Shown: one piece after another, positions 1 through 51,758 of the stretch | How the letters are laid out: each line of letters starts with the position of its first letter | Position numbering within the stretch: position 1 is the stretch's first letter | Assembly (NCBI GenBank): GCA_016199085.1 | Contig: JACQHJ010000007.1 | Span: 1-51,758 of the forward strand | DNA length: 51,758 nt | Reading direction: 5' to 3' | DNA from: Candidatus Levyibacteriota bacterium | Lineage (GTDB): Bacteria > Patescibacteriota > Microgenomatia > Levybacterales > UBA12049 | Program-made: the position numbers and the translations under genes | Notes under the pieces: model-generated | The model's database searches: none | What the model was told of the DNA's origin: nothing | The model's input: the letters and a program-made list of their open reading frames with translations, nothing else

Positions 1-234
1 CAAGCTCTTTTAAGTAGGCAAAAGCCAAGAGACTTCTACGATTTATACTTTATTCTGCGCTCAAACCTACTTCTTCCCGAAAAAAAAGCTATATTACCCA
101 AAGCTCTTAAAGTACTGCAAGATTCAGACCTTAACTTCGAGAAAGAATTAAAACAATTTCTACCAAAAACGCATTGGCCAATTATAAGAAATTTTAACCA
201 GACACTAGAACAAGAAATAAACAGATTTATTTAG
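1..234 (+). CDS. Nucleotidyltransferase AbiEii/AbiGii toxin-like protein, C-terminal fragment (5' truncated by window edge)
   Basis: Frame 1 open from base 1 to TAG at 232-234: QALLSRQKPRDFYDLYFILRSNLLLPEKKAILPKALKVLQ...; the KPRDFYDLYFIL motif is typical of AbiEii-family C-terminal regions. Confidence 0.65.
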   Translation, partial: QALLSRQKPRDFYDLYFILRSNLLLPEKKAILPKALKVLQDSDLNFEKELKQFLPKTHWPIIRNFNQTLEQEINRFI

Positions 235-659
235 TTAATCAGCTTCAAATTTGATATTAAAACCACAAGCTCAAGTATAAATTTAAAAAGCCTGTTATTT
301 CAATCCAAAAACCCCATTAAAAAACCATATCACTTAAGTACCTACTCTGCTAAAAAGTTTGTCAAAACTAAAGATCCTAAAATTAAATTTTTAAAAGTAA
401 GTAATTTTCAGAGAGATAAATATTTATAGAAAGTGGCATAAAACAAATAACTCTCTACTAAATGCATCAGCTGGCAATTCAGGAATATTGCAATCATTTG
501 ATATATTATGATGACTTATTTTGTATATTGATGAGCTCGTGTGAAAATAGTCTTATGCGTTAAAACAAAAATAGGGTTTAGATTTTTCACATTCAATCCC
601 AAAAAAAATGAATATATAAAAGTGCATCAAAGACATTTATAGCTAAGTACTCTAGGTCC

Positions 660-689
660 TTGACTTTGTTTTACAAACTTTTCTATTCT
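660..689 (+). promoter_or_regulatory. Putative promoter TTGACT-18-TATTCT upstream of giant ORF
   Basis: TTGACT 660-665 and TATTCT 84-89 of the same line (684-689), 18-bp spacer. Confidence 0.4.
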
Positions 690-721
690 AATAGTATGAG
701 TAAAAATATCTTTTCATATGC

Positions 722-748
722 GTATAATCGGTATAATCCGTATAATCT
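722..748 (+). repeat. Three tandem 9-bp units GTATAATCG/GTATAATCC/GTATAATCT
   Basis: cGTATAATCGGTATAATCCGTATAATCTcg; each unit contains a perfect TATAAT. Confidence 0.8.
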
Positions 749-794
749 CGTGCCTGCCTACCCTTTTTGTATTTCTAAGGGTCCAAGGGATTAA

Positions 795-3700
795 ATGAAC
801 TTATTGGAGCAGTTTAAAACCTATCTATTTTCACAGGAGGAAAAACCCTCTTCGGTTACTGTAAAAAATTACTCTTCTGATATTAACCATTTTCTAAGGT
901 GGTTTGAAAAACAATATGGGACATTTTTATCCTCGCCAATAACAAACAAGACGCTTGAGGAGTATAAGGCAAGCTTTATTGAAGTGTTTTCACCGGCTTC
1001 GATGCAAAGGCATCTTTCTTCTCTTAGAAAATTCTTTAAGTATTTAAAATCTGAGGGTAAATTAGCTGTAGATCCTTTTGAAGCGTCTGTTATTAACCAA
1101 AAACATGAGGTTGATATCTGGAAGCTAAAAGACTTCAAAAACAATCTTTATGTAGATAACGCAGCACATCTTACTATAAAGAACTATATCATTGACGTTA
1201 AACAATTCATAGCCTGGGCAAAAGAAGTAACCGGCCTTGAAGATGATCTTTTAGTAAACCGCTTGGATAAAGACTTTGTTGAGGAATATAAAAAAAGGTT
1301 AATCGAAGTCGGAGAGTTTTCTCCAGCCACGGTAAACAGAAAGCTTTCTTCTCTTAGAAAATATCTTTCTTTTGCCGTCGAAACTGGTCTGGTTACACAA
1401 AACCTAGCTTCGGTTGCTAATATTAACGAGATTAAAAACAAACTTTATATTCCTACGAAAGATGAGCTTAGCCGTGGTCAGATTAAGCCTGAAGCTATAG
1501 CGAAACATTACTCTTCTTTTCCTCCCCTTAGGCTATTGCAAAAATTAGGCCGTGGAATTGGTCTTGGATTTGATCTTGTTTTCACAAGTCCCCTAGCTTT
1601 ACTTGCTTCTAAAACACAGGAGGCAATCTGGAAAATACAAGGAAAACCCCTGTTTAAAAAAGGACCCGTTACTTTAGTGACGAAAAATATCACTCATCAG
1701 GATTTGCTAGGCATAAGAAACATCAGAAAACAAATCTATGCTCCATTTAAGATATCGATAGCTTCATTTAGCCCTATCGAAAAGCTTATCTTCCACCTTC
1801 GATATACAAGACCAAACTGGTACAAAAAGTATCATTCATATGCAATTGCCCATTATTTAAACTTTGCCGTCCTAGTTATATTCCTAGCTGCTGTTGGCTT
1901 TGGTTTATATAACTCTTTCTTTGCAAAGCCAAGTACTCAAAATCCGGCTTTGGCAGCCTTACCTACCGCACCGCCAAGGATATTATCCTTCCAGGGAAGA
2001 TTAACCGATAACAACGACAACCCTATAACCACGGCTAACACGCTTATACGCTTTGCCATTTATGACGACATTTCAGCCTCAGGTGCGGCACTTTTGTGGC
2101 AGGAAGTTGACTCTGTTAATCCTGATGTTGATGGTATATTTAATGTTTTACTTGGAAACGTATCTGCTATTCCCTCTACCCTTTTTAGCGAGAATGCGGC
2201 TTTGTATTTAGGCGTAACAATTGAAGCAACGCCTGAGCTTGGGCCAAGGCAACAGTTGGCAACAGTTGCTTACGCTGCAAATTCGGAAACGCTTCAGGGA
2301 CTTCCTCCAATTACAGCAGTTGGAGCAAGCACAAGTAACGTAGTTCTGGCCTTGGATTCAAGCGGTAATTTAACAATAGGTGGAAGCGCAAATCCTGTCT
2401 TTAGCGCTTCCGGTGGCCAGTTTAAGCTCTCTGGACAACCATTACTTCTAACAACAAACGTAGGTAGCGATGCCAATGTTGAAATTTCCACAGATGACCT
2501 TGGAAAGATAGATTTACAAAAACCAGTAATAAATAGCTCAAACAGTAACAATATAGCAACTGCAATAGGAGCAGTGGAGGTAAACGATCTATTCGCAGTT
2601 CTAGCCACAAGCAGCGGCCAATCAGCCGTCACTATCAATCAAACTTCAACAGGTCCAATCATTAGCGCATCCAGTGGTGGAACTGCTAAATTTACGATCG
2701 ACAACAGCGGAAATGAAGATCTTGCAGGTAATATTAGCCTCGCAGGTACAACCGGAATATCATTAAGTGGAAATGATGCAGATCTAACCTTCTCCGGTAC
2801 GGGAAATCACGACATCACAGCCTCCGCTGGAACATTAAGACTTGGTGCCTTCACTCTAACAGGAGCTGTTACGGGTAATAACCAGAACGTGACAGGCTTA
2901 AATGACCTTTCGGCGGCAGGCACAGTCACCTTCTCAGGATTTAATGCAAACAATAACGTACTATATGCTACCGTATCAACTGGTGTTCTTGCCGGAAGTT
3001 CAACTAACTCGGTTGGACTTTGTTTAAAATCTCAAGCTTCCGCTCCAGCCTGGATATCTTGTAATGAGGGTAATTACTGGTCACAGGAAAACGGAGTACT
3101 TTTTCCTTCTAACTCAACCGTAGACGTTCTTGTCGGCGGTACAGCCACAGAAAGTGCTGATTTTGCAATCCTTAATGTCAACGGAAACGGTCCTGTTACG
3201 GCTACTGTTTCAGGAAATCTCATTGTTATGCCTAAGGATGGAGCCGGGGGAAGATTGGGTGTTGGATTAATAAATCCAAGTCAATCAATAGAAACAACAG
3301 GAAACATAAAGGGTGATGTATTTATGCCCTCGTGGATTGCCGGAAATGGAGCTACTCTAGGAGATTCAAGATATGAGCTTGCAGGAGGAAATGTTTTGCT
3401 TGATAACACCTATGCCTTAAGATTTAAAGACAGCGGAGGCACAGGTTTTGCTGCTTTCCAGACAACTTCGGGAAACAATGTCAGCTTGAATACTCCTACC
3501 ATCGGAGGATCTTTCCAAATGAATGTTAATAACACTAGTGGAATTTTTCAGTATTTCACAAGCTCATATAGCGATGCTGAAAAAATGAGATTAACCAATA
3601 CCGGCCTTCTTGGACTAGGTACCGCCTCCCCTATTTCCGAGCTTCATGTAACAAGACCACTTTCCTTTGACGCAACCGGAAAAGCTCTTGCTATCTTTGA

Positions 3701-6700
3701 TCAGATTGAAGACCAGGATATCTTAACTGCTTCCGCAGGAGGAGTTATGAAGTTTAATGTCTCAAATGCCGGTATCCTTACCGCTGCAGGTTATACAACA
3801 AATGGTGGCTTACTATATACCACTGGTGCAGGTGTAGTGAGCCAGATAACGTCACAGGGAACACTGGGGACAGATTGTCTTATATCCCAAGGAGCAGGAG
3901 CAGCACCCCTGTTCTCATCTTGTGCTACAGCAGCAGAAGCATCCATCTACTGGACACAGGCAAGCGGAGCCTTATATCCTAAAAATAGCACTGTTGATTT
4001 ATTAGTCGGTGGTACAGCTACTACTTCGGCCAAATTTGCTGTTTTGAATGTTAATAACGGTACTCCTGTTGCATCTGTTTCTTCTGGATTAAATGGTTAC
4101 GGTGCATATTTAACAGCTGACGGAACTCTTGCTACAACCAGAAGACAATCCCTAACTATTGGTAACTCAACTACTTATGATACGAGCGGCAATGTATTGA
4201 TTAACCCAAATGGAACTGGAAATGTAGGCATTGGGACTACGTCTCCAGGTCGCAAATTAGAAGTTTATGACACAACTCATGTCTATGTACGAACAATCAC
4301 TAATTCGACAGCCATAGATGCGGCATTTGAATCGCGTGACGGCACTAATGTTGTTTATTCAGGTTTGATGAATGGTTCTGGTTGCGGCGCGGGATACTGG
4401 GCAGTTTATGCCGGAGCCTGTCGCATGGTAATTCAAAACAGCAACGGCAACGTCGGCATCGGCGATACAAGTCCTGCTTCTCTTTTCACAGTTGGAGACG
4501 GAGATCTATTCCAAGTTAATTCGTCAGGTGCAATAGTCGCAGCTACAGGAATAATATCAAGCGGCAATATCACCTTCTCAACTTTCACAACAAACGGTGG
4601 CTTACTGTATACTTCTGGTGCAGGATTACTTACCCAGATAACTTCTCAAGGCACAACTGCCATTGATTGTCTTATCTCTCAAGGAGCAGGAGCGGTGCCT
4701 GCATTTTCTTCCTGTGCAGCTGCTGTATCCTCATCAATATATTGGACGCAGGATAATGGAGTTTTGTATCCTAAAAACTCAACAGTTGATGTGTTGATTG
4801 GAGATACAGCAACAAACTCTGCTGAATTTGCTTTTACAGGCCTTTCTTCCCTGTCGCACCAAACCCAAGCTTCAATTAGCGGACAATTAATCGTTATGCC
4901 AAATAACGGATACGGAGGAAAAGTCGGAATAGGATTAACAAATCCAACTGCAGCGCTGGATGTTAAAGGAGCAAATGAAACAACGGGAACAAACCAGCTT
5001 CTTGCCTTGTTTGAACGTGATTCAACAAATAACGGCGGGAGTGGAATCATAAGAGTTTTAAGCGATACTTATTATTCTGACTTTGAACAGAATTCGGCGG
5101 GAAGTACTCCATTTAGATACGGTACTTACACAGATCTAAATATTGTCAATAATGACGCAGAAGACGCCACAAACGGTCCTTATGGAAATATTAACTTTAT
5201 TACAAATGCAACTAATGTTATGCAAATCGGAGGAGGCACCCAGGCGGGAAGGGTTGGAATCGGAGGATTTGTCGGCAATGCAGCTTCATCAAACTGGATG
5301 CTTTCAACTTTGGATGTAAAGCCAAATCTTCAAAGCGGTGGAACCCTGTCTGTTGCCTCTGTATCAGGAGCAACCTCCTTTGCATCTTTGGTGGTAGACA
5401 ATTCAGGACTGGGTGATATTTTTACTGCTTCAAGTTCTGGACTAAATAGGTTTGTAGTTAAACAATCTGGAAATGTAGGAATCGGGACAACGGCGCCGAG
5501 TGTTTTGTTAGATGTTGCAGGTACTTTAGAATTAAAGAATAGCACTACCGCGCAGACGTTAAATATATATAATTCTTATACTTCCAGTACGAATTACTCA
5601 CGCGCCAGATTGGGATTTGAAAGTGGAGTCTTTACGATAAGCCGTGAAACCGGAGCAAGTGGTTCCGATTCAGATATGCGGCTTCAAGTGAACGGAGCTC
5701 ATAAAATCTTTTTCCTGACGAACGGGTATGATCGAATGGTTGTTGATGGTGGTGGAAATGTAGGAATCGGGACAACAACTCCGGCTTCCGAACTGTATGT
5801 CACTCGCCCTCTATCTTTTGGAGCAAATGGAAAAGCCCTTGCTATCTTTGACCAGATTGAAGACCAGGATATCTTAACAGCTTCGGCCGGAGGTCTAACC
5901 AAATTTGTCATTGAAAATGACGGAGATATAAAACTAACAGCCGGGCAAACAATAGATACTCTAACTAATGGTACTTTAGGAATAGGAACAGTTAATGCAA
6001 CAACTTTAACAATTGGTAGATCAGGACAAAACATTACCCTTCCAACTTTTAGTACAAACGGTGGATTACTGTATACTTCTGGTGCAGGATTACTTACTCA
6101 ATTAACCTCTCAAGGCACAACTGCCATTGATTGTCTTATTTCTCAAGGAGCAGGCGCCGCGCCTGCATTTTCTTCCTGTGCAGCTGCTGTATCCTCATCA
6201 ATCTATTGGACACAATCATTAGGCGCTTTATATCCCAAAAACAGTACGGTTGATTTGTTAGTCGGCGGAACTGCAACTGATAGTGCTGATTTTGCAGTAC
6301 TTAACGTCAACGGCAACGGTCCTGCTATAGCTTCTGTTTCCGGAAACCTAATTGTCTACCCTAAGGATGGAGTTGGTGGAACTGCAGGCATTGGAACTAC
6401 CACACCCATTGGTATGCTAGAGGTTAAAAAGGATTACAACGGATCAACTCAGGCATACTTTACCAATGAAACAGATGGTACACTAGCTTTAACCAGAGTG
6501 CTGGTTGGAGATCATGTCGCAGATACAGATATGTTTTTCTCCTCATATAATACGGGCTTTTCGGGAAATGGACTACTTGGGGTTTCAGGCGCAGGCCTTT
6601 CGGAATTTGCTGCTAACTCAAATGGTACGGGAATGGCTATTGGTACCAGGGGATCTGCCCCGGTCTATCTCTCAATAGGAGCAACCCCAAGAGCAATATT

Positions 6701-9700
6701 GGATAGCTCAAGTAGGTTAGGTCTTGGAACAACATCTCCAATTTCCCAACTTCATGTTACCAGACCGCTTACATGGGGAGCAAACGGAACAGCTCTTGCA
6801 ATCTTTGACCAGATTGAAGACCAGGATATCTTAACAGCTTCAGCAGGAGGAGTTGCTAAATTCTCCATTACTTATGCTGGTGGAATAAAGCTTGGAACAG
6901 ATGAGGGAACAAGCACATATTGTGTTAAATCCCAAGGTGCCGGATCTGCTGCTATTTGGGCAACCTGCGGAGGCGGTGGAGACGGACTATGGAGGCTAAA
7001 TTTAGGCACTATCTCCCCTGTTAACGATACTTTAGACTTATTAATTGGAAATAACGCAACCACTTCGGCAAAATTTGCTGTTACAAATGTCAATAGTGGA
7101 ATACCAATAGTCAATGTGGGGGTAGATGATACTACGGGAAGTCTTTTAAGACTTTACGGAGGAACTGTTGATGAAGGCGGGGAGATTAATCTATACACTG
7201 CAGCCGATGATGACGGCACTATAAATGCCTACTCTATAGACGCTTACCAGGATGACTTAAGAATTTATACAGGAAGTATAGTTAGATTCACTATTACCGA
7301 GACGGGAAACGTAGGGTTAGGTGTTGCAAATACTGTTCCAATCTCCCAGCTTTATGTCTCAAGACCTATCGCAAACGGCGCAACTGGTAAAGCGCTGGCT
7401 ATCTTTGACCAAATAGAAAATCAGGATATTATTACTGCCTCTGCAGGTGGAGTAACAAAATTTATAATCGATACAAGCGGAAACGCAATAGTCGGAGGTA
7501 CAACAACCGAAACCCTTTCCAATACAGGCTTTGTCATGGACGGGAATGATATGTATATAGCAGGAATGCTTGGAGTCGAGGCTGGTGTCTATACAGACGG
7601 TTCATTTGTAGCAGGAGCTTCAACTACAATATCAAACGGTACTATAGCTCAATCTGCAACAGAAACTTTAACCATCGGTACAACACAGGCAACCCTTGCT
7701 TTGTCAACCACAACCAGCGGAAATATTACCTTAACAACAGGAGCAACAAGCGGACTGGTTAATATTTTATCAGGAAATCTTCAAGTCGGAGGAGGCGTTC
7801 CGACTCTAACACTAAACGGAGACGATGCATATATAACAGGAACCTTTGAGGCTGATCAAGCTTCAAGATTTGATTCAACAGTCACTATTTCCTCTTTTAC
7901 ATCAGACGGTGGCGTAATATATACAACCGGAACAGGAGGGCAACTTGCTCAAGCAAATGCCGGAACGGCTAATCAGTGTTTATTAGGGGGAACAACGCCC
8001 CAATTTGGAAGCTGTGGAACCGCTGAGGATGCATTCTGGGTACAGGCAGCAGGTTCTGTCTACCCCACCAATTCAACTTGGGATTTGTTAGTAGGAGGAC
8101 AGGCAACAAGTTCTGCCAAGTTCCATGTCTACGGAGCAAGTGCATTTGCAGGAACAGCTCCTGCAGCTTCAGTTTCTGCAAACACTTCATTTGCAGGTTT
8201 TGTGGTGGATAATAAAGGAACCGGAGATATATTCACAGCTTCATCTTCTGGGCTTAATAGATTTGTAGTAAAACAAAACGGTCGTGTTGGTATTGGGCAC
8301 TCTAATCCAGATTCAACTTTACAAGTTACTGCAATCCCCGGATCAACTAATCCCTTTATGGTTACAACAGCAGATTTTGCTCCTTCAACGGGCTCCACAT
8401 TCGTTACGAATTTTGGAGCAGCATCAGGTAATACATATACATACCTGGGCGCTTTATCTTCAGGGGGAGGAGCCTGGAATGATCTTATCTTAAATACAAA
8501 TTCTGGTGGGGGTGGGAAAGTTGGCCTAGGAACAGTTTCTCCCCTTGCCGCTTTAGACGTACGCTCTATAGTAACAAACGGAGGAACTATTCCTGTTGCT
8601 TCAGTTTCTGGACAAACATCAACTGCAGCAATGATTGTTGATAATAAAGGGACCGGAGATATATTCACAGCTTCTTCTTCTGGACTTAATAGATTTGTGG
8701 TAAAACAATCAGGAAACGTAGGAATAGGGACAACTCTTCCTTCAAGCAGTATTCATATCGTCTCTCCTTCGGGAGAATCCTCCAAAATTACACTTGAAAA
8801 CAGCTTGGGAAACTCATTTTTTATGAATACATTCGGGGCAACCAACATATTTTCTATTGGTCGTACCGGAGTTGCGGATGATATCTCGCTAGATTCCTCA
8901 GGCAGATTTGGGATTGGGACAACATCACAAATCTCGGAACTTTATGTAACGAGGCCTTTAGCTGTTGGTACCACTGGTAAAGCTTTGGCTATCTTTGACC
9001 AGATTGAAAGTCAGGATATCTTAACAGCTTCTGCAGGAGGAACAACCAGATTTTCACTTGGATTTTTTGGCAATGCAACCCAAAGTGCCGTAGTTACAAC
9101 ACAGAATGCTTATACTTTAAATGCAAATTCCCTAACTTCCGGTACAGGATTTGCTCTAACCTCAACTTCAACAGGTCTTTCAACAGGAGGACTTATGTCG
9201 CTTTATTGGAATCCGGGCTCTAGCACAACAGCAACAGGAGATTTATTGTCCCTAGATGTTGGAACAAACGGAGTTTTGGGAAACATCTTTAATGTTAAAG
9301 ATGCGGGATCAACAGTCTTCTCCGTTTCTCAAACCCAGGTTACAAGCAATCTCCCAACCCAGTTTACTTCAGCAGGAGACGTCTCAATTGCTTATGATAT
9401 TAACTTTACCAACCCAACAGCTTCATATATTAAATCCGCTGCTCCCCTCTATATCCAAGCAGGAGAAGTATTTAATTCATCTGACTTAACTTTGGGAACA
9501 TATAATAAAGGAAATGTTGTTGTTAATACTGAGGCTTTATCTGTTAATGGATCAGCAACTGTATCAGGGAGATTGGGAATCGGGACGACTAGTCCTTATG
9601 GCAATCTCCATATATATGGAGGCACGGGAAACGTAGAAACGAATGTTTTTATAGATACTCAAGGAACCCAAAGCTTACAACAATCTACGCTTAACTTATT

Positions 9701-12506
9701 AACTTTAGGCGACGGAACAAAAGGATTTGGCACAGGGGTAAAAGGATGGCATTTTGCTGCACGAGGCAATGCTTATACTACAGCAGCTAACCAAAATGAT
9801 TTAATGCTCTATTTTTGGAATGGTTCAGCCTGGACTAACTTAATAAACTTTGAAAGTAGTACAAGCTCTTCCTGGAGCACAGTTGTTGGAGCCAGGAATA
9901 CATGGGCAGCAACCACAACTTATTATCCATCAATTTATAGCTCAAATGCAGATGAATGGGTAATGTTTAGTAATCCTCATGTACCATATCTTGTTAATGG
10001 CACAGCTGGATTTACAGGAACAACCGCAGGCTCAAGAATTAGATTTGCTGATAGTGCAGCTGCCTCTGGATATTGGGATGTTGGATCCCCAAGTTATGCA
10101 GCTACGAATACATTTGCTGTAGGAAGAAATGGAACAACCGCATATCTTAAGCTTGATACAAGTGGAAATATGGGAATCTCAGGATGGGTAGGGGCAGGAT
10201 GCGAAGCTTTCTGCGAATCCAGCGGTGGATATGCCATTATGTATGCTGACGGACATGCTGTATTGACAGATTATGTTGAGGCAGCCGGGGGCTTAAGACA
10301 AGACGGAAATGTAATACTTAATGGAACTGACACATGGCTTCGTACTGTTGGCAGTACAGGTTGGTATAACTCATCATATGCAGGAGGCATGTATATGATA
10401 GACGGCACTTGGGTTAGGACCTACAACAGCAGATATCTTTATACGGATAACGGTTATGATTCCGGTGGTCCTTCTGGTGCAAGCTGCGGCGGAGGACTTG
10501 GAGGAGGATATAATTTCCAAGTCTGCGGATCGTTACTTGCAGACGTATGGTATGACAGAAATAACACCGGTTATTATGTAGATCCAAATGGCAACAGCTC
10601 CATGAGCTACATTTCATCAGGTACTGTATCAATACCCGGCAGCTTGTATCTAGCTAATTCATATTCAGGATTCTTCAATCAAAATCTTTGCCACCGAACT
10701 GATCTTAACCGTGTTGAACCTATTGCCAGTAGTAACTGCACTTGGTCATCAATAAGAGTTAAGCATGACGTTAATGATTTGGATTATGGATTGGATGAAA
10801 TTATGCAGCTTCGACCGGTTTCATTTGTCTATAATACTGATCCTACAGTAGGTGGACAAAGAACTGAGAGAAGGATAGGTTTTATAGCTGAAGAAATGAA
10901 TGATGTAATTCCCGAAGTTGTCGTATGGCAAAATGGTGAAATCATCACAATTGACTATCAAAACCTTACAGCCCTAAATACCAGGGGAATTCAACTGCAG
11001 CAATTGGAGATTATGGATTCAAGAGACAGAATTGCTACAATCGAAGCAGAACTTTCATTTAATAATAATGGTAATTTGAGTATTGTAGATAATGCTATAG
11101 CTACAGATTCAGCATATACAATTCCCCACTACTATACATTAAACGACGCGCTGGGAAATCCAATAGATAGAATCGGAGCGTTTGGAGAAATTATAGTGGC
11201 AAAATTAACTGCAGGATTTATCTCTGCACAGCAGATATCAACCAATTCATTAACAGTTGCAACAGAAAACATTTCAATTGCAGGACAAAACATCAGAGAC
11301 TATATCGCCCAAATTGTTTCAGAACAGCTTTCTAATACAACCCTCTCCCCTATTGCAAGTGTTGATGAAATACATACTAATTTCATTTCCCCGGTTGGTG
11401 GAGAAAAAGAAATTGGAATCAAAGTCGAAAAAGACAAAGTATCAATTGTTAATGGAACTTCTGCAACACACAGTGCAGTTGCAGTGTTTGATAATCTTGG
11501 CAATGCAACTTTAAGCGGAACATTAACTTCTAATAGAATAAATACCCAGGATGCTTCTGTTTCAGGAGTTTTAAGAGCAAGAAGAATAATTGCAGATCAA
11601 ATTGAAGGGTTGGATGTTAAAGCAAGTACTGTTTCTGCAAATTACATAACCAATAACTATTATGCGTCTGGATCAGCCTTCCCAACTCTACCTGTTGGAG
11701 AAAGCTCAAGCGGATCGGGTAGCTTTAGTAGTCTATTTGCAACGGATAATTATATAAATATTGCCAGTTTCTCTTCGCAACTTGCTTTTGTAGAAAACCT
11801 AAATACGGTTAATCAAGTTGTTTCTTCTGATTTAAGTGTTTATGGTTCAACGACTTTGTCTGATACTTCAGTTATTGGACAACTGGCAATAGGAGGAAAC
11901 CTCATTCTTTCTGATGAATCTATTAATGTCTTAGGAGGAGACTTAAGTCTTCAGCCTCTTCGACAAGGAGGACTTTCAATCATGGCCGGCCTAATTTACG
12001 TTGACACAAATGGAAATATGAAGATCGGAAATGATTTGGAAGTTAACGGAACGCTTTTTGCAAACCAGATTGCTCCCCTACCAGGTAAAGATTTAACAAT
12101 TAAACTTGCATCAAGTTCTGCAGAGACAAATAAATTGGTTGTTAAAGGAGCAAGCGACTCTGCCGTTCTCTCAATCGACAATCTTGGAAATATAATAGCC
12201 AGTGGTGCTGCCTCAATTGCAAAACTTAATTTAAATAATATTGTTGGCTCTGCCCTTGCAGTATCGCCTACTGAAATTATTGCAACAGGTAGTGCAGGAA
12301 CCGCACAAATCAATGCAAACAGGCTTGAAATGACAATTAATAATCCATTGGTTACTGAAAAATCTCTTATTTATATAACCCCAACTTCTAATACAAATAA
12401 CCAAGTGTTGTATCTTTTAAGACAAACCGCTGGTGAATCATTCACCGTTGGAATTGAAAACCCATCTGCAGTTTCAATTCCATTTAACTGGATTATCGTT
12501 AACTAA
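795..12506 (+). CDS. Giant surface/fibre protein (3903 aa): two N-terminal phage-integrase SAM-like (core-binding) domains, TM helix, long repetitive tail-fibre-like region, S74 intramolecular chaperone-like domain, further repeats
   Basis: ORF track. N-term MNLLEQFKTYLFSQEEKPSSVTVKNYSSDINHFLRWF... and IKNYIIDVKQFIAWAKE...SPATVNRKLSSLRKYLSF resemble the tyrosine recombinase N-terminal domain, duplicated; TM YLNFAVLVIFLAAVGFGLYNSFF; many GNVGIGTTSP repeats; SSIRVKHDVNDLDYGLDEIMQLRPVSFVYN...RIGFIAEEMNDVIPEVV resembles Peptidase_S74. Confidence 0.88.
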   Translation: MNLLEQFKTYLFSQEEKPSSVTVKNYSSDINHFLRWFEKQYGTFLSSPITNKTLEEYKASFIEVFSPASMQRHLSSLRKFFKYLKSEGKLAVDPFEASVINQKHEVDIWKLKDFKNNLYVDNAAHLTIKNYIIDVKQFIAWAKEVTGLEDDLLVNRLDKDFVEEYKKRLIEVGEFSPATVNRKLSSLRKYLSFAVETGLVTQNLASVANINEIKNKLYIPTKDELSRGQIKPEAIAKHYSSFPPLRLLQKLGRGIGLGFDLVFTSPLALLASKTQEAIWKIQGKPLFKKGPVTLVTKNITHQDLLGIRNIRKQIYAPFKISIASFSPIEKLIFHLRYTRPNWYKKYHSYAIAHYLNFAVLVIFLAAVGFGLYNSFFAKPSTQNPALAALPTAPPRILSFQGRLTDNNDNPITTANTLIRFAIYDDISASGAALLWQEVDSVNPDVDGIFNVLLGNVSAIPSTLFSENAALYLGVTIEATPELGPRQQLATVAYAANSETLQGLPPITAVGASTSNVVLALDSSGNLTIGGSANPVFSASGGQFKLSGQPLLLTTNVGSDANVEISTDDLGKIDLQKPVINSSNSNNIATAIGAVEVNDLFAVLATSSGQSAVTINQTSTGPIISASSGGTAKFTIDNSGNEDLAGNISLAGTTGISLSGNDADLTFSGTGNHDITASAGTLRLGAFTLTGAVTGNNQNVTGLNDLSAAGTVTFSGFNANNNVLYATVSTGVLAGSSTNSVGLCLKSQASAPAWISCNEGNYWSQENGVLFPSNSTVDVLVGGTATESADFAILNVNGNGPVTATVSGNLIVMPKDGAGGRLGVGLINPSQSIETTGNIKGDVFMPSWIAGNGATLGDSRYELAGGNVLLDNTYALRFKDSGGTGFAAFQTTSGNNVSLNTPTIGGSFQMNVNNTSGIFQYFTSSYSDAEKMRLTNTGLLGLGTASPISELHVTRPLSFDATGKALAIFDQIEDQDILTASAGGVMKFNVSNAGILTAAGYTTNGGLLYTTGAGVVSQITSQGTLGTDCLISQGAGAAPLFSSCATAAEASIYWTQASGALYPKNSTVDLLVGGTATTSAKFAVLNVNNGTPVASVSSGLNGYGAYLTADGTLATTRRQSLTIGNSTTYDTSGNVLINPNGTGNVGIGTTSPGRKLEVYDTTHVYVRTITNSTAIDAAFESRDGTNVVYSGLMNGSGCGAGYWAVYAGACRMVIQNSNGNVGIGDTSPASLFTVGDGDLFQVNSSGAIVAATGIISSGNITFSTFTTNGGLLYTSGAGLLTQITSQGTTAIDCLISQGAGAVPAFSSCAAAVSSSIYWTQDNGVLYPKNSTVDVLIGDTATNSAEFAFTGLSSLSHQTQASISGQLIVMPNNGYGGKVGIGLTNPTAALDVKGANETTGTNQLLALFERDSTNNGGSGIIRVLSDTYYSDFEQNSAGSTPFRYGTYTDLNIVNNDAEDATNGPYGNINFITNATNVMQIGGGTQAGRVGIGGFVGNAASSNWMLSTLDVKPNLQSGGTLSVASVSGATSFASLVVDNSGLGDIFTASSSGLNRFVVKQSGNVGIGTTAPSVLLDVAGTLELKNSTTAQTLNIYNSYTSSTNYSRARLGFESGVFTISRETGASGSDSDMRLQVNGAHKIFFLTNGYDRMVVDGGGNVGIGTTTPASELYVTRPLSFGANGKALAIFDQIEDQDILTASAGGLTKFVIENDGDIKLTAGQTIDTLTNGTLGIGTVNATTLTIGRSGQNITLPTFSTNGGLLYTSGAGLLTQLTSQGTTAIDCLISQGAGAAPAFSSCAAAVSSSIYWTQSLGALYPKNSTVDLLVGGTATDSADFAVLNVNGNGPAIASVSGNLIVYPKDGVGGTAGIGTTTPIGMLEVKKDYNGSTQAYFTNETDGTLALTRVLVGDHVADTDMFFSSYNTGFSGNGLLGVSGAGLSEFAANSNGTGMAIGTRGSAPVYLSIGATPRAILDSSSRLGLGTTSPISQLHVTRPLTWGANGTALAIFDQIEDQDILTASAGGVAKFSITYAGGIKLGTDEGTSTYCVKSQGAGSAAIWATCGGGGDGLWRLNLGTISPVNDTLDLLIGNNATTSAKFAVTNVNSGIPIVNVGVDDTTGSLLRLYGGTVDEGGEINLYTAADDDGTINAYSIDAYQDDLRIYTGSIVRFTITETGNVGLGVANTVPISQLYVSRPIANGATGKALAIFDQIENQDIITASAGGVTKFIIDTSGNAIVGGTTTETLSNTGFVMDGNDMYIAGMLGVEAGVYTDGSFVAGASTTISNGTIAQSATETLTIGTTQATLALSTTTSGNITLTTGATSGLVNILSGNLQVGGGVPTLTLNGDDAYITGTFEADQASRFDSTVTISSFTSDGGVIYTTGTGGQLAQANAGTANQCLLGGTTPQFGSCGTAEDAFWVQAAGSVYPTNSTWDLLVGGQATSSAKFHVYGASAFAGTAPAASVSANTSFAGFVVDNKGTGDIFTASSSGLNRFVVKQNGRVGIGHSNPDSTLQVTAIPGSTNPFMVTTADFAPSTGSTFVTNFGAASGNTYTYLGALSSGGGAWNDLILNTNSGGGGKVGLGTVSPLAALDVRSIVTNGGTIPVASVSGQTSTAAMIVDNKGTGDIFTASSSGLNRFVVKQSGNVGIGTTLPSSSIHIVSPSGESSKITLENSLGNSFFMNTFGATNIFSIGRTGVADDISLDSSGRFGIGTTSQISELYVTRPLAVGTTGKALAIFDQIESQDILTASAGGTTRFSLGFFGNATQSAVVTTQNAYTLNANSLTSGTGFALTSTSTGLSTGGLMSLYWNPGSSTTATGDLLSLDVGTNGVLGNIFNVKDAGSTVFSVSQTQVTSNLPTQFTSAGDVSIAYDINFTNPTASYIKSAAPLYIQAGEVFNSSDLTLGTYNKGNVVVNTEALSVNGSATVSGRLGIGTTSPYGNLHIYGGTGNVETNVFIDTQGTQSLQQSTLNLLTLGDGTKGFGTGVKGWHFAARGNAYTTAANQNDLMLYFWNGSAWTNLINFESSTSSSWSTVVGARNTWAATTTYYPSIYSSNADEWVMFSNPHVPYLVNGTAGFTGTTAGSRIRFADSAAASGYWDVGSPSYAATNTFAVGRNGTTAYLKLDTSGNMGISGWVGAGCEAFCESSGGYAIMYADGHAVLTDYVEAAGGLRQDGNVILNGTDTWLRTVGSTGWYNSSYAGGMYMIDGTWVRTYNSRYLYTDNGYDSGGPSGASCGGGLGGGYNFQVCGSLLADVWYDRNNTGYYVDPNGNSSMSYISSGTVSIPGSLYLANSYSGFFNQNLCHRTDLNRVEPIASSNCTWSSIRVKHDVNDLDYGLDEIMQLRPVSFVYNTDPTVGGQRTERRIGFIAEEMNDVIPEVVVWQNGEIITIDYQNLTALNTRGIQLQQLEIMDSRDRIATIEAELSFNNNGNLSIVDNAIATDSAYTIPHYYTLNDALGNPIDRIGAFGEIIVAKLTAGFISAQQISTNSLTVATENISIAGQNIRDYIAQIVSEQLSNTTLSPIASVDEIHTNFISPVGGEKEIGIKVEKDKVSIVNGTSATHSAVAVFDNLGNATLSGTLTSNRINTQDASVSGVLRARRIIADQIEGLDVKASTVSANYITNNYYASGSAFPTLPVGESSSGSGSFSSLFATDNYINIASFSSQLAFVENLNTVNQVVSSDLSVYGSTTLSDTSVIGQLAIGGNLILSDESINVLGGDLSLQPLRQGGLSIMAGLIYVDTNGNMKIGNDLEVNGTLFANQIAPLPGKDLTIKLASSSAETNKLVVKGASDSAVLSIDNLGNIIASGAASIAKLNLNNIVGSALAVSPTEIIATGSAGTAQINANRLEMTINNPLVTEKSLIYITPTSNTNNQVLYLLRQTAGESFTVGIENPSAVSIPFNWIIVN
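4590..4751 (+). repeat. Long direct repeat inside giant ORF (copy 1; other copies at about 3795-3960 and 6054-6214)
   Basis: About 160-bp segment encoding NGGLLYTSGAGLLTQITSQGTTAIDCLISQGAGAVPAFSSCAAAVSSSIYWTQ, nearly identical at nucleotide level to 6054-6214. Confidence 0.8.
6054..6214 (+). repeat. Long direct repeat inside giant ORF (copy 2)
   Basis: Encodes NGGLLYTSGAGLLTQLTSQGTTAIDCLISQGAGAAPAFSSCAAAVSSSIYWTQ; only scattered mismatches to 4590-4751. Confidence 0.8.
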
Positions 12507-12507
12507 T

Positions 12508-13023
12508 ATGAAGAAAATAAAGAAAGAAGTAATTAATAAAGATACAAAAGGGATTAAAAATTACGAGATAGACCAATCGGGAAAGATAGAACAGACAAAT
12601 AAAGATACGGTTTTATGCTTGTCAAATGGAATCTGGGATACCATACTTGTAAAAGCAGAGACTAAAAGAAGTCTTTTGGAGGTTTTTAGAAGAAACGGCC
12701 AAATTCGCAACTTTATTTTGTTCACTTTTTCAGCGATCCTTGCCATCATTATCGAAAGGAATATTAATTTAGGAAGAATTGTAATTGACCGTGAATATTA
12801 TGGAAAAGAACCAATAATTAAAAAGCTCTTGGAAGAAATGTCAACAAAAATCAAGGAAAGGGCAATTTTGGAATTTGGCTTGGTAGGCAAAACTTCCAGG
12901 GCTGATTTTATAGCAGGTGAGGTATTTTCGGGCAAAATAAAACCTAAATCAACAATTACAAAAGAAGAACTTTTAAAAGTAATAAAAAAGACCGAGGTTG
13001 GTAAACAACTGAAGGATGCTTAA
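12508..13023 (+). CDS. Hypothetical protein (171 aa), start ATG 1 nt after the giant ORF stop
   Basis: ORF track frame starting at 12433, but ATG at 12508 directly after TAA 12504-12506 gives MKKIKKEVINKDTKGIKNYEIDQSGK...; contains GRIVIDREYYGKEPIIKKLLEEM. No family assigned. Confidence 0.7.
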   Translation: MKKIKKEVINKDTKGIKNYEIDQSGKIEQTNKDTVLCLSNGIWDTILVKAETKRSLLEVFRRNGQIRNFILFTFSAILAIIIERNINLGRIVIDREYYGKEPIIKKLLEEMSTKIKERAILEFGLVGKTSRADFIAGEVFSGKIKPKSTITKEELLKVIKKTEVGKQLKDA

Positions 13024-13085
13024 GTCAAGGCTGATTTCGTAAACTAGTACGATCTACACCTCTTGAGTGCGGTATCCACTCGGTC
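12990..13085 (+). ncRNA. Structured repeat element, copy 1
   Basis: GACCGAG(12990-12996)...CTCGGTC(13079-13085); GGATGC(13014-13019) with GTATCC(13072-13077) including one G.U; GTTG-GTAAA-CAAC hairpin 12997-13009; internal CGTA-AACTAG-TACG hairpin. Confidence 0.5.
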
Positions 13086-13141
13086 AAGAAAAACATATCA
13101 CAAAATATGCAAAAAGTCAATACTTTAGAGGCATTAAAAAA

Positions 13142-13213
13142 GACCGAGGTTGGTAAACAACTGAAGGATGCTTAAGCGACGAATGATTACGTCGGTGCGG
13201 CATCCACTCGGTC
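13142..13213 (+). ncRNA. Structured repeat element, copy 2
   Basis: GACCGAG(13142-13148)...CTCGGTC(13207-13213); GGATGC(13166-13171)/GCATCC(13200-13205); CGACG-AATGATTA-CGTCG hairpin; 42-nt 5' block identical to copy 1. Confidence 0.5.
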
Positions 13214-13274
13214 AAGAATATATTAACAAATTACATGAGGAAAGTAAAGATTATAACGAAAATTAAAAAAATCA

Positions 13275-13297
13275 CCCGTAAATTGATTATTTACGGG
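13275..13297 (+). promoter_or_regulatory. Perfect hairpin CCCGTAAA-TTGATTA-TTTACGGG upstream of 13345 ORF
   Basis: 8-bp perfect stem, 7-nt loop, no U-tract following. Confidence 0.45.
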
Positions 13298-13344
13298 GAG
13301 GTTAACGTATATAACTTATACCAAACTGGTTGTAAAAAGTAAAT

Positions 13345-16300
13345 ATGAAAGATAAAACAATAAAAATAATTAAAAAATTAACAAAGATAATAAAAATAAT
13401 AAGATTGCCTTTTAAAGGAATCTACAGACTATTGTTCCCTTGGCAACATTTATCAAAAAGAAAACAAAGAGTATTAATTGGGATTGCTTTAATAGTTTTA
13501 ATAATTGCAATTCCTATATCAATGTATATCTTAAGTCATCCTTTTGGCTCAAATGCTGCTTGGTTTGATGATAATTATGGCTACAGACAAAGAGTAGACA
13601 TTACCAATTCCGGCTCAGCTCAGACAAATTATCAAATCGTAATCACTTTAAATACATCAGCATTAATCAGTGCTGGAAAAATGCAGGCAGGCTGTAATGA
13701 TATCCGCATTGTTGACTTAACTGGCGATCTTCTTCCTTATTGGATTGAGACAGGAGGATCTAACGGATGCAATACTACTACAACAAAGGTCTGGACTAAA
13801 GTTACTTCAATCCCAACCAGTGGTCAAACCATATATGTTTACTACGGAAATCCCATGGCGGCATCTGCAAGTGATATTTCCTGGATGCCAACCGGCGGAA
13901 CAATAACTCTGTTATCCGATGGCCATCGTGTTCATAAATTTACAAGCAGCGGAACATTTACAACTACAGCAAATTTATATGTTGAAACACTAGTTGTCGC
14001 AGGCGGAGGAGGCGGAGGTATGGATATGGGCGGAGGAGGCGGAGGTGGAGGCGTAATCTATAACTCAGGTTATGCTGTAGCTACGGGATCAGTCACGGCC
14101 ACGGTTGGCGCCGGAGGTGCCGGTGCTCCTGCTGCCGGTACCGGAGGCCAACCTTCTGTTCATCAATATACGATACCTGCTACAAACGGTGAGAATTCAT
14201 TGATCGCTCCTGCCACAGCCACTACTTTTGGTTCATCTTCCGACACTGCCGGGAAAAGCTGCTATTCTCTAAAACTTGACGGTGTTAGTACAAGCGGGGC
14301 CTATTGGATTGATCCGGACGGAGCCGGAGGAAATTCACCTTTCCAAGCTTATTGTGATATGACGTACGCCGGCGGAGGATGGACAATGATGATGAAGGCA
14401 ACAACCGGCACAACCTTTAACTACAGCTCAAGCTATTGGACTACCACAAACACCTTAAACCCAAGTGAAACAAATACAAATGATGGCGATGCAAAATTCC
14501 GCTCATTTAACGAATATTCTGTCAAAGATCTCATGGCAAGATGGCCGGATATAAGTTCCGGAACGTGGAGATGGAGACAGGATGATTTTAATGACGGGAA
14601 TGCGGTTGTTTTGCCGACATTCTTTACGAATGCCAATTTGAAGTTTTTTGGCGATGCAAAGAATTTTAGCGGATGGTCAAACGGTATTTTCTCAAGCCAG
14701 GTCGATATCAGATTCTATGGATTTAACTTTGTAAATAATCCAGGCTATGGCTTTAATGCCAAAGTCAGATGGGGTTTTGGCTGGAATGAAAACGGTGAAG
14801 GTCTTTATGTCAACCCAGCAACACTTAACGGTGGGGCTGCCCCTGGGTCAGACGATGTCAGTGGTGGAATTGGCATGGATTCTACTTTTGGCAATTATTC
14901 AGCTGGAGATAAAATAAATTGCTGTCAAGATACTACCGGCATAAACCGTTCAGCCCGGGTTGAAATATATGGCAGAAATACAAATGACCCGCCAGATACA
15001 ACCACTGTTTTAGCGGCAATAGGCGGAGGCCACGGTGGCAGCTCTTATTACGGCTACACTCCAGGAGCTGCGGGTGCCGGTGGTGGAAGCGGAGGAGGTA
15101 CATCGGGATATAGTGATGGCAGCACAAGGGCTGGAGGAATAGGATTTTCAGGACAAGGATATAATGGTGGGCAAGGTGGAGGGCAATATTATTCGGGTGG
15201 TGGTGGTGGTGCGGGTGGTGTTGGTGCCAGTGCAACAAACCAACCAAATGGCGGTATTGGTGTAGAAAATAGCATTTTAGGCACCAGCTACTATTGGGGT
15301 GGCGGTGGAGGCGGAGCTGCATATAGCGCCTCTACCGGCGGAAATGGCGGTAACGGTGGTGGTGGCGGTGGTGCAATTGGAACTACTACGGGAGGCGCAG
15401 GTCTCAATAGCGGTTCTGCTGGGGGAGGCGGAGCTTGTTGTAGCTGGGCAAATACACCAGGAGGTAATGCTGGAGCTAATACCGGCGGAGGCGGAGGAGG
15501 AGGCTCACACTATAACGCAACTAATAAAGGCGGTGACGGTGGATCAGGTATTGTTGTAGTAAGCTATCCCTCTGCCACTGGCCCCACTATTGCCTCTCCT
15601 ACTAATGAAGAAAAAGGACCTTCTGCGGTTGCATATTGGAAATTTGATGAAGGATCAGGAATTATTGCATCCGACTCTTCATCAAACGGTAATAACGGAA
15701 CCTTAACTAACATGACTTCCACAGCAGCAACAGGCGGAACAATTACAACCTCCGGCGGTTATACTATTCATACTTTTACCTCTTCCGGAACATTTACGCC
15801 TAACGCCAGCCTTACTTCTGTTGAAGTCTTGGTTGTAGGCGGTGGAGGCGGTGGAGGCGGTAGGCATGGTGGAGGCGGTGGAGGCGGTGGAGTTCGCACA
15901 GCAAACCTTGCTGTTACTGCTACTCCATATACAGTAACAGTTGGAGCAGGAGGAACTGCGGCTCCTTACGGTGGTCAGGGAGGCAACGGCGGAGATTCAG
16001 TTCTTTCTACCATTACTTCTACGGGTGGTGGAGGCGGTGGTGGATATAACAACGGTGCTGCTACTGTTAATGGAAACCCTGGCGGTTCCGGAGGTGGAGG
16101 AGCCGAAGCGACCGGATTACCCGGTGGAACCGGAACGGCTGGCGCAGGAAACACTCCTTCAACTTCCCCATCGCAGGGCAATAACGGTGGAGTTGGACTT
16201 GGTAATGGTGGTACTAATGACTGGGCTGGTGGAGGCGGTGGCGGAGCAGGCGCAGCGGGAGGGAATGCTACTGCTGGATATCAGGGAGGAACTGGCGGTG

Positions 16301-19300
16301 TTGGTGTTGCCAGCTCAATATCCGGAACTTCAACATATTATGGCGGTGGAGGAGGAGGAGCCGGAGGGAATAATGTTGATCTAAATGGCGGTGCCGGAGG
16401 AAATGGAGGAGGCGGCCGCGGAACAGGAGCCTACAATCCTACTACAGGAGTTGCAGGTACGGCAAATACCGGCGGTGGAGGAGGCGGCTCAAGAGATGCA
16501 GTTGGAACTACCGGTGGTTCCGGTATAGTTATCGTCCGCTACCCTACTCCAATTTCTAGTTGGAAAACCCAAAGTCAATGCATCTTTGGTAAATGTCTGG
16601 GATTTGACGGAATTGATGATTATGTAGATGCAGGAAATTCTTCAAATTTGAATGTGGGTGCTTCAGATTTTACGGTTAGTACTTGGATTTATCCAACAAG
16701 TACAGCAAAAAAAGTCTTCTTACAAAAATCAGATTTAAACGATGGCTGGATCGTAGGCCTAAATACTACCAGCAACAACCAAATCTTTTTGGAAGTACGT
16801 GAAAATGGAACCACAAACAGTCAGGAATTGATATACAATTCTACAATCCAAGCAAACAATTGGTATTACATAACTATTGTTAAAACTGGCGCAAACATAA
16901 CTGTATACAAGAATGGAGTTTCTTTAGGTTCGCAAACAGGCTATCAGAATCTTTCTAATTCTTCTGTGAACTTTCAGATAGGAAGAGTTGATTGGTGGCC
17001 ACCAGGATATTTTCAGGGACAGATTGACGAAGTTAAGATTTATAACTATGCCCGTTCTGCAGATCAGGTTAAAGTTGATTATAACAACGGAGCAAATGTC
17101 ATTGGATCTTCAGATGCTAGTAAAAACCTCTCCAACGGCCTAGTTGGTTACTGGAAAATGGATGAAAGTTCTTGGACAGTAGATTGTTCTTCGGAATCCG
17201 TTCTTGACTCATCAGGTAGCGGAAATGGTGGCGCATCCTGTCCTAATTCTACTGGGCCTGCAGGAGGAGCAGTAGGAAAATTTGGAAACGCTGGGAGTTT
17301 TGACGGAAGTAATGACTATGTAGATATTGATGATTCAACTTCACTTAGGCCATCAACTGCAATATCCGTTGGGGCATGGCTTAAGCCTGGTAGCGCAACT
17401 CAAGCTGGATTTGGAATCATAGATAAACGTTATGCTGAGGGAGATGATCCCTATAATTCCTATATTATCGACGTAGAAGGATCAACATATCATTATATGT
17501 TTTGCATAAGCAACGGGACAGCTGGATCTCAAACCTGTGTTTACAGTACAACCTCTTTAACTACAAACTGGACTAATGTTATGGGAACTTATGACGGGTC
17601 TACTATGAAGATTTATGTCAACGGTATTCTGGAAGGATCAACCCCTAAAACCGGAACAATTGGCTACTCCAGTTTACCGCTCAGGATTGGATGTGCTCTT
17701 GCAGGATCACAATGTTTTAACGGTACAATTGATGAGACTAGAATTTATAACCGCGCTCTGGATTCCCGCGAAGTCCAGCAGCTTTATAATTTCGCCCCCG
17801 GCCCTGTGGGATATTGGGACTTCGAAGATGAACAAAATAATCAAAATATTACAAATGGGATTGTTGGTTATTGGAAAATGGATGACGGATCAGGTTCAAC
17901 TGCTTCTGATTCATCGGGTAATGGTTATAATGGAACTATCACTGGAGCCTCATGGTCTAGTTCCTGTAAATATGGAAACTGTCTTTCTTTTTCAGGTTTA
18001 TCTTCCGGTAACAAGGTAGACTTAGGCACCTCTGTTAATCTTAATCCTTCCAATTTCACGGTTTCTGCTTGGGTAAACACTAATAATGCCTCTTATGCCT
18101 ATAACTATATTTTTAGTAGCGATAGGGATTGTTGCGGCACATATAACGGTATTGGCTTTTATATAAACGGTGCAGGAAAGCTAGTCGGCAGTATCTGGAA
18201 TTCTACGAACGCAGGAACTTCATCAAACACAACCCTTTCTGCAAGTACATGGTACTTTGTCACTTTTAGCTATGATGGAAGTAAAATGAAACTATATATC
18301 AATGGCATTTTAGATAAGGAAGAAAGTTACACAGGGAGCGTTGGCTCCCCCGCCAGTTTTAACGTTTCCATAGGGACGATGGGCTTTAATCAAGGAACAT
18401 ACACTTTTAACGGAAAAATAGATGAAACAAGACTTTATAACCGTGCTTTATCGAATAAGGAAATAATCCAGCTTTATGGCATAAGTCCTGCAAATGACAA
18501 ATCCGGTAATGGGAATTACGGAGTCTGGAATGGAACACCTCCTTTTTATGCCCAAGGAAAATATGGCAAAGGAGGAAATTATGATGGAGCTGGTGATTAT
18601 GTCGGAGCTGGAAATTCATCAAATTTACAAATAGGAACAGGTACTATGGAGGCTTGGATTAAAACTTCAAATGCAGGAAGTGGATATAGAGGAATTGTAG
18701 TAAAACAAAGTGCCTACGGATTTTTCTTAACAGATAACGTGTTTACTCTATACGATTGGGGTGCCGGTGCAGGCCGATCTTCAGGAGTAAATTTGGCAGA
18801 TGGAAAATGGCACCATGTAGCCGCCTCCTTCCAAAGCGGCGTAACAAACGGGACCATTCTTTATATTGATGGAGTTGCAACGCTTACTACAACAATGACT
18901 GTTTCAAATCAAACAGTCTCACTTTCCTTTGGTACAGGAAGTGGTACAGCAAATGGACAGGACTTTAACGGTCAAATCGATGAGGTAAAAGTATACAGCT
19001 ATGTAAGGACTTCCGGACAGGTTGTGGAGGATATGAATGCTGGACACCCTGCCCCCGGCTCTCCTGTCGGCTCTCCCCTAGTCCATCTCAAATTCGATGA
19101 CGGTTTTGGTAACTACGCCAGTAATTCAGGTAGTATTGGTGGTATTGGTAATGCAGGATTATATAATATTGCCTCACCTGCAACCGCTGTTTCAGGTTGG
19201 AATCAGAATGGAAAATTTGGGAAAGCGCTTTCTTTTGACGGGACAAATGACTATGCCAAGGTGTTCGATTCGAGTAGCTTGGATATTACTTCCACCATCA

Positions 19301-21159
19301 CCATTAGTGCTTGGGTTAAGCTCACAGATGTTACTGCTTATCGGCAGGTGGTTGCAAAAAATACTACTGGATCTGGCTATAACGACCCATATGCTTTGCG
19401 AGTTGAAATAACTACCGGGAAAGTTTCGGCACGAGTTGGTAATGGAGCAGCAAGTGAAGATACTGTTGTAGGCAATACAAGTGTTTCAGATGGAAAATGG
19501 CACTACATCGTTATGACGCGAGATGCATCATTTCTTAAGCTCTACGTTGATGGAGTATTAGATGCAACGCCAGTAACATCGACAATAACTATGTTTGCTA
19601 ATACAACTGATCTCCGTATAGGATCTTGGGAGGGCGCTTCATTCTATTATAAAGGTTCTATGGATGAAGTCAAAATATTTAATCAAGCCTTAACTGCCGA
19701 CCAAGTAAAGCTGGAATATAACCGCGGAGCTTCTCAGGTCTTAGGTTCTTTGTCTGATACTTCCGGGTTAACGGGCGGATCTGTGGCTTCCAATTCAGCT
19801 TCCGCAGAATACTGCGTCCCCGGAGACACCACCTCCTGCGCATCTCCGGTTGGAAGATGGGATTTTGAGGAAGGACAGGGAACAAGTACGAATGATATAA
19901 GCGGGAATGGCTATAATGGAACATTGACTTCAGGTCCCACTTGGACGCAGGGTAAAATCGGCAAAGCAATAAGTTTTGATGGTAGTAATGACTATATAGA
20001 AACAAATTATGTCCTACCAACAACTAATTTTACGTATTCCTTCTGGGCAAAATCATCTGCGAGTGGAGTTGCAAACCGTCCTTTCGGAAACGCCGATTCA
20101 ACTGCAGGTTTATCTGGAAGCGGAGTAATCTGGGGATACAATGGAGCTACTCATATATATGTCGTTAACAGGCAAGGGGCTAATGTTGGTACTTATGACA
20201 TTGATGCTGTTGCTCCGGGGATTGCTTCTGGCTGGCATCAGGTTGCTGTCACGATCAGTTCAACAGATGGGACCATACTTTATTGGGACGGCGTCAGTAT
20301 CGGGACTAATGCCTTAACAACAAGTATTACCAGCTCTTTAACTACAAGGATTGGCCGGCATGGTAACGGAACAGACGCTTTCAACGGCACTATTGACGAA
20401 GTTAAAATATATAACTATGTCCGTACTCCTGCCCAAGTTGCCTGGGATTATAATCAGGGCAAACCCGTGGCTCACTGGAAATTTGACGAGTGCCAAGGAA
20501 CAACAGCAAACGACTCTTCAGGAAGAGGAAACTATGGAACAATAACTGCCGGGGGAAGCGGAGGAAATAGTAGTGTTGGAACTTGCGCCGGGTCTTCTAG
20601 TATGTGGGGAGACGGAGATAATGGAAAGTTTAACTATTCTCTTGATTTTGACGGAACAGATGATGATGTAACCAGTAACTATTCTGATATGGATAATAAA
20701 TACACGGTATCTTTATGGATGAAGACAACAGCTTCAGGCAATAATCCATGGTTTTTTAATGATAGTTCACCAGTCGGATTTAACGAAGCATTTATACAAG
20801 GTACGAATGGTACTGTTTCGGTGGTTACAAAAAATACTTCCAATACCGCTTTTGGTGCGGATAGTAACTCAGCATTAAATGACGGGAGTTGGCATCAAGT
20901 TGTCAGTGTAGTTGATTGGGATGCCACCTATATAAAGCTTTATGTTGATGGGAAACTTCAAGAAACTACTACCCTTTCGGGTACTAGGAGGACAGATGGA
21001 TCAAATATTGTCATCGGAAGAAGAGCGGATGGAGGGAGTTATTATACAGGACAGCTCGATGATATTAGAATTTATAAATATCCTATGACTGCTTCACAGG
21101 TAAAAACCCTTTACTCAGGTGGTGCAATAAACTATGGTCCGGCAACGGGAGCACCCTAA
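13345..21159 (+). CDS. Large surface protein (2604 aa): TM anchor, DUF2341, Gly-rich domains, fibrinogen-like domain, about seven LamG/concanavalin A-like lectin domains
   Basis: ORF track. RVLIGIALIVLIIAIPISMYIL TM; WFDDNYGYRQRVDITNSGSAQTNYQIVITL (DUF2341-like); GKSCYSLKLDG...YWIDPDGAGGNSPFQAYCDMTYAGGGWTMM (fibrinogen-related); repeated VGYWKMDE..DSSGNGYNGT...LSFDGSNDYV...FTVSAWVK (LamG-like). Confidence 0.88.
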   Translation: MKDKTIKIIKKLTKIIKIIRLPFKGIYRLLFPWQHLSKRKQRVLIGIALIVLIIAIPISMYILSHPFGSNAAWFDDNYGYRQRVDITNSGSAQTNYQIVITLNTSALISAGKMQAGCNDIRIVDLTGDLLPYWIETGGSNGCNTTTTKVWTKVTSIPTSGQTIYVYYGNPMAASASDISWMPTGGTITLLSDGHRVHKFTSSGTFTTTANLYVETLVVAGGGGGGMDMGGGGGGGGVIYNSGYAVATGSVTATVGAGGAGAPAAGTGGQPSVHQYTIPATNGENSLIAPATATTFGSSSDTAGKSCYSLKLDGVSTSGAYWIDPDGAGGNSPFQAYCDMTYAGGGWTMMMKATTGTTFNYSSSYWTTTNTLNPSETNTNDGDAKFRSFNEYSVKDLMARWPDISSGTWRWRQDDFNDGNAVVLPTFFTNANLKFFGDAKNFSGWSNGIFSSQVDIRFYGFNFVNNPGYGFNAKVRWGFGWNENGEGLYVNPATLNGGAAPGSDDVSGGIGMDSTFGNYSAGDKINCCQDTTGINRSARVEIYGRNTNDPPDTTTVLAAIGGGHGGSSYYGYTPGAAGAGGGSGGGTSGYSDGSTRAGGIGFSGQGYNGGQGGGQYYSGGGGGAGGVGASATNQPNGGIGVENSILGTSYYWGGGGGGAAYSASTGGNGGNGGGGGGAIGTTTGGAGLNSGSAGGGGACCSWANTPGGNAGANTGGGGGGGSHYNATNKGGDGGSGIVVVSYPSATGPTIASPTNEEKGPSAVAYWKFDEGSGIIASDSSSNGNNGTLTNMTSTAATGGTITTSGGYTIHTFTSSGTFTPNASLTSVEVLVVGGGGGGGGRHGGGGGGGGVRTANLAVTATPYTVTVGAGGTAAPYGGQGGNGGDSVLSTITSTGGGGGGGYNNGAATVNGNPGGSGGGGAEATGLPGGTGTAGAGNTPSTSPSQGNNGGVGLGNGGTNDWAGGGGGGAGAAGGNATAGYQGGTGGVGVASSISGTSTYYGGGGGGAGGNNVDLNGGAGGNGGGGRGTGAYNPTTGVAGTANTGGGGGGSRDAVGTTGGSGIVIVRYPTPISSWKTQSQCIFGKCLGFDGIDDYVDAGNSSNLNVGASDFTVSTWIYPTSTAKKVFLQKSDLNDGWIVGLNTTSNNQIFLEVRENGTTNSQELIYNSTIQANNWYYITIVKTGANITVYKNGVSLGSQTGYQNLSNSSVNFQIGRVDWWPPGYFQGQIDEVKIYNYARSADQVKVDYNNGANVIGSSDASKNLSNGLVGYWKMDESSWTVDCSSESVLDSSGSGNGGASCPNSTGPAGGAVGKFGNAGSFDGSNDYVDIDDSTSLRPSTAISVGAWLKPGSATQAGFGIIDKRYAEGDDPYNSYIIDVEGSTYHYMFCISNGTAGSQTCVYSTTSLTTNWTNVMGTYDGSTMKIYVNGILEGSTPKTGTIGYSSLPLRIGCALAGSQCFNGTIDETRIYNRALDSREVQQLYNFAPGPVGYWDFEDEQNNQNITNGIVGYWKMDDGSGSTASDSSGNGYNGTITGASWSSSCKYGNCLSFSGLSSGNKVDLGTSVNLNPSNFTVSAWVNTNNASYAYNYIFSSDRDCCGTYNGIGFYINGAGKLVGSIWNSTNAGTSSNTTLSASTWYFVTFSYDGSKMKLYINGILDKEESYTGSVGSPASFNVSIGTMGFNQGTYTFNGKIDETRLYNRALSNKEIIQLYGISPANDKSGNGNYGVWNGTPPFYAQGKYGKGGNYDGAGDYVGAGNSSNLQIGTGTMEAWIKTSNAGSGYRGIVVKQSAYGFFLTDNVFTLYDWGAGAGRSSGVNLADGKWHHVAASFQSGVTNGTILYIDGVATLTTTMTVSNQTVSLSFGTGSGTANGQDFNGQIDEVKVYSYVRTSGQVVEDMNAGHPAPGSPVGSPLVHLKFDDGFGNYASNSGSIGGIGNAGLYNIASPATAVSGWNQNGKFGKALSFDGTNDYAKVFDSSSLDITSTITISAWVKLTDVTAYRQVVAKNTTGSGYNDPYALRVEITTGKVSARVGNGAASEDTVVGNTSVSDGKWHYIVMTRDASFLKLYVDGVLDATPVTSTITMFANTTDLRIGSWEGASFYYKGSMDEVKIFNQALTADQVKLEYNRGASQVLGSLSDTSGLTGGSVASNSASAEYCVPGDTTSCASPVGRWDFEEGQGTSTNDISGNGYNGTLTSGPTWTQGKIGKAISFDGSNDYIETNYVLPTTNFTYSFWAKSSASGVANRPFGNADSTAGLSGSGVIWGYNGATHIYVVNRQGANVGTYDIDAVAPGIASGWHQVAVTISSTDGTILYWDGVSIGTNALTTSITSSLTTRIGRHGNGTDAFNGTIDEVKIYNYVRTPAQVAWDYNQGKPVAHWKFDECQGTTANDSSGRGNYGTITAGGSGGNSSVGTCAGSSSMWGDGDNGKFNYSLDFDGTDDDVTSNYSDMDNKYTVSLWMKTTASGNNPWFFNDSSPVGFNEAFIQGTNGTVSVVTKNTSNTAFGADSNSALNDGSWHQVVSVVDWDATYIKLYVDGKLQETTTLSGTRRTDGSNIVIGRRADGGSYYTGQLDDIRIYKYPMTASQVKTLYSGGAINYGPATGAP

Positions 21160-21194
21160 TTTTAGATTATTAGCGTATTAATAAGTTTTTATCC

Positions 21195-21223
21195 TTGACA
21201 TTATATTTTAATACTGGTAACTT
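21195..21223 (+). promoter_or_regulatory. Putative promoter TTGACA-17-TAACTT
   Basis: TTGACA 21195-21200, TAACTT 21218-21223, upstream of 21237 ORF. Confidence 0.4.
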
Positions 21224-21236
21224 TAACTAATAAATC

Positions 21237-23402
21237 ATGAATGATGCTGTAAGGGAACAATGGGCTTTATATTTAGAGAAAGCATCCGCAATCATACTCG
21301 GTATCCTTTTTGTATTATTCCCTTTGGTATTTACAGATCTATTAACAGATCTTTTTATTCTTCCCAAACAAGCCTTTCTTGCTTTCGGTGTTTTGGTTTT
21401 AATGATTCTTTACGGAGTTAGAACGTTTTTTACCCAGAATCTTAGGATCAAAAGAACGCCGTTTGATCTTCCTGTACTATTGTTTATAGGCTCGGTTATC
21501 CTTTCAGTTGTCTTTTCGGTTGCAAAGTATGATTCCTTGTTTAATTTCATTCCCCTTCTCTTTGCCGGCATATCTTTTTTTGCCATAACTTATAATACTA
21601 GAGATCAAAAATCACTTAACTTTTTAACAGCGTGTCTGCTCGCAGGTGGTGCTTTAATCTCAATACTTACTGCCTTTACTTTTCTTAAGGTTTACGTATT
21701 TCCAATGGAAGCAACCAAATTCCAGACATTTACTCCGCTTGGCTCTATACTTGACCAAGCTTTATATCTTGGTCTTTTACTACCCCTGGGAGGATATTTT
21801 CTCTATCCTTTAGTTAAAAAAGGCAGAAATGCGATATTTACTTCTACTAAAGAAGATCCTTTAAGCGTTGTCGGGTTTTCAGTACTGACATTTCTTATTC
21901 TAGTAGGTCTTTCTATATCAATCTATGAACTAATAGTACTACAAAAGCCATTGATCCTTCCCTTGGCAACAGGCTTCCAGACTGCCTTTGCAGCCATTTC
22001 CCAGGATGGCGGAAGAGTAATCCAAGGATTTTTGTTTGGCTCGGGCTACGGACAGTTTGCAACAGTGTTTTTAAGGTTTAAGCAGGCAATATTTAACACA
22101 AATCCTGATATTTGGAACTTAACTTTCTTTAGATCCTCTACCTATGTCTTAGAACTTCTTTCAACAACAGGCTTACTTGGATTTCTATCTTTCCTTTTTA
22201 TAGTTTTAAGAGTAATAAGACAAAGACCGCTTTTTGTTCCCCTACTTCTAATAGTAATTTTGTCGTTTGTTCTCCCCTTTGCTTTCTATCATGTGGCCCT
22301 TCTCTTCTTTATGCTTGGCATTTATTCAGTTTTGAAAAGTCTGCATAACCATCAGGACTATTTTGACGTTGAATTGCAATTAGTTGCATCCAAAAAAGGC
22401 TTCTTTGTGTTATCAAGTGAAGAAGTGAGTGCAAAGAGCAGCCAGGAAAAATACGGAAAAATACTTGCCTCCATTGTTTTAGTTGTAATCGGTATTTTTG
22501 CCCTAATCTTTGGGTTTTTAAGCTATGACTTTACAGTCGCCAATGCAACCTTCCAAAGATCTTTGGTAGCAGCTTCTCAAAATAATGGACAACAAACATA
22601 TGATTTTCAATCAAATGCGCTAAACAGCCTTTCCGGAAGATATGTCGACGCATATCACAGGGTCTTTGCCCAGACAAACCTGGCACTTGCCAATTCGTTG
22701 GCAACATCTATTCCACAGGGATCTTCCCCTAGTGCCCAAACAACGCAGACTATAAATACTTTGGTTCAGCAGTCAATCAATAGCGGAAGAACCGCTACTT
22801 CAATCTCACCAAACAGCGCAGTTAACTGGCAAAACCTTTCCTCTATTTATAGAGCCTTAATTGGCTTTGGCCAGAATGCGGACAGCTTTGCAATCCTTGC
22901 AGCCCAACAGGCTATCCAGCTTGATCCCACAAATCCACAGGAGTATATAAACCTGGGAGGACTTTATTACCAGATAAAAGCCTGGGACAGAGCTTTGGAA
23001 CAATTCCAGATAGCGATAAACCTAAAGCCTGATCTTCCCAACGCCTATTACAACCATGCCCATGCATTCATAGAAAAAGGAGACCTGGCTTCTGGCTTGG
23101 AAGATTTAAAAGCTGTAAAAGAATTAGTTAAAAGCGACAAAGAAAACACCAAGAAAATTGACGAGGAAATAAAACAACTGGAAGAAGCTATTAAGCAAGG
23201 CGGAGGAAATCAAGTAGTACAGCAAGAACAACAACCACAGCAGGTTTTACCAACTCAAAATCCTAAAGTCGAAATACCAGGACCAACAGCTTCTGTCACT
23301 CCTACACAAACACCTACCCCAACGCCTGTTCCTAGTGGAACAATTAGTCCGTCTATTAGCCCATCCCCTACTTCATCAGCATCAGCGCCACCACATCCAT
23401 AA
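21237..23402 (+). CDS. O-antigen ligase-like polytopic membrane protein with C-terminal TPR repeats and Pro/Thr/Ser-rich tail
   Basis: Multiple TM helices; TPR-like QLDPTNPQEYINLGGLYYQIKAWDRALEQFQIAINLKPDLPNAYYNHAHAFIEKGD; tail TPTQTPTPTPVPSGTISPS. Confidence 0.75.
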   Translation: MNDAVREQWALYLEKASAIILGILFVLFPLVFTDLLTDLFILPKQAFLAFGVLVLMILYGVRTFFTQNLRIKRTPFDLPVLLFIGSVILSVVFSVAKYDSLFNFIPLLFAGISFFAITYNTRDQKSLNFLTACLLAGGALISILTAFTFLKVYVFPMEATKFQTFTPLGSILDQALYLGLLLPLGGYFLYPLVKKGRNAIFTSTKEDPLSVVGFSVLTFLILVGLSISIYELIVLQKPLILPLATGFQTAFAAISQDGGRVIQGFLFGSGYGQFATVFLRFKQAIFNTNPDIWNLTFFRSSTYVLELLSTTGLLGFLSFLFIVLRVIRQRPLFVPLLLIVILSFVLPFAFYHVALLFFMLGIYSVLKSLHNHQDYFDVELQLVASKKGFFVLSSEEVSAKSSQEKYGKILASIVLVVIGIFALIFGFLSYDFTVANATFQRSLVAASQNNGQQTYDFQSNALNSLSGRYVDAYHRVFAQTNLALANSLATSIPQGSSPSAQTTQTINTLVQQSINSGRTATSISPNSAVNWQNLSSIYRALIGFGQNADSFAILAAQQAIQLDPTNPQEYINLGGLYYQIKAWDRALEQFQIAINLKPDLPNAYYNHAHAFIEKGDLASGLEDLKAVKELVKSDKENTKKIDEEIKQLEEAIKQGGGNQVVQQEQQPQQVLPTQNPKVEIPGPTASVTPTQTPTPTPVPSGTISPSISPSPTSSASAPPHP

Positions 23403-23496
23403 CAATAAGAATAAGGACGTAAACAAAAGCCTAGTTTATAATCATTAGTGAAACTTATACACATAGAATCTTAATAACTGATCGTGAACTCTATTA

Positions 23497-23754
23497 TTAA
23501 GCTGTAGCTTTATGAAGTATAGAAGAAGCAAGTGTTTGATAGGGTATACCTTCTTCGGCCGCTTTTCTTTTTAATTTCGCAAGAGTTCTCTCTGAAAGAC
23601 GGATATTAATGTTTTTTGTCTTATTGAGGGTGTTTTTTGCAATTTCCTGAAATCTCTTTTTCTCTTTTTCAAAATTTGGAACCTGAATCCATTCTCCTTT
23701 CTCGACTTCATTAAGGAGTTTTTGTTCTTCTTTAGTTAATTCATAGTATTTCAT
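23497..23754 (-). CDS. brnA: BrnA/CopG-like antitoxin
   Basis: IRLSERTLAKLKRKAAEEGIPYQTLASSILHKA ribbon-helix-helix motif; directly downstream of BrnT-like gene. Confidence 0.75.
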   Translation of the reverse strand: MKYYELTKEEQKLLNEVEKGEWIQVPNFEKEKKRFQEIAKNTLNKTKNINIRLSERTLAKLKRKAAEEGIPYQTLASSILHKATA

Positions 23755-23756
23755 AA

Positions 23757-24035
23757 TTATTTTCCTCTAATTAAATATTTCTTGGTCATCTTTCTACTTG
23801 GAATAATCGTTTTTAAAAAAACCTTTTTCTCATCTTCTACAAAAGGAACTGTGTAAGCATAATTTTCAATATTTACGATAATCATTTTTTGATTAGGATA
23901 ACGTTTTTTATTTGGGTGGCTAATTCTATCAAGTTCATTTCCCTCATCTAAAGCATGTATAACGTCTTCAAAACAGACTCCCCGTTCTTCTTTTAACCAT
24001 TCATTCTTCCCCTTATCCCAGTCAAAATACTTCAC
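23757..24035 (-). CDS. brnT: BrnT-like toxin
   Basis: MKYFDWDKGKNEWLKEERGVCFEDVIHALDEG...KKVFLKTIIPSRKMTKKYL, BrnT-family pattern; 2-nt spacing to antitoxin. Confidence 0.75.
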   Translation of the reverse strand: MKYFDWDKGKNEWLKEERGVCFEDVIHALDEGNELDRISHPNKKRYPNQKMIIVNIENYAYTVPFVEDEKKVFLKTIIPSRKMTKKYLIRGK

Positions 24036-24050
24036 AACCTATTTACGATT

Positions 24051-24079
24051 ATTTTATGACAAATAATATCATTTGTCAA
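24051..24079 (-). promoter_or_regulatory. brnTA promoter with embedded palindromic operator TGACAAAT-AATATC-ATTTGTCA
   Basis: Minus strand TTGACA (plus 24074-24079), 17-bp spacer, TAAAAT (plus 24051-24056); 8-bp perfect inverted repeat at 24057-24078. Confidence 0.65.
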
Positions 24080-24345
24080 TATCCTATGTTTGGAATTAGT
24101 AAAAATTTTATTAGCTAAGTTGACGTGAATTTAGACAGTTAACAAGCGGAATTCGCGCTAAATTAGCTAATAAGCCATATTTAAGGGTAGATAGACAATT
24201 TTTGGACGATTATTAGACGATTTGCAAGCTAATTTCCCACGCAAAATACATCTCTTTATTTAACTTTTGGGAAATTAATATTAGAGGAAACAAATAGACT
24301 AAGTAAATAATCTATAATTATTACAATTAAAGATAATTAAATCTT

Positions 24346-24636
24346 TTATTGAGCTTGTCTTTGATTTCTGAAGCAATCTCTGCAAAGAACCGGTCTGTCT
24401 CCTCTTGGTTTAAAAGGAACAGTATCGGTCTTTCCACAGTTAGCACAGGTTATTTCAAAGCTTTCTCTAGGTCCTCTTGATTCGTTCATTCGGGCCTTTT
24501 TCTTTGCTCTACAATCAGGACATCTGACTGGTGCGTTTTCGAAACCTTTTTCCTGGTAGAACTTTTGTTCGGACGCTGTCCAAACAAACTCTTTTCCACA
24601 GTCTCTACAAACTAATGTTTTATCTTGAAAATCCAT
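24346..24636 (-). CDS. Zinc-ribbon protein (probable zinc-binding domain)
   Basis: CRDCGKEFVWTASEQKFYQEKGFENAPVRCPDCRAKKK and CANCGKTDTVPFKPRGDRPVLCRDCF. Confidence 0.8.
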   Translation of the reverse strand: MDFQDKTLVCRDCGKEFVWTASEQKFYQEKGFENAPVRCPDCRAKKKARMNESRGPRESFEITCANCGKTDTVPFKPRGDRPVLCRDCFRNQRQAQ

Positions 24637-24822
24637 TTATTGAAAAGTCAATATTTAACAAATCTCCCTTAAGATCGATCTATCAAATATTTAAATTAAA
24701 TCTTTCACCTCCCTATAAACTAGTACCATTTTCCTTTTCTATCTTTATAGAGAGATAAGGAGCTGATCCATAGGTTACAAAGGTATTATATCAAAAACTT
24801 AGAAGAGTTGCCACTAATTGAT

Positions 24823-24888
24823 TTATTTACCGTAAATCTCATCATGCGTACCTATGTCAATAAAGTAGGCAATGTTTTCCTCATAGAG
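24823..24888 (-). pseudogene. C-terminal remnant of a RelE/YafQ-like toxin
   Basis: Minus strand LYEENIAYFIDIGTHDEIYGK*; IDIGTHDEIY is a typical RelE-superfamily C-terminus; upstream reading frame is broken. Confidence 0.45.
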
Positions 24889-24916
24889 TTAACTATTTCT
24901 CGTACTAAAACATAAC

Positions 24917-24944
24917 TTGACTTTTATAATTCTCGGGTTATAAT
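24917..24944 (+). promoter_or_regulatory. Promoter TTGACT-16-TATAAT
   Basis: TTGACT 24917-24922; TATAAT 24939-24944; ATG at 24953. Confidence 0.65.
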
Positions 24945-24952
24945 ATATCTAT

Positions 24953-26224
24953 ATGATAAGAAGATCGTTATTAAATCAGCTACGAGAACATCTCTTAAGT
25001 CCAGAAATTACCTTTATTGTCGGACCTCGCCAGGCTGGTAAAACCACATTGATGGAGATACTAAGAGATGAATTGGTAGAAAAAGGCGAGAAAACTCTTT
25101 TTCTCAATCTCGATTTTAATGCAGACCGCCCCTTTTTTGACTCCCAGGAAAAACTACTACAAAGAATCTCCTACGAGATGGGGGAAGATAAAGGATATGT
25201 ATTTATTGATGAGATACAAAGAAAAGAAGATGCAGGGTTATTTTTAAAAGGGCTTTATGATATGAAGTTGCCATATAAATTTATTGTTTCAGGATCAGGT
25301 AGCATAGAGCTTAAAGAAAAAATCCATGAATCATTACCAGGCAGAAAAAAGCTTTTTGAATTGACAACTTTAACTTTTGAAGAGTTTGTAGCTTACAAAA
25401 CAGATTACAAACATATAAAAGAGGGTGAATCTTTTGCAGGGCTTGCCATCTTTTTTGATCTTTTTAAAGAGCTAGCGCAGCAATATCTTGAAGAATATTT
25501 AAATTTTGGGGGGTATCCTAAGGTAGTGCTTGCAAAAACCTATGAGGAAAAACGGGCAGCTATTGCTGATATTTATCAAAGTTTTTTGGAAAAGGATATG
25601 TCAATTCTTTTAAACATCCAAAAAACAGAAAGTTTAACAGCTTTACTTAGAGTACTTGCTTCTCAAATAGGCAATTTAGTCAATTTGGCAGAGCTTTCTA
25701 ATACTTTGGGGATTTCAGTTCAAACTGTGAAAGATTATCTCTGGTATTTGGAAAAAACCTATATCATCAGCAAAGTCACTCCCTATTTTAAAAATACGAG
25801 GAAGGAAATAACAAAAAGCCCCATCTATTATTTTGTTGATCTAGGACTGCGTAACTTCGCAGCCAATCAATTTGGTCACGGTGCGTTTGACACCACTGGG
25901 TTTTTGTTTGAAAACTTTGTTTTCAATAATTTAAAAGGGCATCTTAAGCTTACCCCCACCAGTATTCATTTTTGGAGAACCAAGGATAGAGCTGAAGTTG
26001 ATTTTATCCTGAATACCAGTAGGGAAATTATACCTATAGAGGTTAAATACACAAAATTAAAGGAACCTGAAATAAGCCGTTCCTTCAGGTCATTTTTAAC
26101 CAAGTATAAAGTTCCAAAAGCATTTATTGTAAATCTTAGTTTAATTCAAGAAGTAATTGCTGAAGGTGCTAAAGTTTATTTCATTCCATTTTTTAATACT
26201 CAAATTATAACAAAAAAAGTGTAA
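24953..26224 (+). CDS. AAA family ATPase (DUF4143-type)
   Basis: Walker A GPRQAGKTT, Walker B YVFIDEIQ, SGSGSIELKEKIHESLPGRKKLFEL, C-terminal VDFILNTSREIIPIEVKYTK nuclease-like motif. Confidence 0.85.
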   Translation: MIRRSLLNQLREHLLSPEITFIVGPRQAGKTTLMEILRDELVEKGEKTLFLNLDFNADRPFFDSQEKLLQRISYEMGEDKGYVFIDEIQRKEDAGLFLKGLYDMKLPYKFIVSGSGSIELKEKIHESLPGRKKLFELTTLTFEEFVAYKTDYKHIKEGESFAGLAIFFDLFKELAQQYLEEYLNFGGYPKVVLAKTYEEKRAAIADIYQSFLEKDMSILLNIQKTESLTALLRVLASQIGNLVNLAELSNTLGISVQTVKDYLWYLEKTYIISKVTPYFKNTRKEITKSPIYYFVDLGLRNFAANQFGHGAFDTTGFLFENFVFNNLKGHLKLTPTSIHFWRTKDRAEVDFILNTSREIIPIEVKYTKLKEPEISRSFRSFLTKYKVPKAFIVNLSLIQEVIAEGAKVYFIPFFNTQIITKKV

Positions 26225-26402
26225 ATTTAAGTCTTGCTGTAGTAATAGAGTACTTTTATGGAAACAATTGGAAAAAGGATGGTGATGGACTGAATTTGGT
26301 GAGTTCGATTTCCATTGGGGTTCGATGTTATAGGTTTAATTCTGAGGAGTTTTCTATAAAACTTTGAGGCTAAATTTCTGTAAAATCACAAATACCATTG
26401 GG

Positions 26403-26475
26403 TGGACCCGACGGGGATCGAACCCGCTACCCTCTAGCTGCCAGCCAGATGTTCAACCATTTAAACTTCGGGCCC
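26403..26475 (-). tRNA. tRNA-Ala (anticodon GGC)
   Basis: GGGCCCG/CGGGTCC acceptor with G3.U70; TCTGG-CTGGCAG-CTAGA anticodon arm; GCGGG-TTCGATC-CCCGT T arm; 73 nt; position 8 is A. Confidence 0.85.
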
Positions 26476-27171
26476 ATGTTTTAATTTCAATTGATTATAT
26501 ACTAAATCAGCAAGTGATTCTAGTTCAAGCTGAACCCGAGAATCAAAATAATCTATCTTTAATACACCTTTATAATCTTTTTTTAAAGTAGGCTTTCCGA
26601 TAGTTCTAGGATCGATTCTAGCTTTATAAAATAATCTTTTAGGTACCCCGGTGACTTCCTGCCAAAAGTCTTCTAGATCCTCTATATTCTGGTCTGCCCT
26701 ACATTGAACAGTACAGCGTATTTTCTCAAGATCAAACTTAAAACAGGTTTTCAAAAGAGTTAAGAATACAATAATTATTCTTGGGTCTGTATTTCCCAGA
26801 CTGAAAGCTCTATTAGATTTATACTTACTAGCCTCTCCCAGACAAAGCATCGCAAGTGCAATTTTTGCAGTCTTTTCATTATGTATAAAGTCAGCAATCT
26901 TTATATTTATTTTAGTAAGTCCTTCAAAAAATTCTTTTCTTTTTATTCTGTTTCTCTCCTGAGCAATTAGTCGTACTTTTTCCAAGTGAATTTTATTCAT
27001 TTTTTTAAGTTTTAAATAATAGCTTTCTGGAAGAACCATTCCCTTAAACCAAGCATGCAGAGTTCCTTTTGGAAAACCTACGTTCAATTTTTCTCTTATT
27101 TCAGTATAAGTATAACCTTCAGAACGAAGTCTTCTAGCTTCATTAACCACTCTTAAATCATAACGCCACAT
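26461..27171 (-). CDS. HTH protein with degenerate LAGLIDADG-like region
   Basis: N-terminal EARRLRSEGYTYTEIREKLNVGFPKGTLHAWFKG; then LAMLCLGEASKYKSNRAFSLGNTDPRIIIVFLTLLK. Last 15 nt overlap the tRNA-Ala 5' end. Confidence 0.6.
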   Translation of the reverse strand: MWRYDLRVVNEARRLRSEGYTYTEIREKLNVGFPKGTLHAWFKGMVLPESYYLKLKKMNKIHLEKVRLIAQERNRIKRKEFFEGLTKINIKIADFIHNEKTAKIALAMLCLGEASKYKSNRAFSLGNTDPRIIIVFLTLLKTCFKFDLEKIRCTVQCRADQNIEDLEDFWQEVTGVPKRLFYKARIDPRTIGKPTLKKDYKGVLKIDYFDSRVQLELESLADLVYNQLKLKHGPEV

Positions 27172-27250
27172 GTTGTTTTCCTAACTTATAGCATATTTAA
27201 CCTAATTCATTGTTGACTATTGATATATTATATTATAACATAGTTCTAAT

Positions 27251-27403
27251 ATGGAAATGGAGGTAAAGATAATTCAAATCGGAAACTCCGTAGGCTTTAT
27301 CATTCCGAAGCTTATTTTAAAAGTTTTTGGTTGGAAAGTAGGAGATAAAGTAACAGTCAAGTACAATTCCACAGACGGAAGTGTTCTATACAGAAAAAAA
27401 TAA
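27251..27403 (+). CDS. AbrB/MazE-like DNA-binding protein (50 aa)
   Basis: MEMEVKIIQIGNSVGFIIPKLILKVFGWKVGDKVTVKYNSTDGSVLYRKK; below the ORF-track length cutoff. Confidence 0.7.
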   Translation: MEMEVKIIQIGNSVGFIIPKLILKVFGWKVGDKVTVKYNSTDGSVLYRKK

Positions 27404-27425
27404 CCAGATAAAATGATTAATCTTG

Positions 27426-27496
27426 TGGACCATGGGAGAATCGAACTCCCGTCCTCGCAATGCGAATGCGATGCATTACCACTGTGCTAATGGCCC
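27426..27496 (-). tRNA. tRNA-Ala (anticodon CGC)
   Basis: GGGCCAT/ATGGTCC acceptor with G3.U70; TCGCA-TTCGCAT-TGCGA anticodon arm; GGGAG-TTCGATT-CTCCC T arm. Confidence 0.9.
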
Positions 27497-27524
27497 TTTA
27501 CTAGCTTTATTTTACCAAGAAAAC

Positions 27525-28655
27525 CTACTGAAGAAAAGAAAGAGGATTAATCGGCGCTCCGTTTTGTCTAACTTCAAAATGGACGTGAGGACCGGTTGTT
27601 CTTCCAGTCATTCCAACCCAGCCTATTACCGTACTTCCTCCTACTACGTTTTGTCCTGCTCCAACGTTAATTCCTGACAAATGGGCATAAAGAGTGGAAT
27701 ATCCGCCTCCGTTATCTATAGTAATATTTGTTCCGTATCCCCCGTCCCAGCTTCCAGAGGACATTGACCTTACAATTCCGCTTTTTGCAGCCACAATCGG
27801 TGTTCCGATTGGAGAAGTGATATCAACTGCCATGTGATACCAGGAAGCAAACTGGGAAACAAGACCTCTGACGGGCCAGGTGAAGCCTGAAGCTGAGAAT
27901 GACGTAGAGCTTGGTCCCTGAGCTATATATACCTGGCGCTTGATAAAGGGCTGCTCGGCAGGCTTGACAGCGTCAGGAACAATTAAGATCTGGCCTTCTA
28001 CAAGTGAGAATGTTTCAGGATTGGCAAAGTCATTGAATGGAAAATCGACAATCTTTTGAGGTATGGTATCTAACTTTTTAGCAATCGTATAAACAGTGTC
28101 TCCCCTGTTAACCTTATACGCCATACCTGTAACTGGTAGAATTTCTAATGTGTCGCCTACGGTTATCGAATCAGAGGTTAAGTTGTTTTGCCACTTGATG
28201 GTATTGGTTGAAATACCGAATTTTTGGGCAATCGTTGATATCGTATCTCCTTTGGCAACGGTATAGGTTATGACCTTATCCCTTGGTTTTTGCGAAATGC
28301 TTGTTTCAAAAACATTTTCTCCGACGATTATCGACTGGTTAGTCTCAGGAGACGCTATTTTTGAAGTATTTGGGTTTTCGGAAAAAACAGGATAGGTTGA
28401 AGCTAAAAACGGAGCCACGATTACACCGATTGTCAGTACCAAAAGCGTTGCAAAATGTAAAAAAGGCCGGTTGTAGCGGCCTCTTTTCATAGTTAAAAAC
28501 TTAACTAGAATATTTTTGTTTGTTTCAAAGATAATACTAAAGCCAATGACTTTACTCTTTAGATAGCTTAAAAAGATTCTCAAAAATGGCCCAGTAGTAG
28601 ACAAATATTTCTTAAAAGGATTTGAAAACACGCCAAAAAGTTTCCGTTTGTTCAT
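27525..28655 (-). CDS. M23 family peptidase with two LysM domains
   Basis: ITYTVAKGDTISTIAQKFGISTNTIKWQN, YKVNRGDTVYTIAKKLDTIPQKIVDF (LysM); HMAVDITSPIGTPIVAAKSG...GYSTLYAHLS...GPHVHFEVRQNG (M23). Confidence 0.92.
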   Translation of the reverse strand: MNKRKLFGVFSNPFKKYLSTTGPFLRIFLSYLKSKVIGFSIIFETNKNILVKFLTMKRGRYNRPFLHFATLLVLTIGVIVAPFLASTYPVFSENPNTSKIASPETNQSIIVGENVFETSISQKPRDKVITYTVAKGDTISTIAQKFGISTNTIKWQNNLTSDSITVGDTLEILPVTGMAYKVNRGDTVYTIAKKLDTIPQKIVDFPFNDFANPETFSLVEGQILIVPDAVKPAEQPFIKRQVYIAQGPSSTSFSASGFTWPVRGLVSQFASWYHMAVDITSPIGTPIVAAKSGIVRSMSSGSWDGGYGTNITIDNGGGYSTLYAHLSGINVGAGQNVVGGSTVIGWVGMTGRTTGPHVHFEVRQNGAPINPLSFLQ

Positions 28656-28716
28656 GAAAAGTGATATCTATGGTATCAAAAGGATAAGTATTAGTCAACC
28701 TTTGGGGTCAGAAATT

Positions 28717-29964
28717 TTAGACTTTTTGAAGGGAATTTAGGAATTCTTCGTTCGTAGTTGTCTTTGCCAGTTTTTCTATAAAAAGAGATGTTCTCTCTTC
28801 GTCTGACAGCATATAAAGCATCCTTCTCATCGTAATTGTTTTTTGCCTTAATTCCTCTTCCATGATCAGTTCTTCCTGTCTTGTGCCTGATTTTTCAATA
28901 TCGATTGAGGGATAAACTCTTTTATCTGCTAGCCTTCTGTCTAAATGAAGTTCCATATTGCCCGTCCCCTTGAATTCTTCATAGATTAAATCATCCATTC
29001 TTGAACCGGTTTCAACCAAAGCTGTTCCGATGATAGTTAAAGATCCGCCCTCCTGGCAGTTTCTGGCTGCTCCGAAGAATCTTTTCGCAGGCCAAAGTGC
29101 TGCAGGATCAAACCCTCCGGACAGTGTCCTACCACTTGGCGCAACCGAAAGGTTGTAAGCTCTGGCAAGTCTTGTAATAGAGTCTAGGAGGATTATTACG
29201 TCTTTTCCCATTTCAACCATTCTCTTGGCTCTGTCAAGTGTAATTTCTGCAACTCTTGTCTGGTTTTCCGGTGGTTCGTCAAAGTTTGACGCAACAACCT
29301 CTCCATGAACGCTGGAGGTTATGTCTGTTACTTCCTCAGGCCGCTCCCCTATCAATGCCGCCATAAGGTGGACATTTGGAAAGTTTTGCGAAATTCCGGC
29401 TGCCAACTCTTTGAGTATTGTCGTCTTTCCCGCTTTCGGAGGAGAAACGATCATTCCTCTTTGTCCAAAACCGATCGGCGCAATTAAATCGATTATTCTT
29501 GTAGAAAGAGGCGTTTTGCCTGTTGTTAGTGTTATCTGTTTTTTGGGATAAATCGGTGTCAGATCGTCAAAATATGGCCTGTTTAGGCTGTCGTCTGCGT
29601 TGACTTCATTGACTTTTTCAACCTTTAGGAGTCCGAAATATCTTTCCGTGTCTTTTGGAGGTCTGCCTACTCCCTCGACTAAGTCACCCGGTCTTAACAT
29701 AAACCTTCTAATCTGAGACTGGGAAATATAAATGTCTCTGTGAGATGGAATAAATTTGGGCCTTAAGAACCCGTGTCCTTCGGGCTGAATATCCAAAAAA
29801 CCTTTAACAGGCAGCCCTTGGGGCTCTGGTCTTGGCTCCATTTGTTGCGCGACAAAAGGCTCCGGAGCTTTGGGAGCTTCTTCTTGTTGTGGTTTATTGG
29901 GAGTGTCAATTGGGGTTCCAACAATATCATCAACTTGTGTGTGGACTTTTTTCTTTACTGGCAT
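28717..29964 (-). CDS. rho: Transcription termination factor Rho
   Basis: GFLRPKFIPSHRDIYISQSQIRRFMLRPGDLVEG; RGMIVSPPKAGKTTILKELA; DVIILLDSITRLARAYN; SGGFDPAALWPAKRFFGAARN. Confidence 0.97.
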   Translation of the reverse strand: MPVKKKVHTQVDDIVGTPIDTPNKPQQEEAPKAPEPFVAQQMEPRPEPQGLPVKGFLDIQPEGHGFLRPKFIPSHRDIYISQSQIRRFMLRPGDLVEGVGRPPKDTERYFGLLKVEKVNEVNADDSLNRPYFDDLTPIYPKKQITLTTGKTPLSTRIIDLIAPIGFGQRGMIVSPPKAGKTTILKELAAGISQNFPNVHLMAALIGERPEEVTDITSSVHGEVVASNFDEPPENQTRVAEITLDRAKRMVEMGKDVIILLDSITRLARAYNLSVAPSGRTLSGGFDPAALWPAKRFFGAARNCQEGGSLTIIGTALVETGSRMDDLIYEEFKGTGNMELHLDRRLADKRVYPSIDIEKSGTRQEELIMEEELRQKTITMRRMLYMLSDEERTSLFIEKLAKTTTNEEFLNSLQKV

Positions 29965-30136
29965 ATAGCAAATTTTTAAGCTTTAACTTAAATTCTTCAA
30001 TATTTGATAACCGCGTGTTTAATCGAAAGTTTCCTGAGTGTTGCTTTTGAAGACTTTAAAAGCACCTTTATTAGACCATAAGTTTTTGTTTTTGTCAATA
30101 TGGTAATTAAAAACACGCATTTTGTGACATGTTTTG

Positions 30137-30165
30137 TTGACTTTTTAAGACCTCCTTGCTATTAT
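30137..30165 (+). promoter_or_regulatory. Promoter TTGACT-17-TATTAT
   Basis: TTGACT 30137-30142, TATTAT 30160-30165; RBS GAGGAGGTG before ATG 30232. Confidence 0.6.
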
Positions 30166-30231
30166 CCACCAAGAATTAATCATTAATATAGTTTTTAACT
30201 ACATTAATTTGATCGAGGAGGTGAAATAAAG

Positions 30232-30735
30232 ATGAAAAAAGAATTAGTAATTGCCGCAGCAGTAGCAACCGCAGGAACAGTAGGAGCAGCCGGAGTAGTA
30301 CAGGCTGAAGTAGGACTTCCCGGAAGCGTCCCATCTTCTGAATGTATAAATCAAACGGAAACTTACGTAGCTGATCCAGGAGAACAAATTGCTGTATCTG
30401 CAGAAAATGTTATTGTCTCTTTTGGGGACGGAGCAGTAAATGCAAACGGTAAGAATTTTGTTGACTCAGACCCACATACAAGTACTTTATTAGTTGACCT
30501 AAATCAACCAGGTTGTGCTTATAATTTAATCGCTAATCTGGGAAAATCAAGAATTAGAGTCACAGCTTATAGAGATGGCTTAGAAGGAGCTGATCTCTTA
30601 GCAAAAAGGGCAGCAAGACTTGAGAGGGCACATCAAGACGATCCTCATTTTAGAGTTCTTGCACAGTCAATCCCGAGTTTTGTAGTTTCCAACATTGGTC
30701 GTCCAGTTGGTAGTAGTACAACAAGAGCTAGATAA
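30232..30735 (+). CDS. Secreted hypothetical protein
   Basis: Signal peptide-like MKKELVIAAAVATAGTVGAAGVVQAEVG; strong RBS. Confidence 0.75.
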   Translation: MKKELVIAAAVATAGTVGAAGVVQAEVGLPGSVPSSECINQTETYVADPGEQIAVSAENVIVSFGDGAVNANGKNFVDSDPHTSTLLVDLNQPGCAYNLIANLGKSRIRVTAYRDGLEGADLLAKRAARLERAHQDDPHFRVLAQSIPSFVVSNIGRPVGSSTTRAR

Positions 30736-30753
30736 TACTAGGTTTACTCGCTT

Positions 30754-30784
30754 AAAATCCCATTCAACTTGAATGGGATTTTTT
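30754..30784 (+). terminator. Rho-independent terminator
   Basis: AAAATCCCATTCAA-cTTGAATGGGATTTTTT. Confidence 0.85.
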
Positions 30785-30844
30785 GTTATTAGGATATAAA
30801 TAATATTTTATATACTATAAATATAACTTAATATTATAAGACGC

Positions 30845-30873
30845 TTGACACACCACTTAACTACTGTTATAAT
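30845..30873 (+). promoter_or_regulatory. Promoter TTGACA-17-TATAAT (consensus)
   Basis: TTGACA 30845-30850; TATAAT 30868-30873. Confidence 0.8.
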
Positions 30874-30949
30874 TCCCAAATCTTAATAGTTTGTTTCTTC
30901 TGCCCCAGAAACGAAAGATGATTTCTAACGTATTAAGAATATAGCCTAT

Positions 30950-31663
30950 ATGAAAAAACTATTTGCAATTATCCTTTTATCAGTTTTATTTTTTGCATTT
31001 AAAGTAAGTGCGGCAAATGCAGCAGGATGTACGCCAGTATACGGTGGCGGAGAAACATGCCCCGGTTATTCTTATTCTATCCAAAAACTCGTCCAAAGAC
31101 CCGGTAAAGGCGGAGGGGATTTTGTCAATAACCTTTCAATTAATGATGCCAAGTATAATCCTTCCCAAAACGTAACCTTCCAGGTAACTCTTAAGAATAC
31201 AGGATCAAATACAATCCCAACAATTACGGTTACAGACGTATTTCCTAAATATCTTTCCTTTGTCTCAGGACCCGGAAACTTTAATGCAAAGACCAAAACA
31301 CTCGTCTTTTCAGTTGCAAGCTTCAAACCCGGACAAAGCGTAACCTATACGATAGTTGGAAAAATCCTAGATGAAGCAGGTCTTCCAAAAGATGAAGGAG
31401 TAATCTGTCAGTTAAACCAGGCAACAGCAACAGATTCAAGCGGAGTAGTTAATTCTTCATCTTCACAATTCTGTTTGCAAAAACAGGTATTGGGAGAAAC
31501 AACCAAAGGCGGATTACCTGTTATGCCTGCACCGGAAATCACAACCACGCCTGCAACAGGACCTGAGATGCTTCCTTTAGCATTACTTGTACCAGGAGCA
31601 TTAGGTGGACTATTATTAAGAAGACGATCAAAAAGATCACTTATTACAGGGGGTGAGAAATAA
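30950..31663 (+). CDS. Secreted DUF11-like protein with C-terminal TM anchor
   Basis: Signal peptide; VTFQVTLKNTGSNTIPTITVTDVFPKYLSFVSG; C-term ATGPEMLPLALLVPGALGGLLLRRRSKR. Confidence 0.75.
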   Translation: MKKLFAIILLSVLFFAFKVSAANAAGCTPVYGGGETCPGYSYSIQKLVQRPGKGGGDFVNNLSINDAKYNPSQNVTFQVTLKNTGSNTIPTITVTDVFPKYLSFVSGPGNFNAKTKTLVFSVASFKPGQSVTYTIVGKILDEAGLPKDEGVICQLNQATATDSSGVVNSSSSQFCLQKQVLGETTKGGLPVMPAPEITTTPATGPEMLPLALLVPGALGGLLLRRRSKRSLITGGEK

Positions 31664-32715
31664 TGTCAAAAGAAAATCAAGCAGGAAATAAATCACGTTT
31701 GCAAAGATTATTTAGAAGATTTAAACCTGCAGCAAAAGCAGCAGGAACAGGTCTTTTAGCCGCAGAGATTATGGGAGCAGGCGCAGTTGCAAACGCAGCT
31801 ACACCGGATAAACAACCACAAGCAATCGTAGTAGAAGGACAAATGCCTTCTTTACAGTCTGTTGTTGTTTTCCCTGGAGAAAAATCATCCATGCAAACAC
31901 AGCCAGAAGCTAGTGCAAATTGGGTTAACCCAAGAAGAATTGAATCAGTAGAAGAAGCTGCAAAAAGATTCGGAATGGATGATTATTCAAAAAATCCAAA
32001 TAACTGGTTTTTAAATGAATGGGGAGGAGCAACTCTTAAGCCCGACCAAAATGACGTAACCCACAGAGTAAAAGCTAATAGTGCTGTTATTGAAGCTTGG
32101 ATTAGAATAAGGAAAGCTGGACCTCACCAAGCTCAAACATTAGTTGTTAATCCAAAAGATGTCGACGGAATCGACGTTAATGGAGGAACATGGTGGGATT
32201 TTGCACCTCAAGATGCACAAGATGGATGGGCACAAGTTAGAGAACAGGTTAAAGCAAAAGAAAAAATTGAACAACCTGATGTTGACGTTGTACCTGTCTG
32301 CACACCTGTAAAAGAACCAGTTAGGCCTTTTGAAACAAAAAGGATAAAGTCTAGAGTATATGCAGCAAATACATATGGAAGAGACAAATATTCTAGAGAT
32401 CCAAGAAACTGGAAACTAAACAGAGATGGTAGCGCAACGTTAAGACCAGATTCATCAGGACTCGAGCATGAAGTTACAACAGGCAAAGCAGTCTTAGATG
32501 GATGGAATGGAATAAACAGACCAGATGGGGAAATTGACGCTGCCGGCTTTGTAGCCATGCAGGTTAATGAGCTCTATGTAAGAGGAATGACTGTTTACGA
32601 ACCTGAAAACGTAATGCAAGACAGAAATCCTTTATTCAGAAAGCTTTTGAAAGATAAAATAGCTAATGAAGCAAGGACACAGCCTGGTGTATTAGTTAAT
32701 CCTTTCTGTAACTAA
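31663..32715 (+). CDS. Hypothetical exported protein with internal duplication
   Basis: TAATG overlap with upstream CDS; two related segments YSKNPNNWFLNEWGGATLKPDQNDVTHRVKANSAVIEAW and YSRDPRNWKLNRDGSATLRPDSSGLEHEVTTGKAVLDGW. Confidence 0.7.
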   Translation: MSKENQAGNKSRLQRLFRRFKPAAKAAGTGLLAAEIMGAGAVANAATPDKQPQAIVVEGQMPSLQSVVVFPGEKSSMQTQPEASANWVNPRRIESVEEAAKRFGMDDYSKNPNNWFLNEWGGATLKPDQNDVTHRVKANSAVIEAWIRIRKAGPHQAQTLVVNPKDVDGIDVNGGTWWDFAPQDAQDGWAQVREQVKAKEKIEQPDVDVVPVCTPVKEPVRPFETKRIKSRVYAANTYGRDKYSRDPRNWKLNRDGSATLRPDSSGLEHEVTTGKAVLDGWNGINRPDGEIDAAGFVAMQVNELYVRGMTVYEPENVMQDRNPLFRKLLKDKIANEARTQPGVLVNPFCN

Positions 32716-32733
32716 GGAGAACTAAGCAACTAC

Positions 32734-32770
32734 AATAACGCACATTTTGCAATATAAGTGTGCGTTATTT
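32734..32770 (+). terminator. Rho-independent terminator-like hairpin
   Basis: AATAACGCACA...TGTGCGTTATTt. Confidence 0.7.
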
Positions 32771-32785
32771 AGTAAATAGCTAAAT

Positions 32786-34117
32786 ATGAAAAAAAATATA
32801 TTTGATCAATATAACAGCGCAGATTCCCTACTAGTTATTTCTGCCTATCCCAAAAAGGGGCAAATATACAGTAAAGGGGTCTGTGCGGTGTCTTCATTTG
32901 CCAAAAATACGCTTTTGAGGCTTAAAAAGGAAAACCCAAATAGAAAGATTATCGTCTTGACCATAGAATTGGGTAAAAAAGAAAGCTATATAGAAGACGA
33001 CATCTTAGTCATCCGATGTTTTAAAAGAAACTCCGTTTTCTCATTTAAAAACCTTCTTGTCCAGGTATTGAGATTCGGAAAAGTGAAAGACATACTTATT
33101 GAGTTTGAGTTTGCTTCATTTGGAGATACATTAACTACAAGCATGGTAGCTCCTTTTGTATTGCTTTTGTCTCTTCTTAGGAAAAACATTTCCTTAGTCA
33201 TCCACCAGGTATTATTTGATATCGGAAGCCTTTCAGGCCATATTGGAGTAAAAAGCAATAATTTAAAGCTGAAAATACTTAATTTTGGCCTTAAATGGTT
33301 TTACTTTCTTTTAACTTTAAAAGCTAAACATATAGTTGTTTTAGAAGATGAATTTAAGAAAAGACTCTCATCGGTCTGTAATGCAAATAAAATTACGGTC
33401 ATCCCCCACGGAGTTGATACAAACATCAAAAAAGTTAATGGATATAAAGTCAGAGAAAAACTGAAAATTTCAAAAAATGAATTTGTAGTTTTATATTTTG
33501 GCTATTTAACCTGGTATAAGGGTGTAGATTTTCTAATCCAAAGCTTAAGAGACGTAAGAAAGATAAACGGAAAGAAAATTAGACTTCTAATAGCAGGCGG
33601 ACCAAGCTTTACCCAGGAAAAAAAGTCACATTATAAAAGGTTTGTTGCAAAAATTAACAAAATGATTAAGTCTTCCCCTAATGTTATCTCAACGGGATTT
33701 GTAGAAGAAAAAGATATAACGGGTATTTTTGAGGCATCTGATTTGACAGTTTTCCCCTACAGGACTTTTATGTCTTCTTCAGGACCGCTGTCTTTGGCTA
33801 TTTCTCACAAAAAACCCTTTATTCTCTCAAGAAACCTTTCCCATATTACCGAATCTTTAGATATTAAAAGACTTTTAAAGACTTTGAATATGAATAAAAA
33901 AGATCTTGTCTTTGATCTTAATAAGAAAAGCCTGGTTAAAACAATAACTCAGGCTACTAACCCGAAACTGTCCCAAAAAATGCTTGAATTTAGTAGAATG
34001 TTATACAGAGAAAGATCTTTTGAAAACCTTTCCCGAGCTTATAAGCAAATGTTAAATGAAAAATCTCAAAAAGAATTTGTCAACTCATACGAAGTTTCCG
34101 TCGATAACCTTTCCTAA
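32786..34117 (+). CDS. Glycosyltransferase (GT4-like)
   Basis: VIPHGVDTNIKK; EFVVLYFGYLTWYKGVDFLIQSLRD; ISTGFVEEKDITGIFEASDLTVFPYRTFMSSSGPLSLAISHKKP. Confidence 0.85.
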   Translation: MKKNIFDQYNSADSLLVISAYPKKGQIYSKGVCAVSSFAKNTLLRLKKENPNRKIIVLTIELGKKESYIEDDILVIRCFKRNSVFSFKNLLVQVLRFGKVKDILIEFEFASFGDTLTTSMVAPFVLLLSLLRKNISLVIHQVLFDIGSLSGHIGVKSNNLKLKILNFGLKWFYFLLTLKAKHIVVLEDEFKKRLSSVCNANKITVIPHGVDTNIKKVNGYKVREKLKISKNEFVVLYFGYLTWYKGVDFLIQSLRDVRKINGKKIRLLIAGGPSFTQEKKSHYKRFVAKINKMIKSSPNVISTGFVEEKDITGIFEASDLTVFPYRTFMSSSGPLSLAISHKKPFILSRNLSHITESLDIKRLLKTLNMNKKDLVFDLNKKSLVKTITQATNPKLSQKMLEFSRMLYRERSFENLSRAYKQMLNEKSQKEFVNSYEVSVDNLS

Positions 34118-34118
34118 T

Positions 34119-37100
34119 ATGCTTAAAAAGCACCTCCCTTTTGTATTCCTTATCTTTACTCTTTTGGTCGTATTTATCACAAACTTTTCCCCGTCAGGTT
34201 TTTTTACAGGCTGGGATAACCTTCAAACAGAACTAAACCCGGGATTAAATATCCAAAGAGCTTTGTTTTCGGTCTGGCAAGAGTATCAGGGACTTGGAGT
34301 CTTAGCCGGAAATGCACATAGCGCAGATATTGTCAGACAAATATTTGGCTATCTTTTATCTTTTACTATCCCCATGAACTTCATAAGACAGGTTAATGTC
34401 TTTTTGATGCTTTTTATAGGCACTTTGGGAACTTATTTTTTAACAAGAAAGCTAATATTTGAAAACTTAAGTGAGGCAAAAGGAAAACTCCTTTCTTTAT
34501 TTTCAGCACTTTTTTATCTTCTAAACCTTTCGACAATTCAGACTTTTTACGTTCCTTTTGAGCCTTTTATTGCCCACTTTGGCTTCTTACCCTTATCTTT
34601 ATTTGCAACTGTTAATTATCTAAAGCAAAATACAAAACAAAGCTTGCTTATTTTGGTACTGATAAACATAGTCTCGTTCGGCCAGTTCCAGGTACCGACA
34701 ATGTTTTTTGTCTATCTTTTAATCTTATTTACGCTTCTTCTTATTTTCAATCTCAAAGAAAAGACAAAGCACGTATTCAACAAGTCTTTAAAAATACTTT
34801 TAATTACTCTTATTATCAATTCATTTTGGATATTGCCGTTTGTTTATTTTTTCTTTACCAACTCACAAGTCGCTTTAGACGCAAAAATAAACGAAATGGC
34901 AACGGATACGGTTATTGCTCAAAACAAGGCATTTGGCAATATAGAGGATGTAATTTTACTTAAAGGCTTTTGGTTTAATAACGTCGATCCTAATTTATCA
35001 GGAAACTTTACATATATGCTTACTCAATGGAGAAATCACCTCTCAAATCCGGGTGTTTTAGCCATAGGGCTTGGCCTTTTCGCCATTGTCTTAACAGGGT
35101 TTTTGTCTATATTCAAAAACCCAAAACCCTTAGTGCTCTCCCTTTTCTTGCTTTTTGTTCTTTCGATTACAATGCTTTCAATTAATACTCCGCCCTTTTC
35201 GTTTATAGATGCACTACTTCGGAAAATAGGCTTATTAAATGAAGTCTTAAGGTTCCCTTTTACCAAGTTTAGCGTTTTAGCTTCCCTTTGTTTTGCAGTT
35301 TTTTTTGGCTTGGGAATTGGAAAAATACTTGATTTACTCAAAAACAGGTTTTCCAAAACATTCCCTCTTTTTATTGCACTTTTGCTTTTTATCTTCATTT
35401 TCCCGATTTTTACAGGCAATCTTTTCTATATAAAAGAGAAGGTCAATATTCCAAGTGACTACTTTAGTGTCTTTGAATACTTTAAGGGTGAGGATCAAAA
35501 TACAAGAATTGCCAATTTTCCGCAAGCCACATTTTGGGGCTGGAGTTATTATTCCTGGGGGTACGGAGGCTCGGGGTTTTTGTGGTACGGGATAAAACAG
35601 CCGATACTAGACAGGGCTTTTGACGTTTGGAGCAAATACAATGAAAACTATTACTGGGAAAGCACAAATGCCTTATATTCAAAAGATCCAAAGGCTTTTG
35701 AAAACGTCTTAAATAAATATCAAATAGGCTTTATTATGGTTGATAAAAACATTATCTATCCCCCTTCGCCCATCTCTTTATTTACAAATGAGCTTGAAAC
35801 TCTTATTGAAGAAATCCCTTCTATTAGAAAAGATAAGACAATCGGTAATATCGACATCTATAAAGTGTCTTTAAAAGACAATCCAAAAAACTTTGTCTTT
35901 ACCGACAAAAATTTGGAGAGCGTAAATTCTTATAAGTGGCAAAATAACGATTTGGCATATAATCTTTTGGGAAACTACGTGACTAAAGACACCGATCTAG
36001 ACTACATTTATCCCTTCAGGACTCTTTTATCCGGTAAAAACCAGGAAGATAAAGAGTTTGAAATGGAAGAAGCAGTCAATGAGGTAATTGTTAAAAACTC
36101 TCTTCTTGATACTGGCACATATACCCTTAATATCCCTTCCCTTATTGAAAATGAGCACTTTATTCAGGCTCAGTTTATAACCAAAAGGGATCGAAACGGA
36201 AATCTTGTAATCGAAGCAAAAATCAATTCTCCCAAAGTCTTTTTAAACCAAAACGGGTCCCAAAAACTTCTTTACTCAAAAAGTTCAAGTATCGATGTCT
36301 TTGTCCTTTTGAAAAACTATACAAAGAGTGTTAATTTAAGCATCAACGGAGTAAAGAAATTTACAATAGATCCGAAAAATCAAAACCAAACCCTGGGAAA
36401 CACGTTTCTTTTAACAAAAGAAACAAATCTTTTAGTACTTAGCTCTTCGGATTTTACCCAGTCTTCCCAGATACAGCCTGCTACCATATCCTCTTTAGGA
36501 GAAAAAACCCAGGTTAGCGTTAATCTTAACAACAATTCCAGCATTGAAGTTAGAGTACCCAAGATAAACGACGGTTATCAAAGCTTTGAGCATAGCCCCA
36601 CTTTAAGCGATATTTCCAAAGTCTACAACTGCGATTTCTTCAGAAGTGATAATTACAAGGCTGTTTTAGATAAAATTAATGAAGACGACGGATTAATCCT
36701 TTCTTCCCAAAACTCATCTGCTTGCATTTCCTATCTCTCCCAAAACCTAATCCATGATCAGGGCTACGCTTTATTTGTCCAAAACCAAAACATTCAGGGA
36801 AGATCTTTGCATTTTTGGCTAAACAATGAGGACCAGAAATACCCTGTTATTGATACGTATCTGGATCCTAAAAACACACTCTCAAGCTTTATAGTTTCTC
36901 CCCAGGAAGAGTTTGGCAGAGCCTATTCTATGCATTTTGAAAATATTTCTTTAACAAAAGAGGGGCTGGAAAATGCTTTGGGCAAGATAAGCTTATACCC
37001 CATTCCCTACAACTTCATTACAAATCTCATCTTATCAAAAACAAGTAGTGAAACGGCAAATAAACCAAGTTTTAATGACGTATTGCACCCAAGCGACTAT

Positions 37101-37457
37101 TTCTATCTTATAAAAGACTTAAACACTTCTTCTAAAGGTACTCTTATCCTTTCGCAGGGTTTTGATAAAGGCTGGGGTGCTTATGAGATTGACAAGTCTG
37201 ATTCCAAAATAGACTCTTTTCTATCCCAAAACTTACCCTTTTTCTTTGGAAAAAAGATTAAAGACCATATTCTGGTCAACAACTGGGAAAACGGCTGGGT
37301 TATCGATGCAAAAGAAAAACAAGATAAAGATCTGGTTATTATCTTTGTTCCCCAGTATTTCCAGTTTTTGGGTTTTGGCCTCATTTTAGCCTCGGGTATA
37401 TTTCTCTCGGCTTATCTTTTTAAGGCCAAAAAAACCAAAAATGAGGCTATTAACTAA
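34119..37457 (+). CDS. Large polytopic membrane protein, GT-C-like with C-terminal soluble region
   Basis: Likely start ATG 34119, directly after the upstream stop; about a dozen TM helices then a large hydrophilic region and a final TM. Confidence 0.7.
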   Translation: MLKKHLPFVFLIFTLLVVFITNFSPSGFFTGWDNLQTELNPGLNIQRALFSVWQEYQGLGVLAGNAHSADIVRQIFGYLLSFTIPMNFIRQVNVFLMLFIGTLGTYFLTRKLIFENLSEAKGKLLSLFSALFYLLNLSTIQTFYVPFEPFIAHFGFLPLSLFATVNYLKQNTKQSLLILVLINIVSFGQFQVPTMFFVYLLILFTLLLIFNLKEKTKHVFNKSLKILLITLIINSFWILPFVYFFFTNSQVALDAKINEMATDTVIAQNKAFGNIEDVILLKGFWFNNVDPNLSGNFTYMLTQWRNHLSNPGVLAIGLGLFAIVLTGFLSIFKNPKPLVLSLFLLFVLSITMLSINTPPFSFIDALLRKIGLLNEVLRFPFTKFSVLASLCFAVFFGLGIGKILDLLKNRFSKTFPLFIALLLFIFIFPIFTGNLFYIKEKVNIPSDYFSVFEYFKGEDQNTRIANFPQATFWGWSYYSWGYGGSGFLWYGIKQPILDRAFDVWSKYNENYYWESTNALYSKDPKAFENVLNKYQIGFIMVDKNIIYPPSPISLFTNELETLIEEIPSIRKDKTIGNIDIYKVSLKDNPKNFVFTDKNLESVNSYKWQNNDLAYNLLGNYVTKDTDLDYIYPFRTLLSGKNQEDKEFEMEEAVNEVIVKNSLLDTGTYTLNIPSLIENEHFIQAQFITKRDRNGNLVIEAKINSPKVFLNQNGSQKLLYSKSSSIDVFVLLKNYTKSVNLSINGVKKFTIDPKNQNQTLGNTFLLTKETNLLVLSSSDFTQSSQIQPATISSLGEKTQVSVNLNNNSSIEVRVPKINDGYQSFEHSPTLSDISKVYNCDFFRSDNYKAVLDKINEDDGLILSSQNSSACISYLSQNLIHDQGYALFVQNQNIQGRSLHFWLNNEDQKYPVIDTYLDPKNTLSSFIVSPQEEFGRAYSMHFENISLTKEGLENALGKISLYPIPYNFITNLILSKTSSETANKPSFNDVLHPSDYFYLIKDLNTSSKGTLILSQGFDKGWGAYEIDKSDSKIDSFLSQNLPFFFGKKIKDHILVNNWENGWVIDAKEKQDKDLVIIFVPQYFQFLGFGLILASGIFLSAYLFKAKKTKNEAIN

Positions 37458-37489
37458 TTGCAATTTATTACGTTTTATATAGTGTAGGT

Positions 37490-37518
37490 TTGACTTTTTA
37501 GGTTGGAATTGATAGAAT
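37490..37518 (+). promoter_or_regulatory. Promoter TTGACT-17-TAGAAT
   Basis: TTGACT 37490-37495; TAGAAT 37513-37518. Confidence 0.55.
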
Positions 37519-37590
37519 AGCTTATATCTATAGGTTAATTATTCTGTCTATATTTAACCACGAATACTTAAGTTACCCCTTAAGTTTACA

Positions 37591-38349
37591 ATGAAAGAAA
37601 AACCCTTAATTACGGTAATTCTTCCTGTTAGAAACTGCGCAGAAACCCTCGCAGATTGCCTTTTTAGTCTCTTAAAACAATCTTATGAAAATCTTGAGAT
37701 TATTGCCATTGATGACTTCTCCATAGATAACTCCATGGCGATACTTAGAAGCTTTAAAAGAAAGGATAAAAGACTAAGGATATATAAAAACGTCAAATCC
37801 TACGGCCTTGCAGTGACTCTCAACAGGCTTATCAAAAAAACCAAAGGCAGCTTTATAGCTTTTATGGATCCAGCGGATATTTCAAAGTTAGAAAGACTCG
37901 CAAAGCAATACAGGTTTCTTGTCAAAAATCCCGAATTCGTAGCTGTCGGAAGCCAGTGTACTTTTATAAGCGAAACCGGTAAAAAAATCGGCAAAAGCAA
38001 CTTCCCAATGGAAAATAGCGCTATTTACCAAAATCCGCTTCACGGAATCTCAATGCAGTTTGAAACCGTTTTGATAAATAAACTTATGCTTCCAAAAGAC
38101 ATTCTAAGGTTTAATATCGGCTCAAATCCATTTATCTACAGCGATATTTTTATGAAGATAATCCCCTATGGTAAATTTGCAAATCTACCGCAAGTCTTGC
38201 ATTACCACAGAAACCATCCAAAAACATATATTTCTGAAATCAGAAGTAACATTCTTTCTCTTATTAAGCTTCTAATTAAATCAAAAGCTCTTTACGACTA
38301 TCAAGCTCCTATCCGCTCTTTTTTCACTCCCCTTATCAAATCAGCCTAA
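37591..38349 (+). CDS. Family 2 glycosyltransferase
   Basis: PLITVILPVRNCAETLADCLFSLLKQSYENLEIIAIDDFSIDNS...GSFIAFMDPADIS. Confidence 0.9.
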   Translation: MKEKPLITVILPVRNCAETLADCLFSLLKQSYENLEIIAIDDFSIDNSMAILRSFKRKDKRLRIYKNVKSYGLAVTLNRLIKKTKGSFIAFMDPADISKLERLAKQYRFLVKNPEFVAVGSQCTFISETGKKIGKSNFPMENSAIYQNPLHGISMQFETVLINKLMLPKDILRFNIGSNPFIYSDIFMKIIPYGKFANLPQVLHYHRNHPKTYISEIRSNILSLIKLLIKSKALYDYQAPIRSFFTPLIKSA

Positions 38350-38513
38350 AACTTAAAAGAAGCATTTGTTTAAGTCCCCAGTCTCAACAAAATACTTTTC
38401 CTAAAGTTATCCACATTTATTTTACAAATTTTGTTTAGCCCGTGAAATCAATCTATTTTCTCTATATAGCAACTATAAGATATGTAGTATTTTCTCTATT
38501 TTACGCTATAGGT

Positions 38514-38542
38514 TTGACACACTTGACAACGTATGCTAAAAT
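38514..38542 (+). promoter_or_regulatory. Promoter TTGACA-17-TAAAAT
   Basis: TTGACA 38514-38519; TAAAAT 38537-38542; ATG 38552. Confidence 0.65.
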
Positions 38543-38551
38543 CATTTAGAC

Positions 38552-38698
38552 ATGAAATTTAACATATTTGGAGCTACGAAAGTAAAAGCGGTAAAAACGA
38601 TTTCCGATTATAAGCAGGACGTCTTGGTAAAACAAGGCCGAGAGCAATTTAAAAAATTGCTGGAAAAAGGGATTAGTATACCGGTAGTAATGCTCTAA
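38552..38698 (+). CDS. Small hypothetical protein (48 aa)
   Basis: MKFNIFGATKVKAVKTISDYKQDVLVKQGREQFKKLLEKGISIPVVML*; good promoter upstream. Confidence 0.5.
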   Translation: MKFNIFGATKVKAVKTISDYKQDVLVKQGREQFKKLLEKGISIPVVML

Positions 38699-38924
38699 AA
38701 AAAGAGCATCGCTTTCGTTACTTGAATTGATAATTTCTTGGTACGATAAGCAATGCTCTTGGAAAAAGGGCAATTAGTCCTTTAGGCAGGAAATAAAACT
38801 AATCACCTATCGCAAAGTTTTAGCAGAAAAAAAATACATTGTCAAGGAAAAAGACGGAGGCTAAAACTAAACGATTATATTGATACAGATTGATATTTTT
38901 AGCTAAATATTTGGAAGCTAGAAT

Positions 38925-38965
38925 GGAGATACGATGATTGGGCAGGTTATCGTATCTCCTTTTTA
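38925..38965 (+). terminator. Rho-independent terminator
   Basis: GGAGATACGAT...ATCGTATCTCC (11-bp perfect stem) followed by TTTTTT. Confidence 0.88.
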
Positions 38966-39039
38966 GTTTTACTTAATTCGCGCCAAACCCCACATCAATA
39001 ATTACTTACCTTTATAATATAAAAATTTTAATTTTGAGC

Positions 39040-39067
39040 TTGACTAAAATTTTCAGAGTGGTATTAT
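39040..39067 (+). promoter_or_regulatory. Promoter TTGACT-16-TATTAT
   Basis: TTGACT 39040-39045; TATTAT 39062-39067; ATG 39074. Confidence 0.6.
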
Positions 39068-39073
39068 AAGCAC

Positions 39074-39271
39074 ATGACACAAATAAAAATTGATTTTAAA
39101 AATTTACTAAGAGGATATGACAAAAAGGGATGGGTAGCAATATCTTCGGATCATAAAAAAGTAGTTTACCATGGTAAAACTCTTAAGTCTGTTATGGCAA
39201 AGTCTAAAAAAAATAAAGATAAACTTTTCTATTTTCCTTCTGGAGAAAAGTACTCTAATTTTGTTGGCTAA
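39074..39271 (+). CDS. DUF5678-like small protein
   Basis: KKGWVAISSDHKKVVYHGKTLKSVMAKSKKNKDKLFYF. Confidence 0.65.
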   Translation: MTQIKIDFKNLLRGYDKKGWVAISSDHKKVVYHGKTLKSVMAKSKKNKDKLFYFPSGEKYSNFVG

Positions 39272-39687
39272 TGGGACTTATATTTGATTATAGTTCTCTA
39301 CCCGGCTTAGAAAGAACTCGAGTTTTGGCTCCAATTGTTCCGATTACCTTTACCAATGGAATATATTCTTTTCCAACCTATGCGTTAGTAGATTCCGGAG
39401 CAGAAAACGCAGTAATATCTACGGTAGTAGCTGATGCCTTACATATTAATTGGTCAAACATAAAACAGGAAAAGGGATTCGGCATGGGAAGTCAATTTCT
39501 TTTTCATAGATTTAATGATTTAAAAGCAGATATAGAAAATAATGAATTTGTTATGGATGTATGCGTGGTTGAAGGTATATATGCATTTAAGTGCATACTT
39601 GGAAGAAACGATGTGTTTAAAAAGGCTGAAATTAAATTTAAAGGATATGAAAATAAATTTGAACTTATTTTTAGAAAAATGAATTAG
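39271..39687 (+). CDS. Retropepsin-like aspartic protease domain protein
   Basis: YALVDSGAENAVISTVVAD; TAATG overlap with upstream gene. Confidence 0.7.
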   Translation: MGLIFDYSSLPGLERTRVLAPIVPITFTNGIYSFPTYALVDSGAENAVISTVVADALHINWSNIKQEKGFGMGSQFLFHRFNDLKADIENNEFVMDVCVVEGIYAFKCILGRNDVFKKAEIKFKGYENKFELIFRKMN

Positions 39688-39698
39688 TTTAAAAAATT

Positions 39699-39887
39699 AT
39701 GAAAAAGAAGTTACAACCAATTCCAAAATTTAAAAATGAGGACCAGGAAAGAGAGTTTTGGGCAATCCATGATTCTACTGATTATATTGATTGGTCTAAG
39801 GCAGAAAGAGTAATTTTCCCCAATCTTAAACCTACTAGTGAAGCTACATTCAAAAGATTGAGGAAAGAATTAAAAATAAATAACTAA
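39699..39887 (+). CDS. CopG-type antitoxin-like protein
   Basis: FKNEDQEREFWAIHDSTDYIDWSKAERVIFPNLKPTSEATFKRLRKELK. Confidence 0.7.
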   Translation: MKKKLQPIPKFKNEDQEREFWAIHDSTDYIDWSKAERVIFPNLKPTSEATFKRLRKELKINN

Positions 39888-39890
39888 GTA

Positions 39891-40208
39891 TTAATCCTGA
39901 TCGGTCCCAAGGATAACTAAAAAGTCCGCAGTTTCGGGTTTTGTCTCTCCTTCAGGAAGATCTGCTACCCTACCCCCTACTAAATCTGCAAGTTTTTGGG
40001 CAACGGTTTCATTGCCACTAAAATCAACCACCAAAGTATTTGCATAAGTATCATCAGAGGCATTGTCGCGGTCCACAACACTAAATTCTTTTGTTTTGGA
40101 GTAAAGGGCGCTCTGTACTTTAGTTGTGAGCCCTACAGTCGTTGTCCCGTTAAGTAAGATTTTATTCCCAGATCTATTCTCCCAGACTCCAAATTTTGAA
40201 AAGACCAA
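39891..40208 (-). CDS. LytR C-terminal-domain-like protein, possibly truncated at N-terminus
   Basis: NKILLNGTTTVGLTTKVQSALYSKTKEFSVVDRDNASDDTYANTLVVDFSGN...ADFLVILGTD; start is TTG, upstream stop close by. Confidence 0.6.
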   Translation of the reverse strand: MVFSKFGVWENRSGNKILLNGTTTVGLTTKVQSALYSKTKEFSVVDRDNASDDTYANTLVVDFSGNETVAQKLADLVGGRVADLPEGETKPETADFLVILGTDQD

Positions 40209-40491
40209 AAGCCAAATCCTTGGAGAACAAACAAGTCAAACCCAGGGCACCAAGTCTTTAACGATAGCAACTTTTAAAGATGGGTCTTTTCATCCTTCCA
40301 AAGTTTGGATGAAAAAAGGATATTATGTAGGTATTAAAAATGAGGATGAAAAAAGTCAGATGTGGCTTATGTCCGATGAGGAAACTCTTAGAACTCTTAG
40401 AGGCTACGGCTTTGGCGAGCAACTAAGATCAATGATGCTAAAAGAAGGTAATTTTGTGGTTACGATAAAGAAACCGGCAGTCAGCTCGTAA
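40126..40491 (+). CDS. Cupredoxin-like domain protein, N-terminus probably missing
   Basis: TIATFKDGSFHPSKVWMKKGYYVGIKNEDEKSQMWLMSDEE...LKEGNFVVTIKKP; no signal peptide. Confidence 0.5.
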   Translation: MSPTVVVPLSKILFPDLFSQTPNFEKTKSQILGEQTSQTQGTKSLTIATFKDGSFHPSKVWMKKGYYVGIKNEDEKSQMWLMSDEETLRTLRGYGFGEQLRSMMLKEGNFVVTIKKPAVSS

Positions 40492-40574
40492 TTGTGGTAC
40501 AACCCTAAATCTCCAATTTAATATTTCAAATTATAAAGCAATATAATAAAATATAGCAGATTTACTAGAAATGT

Positions 40575-41378
40575 CTAAAGTCTTTTGGAGAAAAGTATTC
40601 TTCCGGCGGATGTCTGAATTACTCTTGAAACAACAACATTTAATTCCCTGCCAAGATCTACAGCTGCATTCTCAACAACAATCATTGTTCCATCATCCAA
40701 ATATCCAACGCCTTGGGTTATATCTTTTCCCTTGTGTTGAATTTTTATATGCAAAGTCTCTCCCGGAACCGCAATGACCTTTAAAACGTTTGCCAAAGTG
40801 TTAACATTAATGGCAGTTACACCGTTTATACTTGCTTTCTTCTCAAGGTTGTAGTCGCAAGTTATTATTCTTCCTTTGTTATGTTTTGCGGCAAAGATTA
40901 GTTTCTCATCAACCTCATTTAGCTTAGATAGTCCCATTTGATCTTCTTTGTCACTAGATAAAACACCAAATTTAATGCCTTTTACTTTCTTAACTTTCTC
41001 CAAAAGCACTAGGCCTTTTCTTCCACGCTCTCTTTTTACAAGGTCTTTTGAATCGGCAATATGTTTTAATTCCAAAAGAATGCTTTCTAAAACAATCAGC
41101 TCTCCCGACAAAAGACCTAAAGAGATGACATCGAAAATCCTTCCGTCAATAATTGCCGATGTATCCAAAAACATCGCATTTAGATGGCCGTTTCCGTTTT
41201 TCCGCTTTACACTGGGACGTCTGAAAGACGGAAGCCTACTGGCAACAGTTTTTGCAACTTCTTCTGCCAAAATTCCAACAAATTTTGGCGAGAAATGAAT
41301 ACCGCGCTCCGGCGTTTGAACAACTGCCGGAACTGTTTTGTCATCTGTTTTTTTAGGTTTAACCGTACTTTTTGCCAT
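40575..41378 (-). CDS. PIN/TRAM domain protein (YacL-like)
   Basis: FLDTSAIIDGRIFDVISLGLLSGELIVLESILLELKHIADS; C-terminal TRAM-like HIKIQHKGKDITQGVGYLDDGTMIVVENA. Confidence 0.9.
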   Translation of the reverse strand: MAKSTVKPKKTDDKTVPAVVQTPERGIHFSPKFVGILAEEVAKTVASRLPSFRRPSVKRKNGNGHLNAMFLDTSAIIDGRIFDVISLGLLSGELIVLESILLELKHIADSKDLVKRERGRKGLVLLEKVKKVKGIKFGVLSSDKEDQMGLSKLNEVDEKLIFAAKHNKGRIITCDYNLEKKASINGVTAINVNTLANVLKVIAVPGETLHIKIQHKGKDITQGVGYLDDGTMIVVENAAVDLGRELNVVVSRVIQTSAGRILFSKRL

Positions 41379-41391
41379 ATAATATCCTTAT

Positions 41392-42696
41392 TTAAGAGTC
41401 CTTTACAACCTCTCTAATATTTTTAAACTTTACAGGACTTATTATTTTACCAAATCCTAATTTTTTTGCTTCTTTAATTCTTTTATCTAAAAGGGGTGGT
41501 GTTCTTAACTCTCCTAAAAGCCCCAGCTCAGCAATTGCAACGGTTTTTAACATGGTAATGTTTTTAAGGCTGGAATAGATCGCAAGAGCAATACTAAGGT
41601 CACTTGCCCTGTCCGTTAGCTTGAATCCACCGGCGACATTTACGAAAATATCCATTGAATCAACCCTTAGATTAGCGTGCTTTTGTAAAATTGCCAAAAT
41701 TACTTCCAAACGTCTAAAATCTATTCCCGACGCTACCCTTCTTGGCATCGGAAGTCTTGAGTAAACGGCCAAAGCCTGGATTTCTATTAAAAATGCCCTT
41801 GTTCCCTCCAAAGTTACGGTTAATACGCTTCCCGATTGGTTATTTTCTTTATTTAGAAAAAGACTTTGAGGATTTAAAACCTCAGTCATACCCTCGGGTT
41901 CCATTGAAAAAATACCCACCTCATCAACAGGCCCGAAGCGGTTTTTAAGGCTTCTAAGTATTCTTGTTCCGGTATTTTTTTCTCCTTCTAAAAACAAAAC
42001 CGTATCTACCATATGGGAAAGTACCATTGGGCCTGCTACCATGCCCTCTTTGGTTACGTGTCCTACCAAAAATACAGGGATATTTAGGGTTTTAGCTATC
42101 TTTATAAACTGGGTTGTTGAATATCTTACCTGACCAACACTTCCTGAAAGACCTTCTAGGTTTTGCGACTGCATCGTCTGAATTGAGTCTATTATTACAA
42201 AAGAGGGCTTTGTTTCCTCAATTAAGGAGGTAATTTTGTCCGGATCTGTTGAAGAAACCAAGAAAAGCTTGTTTGGTTTTAGGTTTTTGGAAAGCCTTTG
42301 TGCACGAAGTTTTACCTGAGACTCAGATTCTTCACCGCAGACGTATAAAACGTCTTTTGTTTTACTCATATTTATGGCAACTTGGAGAAGTAGTGTTGAT
42401 TTTCCAATACCCGGGTCTCCTGCCAATAAAGTTACGCTTCCAAAAACGATTCCCCCGCCCAATACTTCATCCATTTCGGAAAAATAGGTCGAGATTTTCT
42501 TACCTTCTTCAAAATTAACATCGGAAATCTTAATTTGTTTGATAGGAGCATTTGAGAAAGAATCGGCCGTAAGCTTTGAATTTTGAACTTTAAATTCCTT
42601 TAATGTATTCCAAAGTCCGCATTCGGGACACCTTCCCAGAAATTTAGGACTTTCATATCCGCATTCTTGGCAGACAAAGGAAGTAGACATTTTCAT
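41392..42696 (-). CDS. radA: DNA repair protein RadA/Sms
   Basis: CQECGYESPKFLGRCPECGLWNTL; GDPGIGKSTLLLQ; KNRFG motif (LKNRFGPVDEVGIF). Confidence 0.97.
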   Translation of the reverse strand: MKMSTSFVCQECGYESPKFLGRCPECGLWNTLKEFKVQNSKLTADSFSNAPIKQIKISDVNFEEGKKISTYFSEMDEVLGGGIVFGSVTLLAGDPGIGKSTLLLQVAINMSKTKDVLYVCGEESESQVKLRAQRLSKNLKPNKLFLVSSTDPDKITSLIEETKPSFVIIDSIQTMQSQNLEGLSGSVGQVRYSTTQFIKIAKTLNIPVFLVGHVTKEGMVAGPMVLSHMVDTVLFLEGEKNTGTRILRSLKNRFGPVDEVGIFSMEPEGMTEVLNPQSLFLNKENNQSGSVLTVTLEGTRAFLIEIQALAVYSRLPMPRRVASGIDFRRLEVILAILQKHANLRVDSMDIFVNVAGGFKLTDRASDLSIALAIYSSLKNITMLKTVAIAELGLLGELRTPPLLDKRIKEAKKLGFGKIISPVKFKNIREVVKDS

Positions 42697-42714
42697 AAAT
42701 TTAGGCTGTTGTTC

Positions 42715-43788
42715 TTAGCGATAGCCAATCGGTTTTTCTTTAAGTACTGGTGCAAGAACTACTCTTTGGTTTCTGTCAACTTCCAAGACTGTTGCCTCCA
42801 AAACTTCTCCCTGGGAAAAACTCATAGTAGGTGGAATTTTTTCTTTTTTAATAAAACCTTGAATTCCCTGTCCTAAATCAACTATCACTCCGCTTGATAA
42901 TACTTTTCCAACAATCCCGGTAACCTTTTTATCAGTCGTAAATTCCTTTAGTTTTTGTTCAAAAGGATTTTGGGTGAGACGCTTTAAGGAGAGATTTACT
43001 CTTTTTGCTTCCCTATCAATTCCTAAAACTTCCGCTTCTATCTCATCTCCCGGTTTAAAAGAGGCCGGAACTGTTTCGAGTTTTTCCCAAGATACTTCTG
43101 AGATATGGACAAAGCCTTCGATTTTTTGACTATCCGAAAGCGCTAAGAGAGCAAAAATACCAAATGGAGCAATATTTGAAATTGTTGCCTTGACTTTTTG
43201 TCCTCTACTAAAACCTTTAACCAGCTTTGCAAAGTCCTCATTCTTTACAGTTGCTTTTTGGGAAAAGATTATTTTTCTAAGAGGCCTTGAAAGTTCAATA
43301 ACACAAACCGGAATATGTTTTCCCAAGGCTATTGAACTATCCAAAAATGAAACCTGGGAATTAGGCAAAAATCCGCTGATTCCCGCACTACTTGAGACCA
43401 AAAAACCGCCCTTGGTTATTTCATCAACAGTTACTTCAATAACTTCTTTGGCTTTTTGTAAACTTTCCAGCTTTACCCAGATTCTGTCGTCATTAAATCT
43501 TCGAAGCGAGACAACGGGATTTCCAAAATCTGATTCAGGATTTAAAACAGAAACAGTAACCTTATCCCCTGTTTTAAGGCTTGTTAAAAGACTTTTCAAA
43601 ATCCTTTTGTCTTTTTCCAAAACAACAGCAAGGCTTTTTGCACCAATATCGATAAGGATTTCACCAGAGGTTAGTTTATTAACGGTTCCTTCTAAAACAT
43701 CACCTTTATGGGGACTGACGAAATTTGTTTTGACCGACTTTAATAGGTCGGCCATTGTTGTTGCTTTATTTGTTTTTGTTGTAGCCAC
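42715..43788 (-). CDS. rpsA: S1 RNA-binding domain protein / ribosomal protein S1-like
   Basis: Multiple S1 repeats, e.g. GQKVKATISNIAPFGIFALLALSDSQKIEGFVHISEVSWEK. Confidence 0.88.
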   Translation of the reverse strand: MATTKTNKATTMADLLKSVKTNFVSPHKGDVLEGTVNKLTSGEILIDIGAKSLAVVLEKDKRILKSLLTSLKTGDKVTVSVLNPESDFGNPVVSLRRFNDDRIWVKLESLQKAKEVIEVTVDEITKGGFLVSSSAGISGFLPNSQVSFLDSSIALGKHIPVCVIELSRPLRKIIFSQKATVKNEDFAKLVKGFSRGQKVKATISNIAPFGIFALLALSDSQKIEGFVHISEVSWEKLETVPASFKPGDEIEAEVLGIDREAKRVNLSLKRLTQNPFEQKLKEFTTDKKVTGIVGKVLSSGVIVDLGQGIQGFIKKEKIPPTMSFSQGEVLEATVLEVDRNQRVVLAPVLKEKPIGYR

Positions 43789-43842
43789 TCATTTAATTAC
43801 CTTTCGTAAATTAAGATTACATTCAAGTATATCACTTGCATC

Positions 43843-43871
43843 TTGCTGAAACAAGCGCAAGTTTGTATAAT
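43843..43871 (+). promoter_or_regulatory. Promoter TTGCTG-17-TATAAT
   Basis: TTGCTG 43843-43848; TATAAT 43866-43871; GTG start at 43879. Confidence 0.55.
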
Positions 43872-43878
43872 CTCTTCT

Positions 43879-44565
43879 GTGCCAAAAGAAAAAACACTAA
43901 AAGCAGAAAAAGATTGGGACAAGTATTGGAAAACCAAAAAGACCACTTCCCAAGCAATTTATAGAGTTATAGCCTCATTTTACAGACAATTTATCATTAA
44001 AGGACTTTTAAATTACTTTATAGAAAAAGAGTTTGAGAAAGAGGACGTCCTTTTGCACGCAGGCAGCGGATCCGGCCAGGTTGATGAAAATATAGGAAAG
44101 ACTTTTGATATTACAGCCTTAGACATCTCTGCCGAAGCCTTAAAGCTTTATAAAGTCTACAACGGCCAAAACTCCAAAACACTTAAAGCCAGTATTTTTG
44201 ATATTCCTGTAAAAGACAGCTCTTTTGACGGAATCTATAATCTTGGCGTTCATGAACACTTCACCGGCAGTGAAAACACAAAAATATTTAAAGAGTACAG
44301 AAGAATTTTAAAACCAAATGGAAAACTTGTATTGTTCTGGCCGCCAAGATACGGTCTTTCGGTAATGTTTTTGAATTCTTTGCACTTTGTCTTAAACGAT
44401 CTATTAAGAAGAAAAGTCAGGCTTCACCCCGATGAAGTATCTTTAATAGGATCGAAAAAGCAGGTTGAAAGCTTACTTAAAGACTGTGGTTTTAAACTAA
44501 CTCGGTTTTATTTCGGACCAAGAGATCTTTTTACTTATTGTGTTGTCGTTGCCAAAAAACTATAG
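43879..44565 (+). CDS. Class I SAM-dependent methyltransferase
   Basis: VLLHAGSGSGQVDENIGKTFDITALDISAEAL...GIYNLGVHEHFTG; start re-assigned to GTG 43879 because ATG 43843 overlaps the promoter. Confidence 0.85.
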   Translation: MPKEKTLKAEKDWDKYWKTKKTTSQAIYRVIASFYRQFIIKGLLNYFIEKEFEKEDVLLHAGSGSGQVDENIGKTFDITALDISAEALKLYKVYNGQNSKTLKASIFDIPVKDSSFDGIYNLGVHEHFTGSENTKIFKEYRRILKPNGKLVLFWPPRYGLSVMFLNSLHFVLNDLLRRKVRLHPDEVSLIGSKKQVESLLKDCGFKLTRFYFGPRDLFTYCVVVAKKL

Positions 44566-46311
44566 ATTACTTATAAAAGTCTGACAAAACTTATTTGTCG
44601 ATAAATTCTCTATAGTAAAATCGGAAATCTTAAGATTAGATGGATATCTTCCCAAACCTAAACCTTTGCATATTTTGTCATTGAAAATCCTAAAGCTTTC
44701 TCCCCCGTCATTAAGCCTTGAAATTGTCAGATGAGGCTCACTAACCGAAATGTCACCACATTTTGCATCAACGACCAATACTGTTTCTTTATTTTCCAAG
44801 TCTAATGAGTTATTACAAGAGGCAAATGTAACATTATCAAAAGAATATTTCTCACTGTTTAAATTTTTAGAAATGACATCAGCCGAATCCTTGTTATACG
44901 AATCAGTATAAAAAAGGTATTTTTTAAATAAATCAAAAGAGGAATTTGAATAAACAGTAACTTTTTGCCCGCTTGATGCTCTCTTTGCATAAGAAGATGA
45001 GACCCTTAAAGGAAAATCAAAATAGCCCTGAAGTGAGTGCCAGAAAAAATAAATATTGGCAAAATTAAGACTGGATACAAAATAAATTAAAAGAATTGCT
45101 AAAGTTGCCCCTACTTTGTAATTTTTGTTTTTAAAATAATTAATTGTTTCCCATATGCCAAGACCGGCAAGAATTACAAGGAAAGGAAAGCTCATTGTCA
45201 TATGTACTGAAAAATTTCCGGTGTCAGAAGTATGAAATACTTGCGGTATTATTCCAACCAATAAAAGTAAAGAAAAGAGAAAAAATACACTCCTTTTTTT
45301 AGCGAACACAAAAAGTGCACCAAGCATAACGAATACACTGTCAATATAGTAAAACATACCGTGCCTCCAAAGAGAGAAAAACTCATCTCCGTAAACAAAA
45401 AGATAGTCAAAAGAAAAACTTTTAAGAGTTTTTATTGCAAGTATATTTACAAAAACTGTGTACTTATTGACGAGTATTTCTATCAATGGGTTCTGAATTG
45501 AAGTCTTTCTAATGCCGTCCACTGTTTGTGCAATCTTGGGATCAAAAGGAGTAAGTAGTTCATCTAATCTTGCAGTCTGCGGATTTAGCTTTAAAGAAAT
45601 GACAAAAAAGACTACAAATAAAATACAAAGACCAAAAAGCACTAAATACTGCTTTAAGAAGTGTTTTTTATTTATAAAGAAAAATACATAGACAATGACT
45701 ATAAAAGTGAAGGGAAGAAAAATAAGCTTGGTTCCAATATAGGAATAAAAAGCGGCTACTAAAAACGGGAAGGCAATAAGTATCCTCCACCCTTTTGCTT
45801 TTAAGAGAATAAAAAGGGAAATAAAGTAAAAAAGCATGGCAGGAGTTGCTTCGTAAGCGGTTCTGCCAATATAAATTAGCCAAGGATTAATCGAGGCAAT
45901 AAGCAAAGAAAACAAAGCCGGACCTTTTCCAAGCAGTTCCTTTACAACAAGATAGATAAATAATATAAGTAAGAGTCCCATTATTAGATTAGGCAGTCTT
46001 GAGGAAAGAAGTGAAAAAGGCAAAGGTCCCAAGATAAAAGAATTAAGAATATAGGGCATTTCAGCCTGAGTTTCCCCTCTTGGATATTGAAATAAGAGTC
46101 CGTTTATGGGAGACCACGTTCCAAAAATATCATGTCCTGTTATAAAAGAAGCTTTTGCGTTTAGAGTATAGACTATCTCGTCTCCCCCAATTGCCGTAGG
46201 AATTCTATCAAGCCAAAGATAGCGAAAAAGAAAAGCTACTAAAAAAATTAAAACAATGGGTAATAAATTAAATAAAACCTTTTTAGACACCATTAATTTA
46301 CTATAACACAA
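44560..46311 (-). CDS. Glycosyltransferase family 39 / ArnT-like membrane protein
   Basis: LVAFLFRYLWLDRIPTAIGGDEIVYTLNAKASF; many TM helices. Confidence 0.75.
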   Translation of the reverse strand: MCYSKLMVSKKVLFNLLPIVLIFLVAFLFRYLWLDRIPTAIGGDEIVYTLNAKASFITGHDIFGTWSPINGLLFQYPRGETQAEMPYILNSFILGPLPFSLLSSRLPNLIMGLLLILFIYLVVKELLGKGPALFSLLIASINPWLIYIGRTAYEATPAMLFYFISLFILLKAKGWRILIAFPFLVAAFYSYIGTKLIFLPFTFIVIVYVFFFINKKHFLKQYLVLFGLCILFVVFFVISLKLNPQTARLDELLTPFDPKIAQTVDGIRKTSIQNPLIEILVNKYTVFVNILAIKTLKSFSFDYLFVYGDEFFSLWRHGMFYYIDSVFVMLGALFVFAKKRSVFFLFSLLLLVGIIPQVFHTSDTGNFSVHMTMSFPFLVILAGLGIWETINYFKNKNYKVGATLAILLIYFVSSLNFANIYFFWHSLQGYFDFPLRVSSSYAKRASSGQKVTVYSNSSFDLFKKYLFYTDSYNKDSADVISKNLNSEKYSFDNVTFASCNNSLDLENKETVLVVDAKCGDISVSEPHLTISRLNDGGESFRIFNDKICKGLGLGRYPSNLKISDFTIENLSTNKFCQTFISNL

Positions 46312-46377
46312 ATTTTAATAGATAATAAAGCCTAAAGAGAGTATTATGTATTAATAGACTTACAAAAGTAAAAAAGA

Positions 46378-47979
46378 ATGCTGCAAAATTTAATTAAAAA
46401 AATAACAAATATTTTTAAAAATAAATCCATAGTTAGGCTCTTTCTCATTCTTCTCTTTCTTTTACCAGTAAACCTTATTCTCTATAAAATCTTATCCCCT
46501 AGAGTTAATGCCTTTGGTTGTTTTGACGATTGTTTTAACATTCTTCCTGGTTATTTTATGCTTGATGGAAAAACACTTTACTCTCAAATCTTTTTCAATC
46601 ATCAGATGTTAATGGCAGATATTAGCTATCTAATACAGTTAATTTCACATCCAGTCAATATTTACGAATTGATCTTAAGACATAGACAATTTATTATGCT
46701 TTTGGGGTTAATAATGGACGGTGTCCTTATCTACCGCTTTGGACTAGCAGGCGTAGGTTTTACTTTGTTTTATGAATTTAGTAAATTTTATGTCTTCGGA
46801 GACCGATTCTTAGGAGAAGGGATTGTAGTCTATTTTCTTGCCTATATGTTAGGCGTACTTTGGCTTAAGTTAAATAAATATAAAATCCATTTTTATGATT
46901 ATATTCTTGCTGCATTATTTGCCTGGGCAATCATTTTTTTAAGGGAAACCTTTATTCCCGCAGCAGTATTAATTTATCTTTTAATCTTATTTAATAAAAA
47001 TGACTCTAAAAATAAGATTATCTCTTTAATAATTTTTTTACTTCTAACCCTAATTATCATCTTCCTAACTCCACTGAAGGACTACATTTTTCAGGTTTTA
47101 TATATCAACCTAAGTCTTACTTATACTATTAGAGAAAAAGCTGATAATCCTCTTATCTTAATTAATCAATTCAAAATATTTTTCTATCCTCTTTATCTAT
47201 ATTTTGGTGATATTTTTAACAACTTTAGATATTTTATATTAGGATTAAATACATTGTTTATTATTAGCCTTATTTTATATCTAAAAACTTTAAAGAAACT
47301 TTCCATCGTAATCCTTTTTCTATTTTTACTCGGTTTAGTTAATATTCGTCCAGTTGCCCCGGGAACAATCTTTTACGGCGCATTCCATATGCTCCCCTGG
47401 TACGGTTCGTTTATCCTCTTAATGTTTTTAATCTTACAAGAAGTTACAAAACAAAATAAAAAAATTAGTTTATTTATTAGCTTTTGTTTAGTTTTATTAT
47501 TCTCTTTTCTAACTCTTTCCCCAAATTCATATATTAGAGAAAAAACCGATCCTCAGTATGAGTTTATAGTAAATTACGGAAGTTCGTTGCAACTAGGTGA
47601 AGTTATTAGGGCTCTAGCCAAACCTACAGACACTCTTTTTCTTGACGGAGGAGATGATTTAATTTATTGGCAGGCAAAATTAAAATCTAATTATAAATAT
47701 TCCTGGTATACCTCTGTTATGCCCAGGTTTCCTGTTTTTACAACTCCAAGGGATGATATGCTTAAAAATGATCCTCCTGATTTTTATTATGATCTTTGTA
47801 CCGAGGGCAAAAATTATAATCCATCTTTATCTAAAAAGATATTGGTAAAGTACCAACAGCTTTATTCTTTTGGAAAACCAACATGTGTATATGTATTAAA
47901 AACCAAGATTCCGCAAATATCTCCCTTGCAATGGGAAAAAGCTAAGGAATTTAAGTATGAACTCCCTGCTGGTATATAG
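46378..47979 (+). CDS. Polytopic membrane protein, GT-C-like
   Basis: ORF track; about 10 TM helices; GYFMLDGKTLYSQIFFNHQML. Confidence 0.6.
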   Translation: MLQNLIKKITNIFKNKSIVRLFLILLFLLPVNLILYKILSPRVNAFGCFDDCFNILPGYFMLDGKTLYSQIFFNHQMLMADISYLIQLISHPVNIYELILRHRQFIMLLGLIMDGVLIYRFGLAGVGFTLFYEFSKFYVFGDRFLGEGIVVYFLAYMLGVLWLKLNKYKIHFYDYILAALFAWAIIFLRETFIPAAVLIYLLILFNKNDSKNKIISLIIFLLLTLIIIFLTPLKDYIFQVLYINLSLTYTIREKADNPLILINQFKIFFYPLYLYFGDIFNNFRYFILGLNTLFIISLILYLKTLKKLSIVILFLFLLGLVNIRPVAPGTIFYGAFHMLPWYGSFILLMFLILQEVTKQNKKISLFISFCLVLLFSFLTLSPNSYIREKTDPQYEFIVNYGSSLQLGEVIRALAKPTDTLFLDGGDDLIYWQAKLKSNYKYSWYTSVMPRFPVFTTPRDDMLKNDPPDFYYDLCTEGKNYNPSLSKKILVKYQQLYSFGKPTCVYVLKTKIPQISPLQWEKAKEFKYELPAGI

Positions 47980-48037
47980 TTTTACCTAAAAAAGCAGAAT
48001 TAAGCGGTTTTTATGTCTGGTTTTTGCCACAAAAAAT

Positions 48038-48151
48038 CCCGGCGTTGACCTATTGTCCCTAAAGCTATCTTTAAGTATCGTAGGCGCTGAAGCGTTTCAC
48101 TTCTCTGTTCGGAATGGGAAGAGGTGGTGCCACTTCGCTTAAAACACCGGG
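48038..48151 (-). rRNA. rrf: 5S rRNA
   Basis: Reverse complement CCCGGTGTTTTAAGCGAAGTGGCACCACCTCTTCCCATTCCGAACAGAGAAGTGAAAC...AACGCCGGG. Confidence 0.92.
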
Positions 48152-48334
48152 AAAATTACTTTTGACTCTTTCAAAAGCGAAGAGAATTTTGTCTTTATAA
48201 AATTTATATTTAAAACCATTAGTACGGGTAGACTTAACGCCTCACAGCGCTTCCATCGCCCGCCTATCAACCTGGTGGTCTACCAGGGGTCTTCACAATC
48301 CTTACGGACTGCAAGAGATCTTATCTTGGAAACC

Positions 48335-48365
<31 letters not shown>

Positions 48366-48517
48366 GGTTGGGAATCTAGCTACCCGGCGATGCTCCTTTA
48401 GGAAACAACCGGCACACCAGGGATTCCCTCATCCCAGTCCTCTCGTACTAGGGACGAACTTCCTCAAATCTCAACGATTACACAGGATAGAGACCGAACT
48501 GTCTTACGACGTTCTGA

Positions 48518-48774
48518 CATATATTCTTTCTATTTCTAGAAGTATGGACTATAACTTATCCTAAAAATTAGGATTTGGCGTATTATAGAAGACATAAATT
48601 TTTTTAAATCTTCTATCTCACCACGTTTATATTACTAAACGTGGATCAGTCTCTACGGGGTCATTCTCTTTTGAAGATGACTTCCCACGGTATCATCCTA
48701 TCTTAGATATACAACACCTAAAATGAGGACTTCACCGTTATTAGCCAATTTATCCTGGGCTCAATGTGTGTTTA
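48518..48774 (-). ncRNA. Group I intron, about E. coli site 2584, no ORF (257 nt)
   Basis: Exon join GAGCTGGGT|TCAGAACGTC; group I core-like GACCCCGTAGAGACTGATC; intron ends in G. Confidence 0.88.
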
Positions 48775-48847
48775 ACCCAGCTCGCGTACCACTTTAACCG
48801 GCGAACAGCCGGACCCTTGGAAGCTTCTCCACCTCCAGGATGTGATG

Positions 48848-49142
48848 CACATTCTCCCTTATTACTAAAGGTGTAGACTATATCTTCCCCGTCTAAATAT
48901 AAGTACGGGGTTGGCGTATTATTCTCATTTAAAAAATGAGGATCTCATCTTAATAAACTATAAAACTAGTTTATTAAAGAATCAGTCGTTACGGGGTCAA
49001 AAGTTTAAAACTTCGACTTCCCACGGTATTGTCCATTGACTTTCTAATTTGAGAAGTTTTACCCTGTCAATTAGGAGTCCACCGTTATTAGCCACTTTGC
49101 TTCAGTAATTACTTACTGAAGGGCCCAAGCGCTTTCGCGCAA
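48848..49142 (-). ncRNA. Group I intron, about E. coli site 2511, no ORF (295 nt)
   Basis: Exon join TGTCGGCT|CATCACATCC; GACCCCGTAACGACTGATTC and GGGGAAGATATAGTCTAC core elements. Confidence 0.88.
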
Positions 49143-49153
49143 AGCCGACATCG

Positions 49154-49432
49154 CTCGTAATCTTTTGTTACCAAAAGCCCTGACTATACCTTCATCCTCT
49201 TTTTAGAGGAGCTAGTCGTTTATAGAAGTGTAAAAACTTCTATCCTCCACTTTTATAGTGGAAAGTCGATACGGGGTCTGCAAAAACAGACTTCCCTCGG
49301 TGTTGTCCAAAAATACTTTTTGGAGTTCACCGATTTTGACTAGTATTTCTTCTTATCTCACCTTCTCTAATGATGTTATAAGAATACAGACTTATAAATT
49401 ACTCTATAGGCGCCCCGATGTTATAAAACATA
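49154..49432 (-). ncRNA. Group I intron, about E. coli site 2500, no ORF (279 nt)
   Basis: Exon join GGCACCT|CGATGTCGG; GACCCCGTATCGACT and GGATGAAGGTATAGTC core elements. Confidence 0.88.
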
Positions 49433-49459
49433 AGGTGCCAAACCGCATCGTCGCTGTGG

Positions 49460-50290
49460 CAATTAACCCACAATCTCTTGTGGAATTAGACTATATCTTT
49501 ATCCTTTTCAGGATACCAACATATGATAACTCTTGGATTTTTGCAAAAATGCAAATATTGAGCTATCTCAATCTCAAACTCTTGAGATATCAGTCGTTAC
49601 GGGGATAATTTGTAAAGCATACTTGGAATCATATATGGATTTATCAATTTCTTTAGCAAATTCATACTGGAACCTGCAATTCGTAATCGATATTTTCCTC
49701 TGTCTACATTAATTGTAGATTTAATTCCAAATTTAGCCTGTAGAAACTTAATTAACCAGAGATTTTCTTCTAATGAGAAAGAATGCGTATTAATGCGCAA
49801 TTGATTCTTATCAGCTGCTCCATCATCCATAATCCAAATCGCTAAAGCAAAAGGATCGAAGTTATCCCTCAAAAATATTTTTGGAATAACTTTTTTACGA
49901 TCACTATAAAAATTACTTCGCAATTTAGTTAATAATGGATGGGAAACCGTTCTGAAATAATAAGCATTTCCGCTTCTTTTAGGTTTGGAATTAACAAAAC
50001 TACTGATAAGAGAATATTTAAAGTCTACGTATTCTTTTTGAGAAATCCCATGATGAATGCGTAGAGAATATCCTCTCGTAGTTGTGTCTAAATACCCATC
50101 CCCTAAAATTGAACCAATGATAAACATTAGTTGTTCTTGGGAAAAACTTAATTTTCTTGCTTCTCTAGCTAATCTTGTATCCACAACAAATTATCTTCCC
50201 TCGGTATTATCCTATCATAAAATGACAGGATTTCACCGATATTAGTTGATTCGTTCATCCCGATATTACTATCGAGTGGCGCCAAATTTG
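49460..50290 (-). ncRNA. Group I intron with LAGLIDADG ORF, about E. coli site 2473 (831 nt)
   Basis: Exon join ATCCAAGCGT|CCACAGCGACG; CCCCGTAACGACTGATATC and AAAGATATAGTCTAATTCC core elements. Confidence 0.88.
49597..50184 (-). CDS. LAGLIDADG homing endonuclease (two motifs)
   Basis: LMFIIGSILGDGYLDTTT and FALAIWIMDDGAADKNQLRINTHSFS. Confidence 0.9.
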   Translation of the reverse strand: MDTRLAREARKLSFSQEQLMFIIGSILGDGYLDTTTRGYSLRIHHGISQKEYVDFKYSLISSFVNSKPKRSGNAYYFRTVSHPLLTKLRSNFYSDRKKVIPKIFLRDNFDPFALAIWIMDDGAADKNQLRINTHSFSLEENLWLIKFLQAKFGIKSTINVDRGKYRLRIAGSSMNLLKKLINPYMIPSMLYKLSP

Positions 50291-50306
50291 ACGCTTGGAT
50301 GCGATC

Positions 50307-50339
<33 letters not shown>

Positions 50340-50791
50340 AAGCTGTGTGCCTACCACTAGGCATCACAGGATCACTAACATCTAGTTTCCTACCTGCTCG
50401 ACTTGTAGGTCTCGCAGTCAAGCTGGCTTATGCGTTTGCACTATCATCTTGATTTCTATCCAAGATTAGCCAACCTTTATACGACTCCGTTGCATTTTAG
50501 GAGTCAATCGCCCCAGTTAAACTGCCCGCCAGACACTGTCCCTCTGCCGAATTTTTGTGCGGCTAGGGGTAATGATTGCTTACTTCAAAGAGAGGTATTT
50601 CATATTTCGCCAAAGCTCCCTCCTATTCTAAACAGTTGAAACAAACTTTCAAATGCCAAGCTACAGTAAAGCTCCCGGGGTCTTTTTGTCCATGTGTAAT
50701 TAGGCCGCGTCTTCACAGCCATCTCAATTTCGCCGAGTAAATGTTCAAGACAGTTATTCACTCGTTCTGCCTTTCGTGCGGGTCGGAACTC

Positions 50792-51476
50792 CACGATAAT
50801 CCTCAATTACTTGAGGCGTAGACTATATCTTCACCTAATACTTTTAGAAGTTCTTGCTTTTTATATCTTCTTGCTCCTAAACCATTCATTTGATATGAAA
50901 GTGTCACGATTTCTTTTAAAGTTTCCTGTTTTAAATGTTTACCTTCATATACCATTTGGCATATTACCGCAAACTTTTCAAACTCTTTCTTTTTTGAAGA
51001 AAGTAATGGATACTTTTGAAAGTGTGGAATCACTTTTTGCATCAAATCTTTTATACTTCTGACTTCATACTTGAAAGTTCTGTCGCTTGGATTTCGTCGA
51101 ATAGTTCCACAATCAAAAAATTGTCGAAATAATTCCAACACTTCTTGACGGTCACTATTTTGTGAAACCGAAAAGCTTGGTCGAACTTCAAGTAAAGTCT
51201 TAAGTTTTGGTCTTGGAGAAAAAGAAATACAAAAACTTCCTTCTCCATCGGCATATCCTGAAAGATAATTACCAATGGAAACAATATTAAATGCTGGCGT
51301 GTTAGGCATAATTAAAGTATGCCTCTGACTCCTAAAAGAGTCAAGTCGTTACAGGGTCACTTCAATAAATTGAAGGACTTACCCACGGTATTACCCTTAT
51401 TTTAACACCTCACCTTGTTATTGAGGCAACATAATAGGGCTTCACCGTTTTAAGCCAGTTACGGGTTTGTATTCTT
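50792..51476 (-). ncRNA. Group I intron with LAGLIDADG ORF, about E. coli site 1951 (685 nt; ends +/-2 nt)
   Basis: Exon join TTGTCGGGC|GAGTTCCGACC; GACCCTGTAACGACTTGACTC and GGTGAAGATATAGTCTACGCC core elements. Confidence 0.85.
50803..51309 (-). CDS. LAGLIDADG homing endonuclease (single-motif LAGLIDADG_1 type)
   Basis: IGNYLSGYADGEGSFCISFSPRPKLKTLLEVRPSFSVSQNSDRQEVLELFRQFFDCGTI. The likely functional start is ATG 51309. Confidence 0.9.
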   Translation of the reverse strand: MPNTPAFNIVSIGNYLSGYADGEGSFCISFSPRPKLKTLLEVRPSFSVSQNSDRQEVLELFRQFFDCGTIRRNPSDRTFKYEVRSIKDLMQKVIPHFQKYPLLSSKKKEFEKFAVICQMVYEGKHLKQETLKEIVTLSYQMNGLGARRYKKQELLKVLGEDIVYASSN

Positions 51477-51504
51477 GCCCGACAAGGAACTTCGCTACCA
51501 TAGA

Positions 51505-51738
51505 CTTATAGTTATCGTTCTATAACATATAGAACTGCTTTATGTCGCCATAAAGATCGGACTATATCATCTCTGCTAAACCAGAGCTCAACGTATAGTC
51601 TCTGAGGGTTCTAGATTCATTTTAAATCTAGCCTTCCCTGCTGATTGACTCCACCAAACAGATTTTCACTATTTCTAGTACTGTTGGATACTGAGTTATT
51701 CCAGCATATAGTTGAGTTTTAAAACTGCCCTATAGTTG
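51505..51738 (-). ncRNA. Group I intron, about E. coli site 1923, no ORF (234 nt)
   Basis: Exon join CTATAACTGT|TCTATGGTAGCG; GAACCCTCAGAGACTATACG and GAGATGATATAGTCCG core elements. Confidence 0.85.
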
Positions 51739-51758
51739 ACAGTTATAGTTACTGCTGC

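Follow-up and report, generated by a model that had tools for sequence, protein, structure and literature searches.

Short rRNA exons between group I introns

Exons of only a few nucleotides between group I introns are known from several systems, and rRNA exons as short as the one analyzed here have precedents. In the lichen fungus Physconia perisidiosa, introns are reported at both S1506 and S1516, which leaves an exon of 10 nt, and the authors propose that the fungal introns at these sites spread through reverse splicing (PMC1299323). In the cyanobacterium Synechococcus sp. C9, the reported introns at L1917 and L1931 leave an exon of 14 nt by E. coli numbering (PMC1995217). Both lengths are differences of the E. 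coli site numbers. Exons of 34 and 23 nt are described between the tandem group I introns of the Coxiella burnetii 23S rRNA gene and of phage Twort Orf142 (PMC10136302). The shortest of these exons, in placozoan cox1, is a single nucleotide between two group I (IB) introns, and its retention was seen by RNA-seq (PMC5436844). For CPR bacteria, Tsurumaki et al. 2024 (PMC11270868) report that 82% of the 23S rRNA genes studied carry insertions, as many as 16 in one gene, with group I introns clustered around the domain V peptidyl transferase centre and LAGLIDADG endonucleases common among them. The main text of that paper does not contain the site numbers 2500 or 2511.

The DNA analyzed here is a contig of 51,758 nt (the window) from a Candidatus Levyibacteriota bacterium, in which group I introns at L2500 and L2511 enclose an 11-nt exon of the 23S rRNA gene. 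The small genome, the many introns of its 23S rRNA gene and the occurrence of this intron pair in Microgenomates and Daviesbacteria genomes likewise point to a probable member of the CPR (Patescibacteria). The original prediction knew of no natural rRNA exon this short, a view that the 10-nt case overturns. As in the window, a single rRNA gene at the published P. perisidiosa locus holds two group I introns, and the exon is one nucleotide shorter; unlike the window, this is a eukaryotic nuclear SSU rRNA gene. The Synechococcus sp. C9 locus, as described, shares with the window a bacterial 23S rRNA gene and two group I introns (PMC1995217), but the sites are other ones, the exon is 3 nt longer and both introns encode LAGLIDADG proteins. 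One of the loci that we compared (L178) has insertions at L1917 and L1931, and hence a 14-nt exon with the same spacing as in Synechococcus sp. C9. The Coxiella and Twort exons are longer, and their skipping was reported (PMC10136302). Placozoan cox1 likewise holds a micro-exon between group I introns, but in a mitochondrial protein-coding gene (PMC5436844).

Exon structure of the 23S rRNA gene

The gene was parsed on the minus strand of the window by direct comparison with E. coli rrlB (Table 1). The contig stops inside the gene and the parse covers its 3′ part, which contains six introns. An independent spliced-alignment script, to which the parse was not supplied, found the same sites: L2473 (831 nt), L2500 (279 nt), L2511 (295 nt) and L2584 (257 nt). 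The lengths originally predicted for the 27-, 11- and 73-nt exons were confirmed in the direct alignment as E. coli 2474-2500, 2501-2511 and 2512-2584. The fourth predicted exon, 28 nt and equal to E. coli 1924-1951, was reproduced in length by the script, which placed it between L1924 and L1952, with its end positions ambiguous by about 1 nt.

Table 1. Features at the 11-nt exon, in window coordinates; exon numbers follow E. coli 23S rRNA.
Feature	Position	Strand	Details	Basis
23S exon, 27 nt	49433..49459	(-)	E. coli 2474-2500	E. coli comparison and spliced alignment
Group I intron L2500, 279 nt	49154..49432	(-)	without ORF; terminal omega-G at 49154	Rfam RF00028
P10 partner of L2500 intron	49416..49421	(-)	ACAUCG; pairs exon 2501-2506, 6/6	pairing comparison
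Internal guide, P1 of L2500 intron	49409..49415	(-)	GGGCGCC	pairing comparison and fold
11-nt exon	49143..49153	(-)	CGATGTCGGCT; identical to E. coli 23S 2501-2511	
Use of the 11-nt exon	49143..49153	(-)	49153-49148 upstream-intron P10; 49147 free; 49146-49143 downstream-intron P1	
Group I intron L2511, 295 nt	48848..49142	(-)	without ORF; terminal omega-G at 48848	Rfam RF00028, relatives
P1 extension hairpin of L2511 intron	49129..49140	(-)	GCGC-GAAA-GCGC	arm compensation
Internal guide of L2511 intron	49122..49125	(-)	GGCC; pairs exon GGCU (2508-2511)	pairing and fold
23S exon, 73 nt	48775..48847	(-)	E. coli 2512-2584	E. coli comparison and spliced alignment

A further group I intron was found near L1923 (51538-51758, minus strand, 68.6 bits), and beyond it the contig breaks off, still inside the 23S rRNA gene. 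Two LAGLIDADG ORFs (49597-50184 and 50803-51309, both on the minus strand) lie inside the L2473 and L1951 introns; they belong to two Pfam families, LAGLIDADG_2 and LAGLIDADG_1.

So many introns in the sequenced part, with the 5′ half of the gene outside the contig, could point to a decaying or non-functional 23S copy whose tandem introns are mis-spliced. We consider this very improbable, because the gene gives the only match to the bacterial LSU model in the assembly (939,047 bases, 10 contigs), its exons retain conserved sequence, and the same arrangement is present in two further genomes.

The exon CGATGTCGGCT includes the peptidyl-transferase residues A2503, U2504 and U2506. The chance expectation of one given 11-mer in the 585 nt that separate the flanking exons is about 1.4e-4 (585/4^11, calculated by hand). 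The original prediction had named an outcome that would speak against it, in which everything between the flanking exons is removed as one unit and the 11 nt are supplied from elsewhere. The assembly offers no place from which they could be supplied, as its 939 kb contain CGATGTCGGCT a single time.

Single-intron and double-intron relatives

The same region was compared in other genomes. At 17 loci the L2500 intron is present alone and 2501-2511 runs on into 2512, and at five loci (L133, L160, L162, L178 and L182) the L2511 intron is present alone. Both introns with the same 11-nt exon were found in two other genomes, L035 (GW2011_GWC1_46_15) and L135 (a Daviesbacteria MAG). The double-intron parse of L135 was read from the sequence, where the script gave one insertion, and the register of its L2511 intron, read by eye, differs from that of the script. 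For L123 the 5′ boundary given by the script was excluded.

Because single and double states all exist, both exon boundaries are fixed from independent genomes, and the exact boundaries originally proposed are upheld, with single-intron relatives defining each side. The presence of two separate group I introns around the exon is likewise supported. From this we infer that the 11 nt are a true exon kept in the mature rRNA. The alternative that they are part of an intron was discarded, as relatives join them to 2512 or to 2500. A draft assembly in 10 contigs might also fuse two intron-bearing alleles into an artificial tandem; this is most improbable, given that in the two other genomes L2500 and L2511 introns of differing sequence enclose the same 11-nt exon.

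The frequency of the arrangement was estimated with sequence patterns. The end of the L2500 intron followed by 2501-2511 matched in 8 of 60 genomes, one being the window and the other seven continuous into 2512. In a sample of 384 genomes of the phylum, the pattern of the L2500 intron end plus non-C, a single exact pattern, matched only the window, and the pattern TGGCACCTCGATGTCGGCTD identified one L2511-only genome (G121). Judged by this sample and one exact pattern, the double-intron state is uncommon. In an exact-pattern scan of contigs combined with a check of the 23S context, L035 and L043 were, among the matches listed, 23S rRNA genes with both introns; most of the listed matches were due to chance. 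One locus (L157) has an insertion at L2504, between the L2500 and L2511 sites. Co-occupancy of L2504 and L2500, which would leave a 4-nt exon, was seen in none of the loci compared.

In full-length comparison, each window intron is closest to introns of its own site. Over its length, the L2500 intron shares about 67-69% identity with the L2500 introns of relatives L126-L129. The L2511 intron resembles the L2511 introns of other genomes, although within a short core region it also reaches 76% identity to one L2500 intron (L156). In L035, the tandem introns share a block that is 85-88% identical (88% over an 86-87 nt core) and at most 71% identical to any other intron compared, and this similarity suggests recombination or gene conversion between the neighbouring introns of that genome.

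The 11-nt spacing may be set by homing endonucleases, so that rRNA exons flanked by such introns would not fall below about 10-14 nt, a proposal that we regard as speculative and rather improbable. Under it, the L2511 target half-site GATGT (2502-2506) would mirror ACATC (2516-2520) about position 2511. With a half-site lying wholly within the 11 nt, the L2511 intron could home into a gene that already holds the L2500 intron.

Pairings on the 11-nt exon and splicing

The L2500 intron scored 51.7 bits with the RF00028 covariance model against a gathering threshold of 50, by which a catalytic core is recognized. It has a P1 with a U·G pair at the 5′ splice site, a terminal omega-G and a P10. The exon side of P1 is GGCACCU, the last 7 nt of the 27-nt exon, and in the fold its pair probability was 0.83-0.98 in both precursor states, except for an A-C mismatch at the fourth position. 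The pairings were compared in 20 L2500 introns, 17 present alone and three from the double state (window, L035 and L135). A perfect 6-bp P10 with 2501-2506 (G-U allowed), directly 5′ of the P1 guide, was present in 20/20. When random 23S positions served as the 3′ exon, the mean of the 20 introns was reached in 4 of 2000 trials, in a null that ignores kinship among the introns.

The L2511 intron scored 28.9 bits with RF00028 (E 4e-4), under the gathering threshold of 50; the L2511 intron of L132 is likewise under the cut-off (34.9 bits, E 6.4e-6), with the match in its 5′ part. The window intron has a P1 (GGCU/GGCC) with U·G at the 5′ splice site and a terminal omega-G. A P1 of 4-5 bp with 2508-2511 was found in all eight L2511 introns compared. 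The arms of the P1 extension covary: with arms chosen by hand from the sequences, own arms form 4/4 pairs in 7/7 introns vs 19% of swapped arms. No P10 with the 3′ exon (2512 onward) was recognized, as the eight introns have just 1-3 pairs there. P10 is common but not universal, and some group I introns can do without it.

It had been predicted that the two introns would conflict over the 11 nt, since the P1/P10 of the second intron would need bases from this same stretch. The P1/P10 model, a check suggested with the prediction, does not support this. The upstream P10 takes 2501-2506, the downstream P1 takes 2508-2511 and 2507 lies between them, so that 6 + 1 + 4 = 11 with zero shared bases; a P10 of the downstream intron would draw on 2512 onward instead. 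Ordered or coupled splicing, which the prediction derived from the conflict, is thus possible yet not required. No special coupling is needed, because the same pairings are found in single-intron relatives.

An obligatory order or coupled splicing, with both ribozymes unable to hold the 11-nt exon at once, is unlikely, although it deserves some weight. In the fold, the probability of the downstream P1 was 0.42-0.45 in the 685-nt precursor and 0.97-0.99 once the L2500 intron had been removed, and skipping of 34-nt and 23-nt exons that lie between tandem group I introns has been reported (PMC10136302). Against it, the footprints on the exon are disjoint, and the pairings are unchanged in single-intron relatives, with no sign of adaptation to the tandem state. 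The fold values hint weakly that the upstream intron may leave first, its excision freeing the downstream P1, in a method that cannot represent the P3/P7 pseudoknot. Pairing of either guide with the 5′ splice site of the other intron amounts to at most 2 bp in the window (by eye), and this weak cross-pairing should disfavour exon skipping. Two ribozymes of about 280 nt docked on 11 nt might still clash spatially, even without shared pairs.

It is very probable, on the evidence of the pairings and the relatives, that two ordinary introns flank a retained exon, have non-overlapping footprints and splice as in single-intron relatives. Two ordinary group I introns of different site-specific lineages would have filled the neighbouring sites L2500 and L2511, and with disjoint base-pairing footprints each would be excised as it is where it stands alone. 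We infer that splicing takes place, with each intron excised in a step of its own.

The arrangement is real and recurrent, and two ordinary introns in adjacent sites account for it. It provides, in at least three genomes, a natural substrate for learning how two ribozymes handle an exon that barely fits one P10 and one P1, with single-intron relatives as ready-made controls. The residues concerned are required by the ribosome to form peptide bonds.
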